From Bacteroidales bacterium (GTDB lineage: Bacteria > Bacteroidota > Bacteroidia > Bacteroidales > UBA932): a stretch of DNA of 35,482 bases. How positions within the stretch are numbered: position 1 is the first letter of the stretch; each line of letters begins with the position of its first letter. The stretch lies in the NCBI GenBank assembly GCA_017544265.1, contig JAFYEM010000006.1, positions 1 to 35,482 on the forward strand. Reading direction: 5' to 3'. The position numbers and the translations under genes are program-made. A model generated the notes under the pieces. The model did no database searches and was not told where the DNA came from. It worked only from the letters and a program-made list of their open reading frames with translations. This document shows, one piece after another, positions 1 through 35,482 of this stretch.

Positions 1-630
1 GGTGAGGAAGCTCCGAAGAACTTCAAGATCGACGGCAAAGATACCGTGTTCAATTTCAAGAGCCAGGAAATCATCGACCTTGACTGGGGCGGCCGTCTTG
101 AGTTCTACAACTGCGTCGTCGGCGGCAGCATCGACCTCAGCTTCATGCCCGCCATCCTCAAGGGTATCAAGTCCAAGATGGAGGAAGGTCCTCTGACCGG
201 TTCCTATGCCCGCGACATCCGCGTCTATGTCTATGACGGAAAGATGCACCCGGTGGACTCCAAGGAAATCGCCTTCATCATCGCCGGCCGCAACGCCTTC
301 AAGGAGGCCTTCCGCCAGGCGGGTCCGAAGATTCTCGAGCCTATCTACAATGTGGATATCATCACTCCGAACGACTATGTGGGTCCCTGTATGTCGGATC
401 TCAACACCCGTCGCGGTATGATTATGAACCAGGATATGGACAAGGGATTCACCGTGCTCCACGCCCGCGTTCCGCTCGCTGAACTGTATCGCTACTCCAC
501 CGTCTTGAGTTCCCTCACCGGCGGCAGTGCGACCTTCTCCATGAAGTTCGCCGAGTACGTTCAGGTTCCTGCTGACGTCCAGACCAAACTCCTTGCCGAA
601 TACGCAGCCCAGGAGCAGGAAGAGGACTAG
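1..630 (+). CDS. Elongation factor G, C-terminal part (probable EF-G paralog)
   Basis: The reading frame is open from base 1, so the N-terminal GTPase part lies outside the window. The 209 visible residues cover EF-G domains IV and V. They include the domain IV stretch with VVGGSIDLSFMPAILKGI and GPLTGSYARDIRV, the VDSKEIAF segment that matches the usual VDSSEMAF, and the domain V motif DLNTRRG followed by the VPLAELYRYSTVLSSLTGG segment. EF-G moves tRNA and mRNA through the ribosome in the cytoplasm. The gene ends at a strong terminator and is followed by a glycan-uptake locus, not by rpsJ as expected for fusA in the str operon. Several usually conserved positions differ. I infer a second EF-G, of the kind known in Bacteroides, but the missing G domain prevents proof. 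Family membership is very secure; the paralog assignment is moderate. Confidence 0.88.
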   Translation, partial: GEEAPKNFKIDGKDTVFNFKSQEIIDLDWGGRLEFYNCVVGGSIDLSFMPAILKGIKSKMEEGPLTGSYARDIRVYVYDGKMHPVDSKEIAFIIAGRNAFKEAFRQAGPKILEPIYNVDIITPNDYVGPCMSDLNTRRGMIMNQDMDKGFTVLHARVPLAELYRYSTVLSSLTGGSATFSMKFAEYVQVPADVQTKLLAEYAAQEQEED

Positions 631-655
631 CATCCCCTCCTCTGATCTTTATGAA

Positions 656-692
656 GCGCCGTACGGAATACCCGTGCGGCGCTTTATATATT
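656..692 (+). terminator. Rho-independent terminator after the EF-G gene
   Basis: An 11-bp stem (656-666 with 672-682, one G-U pair) closes a 5-nt loop and is followed by the T-rich tract TTTATATATT. It lies 26 bp after the stop codon and separates EF-G from the SusC gene. Confidence 0.8.
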
Positions 693-704
693 GACAAAAA
701 TACA

Positions 705-712
705 TATATTTG
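705..712 (+). promoter_or_regulatory. Candidate -7 promoter element for the SusC operon
   Basis: TATATTTG matches the Bacteroidota -7 consensus TAnnTTTG and lies 23 bp before the chosen GTG start. No clear TTTG -33 box is found at the usual spacing; a TTG at 691 is too close. The position just downstream of a terminator supports a promoter here. Confidence 0.35.
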
Positions 713-735
713 TATTTTGTATAGCTTATCATGCT

Positions 736-3729
736 GTGAAGAAACTAACCACATTGCTGCTGTCGGCGCTGCTCTGCGTCTCAGCACTCGCACAGTCCCT
801 TGTCCGCGGGTCCGTAAAAGACCCGGCCGGAAATCCTCTGCCGGGGGCATTCATTTCAGCGAAAGGCTCCCTTGTGGGAGTGTCTTCGGACGCTGACGGA
901 AACTTCGAAATAAAGGCAAAACAAGGTGATGTCCTCGAGGCGTCATTCCTGGGCATGATTCCCGGAAAAGTCACCGTCGAGGGTGCTTCCGTGGAAATAA
1001 TACTCGAGCCGGACGACAATGTACTTGAGGAAACAGTAGTTGTCGGCTACGGCGTAACCCGCAAGAGAGACCTTGCCGGCAGCGTCGCTCAGGTCAAGAC
1101 CGAAGATGTCCATGCCGGTGGAATTACCTCCACGGCGGAAATACTTCGCGGCCGGGCGGCTGGAGTGAGCGTGCGTCAGCAGTCCTTCGAGCCGGGCGGC
1201 GGAATTACCGTCAGGGTCAGGGGCTCTTCCACCATCGAGGCGGAAAACGATCCGCTTTACATTGTGGACGGCATCCAGTCCAACGTGGGCAACCAGGTCA
1301 GCCCCGAGGATATAGAAAGCATAGAAATACTTAAAGACGCGGCAGCGACAGCGATTTACGGCGCCCGGGGCGCCAATGGCGTCATACTCATTACTACCAG
1401 GCACGGTTCCGCCGGGAAAATCTCTGTGGACTATTCGTACAACTTCTCCGGCAAAGTGCTTCAGAATCCCTGGAAGCTGCTTAATGCAGAGGAGACCATA
1501 AAGTACAATATGAAAATGTACGAGGCGAACGGTTCCGCAGGAGACCCTCCCTACACTCCGCAGGAACAGGCCTTCAGGGGCGCCGGAACAGACTGGATCA
1601 AGGAAATGACCCGCTTCTCATCGACCCAGACCCATGCCGTTTCGGTCCAGGGCGGTACGGACAAGATACGTGGCGCGGCCTCCTTCGTGAAGGCCACCGA
1701 CCAGGGTATAGTCAAAAATACCGACTTCGACCGCATCTCCTCGCGCGTAAACCTGGATTTCAACATCACCCCCTGGCTCCGCGCCGGAATCAGCGCCTAC
1801 GCCGCCAAGACAGTGAGGACCTATCTGTCCATGGGCACGAATTCCTCCACCAACAACGCGATGTACTGGATGTTTCTCGCCAGCCCTCTCAACGGCATCG
1901 ACGGGAAAGACGTCTTCGGCAAGACCTCGCGCGTGGAGACCGTCTATGCGGAAGTGATGAACAAGGACCAGAAGATATCGGTCAACAACGCCTATGTCAC
2001 CGTCTATGCCGAAGCCAACCCGGTCAAGGAGCTGACGGCCCGCGTGCAGTATTCCTACAGCACTGAGATGTCAAAGTACCAGACCTATTACGACCGCAAC
2101 ACCATCCAGGGGCAGTCCACCAATGGCCAGGCGACAACCGAGATAGAGGATGTGGACTATCAGCAGCTTGAGGGACTGCTGACATGGCATCACAATTTCG
2201 GCGGGATGCACGACGTGAAACTCATAGGCGGCAGCTCCTGGCAGAAGAACGTCTATAACTATTCGGGCATGGGTGCCGAGAATTTCACGACCGACGAATT
2301 CTCCTACAACAACATGGGGGCCGGCTCCATAATCGACTGGGTCGCGACGGCCCGTTCGGACAAGACCAACCTGTCGTTCTTCACCCGCGCGGAATATATC
2401 CTGATGGACAAGTACATACTTAACGCAAGTTATCGTGCGGACGCTTCCTCCAACTTCGGAACAGGCAACAAGTGGGGACATTTCTTCTCCGCGTCGGCCG
2501 CATGGCAGATAGGGGACGAACCCTGGATGGCCTTCATCCGTCCGGCGGTGTCGTCATGGAAACTACGCGCCAGCTGGGGCCAGACCGGAAACGACGGTAT
2601 AGGCACGTATAAATCTCTGCGGACCTATGCCTTCCAGGATGTCTATCTGGGCGGTTCGTCCATAGTCAAGGGAATGTTCCCCCAGAATACCGGAAACCCG
2701 AACCTGAAATGGGAAACGACAAGCCAGCTGGACATAGGCACGGACATTTCCTTCCTCAAGGGCAAGGTCGAGGTGAATTTCGACTGGTACGACAAACTCA
2801 CCACCGACCTGCTTAACGAGATAAATATCTCCACCACTACCACCGGTATCCAGACCATGACCGGAAACAACGGAAGCGTGCGCAATACCGGTGTGGAACT
2901 CTTCGTAAAGTGGCATATTTTCGACAACCGGGATTTCTCATGGAGCACGACCCTGAACGCCTCGCACAATACCAACAAAGTGGTGTCCCTGGGCGCCCCG
3001 ACTTATTATTCGCTCCGCCCGCACGGGTCTTATGAGACCACCCAGTATGCGGTCGTCAAGGTGGGAGATCCGCTTTCGACCATCTACGGCTACGTGTTCG
3101 AGGGAATACTCCAGGAAGGGGAGACATACAAGCCCCAGCCTGCATCCCAGCCCGGCGACCCCAAGTTCAAGGATCTGGACAAGGACGGGATAATCACGGA
3201 AAAAGACCGCAAGGCCATTGGTTGTGGCGAGCCAAAGGTGGTCCTCGGCTGGGGAAACACCCTCCGCTGGAAAGATTTCGACTTCACCCTCTTCTTCGAC
3301 GCCAGTATCGGAAATGACCTCCTGAATGTCTCCAAGGTGCTTCTGGAGGACAATGACCGCCTCCGGACCTGCCTTGACCGCTGGACAAAAACCAATCCGT
3401 CCAACGAGGTTATGAGGGGAACATGGAAGAAGGACGGCGGCCCTCAGTACGGCTCCTTCGTGAATTCCCGCTATGTGGAAAATGCGAGTTTCTTCCGTCT
3501 GACCAACATAGAAATCGGCTACAGCATCCCCTGGCACAAACTCGGAGTGGATTTCATCAAAGGCCTGAGAGTCTTTGTGGGCGCCAACCGGCTCTTTACA
3601 ATTACCGGCTATTCCGGTTTCGACCCCGAGGTGTCCACCAACGGCGGGGCAGCCGCCACCCAGGGCCTCGACTACAATGCATATCCGGCCTACAGGCAGT
3701 TCAACGCCGGGGCGCGCATAACCTTCTGA
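736..3729 (+). CDS. SusC/RagA-family TonB-dependent outer-membrane transporter
   Basis: A 997-residue outer-membrane protein that, with its SusD partner, takes up oligosaccharides or other large nutrients using TonB energy. The GTG start at 736 is chosen because it gives a clean signal peptide (VKKLTTLLLSALLCVSALAQ); an in-frame TTG at 691 would add 15 residues overlapping the putative promoter. Residues about 22-95 are the carboxypeptidase D regulatory-like domain typical of SusC. VVVGYG at 101-106 is the conserved SusC motif before the plug. The plug follows (GRAAGVSVR, VRVRGSSTI, PLYIVDG, EILKDAAATAIYGARGANGVI), then a long beta-barrel ending in ARITF with a terminal aromatic residue. The susD gene begins 12 bp after the stop. 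The substrate cannot be read from this protein, but the GH20 gene downstream suggests a hexosamine-containing glycan. Confidence 0.95.
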   Translation: MKKLTTLLLSALLCVSALAQSLVRGSVKDPAGNPLPGAFISAKGSLVGVSSDADGNFEIKAKQGDVLEASFLGMIPGKVTVEGASVEIILEPDDNVLEETVVVGYGVTRKRDLAGSVAQVKTEDVHAGGITSTAEILRGRAAGVSVRQQSFEPGGGITVRVRGSSTIEAENDPLYIVDGIQSNVGNQVSPEDIESIEILKDAAATAIYGARGANGVILITTRHGSAGKISVDYSYNFSGKVLQNPWKLLNAEETIKYNMKMYEANGSAGDPPYTPQEQAFRGAGTDWIKEMTRFSSTQTHAVSVQGGTDKIRGAASFVKATDQGIVKNTDFDRISSRVNLDFNITPWLRAGISAYAAKTVRTYLSMGTNSSTNNAMYWMFLASPLNGIDGKDVFGKTSRVETVYAEVMNKDQKISVNNAYVTVYAEANPVKELTARVQYSYSTEMSKYQTYYDRNTIQGQSTNGQATTEIEDVDYQQLEGLLTWHHNFGGMHDVKLIGGSSWQKNVYNYSGMGAENFTTDEFSYNNMGAGSIIDWVATARSDKTNLSFFTRAEYILMDKYILNASYRADASSNFGTGNKWGHFFSASAAWQIGDEPWMAFIRPAVSSWKLRASWGQTGNDGIGTYKSLRTYAFQDVYLGGSSIVKGMFPQNTGNPNLKWETTSQLDIGTDISFLKGKVEVNFDWYDKLTTDLLNEINISTTTTGIQTMTGNNGSVRNTGVELFVKWHIFDNRDFSWSTTLNASHNTNKVVSLGAPTYYSLRPHGSYETTQYAVVKVGDPLSTIYGYVFEGILQEGETYKPQPASQPGDPKFKDLDKDGIITEKDRKAIGCGEPKVVLGWGNTLRWKDFDFTLFFDASIGNDLLNVSKVLLEDNDRLRTCLDRWTKTNPSNEVMRGTWKKDGGPQYGSFVNSRYVENASFFRLTNIEIGYSIPWHKLGVDFIKGLRVFVGANRLFTITGYSGFDPEVSTNGGAAATQGLDYNAYPAYRQFNAGARITF

Positions 3730-3741
3730 CGAGAATCCATC

Positions 3742-6132
3742 ATGAAAAAGATAATGACAATAATCATAGCCGTTCTTCTCGCTGTTTCCTGCAAGGATAT
3801 GCTGGAGGAGACAGTCTATTCATCCCTGACGGACGACAACGCCTTCACCTCCGGCGAAAACGCACTCTCGTCGGTGAACAGCATCTATGCCCCGCTGCAC
3901 AGCCTGTACCGCGAGCCGATGTTCTATCTGAACGATGTCACCGCGGACAGCGGATACAAGGGCGGCAGCCCCTTCGAAGTGCTCAACGACGAGGGAATCT
4001 ATAACGACGAGCGCACCCTCAACGCCTGGAATTACCTCTATCAGATAGCCTCGCGCGCGAACATTGCCATAGACCGTATTCCCGGGATGGCGGCGAACAA
4101 TTTCACGAATATCAGTCGCGAGAGGCTGCTCGGCGAGGCCTGTTTCATGAGAGCTTTCGCCTATTATAACCTCACCGACCTCTTTTTTCAGGTTCCGCTG
4201 ATTCTGGACAGCAAGATAAGCCCTTCCGCCAAGGAGAAATACGACAAGATAGACAAAATCGAGATGCAGATCGAGGACGACCTGCTGAAGGCGAAGGAAT
4301 GGCTGCCGAAGAGCTATGCCGCAAGGGAAGATGCCGGAAGGCCCACCTACGGGGCCGCATGCGGCTATCTCGCCAGGCTCTATATGCGCCAGGCCGGACG
4401 CGAAAGGACGGCCGGCGGAGAGGCCGACGCCCTTCCTATGTGGCGGGACGCCCTTTTCGAAGTCAATAACGTACTTGCCCTGGAGGGCAGCATTTACTCG
4501 CTGCAGCCCACTGTTTGGGAAGTTTTCGACCCTTCTTCCGAGGCCACGCTCTACAATAATGAATTGATTTTTGCCATCCGGGCTTCCGACAAGACCCTTG
4601 CAAACGGAAGCTGGGACCTCGGACTTCAGTTCACTCCCTGGGGTTACGACATGGGCTGGAGCAATATTCTCCAGCAACTTGAAATGACCTGGTGCTTCGA
4701 CCCCGACGACGACCGTTTCAAGGTGCTTCAGGTCACCCGCTTCCCGGATGTCTATAACGGCACCAACGCCAAGAAGACCTATTCTCTCGCTCCGCCTTCG
4801 ATAGACAAGACAGGTGCTGTCATTCCGGCGGACCATGTGATAGACGGCAACCGTTTCGACGAGATTGTGGAACTGGACGCGACCTTCACCCAGAAGTACA
4901 AGTATCTGTACACCAGGCAGTACAACTACAACACTCCGAACAACCTGCCGCTGCTCCGCCTTGCGGATATAATCCTTTGCAAGGCCGAGATTCTCAACGA
5001 GCTGAACGGCCCCAACCAGGAGTCCATTTCTCTTGTGAACCGTCTTCGCGAGAGGGCCTACCACGGCAAGAGCCGGAATCTTACCCTGGCGGAATTTCCG
5101 GACAAGGCGACGCTGCGCAATGCAATCTGCGACGAAAGGCTCTTTGAACTGAATATGGAATGCCTGCGCCGGCCGGACCTTATCCGCATGGGTCTTTGGA
5201 AGGACAGGATGCAGCGCCTGCTGTATGCCATAGACAAAAAATATGAGTGGAAGGAGAAGAACGAGGGCCGCGCTTCGGGCTATTACAATGGCTCATGGGC
5301 TTCTTATCCGGACCCGCTCAGCCTCAGTGACGACGATCCCCGCCAGTATATTCCCATTCCCTATAGGGAGGTGCTGATGAACGGGGACCTTGCGAATGCG
5401 AGAAAGGGCATCGAGACGGCTGCAACTCCAGATGTGATGGAGTATTCCGATCCTGTCCATTACGGCGAGGGTGAGGAGGATGATCCGGATGATCCGGATA
5501 CCCCCGGCGAGGAGGTATTCACTACTAAATGGGATTTCGACACTCTGGACGGATGGGTTTACAGCCCCCAGGGAGGAACTCCCGAGAGCCAGTGCCATCT
5601 GGAAGACGGCTGCCTGGTGATAACCTCCCGCAAAAACACCCAGGACCGTCCAAAGTACCGCACTTCCGGCGGAAGGATTTACGGACCGGGAAAATATGTC
5701 TGGCGTATTTTCATTCCGGAAATAGAAGCGGGTGCACAGGCCTCGGTGGGTGCATTCCTCTATATGGACGATGCCCATGAACTGGACTTTGAGATTGGTT
5801 ACGGCACCGCCGCTGCCCGTACCCAGGCCGGAGCGAAGGAGGGGGAAATGGTGGCCTGCATGACCAACCAGCAGCATCCCACTGTCTCGAGGTACTATCC
5901 GGTCACTCCTGGCTGGCATACCTTCACGCTGGACATGCCCCTGAGCGGAGACTACTACAATGCTGTCTGGTACATAGACGATGTCCAGAAGCAGTCCCAG
6001 AGGCTGAATTTCGGTGCAGAGACACAGTTCTATATCTATGTTTCCGTGGAAAACCTGAGTTTCATGGGGGATCACCTCCCTGCCCGTGACGTCAGCGCAA
6101 AATTCGATTATGTTGCATATAAGAAGTATTAA
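3742..6132 (+). CDS. SusD/RagB-family lipoprotein with a C-terminal GH16-like domain
   Basis: A 796-residue surface lipoprotein that forms the lid and glycan-binding partner of SusC. The lipobox LAVSC places the lipidated cysteine at residue 17. Residues to about 570 are an ordinary SusD body, with the TPR-like ARANIAIDRI and LGEACFMRAFAYYNL segments and the C-terminal ERLFELNMECLRRPDLIRMG motif. Most SusD proteins stop near 500-600 residues. Here an acidic DDPDDPD linker (about 576-591) leads to about 205 extra residues that look like the GH16/concanavalin-like jelly roll: W-F-D-x-L-D-G-W near the start, a YGPGKYVWRI strand, HELDFEIGYG, GWHTFTLDM and WYIDD. Glu680, Asp682 and Glu684 form an ExDxE motif like the GH16 catalytic triad. 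Whether it cleaves or only binds glycan is unknown. The SusD call is secure; the GH16-like call is from pattern reading. Confidence 0.92.
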   Translation: MKKIMTIIIAVLLAVSCKDMLEETVYSSLTDDNAFTSGENALSSVNSIYAPLHSLYREPMFYLNDVTADSGYKGGSPFEVLNDEGIYNDERTLNAWNYLYQIASRANIAIDRIPGMAANNFTNISRERLLGEACFMRAFAYYNLTDLFFQVPLILDSKISPSAKEKYDKIDKIEMQIEDDLLKAKEWLPKSYAAREDAGRPTYGAACGYLARLYMRQAGRERTAGGEADALPMWRDALFEVNNVLALEGSIYSLQPTVWEVFDPSSEATLYNNELIFAIRASDKTLANGSWDLGLQFTPWGYDMGWSNILQQLEMTWCFDPDDDRFKVLQVTRFPDVYNGTNAKKTYSLAPPSIDKTGAVIPADHVIDGNRFDEIVELDATFTQKYKYLYTRQYNYNTPNNLPLLRLADIILCKAEILNELNGPNQESISLVNRLRERAYHGKSRNLTLAEFPDKATLRNAICDERLFELNMECLRRPDLIRMGLWKDRMQRLLYAIDKKYEWKEKNEGRASGYYNGSWASYPDPLSLSDDDPRQYIPIPYREVLMNGDLANARKGIETAATPDVMEYSDPVHYGEGEEDDPDDPDTPGEEVFTTKWDFDTLDGWVYSPQGGTPESQCHLEDGCLVITSRKNTQDRPKYRTSGGRIYGPGKYVWRIFIPEIEAGAQASVGAFLYMDDAHELDFEIGYGTAAARTQAGAKEGEMVACMTNQQHPTVSRYYPVTPGWHTFTLDMPLSGDYYNAVWYIDDVQKQSQRLNFGAETQFYIYVSVENLSFMGDHLPARDVSAKFDYVAYKKY

Positions 6133-6170
6133 CCTGTCATTTCAACCAAACGAAGTGCGAGGAGAAATCT
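6133..6170 (+). repeat. Degenerate copy of a GTCATTTC...GGAGAAATCT Bacteroidota intergenic repeat
   Basis: The 38 bases between the SusD stop and the next gene begin CCTGTCATTTCAACC and end GAGGAGAAATCT. From memory this resembles a short dispersed intergenic sequence found in many Bacteroidota genomes (GTCATTTCGACCGAAG...GTGGAGAAATCT). Only one copy is visible in this window, so its repeat status rests on recall, not on this sequence. Confidence 0.35.
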
Positions 6171-6184
6171 AATTATCAAAAAAT

Positions 6185-7936
6185 ATGAAAAAACTATTGT
6201 TCATAGCGGCGGCGCTTGCCCTATTGGCAGCCTGCCAGCCAAAGGATAAGCTTAATCCTGAAGATGAAGGCGGCGGATCCGGTGAGCAGCTCAAGGAGTT
6301 GAGTTTCACAGCGACCCTTTCCAATCTTTCAAAAACATCCATTTCCTCCGACGAGAATCTCCTCTGGGCCCGCAACGACAGGGTGAGCGTTTTCGACGGA
6401 AAGGACAACAGGGCCTTCCGCGCAAGGAATTCCGCCCCCGAAACGACCCTGACCGGAGAGGCCGCCGAAGCGGATGTCTATTATGCCGTCTATCCATACG
6501 ACGCATCGGCGACGCTCAGCGGAAAGAAAGTCAGCGCAAAAGTGGACAATCTCCAGAATGCCATTTCTGCTGACGCCACTGGTTTCACCGGTCTTGCAGC
6601 CGCCAGGTCAAGCTCAACTTCGCTTGCCTTCAAACTGCTCACCGGGGTGCTGAAATTCAAAATCGCCTCCGAAGGCATCACAGACCTTGAAATCCGCTCC
6701 GAAAAAGATATCGCCGGCAGCGTGGAAATAGACTTTTCCGCCGCGGATCCGTCGCTTTCAGTGGTGAGCGGCGAAAAAGCCATCCGCGTGCGTCCTGCAG
6801 ACGGCGCTTTCAAGAAGGATGCGACTTATTATGTCTCCGCCCTTCCTGTCCCGGCCGGCAAATTCACCCTGATTGCCTACAAAGGTTCCGACCAGTTCCC
6901 CGTGGAAATCTCCGGAAAGGATGTCGCGGCATCCGCAATCACGGATCTCGGCAGTGTGGAAGTCGCATCAGGTGACGACACTCCTGATATTTCCGGCAAA
7001 TGGATGCTGATAAAATACGGCTCCCGTGCCGTTGAAGACGTGGACGGCACCTATGTCTGGTGGAGCGACGAGCACGAGGCTTCCCTGGGAGCAAGTGAGG
7101 ACAACACCATTACTTTCAAATCTGACGGCTCGCTGGAACTCAACTTGGGCGCAGACGGAAAGGCTTATAATGTCGATGAGGAGTCAGATTTCACCCCGGC
7201 TCTTTCCAGCCCCGCATGGACCTATTCCAAGGAGGGCGGCGAAGGCTATATCCAGTTCTCCGGCGGAGCGTTCCCGCTCATAGTCGCGAATGCCGACGGC
7301 GTAAACGCCAAATATCATGTCGTCTATGCCAACTCCGGCGAAATCCGTCTTGAAATCAAGCGAGTCAACGGTGACGGCGAAGGCTGGTTCCAGATTGTGC
7401 TGCGTCCCTCCGGCGTAAAGACCTTCAAGCACAAGTTCGTCGTCGGCGACTTCGGCATCGACGGCACTGACGCGAATGAAGGCTGGTACACCCTCAATCA
7501 AGGCGAGAAATTCGGGAAATCCACCTTCGACGGTTTTGAATGGACGCTTGCGGTGGATACGGAAGATATTTATTATGTCTATCAGAACTGCATCCGGATC
7601 GGCGTCGGCGCATGGCATGCAAGTGCCGACACCATCACTCCCGACCGCGTGACCTTCTCCAGCTCCTCCTTCCACGGAACCATTAAGAAAGTCTCCATCA
7701 GCGTCAGCCACAACAACAACTCCACGGACAACGCTCCCGAGATCGAGGTCATGGCCACCGTCGGCGGCCTTCCTTTCGGCTCCCGCTACAATGTGACCCA
7801 CAACCCCGACGGCCCCGTCCCGTATGTATTCTCTTCCGCGGTCGAGGCCTCCGGCAAGATAGACATAGACATAGTCCGCAAGAAAGGCAATTACGGCCTG
7901 TACATCTCCGAAATCGAAGTCGTTTACGCAGAATAA
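6185..7936 (+). CDS. Fimbrillin-like multidomain surface lipoprotein
   Basis: A 583-residue lipoprotein with lipobox LLAAC (Cys17), then a short Gly/Glu-rich tether. Residues about 38-265 have the features of fimbrillin-like (Mfa/FimA-type) domains: FTATL, KTSIS, LLWARNDRVSVFDG, VYYAVYPYD and YYVSALPVPAGKFTL. Residues about 270-410 (GKWMLIKYGS ... ITFKSDGSLELNL) look like a lipocalin-like or other small beta-barrel. The last 170 residues (from FKHKFVVGDFGIDG to ISEIEVVYAE) form another beta-rich module rich in Ser, Asn and Gly that may bind carbohydrate. It lies 52 bp after susD and 17 bp before the GH20 gene, the position where polysaccharide utilization loci usually carry a SusE/SusF-like surface glycan-binding protein. 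That role is inferred from position; no catalytic motif is seen. Confidence 0.7.
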   Translation: MKKLLFIAAALALLAACQPKDKLNPEDEGGGSGEQLKELSFTATLSNLSKTSISSDENLLWARNDRVSVFDGKDNRAFRARNSAPETTLTGEAAEADVYYAVYPYDASATLSGKKVSAKVDNLQNAISADATGFTGLAAARSSSTSLAFKLLTGVLKFKIASEGITDLEIRSEKDIAGSVEIDFSAADPSLSVVSGEKAIRVRPADGAFKKDATYYVSALPVPAGKFTLIAYKGSDQFPVEISGKDVAASAITDLGSVEVASGDDTPDISGKWMLIKYGSRAVEDVDGTYVWWSDEHEASLGASEDNTITFKSDGSLELNLGADGKAYNVDEESDFTPALSSPAWTYSKEGGEGYIQFSGGAFPLIVANADGVNAKYHVVYANSGEIRLEIKRVNGDGEGWFQIVLRPSGVKTFKHKFVVGDFGIDGTDANEGWYTLNQGEKFGKSTFDGFEWTLAVDTEDIYYVYQNCIRIGVGAWHASADTITPDRVTFSSSSFHGTIKKVSISVSHNNNSTDNAPEIEVMATVGGLPFGSRYNVTHNPDGPVPYVFSSAVEASGKIDIDIVRKKGNYGLYISEIEVVYAE

Positions 7937-7953
7937 ACAGGATAAATAAGTAA

Positions 7954-9666
7954 ATGAGTAAAAAGTTTTATATGGCATTTGCCGCGGCGCTTATTGTCGC
8001 GGCATGTGCGCAGAAAGAAACTGCCTTGTCCTCGGTTTCGCTTATCCCGATGCCTGACGAAGTTGAATTACATGAAGGATTTTTCAATCTCAAGTCTGCC
8101 CCGGTTTTCATTCAGGAAGGCATTGCCGGGGATGCACGCTGCGCCATAGACGGGTTTACTTCGCAGCTTGCCCTCTCGAGCGGCAAGACGCCGAAGGTTT
8201 CCGACGCTCCTGCGAAGGGAGGTATGAATTTCCTTCTGAATGACGGACTCAGCCCCGAGGAATATCTCCTCAAGGTCGATGCGGAAGGTCTTCGCCTGGA
8301 GGCTTCTGCGTTCAACGGCTTCCTCTATGGCCTCGAAACCCTCAAGCAGCTGCTCCCTCCCGAGTTCTACAGCGCCGGCAAGGTCTCCGCAAGGTGGACG
8401 CTGCCGTTTATCGACATAAAGGACTCCCCGAGATTTGCCTACAGGGGTATGCATCTTGATTCCAGCCGTCACTTCTGGAGTATAGACGAGGTGAAGCGTT
8501 ATATAGACATAATGCTCAGCTACAAGCTCAACCGCTTCCACTGGCACCTTACCGACGACCAGGGCTGGAGGGTTGAAATCAAGCGCTTCCCGCGCCTGAC
8601 CGAAGTCGGTTCGATGCGTAAAGAGACGCTCGAGGGTTCGCTTTATGCGGATTCCCTGCGCTTTGACGGCACGCCCTACGGAGGCTTCTACACTCAGGAC
8701 GAAATGCGCGAGGTGGTCGCATACGCCGCCGCCCGCGGCATTACCGTAATTCCCGAAATAGACCTTCCGGGCCACATGGTCGCCGCGCTCACCGCCTATC
8801 CCGAGCTTGGCTGTACCGGCGGCCCTTACGAGGTGTGGACTCTCTGGGGAATTTCCGAAGATGTGCTCTGCCCCGGCAACGAGAAGACCTTTGAATTCAT
8901 CGAGGGCGTCCTGGATGAGATATGCGATATTTTTCCCTCTGAATACATACATATCGGCGGCGATGAGTGTCCCAAGGTCCGCTGGGCTGCCTGTCCCAAG
9001 TGCCAGGCGAGAATCCGTGAGCTGAAACTCAGGGATTCCGGCGGAGTTTCAAAGGAACAGAGACTTCAGAACTATGTCACATCCCGGGTACAGGATTATC
9101 TCGCTTCCAAGGGCCGCAAGATTATCGGCTGGGATGAAATCCTTGAAGGAGAACTTTCGGAGGGTGCCACGGTGATGTCCTGGAGGGGAACCGAAGGCGG
9201 AATCGAGGCTTCGGCACGCGGATTCGACGCCATCATGACTCCCTACCCCTTCCTGTATCTGGACTACTATCAGTCCCGCGAGAGGGACCATGAACCCCTT
9301 GCCATCGGCGGTTACCTTCCTCTTGAAAGGGTCTATTCCTACGAGCCTTTCGACGGCCTCACGGAGGGTAGCGAAAGCCACATTCTCGGAGTTCAGGCAA
9401 ATCTCTGGACGGAGTATATCGCCACTCCCGAGCATCTGGAATACATGCTTCTCCCGAGGCTTCTGGCTGTTTCTGAAATCCAGTGGTGCAAGCCGGAAAG
9501 GAAGGACTACGGGCGTTTCCTTTCATCACTTCCCGCCCAGTTCCGGATGCTGGATATCCGCGGCTACACCTACCACAAGGGCGAAGCCGGCTTCATCGGT
9601 CTCCCCGGCGCCGAGTATCCTGTCCGCACCCCCGAAGAACTCGAATCCTACCTCCAGGGGCTTTAG
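7954..9666 (+). CDS. Beta-N-acetylhexosaminidase, GH20 lipoprotein
   Basis: A 570-residue enzyme that releases terminal beta-linked GlcNAc or GalNAc from glycans. The lipobox VAAC (Cys18) indicates outer-membrane or periplasmic anchoring. Residues about 28-140 are the N-terminal GH20b alpha/beta domain (IPMPDEVEL, SPEEYLLKV, GFLYGLETLKQLL). The TIM barrel follows, with RGMHLDSSRHF, NRFHWHLTDDQGWRVEIKRFP, VIPEIDLPGHM and the catalytic Asp337-Glu338 pair in HIGGDECPK. Asp337 positions the substrate N-acetyl group and Glu338 is the acid/base in this family. WDEILEG and GVQANLWTEY complete the usual active-site set. It is the last gene of the SusCD locus and is the best clue to its substrate: a glycan with terminal HexNAc, such as mucin, N-glycan or chitin fragments. 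It looks complete. Confidence 0.95.
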   Translation: MSKKFYMAFAAALIVAACAQKETALSSVSLIPMPDEVELHEGFFNLKSAPVFIQEGIAGDARCAIDGFTSQLALSSGKTPKVSDAPAKGGMNFLLNDGLSPEEYLLKVDAEGLRLEASAFNGFLYGLETLKQLLPPEFYSAGKVSARWTLPFIDIKDSPRFAYRGMHLDSSRHFWSIDEVKRYIDIMLSYKLNRFHWHLTDDQGWRVEIKRFPRLTEVGSMRKETLEGSLYADSLRFDGTPYGGFYTQDEMREVVAYAAARGITVIPEIDLPGHMVAALTAYPELGCTGGPYEVWTLWGISEDVLCPGNEKTFEFIEGVLDEICDIFPSEYIHIGGDECPKVRWAACPKCQARIRELKLRDSGGVSKEQRLQNYVTSRVQDYLASKGRKIIGWDEILEGELSEGATVMSWRGTEGGIEASARGFDAIMTPYPFLYLDYYQSRERDHEPLAIGGYLPLERVYSYEPFDGLTEGSESHILGVQANLWTEYIATPEHLEYMLLPRLLAVSEIQWCKPERKDYGRFLSSLPAQFRMLDIRGYTYHKGEAGFIGLPGAEYPVRTPEELESYLQGL

Positions 9667-9697
9667 GCACCCTGGCGGCGCGTAATGAGCGGCAACT

Positions 9698-9747
9698 GTC
9701 AGGGTTCCGGCGGCATCGACCCCCTATTAAGCCGCCGGGGCCCTGAC
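9698..9747. repeat. Family A palindromic hairpin element, intergenic copy
   Basis: A 17-bp stem (9698-9714 with 9731-9747, two G-U pairs on the + strand) closes the 16-nt loop ATCGACCCCCTATTAA. It lies in the 107-bp gap between the convergent GH20 and ksgA genes. The same hairpin, with loop ATCGACCCCCTGTAAA, occurs twice inside the M20 peptidase gene. Relative to those copies, an A-T stem pair is replaced by C-G, a compensatory change. No T-tract follows, so a terminator role is uncertain. Confidence 0.8.
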
Positions 9748-9773
9748 TGCTGATGTCGGTATAGCGGTGAATC

Positions 9774-10595
9774 TTATTTGGAGCTGACAGAATTCGTCAG
9801 CCGGATGAAGTCTTCTACGCCGAGGCGTTCGGGGCGAAGGTCGAAGACCGGATTGGCAAGCAGTGCGGGGTCCTGGACCAGACTGCGGAGGGAGTTCCGG
9901 AGGGTTTTTCTGCGCTGTCCGAAAGAGGTTTTGACAATTGTCTTGAAGAGAACCTCGTCGCAGCCCAGCTCCTTTCTGGAGTTGCGGCGCAGGCGTATGA
10001 CTGCCGACTGGACTTTCGGCGGCGGAGCGAAAGCTCCGGGACCGACGGTGAACAGATATTCGATGTCGTACCAGGCCTGCAGCAGGACCGAAAGAATTCC
10101 GTAGGTCTTGCTACCGGGCTTTTCAGCAATCCGTTCCGCCACCTCTTTCTGTATCATGCACACTACCTGGGGGATGCTTTCGCGATAGTCCAGGATTTTA
10201 AAAAATATCTGCGAAGAAATATTGTAGGGGAAGTTTCCTATAATGCAGAACTGTCCGGGAAAGTATTTTTCCAGCGGAAGGCGCAGAAAGTCCGCCTGAA
10301 GCAGACGTCCCTGCATACCGGAGAAGTGCTCCAGAAGATACTCCACTGATTCAGAGTCGATCTCCACCAGCTTGAGGTCTATGTCTTCGCGCTGAAGGAG
10401 ATACTGCGTCAGCACGCCCATGCCAGGGCCTACCTCCAATACGGGCATGGAGATCTCTCCGCCCGGCCGGTCTCTTATGTCATTTTGATCGGAGTCGTGA
10501 AATCTCAGCGCCTCCACAATGCGCTGCGCAATCCCCTGGTCTGTCAGAAAATGCTGCCCGAGGGCTTTCTTGGCTCTTACTTTCGTGTGATTCAT
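9774..10595 (-). CDS. ksgA: 16S rRNA (adenine(1518)-N(6)/adenine(1519)-N(6))-dimethyltransferase
   Basis: A 273-residue RsmA/KsgA enzyme that dimethylates two adjacent adenines in the 3' hairpin of 16S rRNA during small-subunit maturation, using S-adenosylmethionine. The start at 10595 gives MNHTKVRAKKALGQHFLTD, the usual N terminus of the family; an upstream extension of the open frame runs into aspS and is not coding. VLEVGPGMG at 52-60 is SAM motif I and NFPY at 121-124 is the adenine N6-methylase motif. SFGQRRKTLRNSLR near the C terminus is also typical. The length matches the family. It is divergent from aspS, 60 bp apart, and convergent with the GH20 gene. Confidence 0.96.
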   Translation of the reverse strand: MNHTKVRAKKALGQHFLTDQGIAQRIVEALRFHDSDQNDIRDRPGGEISMPVLEVGPGMGVLTQYLLQREDIDLKLVEIDSESVEYLLEHFSGMQGRLLQADFLRLPLEKYFPGQFCIIGNFPYNISSQIFFKILDYRESIPQVVCMIQKEVAERIAEKPGSKTYGILSVLLQAWYDIEYLFTVGPGAFAPPPKVQSAVIRLRRNSRKELGCDEVLFKTIVKTSFGQRRKTLRNSLRSLVQDPALLANPVFDLRPERLGVEDFIRLTNSVSSK

Positions 10596-10599
10596 GACA

Positions 10600-10607
10600 C
10601 AAAGATA
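10600..10607 (-). promoter_or_regulatory. Candidate -7 element directly before ksgA
   Basis: On the minus strand this reads TATCTTTG, a match to TAnnTTTG, and lies 4 bp before the ATG. If used, the transcript would start at or near the start codon. No -33 TTTG is seen at a normal distance. Confidence 0.25.
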
Positions 10608-10619
10608 TGGAAAATTTAG

Positions 10620-10627
10620 TATTTTTG
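10620..10627 (+). promoter_or_regulatory. Candidate -7 promoter element for aspS
   Basis: TATTTTTG matches TAnnTTTG, 28 bp before the aspS ATG, in an AT-rich divergent spacer. No convincing -33 box is found. Confidence 0.35.
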
Positions 10628-10655
10628 TAATTTGTATAAAACACAAAACTGATAT

Positions 10656-12428
10656 ATGTACAGGACACACACTTGCGGAGAACTCCGCATTGAGAACAAA
10701 GGACAGAAAGTAACACTTGCCGGCTGGGTTCAGAAGGCCCGCAAACTCGGAGGAATGACATTCATAGACCTGCGCGACCGCTATGGCATCACCCAGCTGG
10801 TGGTCGAGGCGGACGCCCCGGCGGAACTTGTCGAACTGGCCACGTCGCTCGGCCGCGAATTCGTCATCCAGGTAAAGGGCGAAGTTGTTGAACGCCAGTC
10901 CAAAAACCCGAAAATGCCAACCGGCGACATAGAAATCCGTGTCGGGTCTATAAACATTCTCAACAAGGCCGCCACCCCGCCCTTCACGATCGAGGACGAG
11001 AGCGACGGCGGTGAGGACCTCCGGATGAAGTACCGCTATCTGGACCTTCGCCGCGGACCGCTGAAAAGGGCGCTTGAGCTTCGTCACAGGGTGGCGCACG
11101 AGGTCCGCAATTACCTCGACGCCCAGGGCTTCATGGAGATAGAAACCCCGTATCTGATAAAGTCCACTCCGGAGGGGGCCCGCGACTTCGTGGTCCCTTC
11201 CCGCATGAATCCGGGGCAGTTCTATGCCCTTCCCCAGTCCCCCCAGACCTTCAAGCAGCTCCTTATGGTTGCGGGTTATGACCGTTATTTCCAGATCGTA
11301 CGCTGCTTCCGCGACGAGGATCTCAGGGCCGACCGGCAGCCTGAATTCACCCAGATAGACTGCGAAATGTCCTTCGTGGAGCAGGAGGATGTGCTGAATA
11401 CCTTCGAGGGCATGATGCGCGCCCTGTTCAAGAATGTTCTCGGCGTTGAAGTTCCGAATCCGCTTCCGAGGATGAGCTGGTACGACGCCATGGACAATTA
11501 CGGCTCTGACAAGCCGGATATCCGCTTCGGGATGACCATCCATGAACTTACGGACATCGCCAAAGGCAAGGGTTTCGGTGTTCTGGACGGGGCTGCCTAT
11601 ATCGGCGGAATCTGCGTTCCCGGCGCAGCCGAATATACCCGCAAGCAGATAGACGAACTCACCGACTGGGTAAAACGTCCCCAGGTCGGCGCAAAAGGCC
11701 TTATCTATATCCGCGTCGGGGCTGACGGTTCGCTGAAATCGTCCATAGACAAGTTCTACGGGGCCGATGACCTAGCTCGCATCGCTGCCGCTGCGGAGGC
11801 TAAGCCCGGCGAACTCATACTGATTATGAGCGGGGAAAACAAGCGGAAGGTGCAGACCATGCTCGGCGTGCTCCGCCTGGAGCTTGGCGGCCGGCTGGGG
11901 TACCGCAATCCAAAGGAGTTCGCCCCGCTATGGATCGTGGATTTCCCGCTTCTGGAATGGGACGACGAGACTCAGCGTTTCTATGCTATGCACCATCCGT
12001 TCACCGCTCCGAAGCCGGAACATGAAGCTCTGTTCATGAGTGACCGCAAGGAAGACCTCGAAAAGGTTTGCGCGAATGCCTATGACTTTGTCCTCAACGG
12101 CAACGAACTCGGCGGCGGAAGTATCCGTATCCATAACGCCGACATGCAGAAGCGCATGTTCGAGGTGCTCGGAATCGGCCCGGATGAGGCTGAATACAAG
12201 TTCGGCTTCATCATCAACGCTTTCCGTTTCGGCGCCCCGCCCCACGGCGGTCTCGCTTTCGGTTTCGACCGAGTCTGCGCCCTTATGGGAGGCCAGGATT
12301 CAATACGAGACTATATCGCCTTCCCGAAAAACAACCAGGGCCGCGACGTCATGATCGACTCCCCGTCCAAGATTGACGATATTCAGCTTGAGGAGCTTCA
12401 GATAGCACTGGACCTTAAGGCTGAATGA
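10656..12428 (+). CDS. aspS: Aspartyl-tRNA synthetase
   Basis: A 590-residue class IIb synthetase that charges tRNA(Asp) with aspartate. The N-terminal OB fold is at about 1-105 ([31 protein letters not shown]). The catalytic core follows, with the flipping-loop and motif 2 segment [39 protein letters not shown] (split here only for reading), and motif 3 [13 protein letters not shown] near residue 535. The central insertion is the bacterial GAD-type domain (about 290-420). Length and order match bacterial AspRS. The ATG stands 28 bp after a putative -7 element. The stop TGA overlaps the murB start in an ATGA junction, so murB is probably translationally coupled. I cannot tell from the sequence whether it also charges tRNA(Asn). 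Confidence 0.97.
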
Positions 12429-13519
12429 TAAAGAGGATTTCAGACTTCGATCTTTCCGGGAGGAATACTTTCCGGATGAGGGTTCGGTGCGCGATGTTTG
12501 TGGAGGTTTCCGAGGAGGCGGATCTCGAGGCGTTGGATTGGGATTCGCTGCCACGGCCCGTGAAGGTCATCGGCGGGGGGTCAAACCTGCTTTTCACCGG
12601 CGACTTTCCCGGAACGTTGATACACTTCAGCGGCGGCTTGTCTATGGCGGGCCCCTCCCCCTGCCCCTGTCCGGGGGTGGACAGGCCCACTGAGGCCTGT
12701 ACCGCCACCGCATCCCACATTACTTTGCCATCTGGGACGGTGTTCGATGAGTTCTGCGAGTGGGCTGCGGGGAGTGGGCTTTGGGGGCCGGAAAACCTTA
12801 GCCTGATACCCGGGGAAGTGGGGGCGAGTGCTGTGCAGAATATCGGAGCTTACGGGGTTGAGGCGAAGGATATAATTGCTGGAATCCGGGCCTGGGATAT
12901 GATTGAGCGGAGGTTCGTGGATATAGACCCGGAAGAATGTGAGTACGGCTACAGGGCCTCGCGCTTCAAGACGGAGTGGAAGGACCGCTTCGTGATAACG
13001 GCCGTAACATTCCGCCTCAGCCGCGAACCCAGGCCACGCCTGGACTACGGCGGCCTCCGTAAAGCGCTGGAGGGAAAGGGAAAACTCACTCCGGAGTTAA
13101 TCCGCCGCGTCATTATAGACATACGCAATTCCAAACTCCCCCCTGTGGAGAAAATCGGCAGCGCGGGGAGCTTCTTCTGCAACCCGATAGTGCCGTGCGA
13201 TGTCTATGAGAAAGTGCTTTCCATCGCCCGCAGCGAACGCGGCGACGATGCCGCCGTGCCGCACTTCGACCTGCCCGAAGGCGTGAAAATACCCGCCGCA
13301 TGGCTTATAGACACATGCGGGCTGAAAGGTGCCGAAAGAGGCGGAGCCGCGGTCTATCAAAACCAGCCCCTTGTAATAGTCAATGCCAGCGGCGCCGCCA
13401 CCCCTGCGGATATCCTCGCACTTGAGCGGCATATCATAGACAGCGTATTCGCCAAATACGGCATAACTCTCCACCCCGAAGTGGAACATGTAGGTGACAT
13501 AGAAAATAAAAATCAGTAA
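12425..13519 (+). CDS. murB: UDP-N-acetylenolpyruvoylglucosamine reductase with an apparent in-frame insertion
   Basis: A 364-residue FAD enzyme that reduces enolpyruvyl-UDP-GlcNAc to UDP-MurNAc, the second committed step of peptidoglycan synthesis. [20 protein letters not shown] is the FAD pyrophosphate-binding region; [24 protein letters not shown] is the family signature; YGYRASRFK and [12 protein letters not shown] are the substrate-binding and catalytic serine segments. Between GGLSM and [12 protein letters not shown] there are about 23 residues rich in Cys and Pro that I do not expect from other MurB proteins. The DNA there (12646-12706) is palindrome-rich. The insertion lies in a loop and does not remove a known active-site motif. 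It overlaps aspS by 4 bp and lies 23 bp before murA, giving both MurA and MurB in one transcription unit. Confidence 0.95.
12646..12706. repeat. Palindrome-rich in-frame insertion within murB
   Basis: GGCGG at 12646-12650 pairs with CCGCC at 12702-12706. Inside are CCTGTCC/GGACAGG (12666-12672 with 12679-12685) and, as an alternative, AGGCC/GGCCT (12683-12687 with 12694-12698). The stretch is about 61 bp, very C-rich, and codes for residues missing from typical MurB. It shares GGGCCCCTCCC with the family B interior, which may be chance. A single copy is visible, so calling it an element is inference. Confidence 0.45.
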
Positions 13520-13542
13520 TTTTACACCCTAAACATAAGAAA

Positions 13543-14853
13543 ATGAGCCGGTTCATAATAGAAGGAGGACACAAACTCCACGGAAGCATTACCCCGCAGG
13601 GCGCGAAAAATGAGGCCCTGGAAGTTATCAGTGCCGTTCTGCTGACCTCCGAGGCCGTCACTATAACAAATATCCCGGAGATTCTGGATGTCAAGAACCT
13701 GATAGACCTGCTGCAGGGCATGGGTGTGAAAGTGACCCGCAACGGAGTCGGGGACTATACTTTCGAAGCCTCCAAGGTCGATACGGAATATATTGAGACA
13801 GAGGAATTTGTGCGTAAGTGCGCTGCGCTCCGTGGAAGCGTGATGGTAGTGGGTCCGCTGCTCGCCCGCTTCGGCCGGGCATGGTTCCCAAAACCCGGCG
13901 GTGACAAAATCGGCCGGCGCAGGGTGGACACGCACCTGGACGGCATGATGCGGCTCGGCGCCGCAATGGACTATGACCAGACCCGCCGTGCTTTCCGCCT
14001 GCACCGCGACGGGCCCCTAAGGGGCGCATGGATGCTCCTGGACGAGGCGTCAGTCACTGGTACGGCCAATATCGTCATGGCCGCGACCCTTGCCGAAGGC
14101 ACCACGACAATCTATAATGCCGCCTGCGAACCGTATCTGCAGCAGCTCTGCCGCCTGCTGGAGAGAATGGGCGCCGTTATCGACGGAATCGGCTCGAATC
14201 TTCTCACTGTCCATGGCGTCAGCCGGCTCGGCGGTGCCGCGCACCGGATACTCCCCGACATGATCGAGGTGGGCTCCTTCATCGGCATGGCAGCCATCAA
14301 CCGCAGCGCGCTGACTATCAAAGATGTATCGTACCGCGACCTCGGGATAATCCCTGACAGTTTCCGCCGCCTTGGCGTGAACCTGGAGCAGAAGGGCGAT
14401 GATATTTTCGTGCCCGAGCAGGACAGCTACGAAATTGAATCTTTCCTCGACGGGTCTATAATGACGCTTGCGGACGCGCCCTGGCCGGGACTTACGCCGG
14501 ACCTTCTGAGCGTCATGCTGGTGGTTGCCACCCAGTGCAAGGGCAGCGTGCTGATTCACCAGAAGATGTTCGAATCCCGGCTGTTCTTTGTCGATAAGCT
14601 CATAGACATGGGCGCCCAGATCATCCTCTGCGACCCGCACCGTGCGGTGGTGATCGGCCATGACCACCGGATTACCCTGAAGGCTGCGCGGATGACTTCG
14701 CCGGATATACGTGCCGGTATTGCTATGCTGCTTGCGGCTATGAGCGCACGCGGAACTTCCGTCATAGACAATATCGAACAGATAGACCGCGGATACGAGG
14801 ATATCGAAAACCGCCTCAACGCCCTCGGCGCAGTAATTGCCCGTGAACAATAA
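13543..14853 (+). CDS. murA: UDP-N-acetylglucosamine 1-carboxyvinyltransferase (Asp-type MurA)
   Basis: A 436-residue enzyme that transfers enolpyruvate from PEP to UDP-GlcNAc, the first committed step of peptidoglycan synthesis in the cytoplasm. QGAKNE places the substrate-contacting Lys22 and Asn23. The active-site loop reads PKPGGDKIGRRRVD, so the position held by catalytic Cys115 in Escherichia coli is Asp121 here. Asp at this site is known from other lineages and makes the enzyme insensitive to fosfomycin. RPDM-like and DLRAG-like segments are present as LPDMIEVGSF and PDIRAGIAMLLAAM. It follows murB by 23 bp. A near-consensus -7 element (TAATTTTA at 13517) could add an internal promoter. 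Family B copy 1 starts 24 bp after the stop. Confidence 0.96.
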   Translation: MSRFIIEGGHKLHGSITPQGAKNEALEVISAVLLTSEAVTITNIPEILDVKNLIDLLQGMGVKVTRNGVGDYTFEASKVDTEYIETEEFVRKCAALRGSVMVVGPLLARFGRAWFPKPGGDKIGRRRVDTHLDGMMRLGAAMDYDQTRRAFRLHRDGPLRGAWMLLDEASVTGTANIVMAATLAEGTTTIYNAACEPYLQQLCRLLERMGAVIDGIGSNLLTVHGVSRLGGAAHRILPDMIEVGSFIGMAAINRSALTIKDVSYRDLGIIPDSFRRLGVNLEQKGDDIFVPEQDSYEIESFLDGSIMTLADAPWPGLTPDLLSVMLVVATQCKGSVLIHQKMFESRLFFVDKLIDMGAQIILCDPHRAVVIGHDHRITLKAARMTSPDIRAGIAMLLAAMSARGTSVIDNIEQIDRGYEDIENRLNALGAVIAREQ

Positions 14854-14877
14854 TTTGTTTATCAAAAGGAAAATTGA

Positions 14878-15001
14878 AAAATTACCTGCATCACTTTTAT
14901 CTAACCCTCGCCTTCCAGGCGACCCCTCCCAACTGTGTTGGGCCCCTCCCACTTATGATGCCGTGGGTGGCACAGGCGATGAAAGTGATACAGGTAATTT
15001 T
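14878..15001 (-). repeat. Family B 124-bp palindromic element, copy 1 (inverted)
   Basis: The ends form a 24-bp terminal inverted repeat (14878-14901 with 14978-15001; two mismatches), with outer sequence AAAATTACCTG. The 76-bp interior, read on the minus strand, holds three hairpins: GTGCC/GGCAT, CCCAAC/GTTGGG and TCGCC/GGCGA. It matches copies 2 and 3 along its whole length in inverted orientation, and the flank TTATGGTG outside one end is also shared. It fills most of the 173-bp gap between murA and the aminotransferase gene. Confidence 0.88.
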
Positions 15002-15026
15002 GCACCATAACTGAATCTAAGTTGTT

Positions 15027-16166
15027 GTGAAAGTTAAAGACTTATTATCTGAAGATACCGGGAGTTTTATGCGCTCTCCCGTGAGGGAGATTTTCAGGAA
15101 GGTGGACCTTTCGGCAATATGTTCTTTTGCCGGGGGATATCCTTCTGCCGAGACTTTTCCGATGGAAGAGATACCGGGATTAAGCGCCCGGGTGCTGGAG
15201 AAATACGGCAGCAAGGCCCTTCAGTACGGGGCTACCCAGGGTGTGCCGGAGCTGCGTCAGGCGCTTTCTGAACGCTATGCAGTTCCGCCGGAAAACATTC
15301 AGATCACAACTTCTTCCCAGCAGGGGATAGACGTGCTCACGCGCATCCTCGTGGATCCCGGGGACGTCGTGCTTACCACCGCACCCACCTATCTGGGGGC
15401 CCTTCAGTCCTTCAGGGCATACCGGGCCGACGTGCGGTGCATGGAGACAATTCTGGATGACATGGAGACATGCCCGGATGACAGAAGGGTGAAATTCATC
15501 TATGTAATTCCGGATTTCAACAACCCTTCGGGAGAGACCATGACGCTGGAACAGAGGCAGGCGGTAATATCCCTTGCCGAAAAACTGGACTGCATTATAG
15601 TCGAGGATGCCCCATACCGAGAACTGCGCTACAGCGGCAGGAGCGTTACTTCCATTTATGACCTCGCCCCTGAAAGGACGGTCCACCTAGGGAGTTTTTC
15701 CAAGATTTTCGCTCCGGGTTTCCGTCTTGGATGGATGACCGGACCGCAGGAAGTTCTGGAGCAGGTCTATGTCTGCAAGCAGGCCCTGGACCTGTGCCCT
15801 CCGGTCTTCGACCAGTACCTTGCCCTGGAGTACCTCTCCTCCGGCGCCCTGGATAAGAATCTTCAAAAGACCATAGACCTTTACCGCCGCCGCCGCGACC
15901 TGATGCTTTCGCTTCTGGACAAGTATATGCCCGAAGGCGTCAGCTGGACGCGCCCCGAAGGCGGATTGTTCCTATTCCTTACACTTCCGGAAGGCATGGA
16001 CACAGTCGCGCTTTACGACCGGGCCCTCGCCGCCGGAGTGGCCTATGTCGCCGGTTCGTTTTTCTATCCCGACGGCAGCCACCGCAACACCATGAGGCTG
16101 AATTTTTCATTCATAGACATAAATCGCATGGAAGAAGGAGTCCGGCTGCTCGCACAACTTTTATGA
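15027..16166 (+). CDS. PLP-dependent class I/II aminotransferase (2-aminoadipate transaminase-like)
   Basis: A 379-residue fold-type I aminotransferase. FAGGYPSAETFP and LQYGATQGVPELRQAL are the N-terminal motifs of the LysN/MocR-like group; PDFNNPSGETM contains the PLP-ring Asn region; EDAPYRELRYSG follows; Lys226 in GSFSKIFAPGFRLGWM binds PLP as a Schiff base. There is no N-terminal GntR domain, so it is an enzyme, not a MocR regulator. The GTG start at 15027 is the only plausible start near the conserved N terminus. The stop overlaps the dapF ATG (ATGA). Many Bacteroidales carry an LL-diaminopimelate aminotransferase gene beside dapF, so this protein may serve that step or another lysine-related transamination. 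The exact substrate is inferred only from this position. Confidence 0.85.
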   Translation: MKVKDLLSEDTGSFMRSPVREIFRKVDLSAICSFAGGYPSAETFPMEEIPGLSARVLEKYGSKALQYGATQGVPELRQALSERYAVPPENIQITTSSQQGIDVLTRILVDPGDVVLTTAPTYLGALQSFRAYRADVRCMETILDDMETCPDDRRVKFIYVIPDFNNPSGETMTLEQRQAVISLAEKLDCIIVEDAPYRELRYSGRSVTSIYDLAPERTVHLGSFSKIFAPGFRLGWMTGPQEVLEQVYVCKQALDLCPPVFDQYLALEYLSSGALDKNLQKTIDLYRRRRDLMLSLLDKYMPEGVSWTRPEGGLFLFLTLPEGMDTVALYDRALAAGVAYVAGSFFYPDGSHRNTMRLNFSFIDINRMEEGVRLLAQLL

Positions 16167-16963
16167 CAAAAGAAGTTTTAATACTCTCCGGTGCCGGAAA
16201 CGTGTTCGTGATGCTGGACGGCCGTGACGGATTCCGTCCGGATATTCCGGAAATAATCAGCCTGTGCCGGGAATACCGCACCGACGGCCTGATGATACTC
16301 TCCCTCCCCGTGTCCGCACAGGGCGGGGCGGATTTTATCATGGAGTTCTATAACCCCGACGGCAGCGGCGGAATGATGTGCGGCAACGGCGGGCGCTGCA
16401 TAACCGCCTTCGCGGAAACCCTCGGAATCGCCCCCGCGGATGGCCGTGTCTATAGATTCGAAGCCGCTGACGGACCCCATACAGGAGAAATCCTTTCCCG
16501 CGGGGAGCGCTGCTGGACTATCCGGCTCGGAATGAAGAGCGTCACGGCCGTGGAAGAAGTTAAAGGCGGATATTTCCTCGACACCGGCACCCGACATTTC
16601 GTGAAATTCGTGGAGGATGTCGATGCCGTGGACATTATGAAAGAGGGCCCTGCGCTGAGGCACGACCCGTTTTTCGGGCCGGTTGGCACGAATGTGAACT
16701 TCGTCCAGATACTTCCTGACGGAAGCCTGAAAGTGCGTACCTTCGAAAAAGGAGTCGAGGGGGAAACCCTCGCCTGCGGCACCGGCATCACCGCAAGCGC
16801 AATAGCCTTCATCCGTCATCGCGACTCCGGACTTCGTCCTCTGCACGAAATGTCAGTGCGGCTGCATGCACGGATTGCAGATCTTGAGGTGTGTTTCCGC
16901 AGGAGCGCGGAAGGATTTGACAATGTATATCTTACAGGACCAGTGACCTATGACCGCGACTGA
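16163..16963 (+). CDS. dapF: Diaminopimelate epimerase
   Basis: A 266-residue cofactor-free epimerase that converts LL-diaminopimelate to meso-diaminopimelate, needed for peptidoglycan cross-links and lysine. Two-base catalysis uses paired cysteines, here Cys73 in MMCGNGGRC and Cys205 in LACGTGIT. FYNPDGSGG and GPVGTNVNFVQ are the substrate-binding segments, and HFVKFVED takes the place of the usual PHxVxFV motif. Length is normal. It overlaps the upstream aminotransferase by 4 bp and the downstream M20 gene by 14 bp, so the three are almost certainly co-transcribed. Confidence 0.95.
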   Translation: MTKEVLILSGAGNVFVMLDGRDGFRPDIPEIISLCREYRTDGLMILSLPVSAQGGADFIMEFYNPDGSGGMMCGNGGRCITAFAETLGIAPADGRVYRFEAADGPHTGEILSRGERCWTIRLGMKSVTAVEEVKGGYFLDTGTRHFVKFVEDVDAVDIMKEGPALRHDPFFGPVGTNVNFVQILPDGSLKVRTFEKGVEGETLACGTGITASAIAFIRHRDSGLRPLHEMSVRLHARIADLEVCFRRSAEGFDNVYLTGPVTYDRD

Positions 16964-18260
16964 ACTTTCATTCTTCAAAGAAATACTGTCTATAGATTCG
17001 ACCACCGGCAGCGAGCGCGCCCTTTCGGACTTCCTCGCAGACCACTTTATGTCAATGGGTGCGGGAGCGGTGCTGCGACGCTTCGAGGTGGGCGACGGCA
17101 GTGAAAACCTGCTGCTGAGCTGGGGCGAACCGAAGGTCGTTTTCTGCACCCACATGGATACCGTCCCGCCGTATATTCCGCCGACCTTCGTATCGGCGGC
17201 TGAAGCAGCCTGGCGTGCGGAGATGTCGGCAGTGGCAGTTGCGGCAGCAGGAGCAGCGGCAGCGGGGGAGGCGCCGTCCGGCAGGGTTCCGGAGGCATCG
17301 ACCCCCTGTAAAGCCTCCGGGGCCCTGCCGGAAGGCGCCGCTGCGCAGGCTGACGAAGTTCTGCCGGAAGGCGCTGCTGCGCAGGCAGACGAAGAAGACG
17401 CTGTGATTTATGGACGCGGAGCATGCGATGCCAAGGGGCAGATAGTGGCTATGCTGAAAGCCTGCCTGAAACTGTCAGACGAAGGGAAATCCGGATTCGC
17501 GCTGTTGCTTCTGAGCGGCGAGGAAACCGGCTCCTGGGGCGCCAAAGCCTTTGCCAAACTGCCATTCGAAGCCCCCTTCCTGATAGTAGGTGAACCCACC
17601 GGAGGCATCCCCGTGTCAGCATCCAAAGGCACCAAATCCTTCGACCTGAGTTTCCGCGGCATCCCCTTCCATTCAGGTTATCCGGAAAAAGGACTCAGCG
17701 CCGTGGACCTTTTCATAGACTTTTGCAACCGCCTTCGCGAAGTCGATTTCGGCGACGATCCCATACTCGGAAAAACCAGCTGGAACATAGGCCTTCTAAG
17801 AAGCGACAATCCCCAGAACATACTTTCCGCTGAATTAAGCTGCCGGATCTATTTCCGCACCACTTTCCTCTCCGACGGCAAAGTAGAAGCCGTACTGAAG
17901 GAAATTGCCGGTCTGACCGTCAGTGACAGGGCAGATGGTGCTGCAGCGGGCAGGGTTCCGGAGGCATCGACCCCCTGTAAAGTCTCCGGGGCCCAGCCCG
18001 CGGAAGCGTCGCCCGGCATAGACATAAGCGCCCGCGGCGGAGACGCCCCGGCGAAATACGTAGTCCCTGACGGGTTCCCGTCGAAGCCCGCCGCCTTCGG
18101 CAGCGATGCCCCCCATCTTAAAAACTTCCCCCACAAAATAATCTGCGGTCCCGGTTCCATACTCACCGCCCACCGCGACGACGAGCAGATTACCACCACC
18201 GAAATAGACAGCGCCGCCGCTTCATATATCCGCATGTACAACTGTCTGACTGCTTCTTAG
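16950..18260 (+). CDS. M20-family metallopeptidase (ArgE/DapE-like) with two palindromic-element insertions
   Basis: A 436-residue dizinc amidohydrolase, longer than the roughly 350-residue form I expect in Bacteroidota. Metal and catalytic motifs are intact: His68 and Asp70 (CTHMDTVPP), Asp160 (GRGACDAKG), Glu191-Glu192 (SGEETGS), Glu215 (VGEPTGG) and His408 (TAHRDDE). Between residues about 78 and 150 lies an Ala-rich insert with family A hairpin copy 2 and a 36-bp tandem duplication; between about 330 and 355 lies copy 3. Both copies use the same frame and encode GRVPEASTPCK. Both fall in linkers between conserved blocks, so the enzyme may still fold. The substrate could be an N-acylated amino acid such as acetylornithine, acetylcitrulline or succinyl-DAP. 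The overlap with dapF favours lysine or arginine biosynthesis, which remains inference. Confidence 0.88.
   Translation: MTATELSFFKEILSIDSTTGSERALSDFLADHFMSMGAGAVLRRFEVGDGSENLLLSWGEPKVVFCTHMDTVPPYIPPTFVSAAEAAWRAEMSAVAVAAAGAAAAGEAPSGRVPEASTPCKASGALPEGAAAQADEVLPEGAAAQADEEDAVIYGRGACDAKGQIVAMLKACLKLSDEGKSGFALLLLSGEETGSWGAKAFAKLPFEAPFLIVGEPTGGIPVSASKGTKSFDLSFRGIPFHSGYPEKGLSAVDLFIDFCNRLREVDFGDDPILGKTSWNIGLLRSDNPQNILSAELSCRIYFRTTFLSDGKVEAVLKEIAGLTVSDRADGAAAGRVPEASTPCKVSGAQPAEASPGIDISARGGDAPAKYVVPDGFPSKPAAFGSDAPHLKNFPHKIICGPGSILTAHRDDEQITTTEIDSAAASYIRMYNCLTAS
17270..17339. repeat. Family A palindromic hairpin element, in-frame copy inside the M20 gene
   Basis: A 27-bp stem (17270-17296 with 17313-17339; 26 pairs including two G-U, one mismatch) closes the loop ATCGACCCCCTGTAAA. 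It codes for residues about 108-130, including SGRVPEASTPCKASGALPEG. The outer stem (GGCGCC...CCGGCAGGG) differs from the other copies but stays paired. The frame used is one that avoids the TAA present across CTGTAAA. Confidence 0.88.
17325..17396 (+). repeat. 36-bp tandem duplication next to the family A insertion
   Basis: Bases 17325-17360 and 17361-17396 are near-identical 36-mers (CTGCCGGAAGGCGC start), encoding LPEGAAAQADEV and LPEGAAAQADEE. The duplication begins in the right arm of the hairpin, suggesting slippage at the inserted palindrome. Confidence 0.85.
17946..18001. repeat. Family A palindromic hairpin element, second in-frame copy inside the M20 gene
   Basis: A 20-bp stem (17946-17965 with 17982-18001; one A-A mismatch, three G-U pairs) closes the loop ATCGACCCCCTGTAAA, identical to the copy at 17297-17312. 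It encodes AGRVPEASTPCKVSGAQPA in the same frame as the other coding copy. Outer stem bases differ from that copy but remain paired. Confidence 0.86.
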
Positions 18261-18270
18261 TTATGGTGAA

Positions 18271-18394
18271 AAAATTACCTGCGTCACTTTCATCGCCTGT
18301 GTCATCCACGGCATCATAAGCGGGAGGGGCCCAACGCAGTTGGGAGGGGTCGCCTGAAAGGCGACGGTTAGATGAAAGTGATGCAGGTAATTTT
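18271..18394 (+). repeat. Family B 124-bp palindromic element, copy 2
   Basis: The 24-bp terminal arms (18271-18294 with 18371-18394) begin AAAATTACCTGCGTCAC and are almost perfectly complementary. The interior holds the three hairpins GTGTC/GGCAT (with G-U pairs), CCCAAC/GTTGGG and GTCGCC/GGCGAC. A-tract and T-tract flanks make it look like a two-way intrinsic terminator. It begins 10 bp after the M20 stop. The flanks outside the element, CTGACTGCTT and AAGCAGTCAG, are also complementary. Confidence 0.9.
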
Positions 18395-18413
18395 TTCTAA
18401 GCAGTCAGAGCAA

Positions 18414-18445
18414 TTTGCAAATTCACTGAAACTTGTATATCTTTG
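18414..18445 (+). promoter_or_regulatory. Bacteroidota-type promoter for the PPTase-suf unit
   Basis: TTTG at 18414-18417, a 20-bp spacer, then TATCTTTG at 18438-18445 match the -33/-7 consensus well. Transcription would start near 18452, giving a leader of about 180 bases. Confidence 0.6.
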
Positions 18446-18634
18446 CGGTCTGAAATTGTGTAACGCTTTATATGGAGCCTCCCAGTCAAAAGCAATCTAT
18501 GAGCTCATCGGCCGCCCTCTCTGACGACCCTTTATCGCGATTGCCCCAAAGACACATTCCCTCCCCGGCCCGGAAAGGCAGTGGGGCGAACGTTTGCGTC
18601 CATGCCCGGACGGCCTCCTGTCATATAATCCAAA
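18446..18634 (+). other. Long untranslated leader before the PPTase gene
   Basis: No convincing gene is seen in these 189 bases. They hold a possible 59-codon frame from ATG 18472 that runs past the PPTase start in another frame, and small palindromes such as GTCC/GGAC near 18599-18613. I recognise no riboswitch or stable RNA family. Confidence 0.3.
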
Positions 18635-19270
18635 ATGGCACTGCTTTTTAAAAAGACGTACAAAGACGACGCCACCATCGGTGTGTGGCATGTAACCGAG
18701 AGCGAGGACGAACTCATAGCCCTCAGCTCCACCCCTTCGGACGAGATGGAAGAAATCTCGTTCATCGGGAGCGAATCGCTTCGCAGGCAAAAACTTGCCA
18801 TCAGGGCCCTTCTGAACGAACTTTTCGACGAGAAGGTCTATCTTTCCCACCACGACAACGGGAAGCCCTACATTGAAAACAATCCAGTCAACATCAGTAT
18901 AACCCACACTGAAAACTATGTCGCCGTGATTCTTCACGACGACCTGGATGTCGGCATAGACATAGAGTCACTGGACCGCGACTTCTCCGCCGTGGAGAAG
19001 AAAGCCCTTTCCGAGGACGAAGTGGACGATTTGGACGAAGACCGCCGCAACGAACAGCTCGCCATCTACTGGTGCGCCAAAGAAGCGATTTTCAAGCGCC
19101 TGAGTGTCTATAATCTCGATTTTGCAGAGCAGATCGAAATTGACCGCTTCCGCCCCAGGGGCGAAGGGGAACTCGAAGCCACCTTCATTGACCGCGACGG
19201 GGACGAGGAGGAATTCGAACTCCACTACACCACTTTCGACCGTCACGTTCTCGTCTGGGTGGTTGCATAA
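18635..19270 (+). CDS. 4'-phosphopantetheinyl transferase superfamily protein
   Basis: A 211-residue enzyme of the Sfp-like group that transfers phosphopantetheine from CoA to a carrier-protein serine. The two metal and CoA motifs are present: VGIDIE with Asp109 and Glu111, and WCAKEAIFK with Trp146, Lys149 and Glu150. NISITHTENYVAV at about 87-99 is the usual strand with the catalytic-site SxTH. The C-terminal third is acidic (DRDGDEEEFEL). Its stop TAA shares a base with the sufC ATG, so the two are coupled although their products have no obvious shared pathway. The carrier protein it serves cannot be told; a fatty-acid ACP or a secondary-metabolite carrier are both possible. Confidence 0.88.
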   Translation: MALLFKKTYKDDATIGVWHVTESEDELIALSSTPSDEMEEISFIGSESLRRQKLAIRALLNELFDEKVYLSHHDNGKPYIENNPVNISITHTENYVAVILHDDLDVGIDIESLDRDFSAVEKKALSEDEVDDLDEDRRNEQLAIYWCAKEAIFKRLSVYNLDFAEQIEIDRFRPRGEGELEATFIDRDGDEEEFELHYTTFDRHVLVWVVA

Positions 19271-20010
19271 TGGCACTTCTTGAAATCAAAGGCCTTACCG
19301 CCGGAATCGAAGGCAAGGAAATCATCCATGGGATCGACCTTGAGATAAACCGTGGCGAGATACATGCCATCCTGGGTCCGAACGGCGCAGGAAAAAGCAC
19401 CCTGAATGCCGTCCTTACAGGCAAACCCGGATATGAAGTCACAGGCGGCAGCATTACATATAACGGGGAAGACCTTCTGAAACTCTCTCCTGAAGAGCGC
19501 TCCAGAAAAGGCATCTTCCTCAGTTTCCAGTACCCCGTGGAAATCCCCGGAGTAAGTTTTTCATCATTCATGAAGGCTGCTCTGGACGCCCGCCGCAAAG
19601 CTGAGGGAAAAGAGCCTCTCAAGGCTCCGGAATTCCTCAAGATGATGAAAGAACAGATGGCCCTGGTGGGAATGAAGCCGGAATTTTCGAAGAGGGAGGT
19701 GAATGTCGGCTTTTCCGGCGGCGAGAAAAAGCGCGGTGAAATCTTCCAGATGGCAATGCTCCATCCTGTCCTGAGCATACTTGACGAGACCGATTCCGGA
19801 CTGGACGTGGACGCACTCAAGATAGTGGCGGCCGGAGTGAATACCCTCCATACTCCGGAGAACGCCTCCATAATTATTACCCACTACCGCAAGCTCCTGG
19901 AATATGTCCGTCCGGACATCGTCCATATTTTGAAGGAAGGCCGGATAGTACGCAGCGGCGGAAGGGAGCTCGCCGACGAAGTGGAAGCCCTGGGCTTTGA
20001 AAAATTCTGA
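19270..20010 (+). CDS. sufC: SUF-system Fe-S cluster assembly ATPase SufC
   Basis: A 246-residue ABC-type ATPase that drives Fe-S cluster assembly on the SufB/SufD scaffold in the cytoplasm. Walker A is GPNGAGKST (36-44), the signature is FSGGEKKRGEIFQM from residue 148, and Walker B is SILDETDSGLD with Asp172-Glu173. YNGEDLLKLSPEERSRKGIFLSFQYP is the SufC-type Q-loop region. There are no membrane segments, as expected. A sufD-like gene follows after 3 bp. No sufB or sufS is present in the window, so the rest of the system must be elsewhere or the organism uses a reduced version. Confidence 0.95.
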   Translation: MALLEIKGLTAGIEGKEIIHGIDLEINRGEIHAILGPNGAGKSTLNAVLTGKPGYEVTGGSITYNGEDLLKLSPEERSRKGIFLSFQYPVEIPGVSFSSFMKAALDARRKAEGKEPLKAPEFLKMMKEQMALVGMKPEFSKREVNVGFSGGEKKRGEIFQMAMLHPVLSILDETDSGLDVDALKIVAAGVNTLHTPENASIIITHYRKLLEYVRPDIVHILKEGRIVRSGGRELADEVEALGFEKF

Positions 20011-20013
20011 GCT

Positions 20014-20611
20014 GTGGGCCACGGCAGATACATTCCTGAGACACCCGGAGAGGGCGCAATCATAATCGGCGCAGGGGAGAGCCGCCAGCTGACGCTTCTG
20101 CTGCTTCCCGGCGACAAGTCCCCCGGCCCTATAGATGTCTATCTGGAAGGCCCCGGCGCGGAAGTCGAAATAGACGGGCTGTATCTCAGCGGGGAGTCCG
20201 ACGAGGTCGATATAGACATAACTGTCCATCATATCGCGCCGCACTGCTCGTCGCGCCAGAATCTTCGCGGAATCGTCGCCGGGCGTGCGGGATTTCATGG
20301 CCGTATCGTCGTCGCCCCCCGGCGCGGACGGCACGGCTGCACATCAGCAGAACCATAATATCCTGCTCACAGACAGTGCTATTGCCCAGTCCGATCCGCA
20401 GCTGGAAATCTATGCCGACGATGTGGAATGCTCCCACGGCGCCACCGTCGGCCATCTGGACGAAGATGCGCTGTTCTATCTGCGTTCCCGCGGAATAGAC
20501 CTCGAAGAGGCGCGCTATCTTCAACTGCTGTCATTTATATCCCCGGTGCTTGGAAAGTTCACCCACGTGGAAAAGCGGAAAATTGTAGCATTCTTGCGAA
20601 AAATAGACTAA
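20014..20611 (+). pseudogene. sufD: Short SufD-like scaffold gene split by a frameshift
   Basis: Two frames join into one SufB/SufD-family core. The first, from GTG 20014, ends its homology at FHGRIVVAP; the second resumes with HNILLTDSA, LEIYADDVECSHGATVG and DEDALFYLRSRGI, the family's C-terminal signature. The frames meet at a run of six C (20315-20320); with five C the product would be continuous and about 198 residues. Typical SufD is about 430-450 residues, so the N-terminal half is also missing. The conserved C-H pair in CSHGATVG is retained. Possible explanations are an assembly error in the homopolymer, +1 frameshifting at CCC-C, or true decay. It lies 3 bp after sufC, and its intact motifs argue that loss is recent or apparent. 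Confidence 0.75.
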
Positions 20612-20616
20612 TTTTG
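20609..20616 (+). promoter_or_regulatory. Candidate -7 element for the Big2-like lipoprotein gene
   Basis: TAATTTTG matches TAnnTTTG, overlaps the sufD-like stop, and lies 15 bp before the ATG at 20632. A TTG 23 bp upstream is only a weak -33 candidate. Confidence 0.3.
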
Positions 20617-20631
20617 CAGAAAATTTATGTT

Positions 20632-22191
20632 ATGAAAATCAGAGCTTTACTATTGTCCGCACTGTTTGTTGCAAGCATCGTTGCATGTAAGGAAAAGAAT
20701 CCCGCAGGCCCGGGAGAAGGTCACGGAATAGTTCTGGACAGCCATGAACTTACGCTTTACCACGCCCAGACGGTAAGCATTTCCATAAAGGATGCAGACG
20801 AGGCAGACAATTATTTCTGGAGTTGCTCAAATTCGGATGTGCTCCTGCTTTCCAACAATGTCGGTACGGAGATAGTAATAGAGGCGTTAGAAGACGGGGA
20901 AGCCGAAATCAGGGCCACCAAGGCCGGAGACCTCGACGTTTACGATGTCTGCAAGGTCAAAGTCAGCACCAAACAGATAACATCCTTCACATATGCAGGA
21001 GTCACCAAGTATGATCGGAAAGAGGAATATGTCGGAGGGTACTACTATGATAATCTGGAAATTGAGCCCGAAGACGCGTCGAACAAGAAATACTCCATCA
21101 AGATTTCCGATCCTTCAATTTTGGAAGCGGAGTGGAATGAAGAGCAGCAGGGGTATAAAATAACCCCGATGGCAGAAGGTGAAGCTAAGGTGACCTACAC
21201 CACGACAGACGGAAGCGACAGAAAAGTCCAGATTAACGTGCTGGTCCTGAAAAACCGGACGGAACCCACTGCCTTGAGGCTCACCGCGAACAATAAAATG
21301 GTGGTCGGAGCGACGCAGGTGGTCCAGCCCGAGTGGACTCCGGCGGACGCAGGCAAGTGCGACTATACCGTTTCGAGTTCTGATGAAGAAGTTGCAAAAG
21401 TTTATCACACCGGTTTCGGCGGCGTTTTCACTATCCATGCAAAGAAAGCAGGCACAGCCACCATCACTGCCGAATCCGTGACCTATCACGGCAGCGGCCA
21501 TCTGAAAGATAATATATATCTAACTGTCTATGAAAACAGCGAGCACAGCCTGGAATTCGATCTCAGCGGCCTGAATGATTTCATTGAAACTGAGAAGGGA
21601 GTCGATAATCTGGTGCTGTTCGCCGGCAATAATCTCACACTTCCCGTAATCCGCGGAAACGGTATTGACGAAGTCGTCTGGTCTTCCAGCAATACCGGCA
21701 ATGTAAAATTTTTCCAGTCGTATAATGACCACGCCATACTGCAGACCGGCAGTAATAATTTTACCTCCCAGTCGGGCCGCAATGCGGTGATCACCGCCAC
21801 TTTGAAGGATCATCCCGAGGTGAGCGCTTCCATAGGAGTGGAATGTTATAATCAAGCTTCCGCCCTGAAACTGGACGTGTACGAGGGTGATTCCTATTAT
21901 TATGATGTGATGAAATACGGGCTGCAGATAAACAATAATTTGTCATACTACCTCAAGGTCGTGTACACCAACTCCGGGCGCTTCCGCTATAATTTTGACT
22001 TGGAGATGTCACCTGAAATCAAGGATTTGATTAGTTGTAAATCTGACTTTTTCAGCCTGACCAACCCTACTCATTTCGTGCTCAATCGGGTTTCCAAAGA
22101 AGCTTTGCCGGAGCCTGTCAGCGGAACCATCCGCATACGTGAGAGAGGGTTCGACCAGCCTTATGCTGAAGTGAAAGTTACTGTTAAATAA
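20632..22191 (+). CDS. Lipoprotein with bacterial Ig-like (Big2-type) repeats
   Basis: A 519-residue lipoprotein. The ATG at 20632 is chosen because it gives a signal peptide with lipobox SIVAC (Cys19); upstream in-frame codons belong to the sufD region. Several segments follow the Big2 pattern: LDSHELTLYHAQTVSISI, FWSCSNSDVLLL and GEAEIRATKAG near the N terminus, then a second unit with LRLTANNKMVVGATQVVQPEWTP (interrupted here) and KAGTATITAES around residues 210-285. Later parts (VVWSSSNTGNVKF, NAVITATLKDHPEVSASI) form a third such unit. The protein is probably anchored in the outer membrane and adhesive or glycan-related; no enzymatic motif is visible. It is followed 11 bp later by mdh, which looks like a separate function. 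Confidence 0.8.
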   Translation: MKIRALLLSALFVASIVACKEKNPAGPGEGHGIVLDSHELTLYHAQTVSISIKDADEADNYFWSCSNSDVLLLSNNVGTEIVIEALEDGEAEIRATKAGDLDVYDVCKVKVSTKQITSFTYAGVTKYDRKEEYVGGYYYDNLEIEPEDASNKKYSIKISDPSILEAEWNEEQQGYKITPMAEGEAKVTYTTTDGSDRKVQINVLVLKNRTEPTALRLTANNKMVVGATQVVQPEWTPADAGKCDYTVSSSDEEVAKVYHTGFGGVFTIHAKKAGTATITAESVTYHGSGHLKDNIYLTVYENSEHSLEFDLSGLNDFIETEKGVDNLVLFAGNNLTLPVIRGNGIDEVVWSSSNTGNVKFFQSYNDHAILQTGSNNFTSQSGRNAVITATLKDHPEVSASIGVECYNQASALKLDVYEGDSYYYDVMKYGLQINNNLSYYLKVVYTNSGRFRYNFDLEMSPEIKDLISCKSDFFSLTNPTHFVLNRVSKEALPEPVSGTIRIRERGFDQPYAEVKVTVK

Positions 22192-22202
22192 GATATTAAA
22201 GT

Positions 22203-23189
22203 ATGAAATTCCTTACTGAAGAGAAACTTCTGATTGTCGGAGCCGCCGGTATGATCGGCTCGAATATGGCCCAGACCGCCGCGATGCTCCGACTTACCCC
22301 GAACATTTGCCTTTACGACATCTATGAGCCCGGCCTGAGAGGCGTCGTCGCAGAAATGAACCACTGCGCTTTCGAAGGCCTCAACTTGAGCTGGACCGTG
22401 GATCCCGAGGTGGCATTCAAAGATGCAAAGTATATTATCTCCTCCGGCGGCGCGCCCCGCAAGGAAGGCATGACCCGTGAGGACCTTTTGAAGGGCAACT
22501 GCCAGATTGCCGCTGAATTCGGGGACAATATCCGCGCATTCTGCCCCGACGTCAAGCACGTTGTGGTTATCTTCAATCCCGCAGACGTCACGGCCCTCAC
22601 CGCCCTTATCCACTCCGGACTGAAGCCTGAGCAGCTGACCTCCCTTGCCGCCCTCGACTCTACCCGCCTGCAGGAAGCCCTCGCAAATGAATTCGACGTG
22701 CTGCAATGCAAGGTCACAGGAGCCCGCACCTATGGCGGCCACGGCGAGGCAATGGCAGTTTTCGCCTCCGGCGTCAAGATAGACGGAAAACCTCTCGCCG
22801 AGTTCAAGCTCTCCGCAGAGCGTTTCGAGGAAATCAAGAAGAACACCATCCAGGGCGGCAGCAACATCATCCGCCTCCGCGGCCGTTCTTCCTTCCAGAG
22901 CCCGGCTTACAATGCCGTCAAGATGATTGAGGCTGCCATGGGCGGCGAACCTTTCACCTGGCCGGCCGGCACCTATGTCAATGAAGGCAAGTTCCGCAAT
23001 GTTTTCATGGCCATGCCCACGGTCATCGACGCTTCCGGTGTCCATTTCACCGAACCGAAGGGTACGGCGGAGGAACTCGCGGACCTCGATGCGTCCTACG
23101 AGCACCTTTGCAAGATGAGGGATGAAATAGTCGCTCTCGGGATTGTCCCCAAGGTTGAAAAGTGGAAAGAAATCAACCCGAATCTCTGA
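22203..23189 (+). CDS. mdh: Malate dehydrogenase
   Basis: A 328-residue NAD-dependent dehydrogenase that interconverts malate and oxaloacetate. The Rossmann motif is IVGAAGMIGSN (Gly13, Gly16, Gly19). APRKEGMTREDLL is the mobile substrate loop with the malate-binding arginines, VVVIFNPADV is the NAD-binding strand, LDSTRLQ holds the Asp-Arg pair, and His180 in YGGHGEAM is the catalytic base. In anaerobic Bacteroidales the enzyme usually works in the reductive direction toward fumarate and succinate; that use is family knowledge, not seen here. It ends before an isolated perfect hairpin. Confidence 0.93.
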   Translation: MKFLTEEKLLIVGAAGMIGSNMAQTAAMLRLTPNICLYDIYEPGLRGVVAEMNHCAFEGLNLSWTVDPEVAFKDAKYIISSGGAPRKEGMTREDLLKGNCQIAAEFGDNIRAFCPDVKHVVVIFNPADVTALTALIHSGLKPEQLTSLAALDSTRLQEALANEFDVLQCKVTGARTYGGHGEAMAVFASGVKIDGKPLAEFKLSAERFEEIKKNTIQGGSNIIRLRGRSSFQSPAYNAVKMIEAAMGGEPFTWPAGTYVNEGKFRNVFMAMPTVIDASGVHFTEPKGTAEELADLDASYEHLCKMRDEIVALGIVPKVEKWKEINPNL

Positions 23190-23258
23190 TGTTGATAAGT
23201 TCTGAAAAAAGAAACAAAAAAGTTGTAAATTAGAATTTTTCAAATTTAGATATTTAAT

Positions 23259-23294
23259 TAAATGGCTGTTAATCAATGAATTAACAGCCATTTA
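23259..23294. terminator. Perfect 15-bp hairpin after mdh
   Basis: TAAATGGCTGTTAAT (23259-23273) and its exact complement (23280-23294) enclose a 6-nt loop. It lies 70 bp after the mdh stop and 35 bp before the nrdD promoter. The following bases are only moderately T-rich, so terminator function is likely but not certain. Confidence 0.6.
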
Positions 23295-23328
23295 TTGTGC
23301 TTGTTGAAAACTTTATTTCAAAAAATCG

Positions 23329-23359
23329 TTTGTGCATTCAAGGGAAAGATTTAACTTTG
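23329..23359 (+). promoter_or_regulatory. Bacteroidota-type promoter for nrdD-nrdG-lpxK
   Basis: TTTG at 23329-23332, a 19-bp spacer and TAACTTTG at 23352-23359 are a near-perfect -33/-7 pair. The leader to the ATG is about 70 bases and contains a small CTCCGG/CCGGAG hairpin (23388-23411). Confidence 0.65.
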
Positions 23360-23435
23360 TCACCGTTAGCAATGAAATAACCACTTACTCCGGTTCGATA
23401 CCGCGCCGGAGATGCCTTTAACTCGCAAAACTATT

Positions 23436-25646
23436 ATGGTAAAACGCGTACTGAAACGAGACGGAAGACAAGTCGAGTTCAACAACCAGAAAATCGTAGC
23501 CGCCATTCTCAAGGCTATGGATGTGACTGAAAGCGGGCAGGATATAGTGCTTGCAGCCCGCATCGCGGATGCAATTTCCAAAATCGACCGCGACGAGATG
23601 ACAGTGGAGGAGATCCAGGATGTCGTGGAGAACGAGCTTATGAACAGCCCCCGCAAGGAGGTTGCCAAGGAGTATATCCGCTATCGCAACAAGCGCAACA
23701 TGGCCCGCAAGGCCAAGACCAACGAAATTTTCCAGGCCATCATCGACGCCCAGGTGAATGACATCACCCGCGAGAATGCCAATATGAACGCGGACACCCC
23801 CGCCGGCATGATGATGAAATTCGCCTCCGAGGCGACCAAGGCATACGTGGATGAGAACCTTCTTTCGGATCCGGTTCGCGATGCCGTTAAGAACAACTAC
23901 ATCCATATCCACGACAAGGACTATTATCCGACAAAGTCCCTGACCTGCATCCAGCACCCCCTGGACCTTATCCTCGAGCAAGGCCTCAAGGCCGGTCACG
24001 GCGAGTCCCGTCCCGCCAAGAGGATAGAGACAGCTTCCGTGCTCGCCTGCATTTCCATGGAGACGGTCCAGAACGAGATGCACGGAGGCCAGGCCATTCC
24101 CGCCTTCGACTTCTATCTTGCACCATACGTGCGCAAGACTTTCGAGGAGGAAATCGACCGGATTTCCGCCATGCTGAATACGGATTACAGCGAACTGAAG
24201 AAGGCCGAAATCGACGACTACATCAAGCGTGACCTCATCGGCCTCCAGGGGCCCGAGCGCGCCATCCAGCACGCCATCAACCAGACCGTGAGCCGCGTGC
24301 ACCAGGCAATGGAGGCGTTCGTGCACAATATGAACACCATCCACAGCCGCGGCGGCAACCAGGTGGTATTCTCCTCCATCAACTACGGTACCGACACCTC
24401 CGCTGAGGGACGCTGCATCATCCGCGAAATCCTCAACACCACCTACGAAGGCGTGGGCAACGGCAGCACCGCGATTTTCCCCATCCAGATATGGAAGAAG
24501 AAACGCGGCGTTTCCTACCTCCCCGGCGACCGCAACTATGACCTTTACAAATATGCCTGCAAGGTTACCGCGAGGCGTTTCTTCCCGAACTTCCTGAATC
24601 TGGACGCCACCTACAACCAGGATGACGCATGGAAGGCGGATGACCCGAGGCGTTTCGAGCATGAAGTGGCGACCATGGGCTGCCGCACCCGTGTCTATGG
24701 CAACAAGTTCGGTCCCAAGACCTCCATCGGCCGCGGAAACCTGAGCTTCACTACCATCAACATCGTCAAACTCGGTATCGAATGCATGCAGGCGGAGCAG
24801 GACAAGGAGCGCCGCATCGCCCTCTTCTTCGAGAAACTGGACTGGGCCCTGGAGATTGCCGCCCGCCAGCTCAACGAGCGCTTCGACTTCCAGAAGACCG
24901 CCCTCAAGAAGCAGTTCCCTCTGCTGATGAACGGACTCTGGCTCGGAAGCGAGAAACTCAAACCCACGGACACCATCGAGTCCGTCATCAACCAGGGCAC
25001 CCTCTCCATCGGCTTCATAGGCCTTGCCGAGACTCTTATCGCCCTTGTCGGCAAGCATCACGGCGAGAGCGACGAGGCCCAGGAACTCGGCCTTCGCATC
25101 ATCGCCCACATGGCGGAGAAGATCAATGGTTTCGCCGAGACCTACCAGCACAACTTCACCTTCCTCGCAACTCCGGCGGAGGGCCTCTCCGGCGCCTTCA
25201 CCAAGAGGGACAAGAAAGTGTTCGGCATCCTTCCCGGCATCACGGACAAGGACTACTACACCAACTCCAGCCACATTCCCGTCTATTACAAGTGCACTCC
25301 CGAGCACAAGGCCAAAATCGAAGGCCCGTACCACAAGTACGAGAACGCCGGCCACATTTTCTATGTGGAAATCGATGGTGACGCGACGCACAACCCCGAG
25401 GCCATCATGAACATAGTGGACCTGATGGACAAGTACGACATCGGTTACGGCTCGGTGAACCACAACCGCAACCGCTGCCTGGACTGCGGTTTCGAGAATG
25501 CGGACGAGGACCTTCACGAATGCCCTCACTGCCACAGCCACAATATCGACACGCTCCAGCGCATCACCGGTTATCTGGTGGGCACCACCAACCGCTGGAA
25601 CGCAGGTAAACTTGCAGAGCTCCACGACAGGGTAGTTCATGAATAA
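23436..25646 (+). CDS. nrdD: Anaerobic (class III) ribonucleoside-triphosphate reductase
   Basis: A 736-residue glycyl-radical enzyme that makes dNTPs without oxygen. The ATG at 23436 gives MVKRVLKRDGRQVEFNNQKI, the start of the N-terminal ATP-cone (about 1-95); an ATG 24 bp upstream in frame is less likely. The barrel carries HIHDKDYYPTKSLTCIQHPLD and the NQTVSRVHQAMEAFVHNMNT segment. Near the C terminus is a zinc ribbon, CLDCGFENADEDLHECPHCHS (two CxxC pairs, split by about 13 residues), and RITGYL with the radical Gly712. The activase gene nrdG overlaps its end by 8 bp. Its presence indicates growth without oxygen. Confidence 0.96.
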   Translation: MVKRVLKRDGRQVEFNNQKIVAAILKAMDVTESGQDIVLAARIADAISKIDRDEMTVEEIQDVVENELMNSPRKEVAKEYIRYRNKRNMARKAKTNEIFQAIIDAQVNDITRENANMNADTPAGMMMKFASEATKAYVDENLLSDPVRDAVKNNYIHIHDKDYYPTKSLTCIQHPLDLILEQGLKAGHGESRPAKRIETASVLACISMETVQNEMHGGQAIPAFDFYLAPYVRKTFEEEIDRISAMLNTDYSELKKAEIDDYIKRDLIGLQGPERAIQHAINQTVSRVHQAMEAFVHNMNTIHSRGGNQVVFSSINYGTDTSAEGRCIIREILNTTYEGVGNGSTAIFPIQIWKKKRGVSYLPGDRNYDLYKYACKVTARRFFPNFLNLDATYNQDDAWKADDPRRFEHEVATMGCRTRVYGNKFGPKTSIGRGNLSFTTINIVKLGIECMQAEQDKERRIALFFEKLDWALEIAARQLNERFDFQKTALKKQFPLLMNGLWLGSEKLKPTDTIESVINQGTLSIGFIGLAETLIALVGKHHGESDEAQELGLRIIAHMAEKINGFAETYQHNFTFLATPAEGLSGAFTKRDKKVFGILPGITDKDYYTNSSHIPVYYKCTPEHKAKIEGPYHKYENAGHIFYVEIDGDATHNPEAIMNIVDLMDKYDIGYGSVNHNRNRCLDCGFENADEDLHECPHCHSHNIDTLQRITGYLVGTTNRWNAGKLAELHDRVVHE

Positions 25647-26136
25647 CAAAATACGGGTCCTGGATATCCTGAGGCAGACCATGGCAGATGGTCCCGGCCT
25701 CAGGACTTCCATTTACTGCGCAGGCTGTCTGCACCATTGTCCAGGTTGCCACAATCCGCAGTCCTGGCCGATGGACGGCGGAAAAGAGATGTCCATAGAC
25801 GCGATCATGGACATTATCCGCGAAGACGCCCTGTCGAACGTGTCATTTTCCGGCGGCGATCCCTTTTACCAGGCGCCTGCTTTCACGGCTCTTGCGCGGC
25901 GGATCAAGGAGGAAACCGGCAAGACAATATGGTGCTGGACCGGATTCACGCTGGAGGAGATTGAAAAGGATCCCGAAATGGCCCGGATGCTCGAATATAT
26001 TGACGTGCTGGTGGACGGCCCGTTCATACTTGCCGAGAGGGATACTCATCTGAAATTCCGGGGCAGTCCGAACCAGAGGATCATATACCTCCACGGAGGC
26101 GAACCCGAAAAAGCCGCACCCGGCACACTGGTATGA
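25639..26136 (+). CDS. nrdG: Anaerobic ribonucleotide reductase activating enzyme
   Basis: A 165-residue radical SAM enzyme that installs the glycyl radical on NrdD. The [4Fe-4S] motif is Cys30-x3-Cys34-x2-Cys37 (CLHHCPGC), and FSGGDPFYQ is the SAM-binding GGE-like motif. NGPGLRTS-type residues appear as ADGPGLRTSIY just before the cluster. Length is typical for NrdG. Its start overlaps nrdD and its stop overlaps lpxK (ATGA), placing a lipid A gene in the same unit. Confidence 0.95.
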   Translation: MNNKIRVLDILRQTMADGPGLRTSIYCAGCLHHCPGCHNPQSWPMDGGKEMSIDAIMDIIREDALSNVSFSGGDPFYQAPAFTALARRIKEETGKTIWCWTGFTLEEIEKDPEMARMLEYIDVLVDGPFILAERDTHLKFRGSPNQRIIYLHGGEPEKAAPGTLV

Positions 26137-27218
26137 TAGACAGGATCATTCTTTTTCCCTATTCCATTACGCTGGCCCTGCGCGATTTGTTCTATCGCAA
26201 GGGCTGGAAGAAGAGCTACAGGGCCCCTGTGCCGACGGTCTGCGTGGGCAATGTGACCGTGGGCGGAACGGGGAAGACTCCGCATACGGAGATGATTCTC
26301 CGCCTCCTCACGCAATCGGACGACTGGGCCTATAAGAACGTGGCGGTGCTCTCGCGGGGCTACAAGCGCAAAACCCGCGGCTTCCAGAAGGTGGACCGTT
26401 TCGGAAGCGCCGGGGCATTCGGCGACGAACCGCTGCAGATTGCCGTAAAGTTTCCCCAGGTGAATGTCGCCGTCGATAAAGACCGCGTCGAGGGATGTCA
26501 GTTCCTTGCGGACCCGGCGCTGCTGCAGAGCGCAAAAAGCGCCCGCAAGTGCATGGACAAGAACATTCCTGCCGCGGACATCATAGTGCTGGACGACGCC
26601 TTCCAGTACCGCCGGCTGCGAGCGGATTTTTCAGTGGTCCTGGTCGATTACAACCGCCCGGTGCATAAAGACATGCTGCTGCCGCTGGGTGGCCTCAGGG
26701 ACCTTCCGCGCCGCCTCTCCGACGCCGACGCGGTGATAGTGACCAAATATCCGCAGCAGCTGGATGTCTGGGAGAGGCAGACCTGGGCGAAGAATCTCGG
26801 GGTATCGAGGGAGAAGCTGTACTTCACCAGGATAAACTATCTTCCGATGAAGCCGGTGTTCGACGACGGAGACAACCGTTTTGTCTATTCCCCCAGACTG
26901 ATTCTCGTTACGGGGATTGCTAAAGCCGGCCCGCTGAAGCGCTACCTGTCAGGCTCATACGAGGTCGTGAAGCACCTTTCTTTTCCTGATCACCACCGTT
27001 TCGGAAAATCGGATCTTGCCAAGTTGATGGCGGCGGTGAAGGCAAACCCCACGGCGCTCGTAGCCACCACTGAGAAGGACTCGCGTAGATTTCTGGACTT
27101 AAAAAACATCCCCGACGAAATACGGCAGAGGATGTTTGAAATACCTATAGAGGTTGGTTTCCTGACTCCGGAGGAAGAGGAGCAGTTCCGCTCGCTTATT
27201 CTTTCTTCCCTCCGATGA
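26133..27218 (+). CDS. lpxK: Tetraacyldisaccharide 4'-kinase
   Basis: A 361-residue inner-membrane-associated kinase that phosphorylates the lipid A disaccharide at the 4' position. The N terminus has a hydrophobic stretch and an RKGWKK basic patch. The P-loop is VGNVTVGGTGKT (38-49), followed by LSRGYKRKTRGF and FGDEPLQIA. IIVLDDAFQYRRL is the family's DDGxQ-like catalytic motif, with A in place of G. TGIAKAGPLKRYL and FPDHHRFGKSDL are C-terminal family motifs, and TTEKDSRR precedes the end. It shows that the cell makes lipid A. Its last 23 bp overlap the end of the opposite aroA/aroQ gene. Confidence 0.94.
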   Translation: MIDRIILFPYSITLALRDLFYRKGWKKSYRAPVPTVCVGNVTVGGTGKTPHTEMILRLLTQSDDWAYKNVAVLSRGYKRKTRGFQKVDRFGSAGAFGDEPLQIAVKFPQVNVAVDKDRVEGCQFLADPALLQSAKSARKCMDKNIPAADIIVLDDAFQYRRLRADFSVVLVDYNRPVHKDMLLPLGGLRDLPRRLSDADAVIVTKYPQQLDVWERQTWAKNLGVSREKLYFTRINYLPMKPVFDDGDNRFVYSPRLILVTGIAKAGPLKRYLSGSYEVVKHLSFPDHHRFGKSDLAKLMAAVKANPTALVATTEKDSRRFLDLKNIPDEIRQRMFEIPIEVGFLTPEEEEQFRSLILSSLR

Positions 27219-28293
27219 CATTGTCCTGAATCCGTACGGATTCTTCATGGATTGCCGAGAAAGTGGTCCGGATGAACTCCTCCGAGAGCCCTAATTTCCG
27301 GCCTTTTTCAAGCATGGTCTCCAGAATCGCGTCCCAGCGGGAAGTCTGGATGATGGCCACGTTGTGCTCTTTCTTGTAAAGGCCTATCCTGCTGCTTATG
27401 TCCATGCGTTTTTTCATCAGATCAAGCAGGGAGTCGTCTATTATGTCTATCCGGGCCCGGAGATCCTCGATGCCTTCCTTATAATCCAGGGAATCGGTGT
27501 CGCTGTCGCGCACCACTATCTTTCCGAGCATGTCGTGGAGCCCTTCCGGGGTGAGCTGCTGTTTTGCGTCGCTCAGCGCGGCGTCAGGATTGCAGTGGGA
27601 TTCTATCATGAGTCCGTCCAGTCCAAGGTCCAGGGAACGCTGCGAGAGTTCCAGCAGCACGTCCCTGCTGCCGCCCATGTGGGAAGGGTCGGCGAAGAAG
27701 GGGAGTTCCGGATAGCGGGTGCGGAGTTCGATTGCTATCCTCCAGCCCGGGTCGTTGCGGTAACGCATTTTCTCAGGAGAAGAGAAGCCGCGGTGGATGA
27801 CTCCGAGTTTGCGGATTCCGGCCCTGGACAGTCTTTCCAGCGCGCCTATCCACAGGTCGAGGTCGGGATTGACGGGATTTTTCACCAACACAGGGATGTC
27901 GGTGCCCTGAAGGGCGTCGGCGATTTCCTGCATCAGGAAGGGATTGGCGGTGGTCCTGGCGCCTACCCAAAGCAGGTCTATGCCGTATTTTATGCACTCA
28001 TAGACATGCTTCGCGCTAGCGACTTCCGTGGCGGTGAACATTCCGGTCTCCCGTTTTACGTCCTGGAGCCACTTCAGGCCTTCGCTTCCGATTCCTTCAA
28101 AACTGCCCGGATGGGTACGCGGTTTCCATATACCGGCCCTGAATACGTGTATTCCGAGGGCGGAGAGTCCTCGGGCCGTTTCCAGTACCTGCTGCCTTGT
28201 CTCCGCGCTGCATGGCCCGGCTATTATCATAGGTCTCGGAGGGGTGAAGAAGCCCCACTCGGCGACCGGTGCTATTGTCAACTTGTTATCCAT
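27196..28293 (-). CDS. Bifunctional DAHP synthase / chorismate mutase
   Basis: A 365-residue fusion catalysing the first step of the shikimate pathway (PEP plus erythrose 4-phosphate to DAHP) and chorismate to prephenate. The start at 28293 gives MDNKLTIAPV; the open frame extends further but runs into the opposite gene's promoter region. Residues to about 265 are the AroA-beta/KDO8P-synthase-like domain, with IAGPCSAE (24-31), RAGIWKPRTHPGSFEG, VGARTT, VKNPVNPD, HRGFS and FADPSHMGG. Residues about 275-365 are an AroQ-type mutase (DLRARIDIIDDSLLDLMKKRMD, split here only for reading; IQTSRWD; EFIRTTFSAIHEESVRIQ). The order, synthase first, is usual in Bacteroidota, where the mutase domain also serves feedback control. 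It is convergent with lpxK. Confidence 0.94.
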   Translation of the reverse strand: MDNKLTIAPVAEWGFFTPPRPMIIAGPCSAETRQQVLETARGLSALGIHVFRAGIWKPRTHPGSFEGIGSEGLKWLQDVKRETGMFTATEVASAKHVYECIKYGIDLLWVGARTTANPFLMQEIADALQGTDIPVLVKNPVNPDLDLWIGALERLSRAGIRKLGVIHRGFSSPEKMRYRNDPGWRIAIELRTRYPELPFFADPSHMGGSRDVLLELSQRSLDLGLDGLMIESHCNPDAALSDAKQQLTPEGLHDMLGKIVVRDSDTDSLDYKEGIEDLRARIDIIDDSLLDLMKKRMDISSRIGLYKKEHNVAIIQTSRWDAILETMLEKGRKLGLSEEFIRTTFSAIHEESVRIQDNVIGGKKE

Positions 28294-28297
28294 GCTG

Positions 28298-28305
28298 CAA
28301 ATGTA
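28298..28305 (-). promoter_or_regulatory. Candidate -7 element directly before the DAHP synthase gene
   Basis: On the minus strand this is TACATTTG, 4 bp before the ATG. As at ksgA, a transcript from it would begin at or next to the start codon. No -33 TTTG is found. Confidence 0.25.
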
Positions 28306-28317
28306 AGAAAAAAACCG

Positions 28318-28325
28318 TACATTTG
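28318..28325 (+). promoter_or_regulatory. Candidate -7 element, with GGAGG, before the AraC-type gene
   Basis: TACATTTG is followed by GGAGG and then the ATG at 28331. GGAGG is a rare clear Shine-Dalgarno match in this window, but a transcript started from this -7 box would not include it, so one of the two signals is probably not used. Confidence 0.25.
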
Positions 28326-28330
28326 GGAGG

Positions 28331-28780
28331 ATGAAAGAGGTAGCGGTAATATCCAGGTTTTTCCGGAGGCTTTTCAAGCGGCATACGCCTCTGGCTCCGG
28401 TGTTGGTCGATGAAGACAGTATTCCTCCGTCTCACAATACCGACAGGGATTTTTTCTTTCGGCTCCAGTCTGCCCTTAAGGAAACGGAATTCTTCCTCAA
28501 GCCGGATTGCAGCAGGCAGGACCTGATGACGCTCATCGGTGTCAACAAGAACCAGATTACCAGAATTATACGCAACTACGGCGGATTCACCAACGTCTCA
28601 AGCTATGTGAATTCGCTGCGGCTGGACTATGCCATCGACCTTATGAAGAGGCATCCGGAGAAGAAAATGAAAGAAATTGCCGTCGAGTCCGGTTTCGAAT
28701 CCTTCCAGAATTTCAACCGCGTGTTCAAAAAGCATTTTTCAGACACACCATATCACTACTTTAGAACAATTTTTTCGTAA
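28331..28780 (+). CDS. Small AraC-family HTH transcriptional regulator
   Basis: A 149-residue protein whose residues about 50-148 are a complete AraC-type double helix-turn-helix domain: RQDLMTLIGVNKNQITRIIRNYGG is the first HTH, SSYVNSLRLDYAIDLM the linker helix, and MKEIAVESGFESFQNFNRVFKKHF the second, with GFESFQNFNRVFKK the family signature. Only about 45 residues precede it, with no cupin, TPR, membrane or receiver domain. In Bacteroidota such a domain is more often the end of a larger sensor protein. The basic N-terminal tail (RFFRRLFKRH) might aid DNA contact. The outer-membrane barrel gene starts 42 bp downstream and could be a target, by position only. Confidence 0.88.
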   Translation: MKEVAVISRFFRRLFKRHTPLAPVLVDEDSIPPSHNTDRDFFFRLQSALKETEFFLKPDCSRQDLMTLIGVNKNQITRIIRNYGGFTNVSSYVNSLRLDYAIDLMKRHPEKKMKEIAVESGFESFQNFNRVFKKHFSDTPYHYFRTIFS

Positions 28781-28822
28781 CTTTACACGATTTTTCGAAT
28801 ATTTACAAAAACTATAGTTGCA

Positions 28823-29506
28823 ATGAAAAAGATTTTGACAATTGCTGCGGCGCTGCTGATAGCGGCGGCTGCATCGGCCCAGGAAAAGGGCGACATCTTC
28901 GTAGGCGGTAATCTTGGTTTCAGCACCAGGAGCGGCCGTTACATCCAGTCGATCTTTAACAAGGATACCAAAAAGGAGGACAGGAACACTACTCCTTACC
29001 GTGGCGGTATATCCTTCACTTTTGCCCCTGAGGCAGGTTTCTTCGTGATGGACAATCTGAAACTCGGCGCCGCTCTCGGCATCGGAGTCGCCACCACCCC
29101 TACGACTTATTTCAACGGCAAGGGTGATGAGGTGGACGCCATCGACACAGATTTCACCTTCTCGCTCGGAATCGGCGTCAACTACTATCTGGAACTCTTC
29201 CCTGCCGTCTATTACACCCCCGGACTCTGGTTCGGAGGACATATCGGTTCGAGGAGCGAGCACCAGTTCCTCGGCGGAGAAGTCGTCAAGTACACCCTTT
29301 CCGGCGTAAGCGCAAGAGTGGATATGCTCGCAATGGAATTCCGTCCAACCCCTCATCTTGGCTTCAGCGTCAATGCCGGCGGCTTTGTGTGGGACCTCGA
29401 TTCCGTTACTTATGACGATAAAGATGTCAGAAGTTCAAATACTGACTCGGGCGTATATTTCAACCTGCTCAGGGATGTCACCCTTGGCGTACGCTACTAC
29501 TTCTAG
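28823..29506 (+). CDS. Outer-membrane beta-barrel protein
   Basis: A 227-residue secreted protein with a clear signal peptide (MKKILTIAAALLIAAAASAQ) and alternating hydrophobic strands: DIFVGGNLGFST, GGISFTFAPEAGFFV, LKLGAALGIGVAT, FTFSLGIGVNYYLEL, VYYTPGLWFGGHI, LGFSVNAGGFVWD and VTLGVRYYF. The terminal Phe and the paired Gly-aromatic strands fit a small 8-10-strand barrel of the outer-membrane beta-barrel (OmpA-like or porin-like) type. No OmpA peptidoglycan domain is present. It lies 3 bp before the OPT transporter gene and may be co-expressed with it. Substrate or partner is unknown. Confidence 0.82.
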   Translation: MKKILTIAAALLIAAAASAQEKGDIFVGGNLGFSTRSGRYIQSIFNKDTKKEDRNTTPYRGGISFTFAPEAGFFVMDNLKLGAALGIGVATTPTTYFNGKGDEVDAIDTDFTFSLGIGVNYYLELFPAVYYTPGLWFGGHIGSRSEHQFLGGEVVKYTLSGVSARVDMLAMEFRPTPHLGFSVNAGGFVWDLDSVTYDDKDVRSSNTDSGVYFNLLRDVTLGVRYYF

Positions 29507-29509
29507 CAG

Positions 29510-31522
29510 ATGGACAAGCAGAAACTGTCGCTTCCTGAGAACGCGCAGAGACCCCTGAAAGAGGGGGAGCAGTACCAGCCGCTTCTCAGCCCGCAGAAGA
29601 ACTACCCTGAGGTAACCCCGTATTCGGTGCTGATGGGCCTTCTGATGGTGGTGCTGTTCTCGGCGGCCGCTGCCTATCTGGGCCTGAAAATCGGCCAGGT
29701 TTTCGAAGCGGCAATACCCATTGCGATTATCGCAGTGGGTGTTTCCGGCGCTCTCGGAAAGAACAGCGCACTGTCGCAGAACGTGATAATCCAGTCCATC
29801 GGGGGATGCTCCGGAGCAGTCGTCGCGGGCGCGATTTTCACCCTTCCGGCAATCTACATCCTGCAGGGCAAGACCGATGCTGCCGGGAATCTGCTCTATC
29901 CCGGACTGCAGGTCAATTTCCTGCAGATGGTGCTTTCCTCCCTCTTCGGCGGAATTCTCGGAATACTGTTCCTGATACCGTTCAGAAAGTATTTCGTAAA
30001 GGAAATGCACGGGAAGTATCCCTTCCCCGAGGCGACGGCTACCACGCAGGTGCTGGTCAGCGGCGAGGGCGGAGGCGCAGGAGCCAGGACTCTGTTGATT
30101 TCCGGCCTTATCGGCGGTCTGTACGACTTCGCGATTGCGACCTTCGGCACCTGGGCCGAGACTGTTTCCACAACGGTGACGGGCTGGGGCCAGGTAGTCG
30201 CAGACAAGGCCAAGCTGGTCCTGAAAATGAACACCGGGGCTGCCATTCTCGGCATGGGCTACATCGTAGGCCTGAAATATTCCTTCATCATCTGCTGCGG
30301 CTCGCTGCTGATCTGGCTGATCGTGATTCCGCTGATGAATCTTATCTGGGGCGGCAGCGTCATAGACCTTATGAACACCGGGCTCACAACTACCATCGGC
30401 GAGATGTCCCCGGAGATGATTTTCAAGGAATACGGACGTCATATCGGCATCGGCGGCATAGCCATGGCCGGTATCATAGGCATAGTCAAATCCTTCGGCG
30501 TCATTAAGTCCGCCGTGGGGCTTGCGGCCAAAGAGTTCTCACGCAAGGGCGCGGCGGAGGAAAAACCGCTCCGCACCGACGAAGACCTGTCCATGAAGAT
30601 AATCCTCATTTCCGTCGTGATTACTCTTCTGGCGGTGTTCGCCTTCTTCGGCTTCGGAGGCGTGGTCGCGAATATCTGGCAGGCACTCGTGGCGCTGATA
30701 ATGGTGTCTGTGGTTTCGTTCCTCTTCACCACCGTCGCGGCCAATGCCATCGCCATCGTGGGCAGCAACCCCGTAAGCGGTATGACGCTCATGACACTGA
30801 TTCTGTCGGCCCTTGTGCTTGTCGCGGTGGGGCTGAAGGGAAGTGCCGGCATGGCTGCCTGTGCTATCATAGGTGGAGTGGTCTGCACGGCCCTTTCGGT
30901 AGCGGGATCTTTCATTACCGACCTCAAAATAGGCTACTGGATAGGCTCTTCGCCCAAAAAGCAGGAAGGCTGGAAATTCCTTGGCGTGGCCGTGTCTGCG
31001 GTTACCGTCTGCGCCGTCATGCTGATTCTGAACAAGACCTACGGTTTTGTCGGAGAGGGTGCCCTGGTAGCTCCACAGGCAAATGCAATGGCTGCCGTAA
31101 TAGAGCCTATGTGCAGCGGCGGCGGAGCCCCGTGGCTGCTCTACGGCATCGGCGCGGCGATTTCCCTGATTCTGACCCTGTTCAAGGTGCCTGCCCTGGC
31201 TTTCGCCCTCGGTATGTTCATTCCCATAGACCTCAACCTTCCGCTGCTGGTCGGCGGGGCTATCTCCTGGTTTGTCTCAAGCCGCAGCAAGGACGAGGCT
31301 CTGAATAATGCGCGCAACGAAAAAGGTACGCTGATAGCTTCCGGTTTCATCGCCGGCGGCGCCCTCATGGGGGTTGTGAGCGCAATTCTGAAGTTCGCGG
31401 GAGTGGACTGGTTCCTCAGTTCCTGGAATGCTTCCCCCGCAGCCGAAGCCATCGCCGTCATCCCCTTCATCGCCATTGCCTTCTACCTTGCCAAAGCCTC
31501 AATGAAAACTGACAAGTCATAG
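29510..31522 (+). CDS. OPT-family oligopeptide transporter
   Basis: A 670-residue inner-membrane protein with about 14-16 hydrophobic segments. The N-terminal region SVLMGLLMVVLFSAAAAYLGLKIGQVFEAAIPIAI (broken here only for reading) and KYPFPEATATTQVLVSGEGG are typical of bacterial OPT members, as are IVGSNPVSGMTLMTL and the later VPALAFALGMFIPIDLNLPLL region. These transporters use the proton gradient to import peptides or metal complexes. The gene follows the barrel gene by 3 bp and precedes peptidase T by 41 bp, so peptide import followed by tripeptide hydrolysis is a reasonable reading. The exact substrate is not shown. Confidence 0.9.
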   Translation: MDKQKLSLPENAQRPLKEGEQYQPLLSPQKNYPEVTPYSVLMGLLMVVLFSAAAAYLGLKIGQVFEAAIPIAIIAVGVSGALGKNSALSQNVIIQSIGGCSGAVVAGAIFTLPAIYILQGKTDAAGNLLYPGLQVNFLQMVLSSLFGGILGILFLIPFRKYFVKEMHGKYPFPEATATTQVLVSGEGGGAGARTLLISGLIGGLYDFAIATFGTWAETVSTTVTGWGQVVADKAKLVLKMNTGAAILGMGYIVGLKYSFIICCGSLLIWLIVIPLMNLIWGGSVIDLMNTGLTTTIGEMSPEMIFKEYGRHIGIGGIAMAGIIGIVKSFGVIKSAVGLAAKEFSRKGAAEEKPLRTDEDLSMKIILISVVITLLAVFAFFGFGGVVANIWQALVALIMVSVVSFLFTTVAANAIAIVGSNPVSGMTLMTLILSALVLVAVGLKGSAGMAACAIIGGVVCTALSVAGSFITDLKIGYWIGSSPKKQEGWKFLGVAVSAVTVCAVMLILNKTYGFVGEGALVAPQANAMAAVIEPMCSGGGAPWLLYGIGAAISLILTLFKVPALAFALGMFIPIDLNLPLLVGGAISWFVSSRSKDEALNNARNEKGTLIASGFIAGGALMGVVSAILKFAGVDWFLSSWNASPAAEAIAVIPFIAIAFYLAKASMKTDKS

Positions 31523-31563
31523 GACCTTCTGCTTTTATCAATATTTTTCACCATTAAAGGATT

Positions 31564-32787
31564 ATGGAAACAGTAAAAGATAAATTCCTGAGGTATATCG
31601 CGGTGGATACGCAGTCGGACGAGAATTCCGAGAGCCAGCCGTCGACGGCGAAGCAGCTAGTGCTGCTGCAGTTGCTCCGTGACGAACTCGCGGTCCTCGG
31701 TGTCGAGGCCACCCTGGACGAGTACGGTTATGTGATGGGGTCTATACCTTCGAACATAGGCCCTGACGCTCCTGCAATCGGCTTCATCGCCCATGTCGAT
31801 ACTTCCCCGGACGCTTCCGGCAAAGATGTTAAGCCGCAGATTATAGAGAACTATGACGGCGGTGCGATTGCCCTCAGGGGTGTTCCCGGCCTGGAGCTGA
31901 AGCCAGAGGAATTCCCGGAGATGCTCTCATACAAAGGCCAGACGCTTATCACCACCGACGGCACGACCCTTCTCGGCGCCGACGACAAGGCCGGCGTAGC
32001 CGAGATAATGTGCGCCGTGGAATATATCGTTAACCATCCGGAGTTCCGTCACGGTCACGTCCGGATAGGCTTCACCCCGGACGAGGAGATAGGCCGCGGC
32101 GTTGTCAAGTTCGACGTTGAGCGTTTCGGCGCGGACTATGCCTATACCATGGACGGCGGCGAAATCGGAGAACTGGAGTTTGAAAACTTCAATGCTGCTT
32201 CCGCAAAGGTCCATATCGCCGGCCGCAATGTACACCCCGGCTACGCGAAGGACAAGATGAAGAATGCCATCCATATCGGTCAGGAATTCAATTCCCTGCT
32301 CCCGCAGTCCGAGCGGCCGGAGTACACTGCCGGCTACGAGGGCTTCTATCACCTGATTTCCTTCAACGGCACTGTCGAGGAGGCGGACTTTGGCTATATC
32401 ATACGCGACCACGACAGGGCTGGATTCGAGAAGCGCAAGGCATTTATCGCTTCCGTCGCCGAATTTGTCAACCGCAAATACGGCGAAGGCACAGTTGCGC
32501 TGACAGTCAAGGACCAGTATTACAACATGCGCGAGCAGGTCGAGCCGCACTATCATATTATTGAGAAGGCGGTGAAGGCTATGGAAATGGCCGGGATCAA
32601 GCCTAAAATCCAACCGATACGCGGCGGTACGGACGGTGCGAACCTCAGTTTCAAAGGCCTTCCCTGCCCGAATATTTTTGCTGGCGGTCTGAACTTCCAC
32701 GGCAAGATGGAATTCGTTCCCGTCGAGAGCATGGAAGCTGCCAAAAACGTGATTTTGAACATTATCAGCTTGTTTGCAAAGGAATAA
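31564..32787 (+). CDS. pepT: Peptidase T (tripeptide aminopeptidase)
   Basis: A 407-residue cytoplasmic dizinc aminopeptidase that removes the N-terminal residue of tripeptides. Motifs are complete: [13 protein letters not shown] with His77 and Asp79, [16 protein letters not shown] with Asp140, [10 protein letters not shown] with Glu174-Glu175, [12 protein letters not shown], and the C-terminal [21 protein letters not shown] region (split here only for reading) where GGTDG is characteristic. Length is normal. The gene ends 31 bp before family B copy 3. Together with the upstream OPT transporter it suggests peptide nutrition. Confidence 0.96.
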
Positions 32788-32818
32788 CAGATAACTTTTA
32801 TTCTTATGCTATGGTGAA

Positions 32819-32942
32819 ATAATTACCTGCGTCACTTTTATCGCCTGTGCCACCCTCGGCACCATAAGAGGGAGGGGCCCAACAAAGTTGGGAGGGGTCG
32901 CCTGGAAGGCGACGGTTAGATAAAAGTGACGCAGGTAATTTT
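32819..32942 (+). repeat. Family B 124-bp palindromic element, copy 3
   Basis: Arms 32819-32842 and 32919-32942 form a 24-bp inverted repeat with one mismatch (AATTACCTGCGTCAC... core). Three interior hairpins are present: GTGCC/GGCAC, CCCAAC/GTTGGG and GTCGCC/GGCGAC. It keeps the same orientation as copy 2 and the same upstream flank TATGGTGAA. It is followed by a T-run (AATTTTTTC). Confidence 0.9.
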
Positions 32943-32982
32943 TTCTTTTTCCTGAATAAATGTAAAAAGTGCAAAAAAAGCA

Positions 32983-33012
32983 TTGTTCTGAAAAAAATTA
33001 CACGTAACTTTG
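32983..33012 (+). promoter_or_regulatory. Bacteroidota-type promoter for the Cys-rich lipoprotein gene
   Basis: TTG at 32983-32985 (within ATTG), a 19-bp spacer and TAACTTTG at 33005-33012 fit the -33/-7 pattern. The ATG is 45 bp further on. Confidence 0.5.
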
Positions 33013-33057
33013 TCGTTTGAACGCGAAAAAATGTTTAACGTTAAATAATTTATTATC

Positions 33058-33330
33058 ATGAAAAAGGTATTTGTTTCCATCGCCGTTATCGCTATGATGG
33101 CCGCTGCTGTTTCCTGTGGAAACTGCAACAACAAGAAAGCTGAGGCTCCCGCAGAGGAGAAAGAGTGCTGCAAAGAGCCCGAAAAAGAGTGCTGCAAAGA
33201 CGCCGAAGAGGCTTCCATCCCTCAGGCTGTTCAGGAAGGCGCAGAGAAAGTCAAGGACGCTGCCAACGAGGCTGCTGTCGACGCAATCAACAACGCTGCT
33301 GACGCTGCTGCAAACGCCATCAAGAACTAA
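33058..33330 (+). CDS. Small Cys-rich, helical lipoprotein of unknown function
   Basis: A 90-residue protein with a signal peptide and lipobox AAVSC (Cys20). After a short CGNCNNKK segment comes a duplicated motif, EKECCKEPEKECCKD, with two Cys-Cys pairs spaced regularly. The rest (about 58-90) is an Ala-rich amphipathic helix with heptad-like spacing (VQEGAEKVKDAANEAAVDAI). Cys-Cys pairs in an acidic context may bind metal or form disulfides in the periplasm. I do not recognise a family. It has its own promoter and terminator, indicating an independently expressed gene. Confidence 0.75.
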   Translation: MKKVFVSIAVIAMMAAAVSCGNCNNKKAEAPAEEKECCKEPEKECCKDAEEASIPQAVQEGAEKVKDAANEAAVDAINNAADAAANAIKN

Positions 33331-33354
33331 TCTGACGGCACATACGTCTTTCGG

Positions 33355-33398
33355 GGGTGACTAAAAAGTCGAGAGACTGATAGTCACCCTCTTTGTTT
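33355..33398 (+). terminator. Terminator after the Cys-rich lipoprotein gene
   Basis: GGGTGACTA (33355-33363) pairs with TAGTCACCC (33381-33389); the loop contains a second hairpin, AGTC-GAGA-GACT. TCTTTGTTT follows. It begins 25 bp after the stop codon and ends before the MATE gene. Confidence 0.75.
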
Positions 33399-33413
33399 AG
33401 TAAAAAGATTTTT

Positions 33414-34778
33414 ATGTCGGCTTCATCTTACCAGCTTCCGCACCGTTATTCCTACAAGTCCATCTGGAAAATTACATTCCCCATCCTGGTCGCCCTGGTG
33501 ATGGAGGAACTTCTGGGAATGACAGACACGGCCTTCCTTGGCCGTGTGGGGGAGGTAGAACTGGGAGCATCGGCCATCGCAGGTGTTTATTTCAACATTC
33601 TGTATATGCTCGGCTTCGGCTTCTCCATCGGAGTCCAGATCATAATCGGCCGGCGAAACGGTGAAGCTTTCGAAAACGGGAGGGGTTTCAAGTCCATCGG
33701 ACGTGTTTTCTGGCAGGGAATATGGTTTCTGACAGCCCTGTCGATAGTGACCATGGGCCTGTCATACGTTCTGTCCCCGCCCCTTCTGCGCTCGCTCCTC
33801 AAATCGGAGAACATTTTCGATGCCGCCATAGTTTATGTGAACTGGCGGGTTCCCGGGCTGCTCTTTGCCTTCATTACTGCGATATTCCGCGCTTTCTACG
33901 TGGGCACGCGGGACACGTTCTGTCTCACATGGAATTCCATCGTACTGGTAAGCAGCAATATCCTGCTGGACTGGGTACTCATCTTCGGCCATTGGGGAGC
34001 GCCGGCCATGGGCATCCAGGGCGCCGCGCTTGCATCGACAGCCGCTGAAGGCATTTCAATGCTTTTCTTTATCATATGGGCGGCCGTCACTGCCGATAAC
34101 AAATATGGTCTCCAGACTCCCGTAAAACCGGTATGGAAGGAGCTCAAACACATGTTTTCCACCGCTTCGTGGGTGATGTTGGAGTATGTGCTGAATGTCT
34201 CCGTATGGCTGCTTTTCTTCCTCTTTATAGAACATTTGGGCGAGGAACCGCTGGCCGTCGCCAATATCGTCCGGAGCATATCCGAAGTGCCGTTCGTGTT
34301 CTCGGCGGCCTTTGCTTCCACGGCGGCGACGCTGGTGAGCAATATAATCGGAGAGGGACATCCTGAAGGCGTGTCTCAAATCATCCGGCGGGTGCTGCTG
34401 CTCTGTGCTTTGAGCATGCTGCCGCTGCTGGCCTTGTTTGCCGTTTTCCCCCGCTTGATAATCGGCCTGTTCACCGATATCCCCTCCCTTGTCCAGGCTT
34501 CCGTTCCGACGCTTCTGGTGATGTGCGCGGCAACCATATTGACCCTGCCGTGGAATGTCTATCTGCAGTCGGTCGCCGGAACGGGTGACACACGCGTCTG
34601 CCTTCGCTTCGACGTGGTCGCCCTCGCCGTCTATGCCGTGTTCTGCATCGTCGTAATCGGCATCCTTAAATCCGACATGGCTATATGCTGGATGGCAGAT
34701 GCCGTCTATCAGCTTTGCATCTGGATTCAGTGCGTGGTGTACCTTCATGGGAAAAAGTGGCAGGAGAAGGCAATATAA
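33414..34778 (+). CDS. MATE-family multidrug or metabolite exporter
   Basis: A 454-residue inner-membrane protein with about 12 hydrophobic segments in two halves, as in MATE (MatE) exporters that use Na+ or H+ gradients. The first half begins YKSIWKITFPILVALVMEELLGMTDTAFLGRVG, broken here by family motifs FPILV and MTDTAFLGRVGE. RAFYVGTRDT and GAALASTAAEGISML are the mid-protein family segments, and the second half has GEEPLAVANIVRSISEVPFVF and LQSVAGTGDTR. The ATG at 33414 is chosen over an in-frame TTG at 33393 because the latter lies in the terminator tail. Substrate is unknown. Confidence 0.9.
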   Translation: MSASSYQLPHRYSYKSIWKITFPILVALVMEELLGMTDTAFLGRVGEVELGASAIAGVYFNILYMLGFGFSIGVQIIIGRRNGEAFENGRGFKSIGRVFWQGIWFLTALSIVTMGLSYVLSPPLLRSLLKSENIFDAAIVYVNWRVPGLLFAFITAIFRAFYVGTRDTFCLTWNSIVLVSSNILLDWVLIFGHWGAPAMGIQGAALASTAAEGISMLFFIIWAAVTADNKYGLQTPVKPVWKELKHMFSTASWVMLEYVLNVSVWLLFFLFIEHLGEEPLAVANIVRSISEVPFVFSAAFASTAATLVSNIIGEGHPEGVSQIIRRVLLLCALSMLPLLALFAVFPRLIIGLFTDIPSLVQASVPTLLVMCAATILTLPWNVYLQSVAGTGDTRVCLRFDVVALAVYAVFCIVVIGILKSDMAICWMADAVYQLCIWIQCVVYLHGKKWQEKAI

Positions 34779-34826
34779 TCAGTCATTCCGGGTCCTGCAG
34801 GTAATAGTACTTTGAGAAAGTTTTGC

Positions 34827-34834
34827 TAAATTTG
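34827..34834 (+). promoter_or_regulatory. Candidate -7 element for the pyrophosphatase gene
   Basis: TAAATTTG matches TAnnTTTG and lies 22 bp before the ATG. The TTTG at 34811 is too near to be its -33 box. Confidence 0.35.
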
Positions 34835-34856
34835 CAGGCTACTAAATAATGTATTT

Positions 34857-35482
34857 ATGGATATCTTGTTTTATCTCGTCCCCGCGGCAGCCGTAATTGC
34901 CCTTCTGTTTGCATGGATTTTCTTCCGTCAGATGATGAAGGAGAGCGAGGGGACTGTGACCATGAAGGAAATCGCGCAGTATGTGCGTGAGGGTGCGATG
35001 GCCTATTTGAAACAGCAGTATAAGGTCGTCGTTATTGTTTTTATTGTCCTGGCAGTAATCTTTGCGATTCTGGCCTACGGTTTCGGGGTGCAGAATCCCT
35101 GGGTCCCGTTTGCCTTCCTCACAGGTGGTTTCTTCTCGGGACTGGCCGGCTTCGTTGGAATGAAGACCGCGACCTACGCCTCCGCGCGTACCGCCAACGC
35201 TACTTCCCGCAGCCTCAATTCCGGCCTTAAGATAGCCTTCCGCAGCGGCGCCGTCATGGGCCTCACCGTCGTGGGCCTCGGCCTTCTGGACATATCTATA
35301 TGGTGGGTGATCCTGAACGCTTTCGTCAAGGAAGCTTCTGCGGCGCAGACTCTGGTAGTCATAACGACCACCATGTTGACCTTCGGTATGGGCGCATCCA
35401 CCCAGGCCCTTTTCGCCCGTGTGGGCGGCGGTATCTATACCAAGGCCGCGGATGTTGGGGCCGATATAGTTGGTAAGGTAGA
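34857..35482 (+). CDS. hppA: Membrane-bound proton- or sodium-pumping pyrophosphatase, N-terminal part
   Basis: The first 208 codons of a gene that runs off the window. The protein begins MDILFYLVPAAAVIALLFAW, a first membrane helix, and continues with EIAQYVREGAMAYLKQQYK, GFFSGLAGFVGMKTATYASARTANA and GASTQALFARVGGGIYTKAADVGAD, all strongly typical of membrane pyrophosphatases; the last includes the start of the substrate-binding KAADVGAD motif. The enzyme couples pyrophosphate hydrolysis to ion pumping across the inner membrane, useful for energy conservation in anaerobes. The residues that decide K+ dependence and H+ or Na+ specificity lie further downstream and are not in view. Confidence 0.93.
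   Translation, partial: MDILFYLVPAAAVIALLFAWIFFRQMMKESEGTVTMKEIAQYVREGAMAYLKQQYKVVVIVFIVLAVIFAILAYGFGVQNPWVPFAFLTGGFFSGLAGFVGMKTATYASARTANATSRSLNSGLKIAFRSGAVMGLTVVGLGLLDISIWWVILNAFVKEASAAQTLVVITTTMLTFGMGASTQALFARVGGGIYTKAADVGADIVGKV

Follow-up and report, generated by a model that had tools for sequence, protein, structure and literature searches.

An in-frame palindromic repeat family in protein-coding genes of a Bacteroidales lineage

How does one hairpin come to stand twice, in the same reading frame, inside a single peptidase gene, and once more between genes? The question is raised by a 35,482-nucleotide stretch of contig JAFYEM010000006.1 (the window, meaning the whole stretch of DNA that was analysed) from a Bacteroidales bacterium, whose assembly GCA_017544265.1 is a 1.87 Mb draft in 65 contigs, 90.5% complete. 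The following features are concerned.

16950..18260, + strand: M20-family peptidase/deacylase gene, 436 amino acids, host of two in-frame hairpins (Pfam PF01546, 3.3e-18; PF07687, 2.8e-9)
17270..17339, + strand: hairpin copy 1, coding, + orientation; 27-bp stem with one position unpaired, loop ATCGACCCCCTGTAAA at 17297-17312; 82.3 bits, training-set copy
about 17941..18006, + strand: hairpin copy 2, coding, + orientation; mismatched stem, loop ATCGACCCCCTGTAAA at 17966-17981; 74.3 bits, training-set copy; ends drawn by assuming 25 bp per side (the stem routine extended to 30 positions, 3 of them unpaired)
9698..9747, + strand: hairpin copy 3, intergenic; 17-bp stem, all paired including G.U, loop ATCGACCCCCTATTAA; 75.7 bits, training-set copy

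Both hairpins of the M20 gene and the one between genes belong to a single family. As the sequence-only reading had claimed, the M20 copies share their loop, lie in one reading frame and both encode GRVPEASTPCK, and the loop of the third copy, which is indeed intergenic, reads as a stop in the frame of the coding copies; the genes flanking it belong by Pfam to the GH20 and rRNA dimethylase families. The residues named there as metal ligands (His68, Asp70, Asp160, Glu191, Glu192, Glu215 and His408) all stand at those positions, seven letters of seven, and are putative ligands. One correction is needed: the extra segment at the first M20 site is larger than the hairpin and further comprises a stretch rich in Ala as well as the unit LPEGAAAQADE twice. 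A blastn search of the source genome with the M20 stretch alone yielded 18 other matches (best E 1.2e-13), so the likeness of the hairpins is more than chance. A covariance model assigns E values of 2.8e-16, 2.6e-14 and 1.2e-14 to copies 1, 2 and 3, all three of which belong to its training set.

This model was built from 26 copies, aligned without gaps, with a 24-pair stem around a 16-nt loop. Run against the source genome at E <=0.1, it gave 78 matches, which reduce to 67 places after removal of 11 opposite-strand duplicates; 41 of the 67 lie outside the training set and form the independent part of the model evidence. The search of the genome and its relatives that the sequence-only reading had suggested therefore turned up further copies in number, 67 places marked by the model in this genome, and found the family in other species as well. 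Among the 26 aligned copies, 90.2% of 624 cells are paired, compared with 66.2% after shuffling, and none of 500 shuffles reaches any of five measures, the percentage itself being biased upward by the choice of these copies for loop and stem. When the partner columns of the same copies are slid by 1-3, pairing falls to 35.5-47.3%, and 23 of the 24 pairs have changes on both sides. In source-genome loci, most of which had been chosen for their hairpins, selection by loop only (at most one mismatch) gave 71 matches, 50 of them with a gapless stem score of at least 9.

The anatomy of the element is characteristic. In the source genome the loop is mostly ATMGACMCMCTNNWNA and the closing pairs GGC/GCC are nearly constant, while the remaining stem is variable; in two alignments that span 24 bp of stem, invariant columns are confined to the loop and the closing pair. 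With flanks included, the stems of 53 gapless copies stay paired as far as about pair 22-25 and beyond it are at the shuffled level; the unit is thus roughly 66 nt long. Some hairpins of other species pair out to 28-30 bp. Loose clustering of 65 full copies resulted in two stem groups of 19, smaller groups of 4, 4, 2, 2 and 2, and 13 singles. Copies are often paired or tripled, about 70-80 nt apart, and parts of them are tandemly repeated at several places. In the BCCP gene (L077, 1438-1983) the 5' arm of the hairpin recurs, without the loop, in an upstream tandem repeat. The adjacent genes lptB (L063, 1651-2736) and dnaX (2746-4641) contain closely similar hairpin triplets, as if an array had been copied across.

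Conservation of a loop could also mean that it acts as an RNA element, recognised within the mRNA by some protein or another RNA, and the excess of G.U over A.C cells in the 53 gapless copies (103 vs 19) points the same way. Three shared positions, however, account for roughly two in every three G.U cells, and Rfam gave no match within the window at the gathering threshold. The orientation of coding copies relative to their genes is near even, 14 in the + and 21 in the - orientation (n = 35, p 0.31), which had already weakened the RNA reading, and we regard it as very unlikely.

The codon usage of 16 long ORFs in the window served to score open reading frames, and the host genes were then translated; 35 of the 67 places were accepted as in frame, inside 17 genes. 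The host genes are listed here by number of copies.

One copy each: biotin carrier, Porin_10, CysS, RsmE type, UvrA
Two copies each: GT2 glycosyltransferase, DUF1573, AtpG, AtpB, M20, MiaA, RsmB/F
Three copies each: LptB, DnaX, MMPL type, YfhO-like
Four copies: ManA

One of the hosts with three copies is a large membrane protein without a Pfam match, which we take to be YfhO-like. AtpG, AtpB, MiaA, CysS, LptB and DnaX exceed their curated NCBIfam cut-offs; ManA stays under its own (96.3 vs 116.2). The copies form a C-terminal extension in LptB and lie near the N-terminus in DUF1573 and Porin_10. Protein searches of the source genome, a 90.5% complete assembly in which a second copy may be missing, gave one match each for CysS and M20; the AtpG query gave four, namely the gene itself and hairpin-coded peptides in ManA, AtpB and the YfhO-like protein. 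The other 32 places are intergenic, upstream of a likely start or within doubtful ORFs; one start-upstream case precedes the RpiB gene (by Pfam) and another a gene that is presumably TpiA-like.

Coding copies keep, with few exceptions, to one codon phase. Phase 2 is used by 14 full copies in the + and 18 in the - orientation and by one half-hairpin, which, being cut, came out as phase 0 and falls into phase 2 after manual re-registering; together these make 33 of 35 copies and 16 of 17 genes. The exception is RsmB/F, both copies of which are in phase 1. In the full non-coding copies an open phase 2 is rarer than any other (6 and 12 of 31; 15-20 in the other phases). Measured against the share of open frames, the preference for phase 2 has p 1e-20 by copies and 2e-10 by genes, values that overstate the evidence since the copies are related. 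All four coding copies examined in other species, from two genes, are likewise in phase 2. Insertions or deletions relative to the model occur in none of 34 full coding copies and in 12 of 31 non-coding ones (Fisher p 3.5e-5). We read the phase bias and the lack of indels, as far as the translated sequences go, as signs of selection for a stop-free peptide of small residues; the frame preference could in part stem from gene-to-gene copying.

In comparison with orthologues, the hairpins look like additions to proteins that exist without them. At the first M20 site, 27 of 29 orthologues were usable: the link measures at most 20 residues in 17 of them and 22-79 in ten, the source gene having 79. 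These 17 are probably forms without the element, though not exact empty alleles from close strains; the peptide, far from being common to all distant orthologues, occurs in none of the 27, as judged by ASTP in the link, and the ten longer links carry other sequence. Aligned with PDB 9gxk, UvrA has a sole long query-side insertion, 24 residues that correspond to the hairpin; at another place the 9gxk chain contains a longer stretch that UvrA lacks. In MiaA the alignment breaks off across both inserts; in AtpG it does so at the second, the first being aligned with gaps. In M20, AtpG and CysS, other species have different inserts at the same places. Among 140 link regions, 14 reach a hairpin score of at least 11 and 8 a score of at least 17, where codon shuffling leads one to expect 1.4 and 0.0. 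Peptides of the SEAKDL and CHSERSEES types, resembling translations of further repeats, were seen in the CysS link (L174, L177, L183, L185) and the M20 link (L218).

A hairpin of the family stands at one and the same link of CysS in G000 and in three further species (G359, G389 and G093). This bears on the thought that the repeats are an assembly artefact or a chance similarity, which the fragmentation of the source genome into 65 contigs might invite. The same family is present in independent assemblies, at the same CysS link in those three species, and 41 places in the source genome lie outside the set on which the model was trained; this explanation is refuted and we give it practically no weight. 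The family of protein-coding palindromic repeats is real.

Its range is limited to a lineage. The first model had matches in one of 60 relatives and in at least 19 of 399 other genomes of the same genus, and a wider one, based on 20 copies, matched at least 31 of 400 same-genus genomes, the source genome included; in the 400-genome runs 13 candidates were scored per genome under stricter filters, so that these counts are lower bounds. Across the order, two of 393 genomes matched, the source genome and one with a weak match (E 2.3e-5). An exact 22-base pattern was found in nine stretches of named genomes, seven with stems and two without a worthwhile stem. Five MAGs of uncultured bacteria, classed as Bacteroidales or Bacteroidia, supply the seven stemmed stretches, their titles naming red deer and goat reticulum; those in Granulosicoccaceae and Hyphomonas have stem scores of 4 and 6. 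Counts of the loop pattern against its reversed control are informative in G338 (18 vs 6) and weakly so in G156 (10 vs 6) and G359 (9 vs 5); in three of the six genomes the control outnumbers the pattern (G241, 3 vs 10; G318, 4 vs 6; G389, 6 vs 9). Viral contigs gave no match to one exact pattern.

What process would leave a constant loop within variable, yet paired, stems? Mean within-genome identity is 0.81 in the loop in G338 and 0.87 in G156, and 0.41-0.51 in the outer arms against 0.18-0.19 in a shifted control; the figures derive from the 9 of 14 G338 copies passing the pairing cut and from all 6 of G156, with the loop placed by consensus, which favours the loop. By these alignments, the stems are related to one another yet diverged beyond the loop, and still paired. 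Four pairs differ between the G359 and G389 hairpins of CysS, all of them still paired; the hairpins of G359 and G093 differ at two pairs, both broken, which counts against arms that are kept paired.

We consider it probable that a short nonautonomous hairpin repeat has multiplied in the source species, in genes as well as between them, through blind insertion, selection, template switching between arms and a recognised loop. Insertion would be blind to the reading frame; a whole insertion would nevertheless preserve it, because 25 + 16 + 25 nt make 66 nt, or 22 codons. Selection would then retain those coding copies that have the stop-free, small-residue phase and, for the most part, a place in a flexible link. 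Template switching during replication would transfer changes from one arm to the other and so keep them complementary; template switching between the arms of palindromes is described as a known process (PMC8794818). As this accounts for the stems alone, the loop needs another constraint, most simply recognition: it would be constant because a putative mobilising enzyme or host factor reads it. That stems vary more than loops fits with the loop being the part that may be recognised.

A different origin of the stems has to be weighed. The mobile unit might be the loop with a few bases of the inner stem, one host flank being copied in inverted orientation upon insertion, so that each stem is made from its target. 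When seven CysS alleles were compared in register with further orthologues of the gene, their outer 3' arms matched these, four of them with p 0.0007, the lowest value the test can give, and the others with 0.0053, 0.0127 and 0.03; the 5' arms fit less well (p 0.005 to 0.73). For its null, however, this arm test took 12 orthologues, the first of 36, and two of the 12 have other hairpins; the alleles L055, L056 and L059 probably represent one event, and in L055 and L059 the arms, drawn overlong, cover conserved host residues. In G061 a second palindrome family occurs in three genes with cores identical at 38 of 38 positions and outer arms alike at 6-8 of 16. At 17 of 19 bases the 5' arm of its M20 copy agrees with the allele of G005, which has no hairpin, and the net insertion is 51 nt where a core and two arms would make 86; but that allele may be the scar of a deletion, and neither arm can be aligned with a second M20 orthologue (L198, net 99 nt). 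Both arms of the AtpG copy in G061 fail the in-register comparison (p 0.31 and 0.51); without register, the p values are 0.056 for the 5' and 0.62 for the 3' arm in AtpG and 0.047 and 0.35 in M20. In the main family two stem groups clearly travel whole, and the within-genome identity of outer arms given above exceeds its shifted control. Seemingly strong in CysS and M20, stem capture was set aside as the main explanation on account of this stem similarity and of the failure in AtpG, and is lowered further because two CysS arms were drawn too long; we hold it to be unlikely, if the least so of the alternatives.

Further palindromes were encountered on the way. The second coding family, with a 38-nt core containing GTCGCGAAGCGAC, is found in L165, L191 and L236 (all G061) and in L160, L164 and L257; its six copies are all in CysS, M20 or AtpG loci, which make up much of the searched set. 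Another family occurs in the window at 18268-18397, adjoining the M20 gene downstream, at 32816-32945 and, on the - strand, at 14878-15001; its constant centre, about 76 nt long (GGGAGGGGCCCAAC...GGGAGGGGTCGCC), is enclosed by arms of 24-27 bp, and other species have centres like it with different arms. At the first AtpG site of L244, a perfect 21-bp stem encloses a different 16-nt loop, TTTGTCCTAAGTTTAT, possibly of yet another family. A broader proposal is that the genus harbours constant-core palindromes of at least three families (cores of 16, 38 and about 60-85 nt), of which only the core would move, the stem of about 25 bp arising by inverted copying of the host, often in essential genes. 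We rate this proposal, too, as improbable; if it were true, new protein linkers would arise from host sequence read backwards.

Another alternative is a REP-like element moved by a RAYT, an HUH tyrosine transposase. In G338 a RAYT-like ORF with the motif SNHGHM, which we take to be of the RAYT type, sits between two hairpin copies. At this locus (L148, 1515-2237, contig C24) the flanking hairpins share the 5' arm AAAAGCGGAAGGGTTTTCAG, and the ORF seems to be continued in another frame. Over the 400 genomes, hairpins occur in 12 of the 33 with a close relative of the ORF and in 19 of the 367 others (Fisher p 6e-7), but this association ignores kinship and its cut-off was chosen after the list had been seen. 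The ORF scores 20.1 bits in Pfam, below the family cut-off of 23, and has no NCBIfam match. Only one of 30 related loci is flanked by hairpins, namely the query itself, compared with none of 30 control loci, and 7 of the other 29 show different palindromes. G000, where most copies were found, has a single, distant relative of the ORF; in 22 sources, two other loci have a clear hairpin, several kb away from the RAYT gene. Matches to PF01797 (E <=0.001) were obtained in 13 of 14 genomes tested, above the cut-off in 11. The link between RAYTs and the hairpin family is weak, and mobilisation of a REP-like element by such an enzyme appears doubtful, slightly more so than stem capture.

Several known systems invite comparison. 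Judged by its sequences, the family resembles Rickettsia palindromic elements (RPEs), being a dispersed palindromic repeat that lies in frame within 17 unrelated genes and leaves their reading frames intact; in R. conorii, 44 RPE integrations are described, with nearly half of the elements inside ORFs (PMC10969869). The resemblance to RPEs that the sequence-only reading had seen stood, with in-frame palindromes in genes, further copies and the presence of the family in other species; it is a resemblance and does not amount to membership of that class, the stemmed stretches from named genomes being Bacteroidales or Bacteroidia and not Rickettsiales. Compared by description, RPEs are about 150 bp long with a conserved peptide, while the present element is roughly 66 nt, with a conserved loop and a variable stem, and lives in Bacteroidales. 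The family is RPE-like in effect and distinct in anatomy. Palindromic insertions in frame in housekeeping genes are likewise described for Wolbachia and Methanocaldococcus, which are other hosts (PMC2996958).

Intragenic palindromes are not new in every form: REPs inside genes, uvrA among these, have already been published for several bacteria, and REPs of the CGTC type for Bacteroidetes (PMC3733652). As that source describes them, GTAG and CGTC REPs are also dispersed palindromes, some of them genic, with stems of 5-13 bp (GTAG) or 8-9 bp (CGTC) and GTAG loops that may have 2-20 nt (PMC3733652); they carry a tag at one end, whereas here the constant part is the 16-nt loop and the stem reaches about 25 bp. 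Inspection of the flanks of 65 copies by eye revealed no constant tag of the GTAG/CGTC type at the hairpin foot. Perfect inverted repeats inside genes are described for the mitochondria of Nematomorpha, with template switching proposed as one possibility; the account given there is not of a dispersed repeat with a constant loop (PMC6649704). The PINSR repeat of Prevotella is lineage-limited and dispersed in Bacteroidales too, but is described as 188 bp long and intergenic (PMC4755523). Among the titles and abstract openings that our searches of open-licence PMC papers brought up, none gave an account of in-frame palindromes in Bacteroidales.

The hairpin family represents an invasion of housekeeping genes at the scale reported for Rickettsia, for which our literature searches turned up no description in this phylum. 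It provides a natural experiment on the inserts that proteins tolerate, and its strict codon phase, together with the contrast between loop and stem, makes both the movement of the element and the matching of palindrome arms testable.
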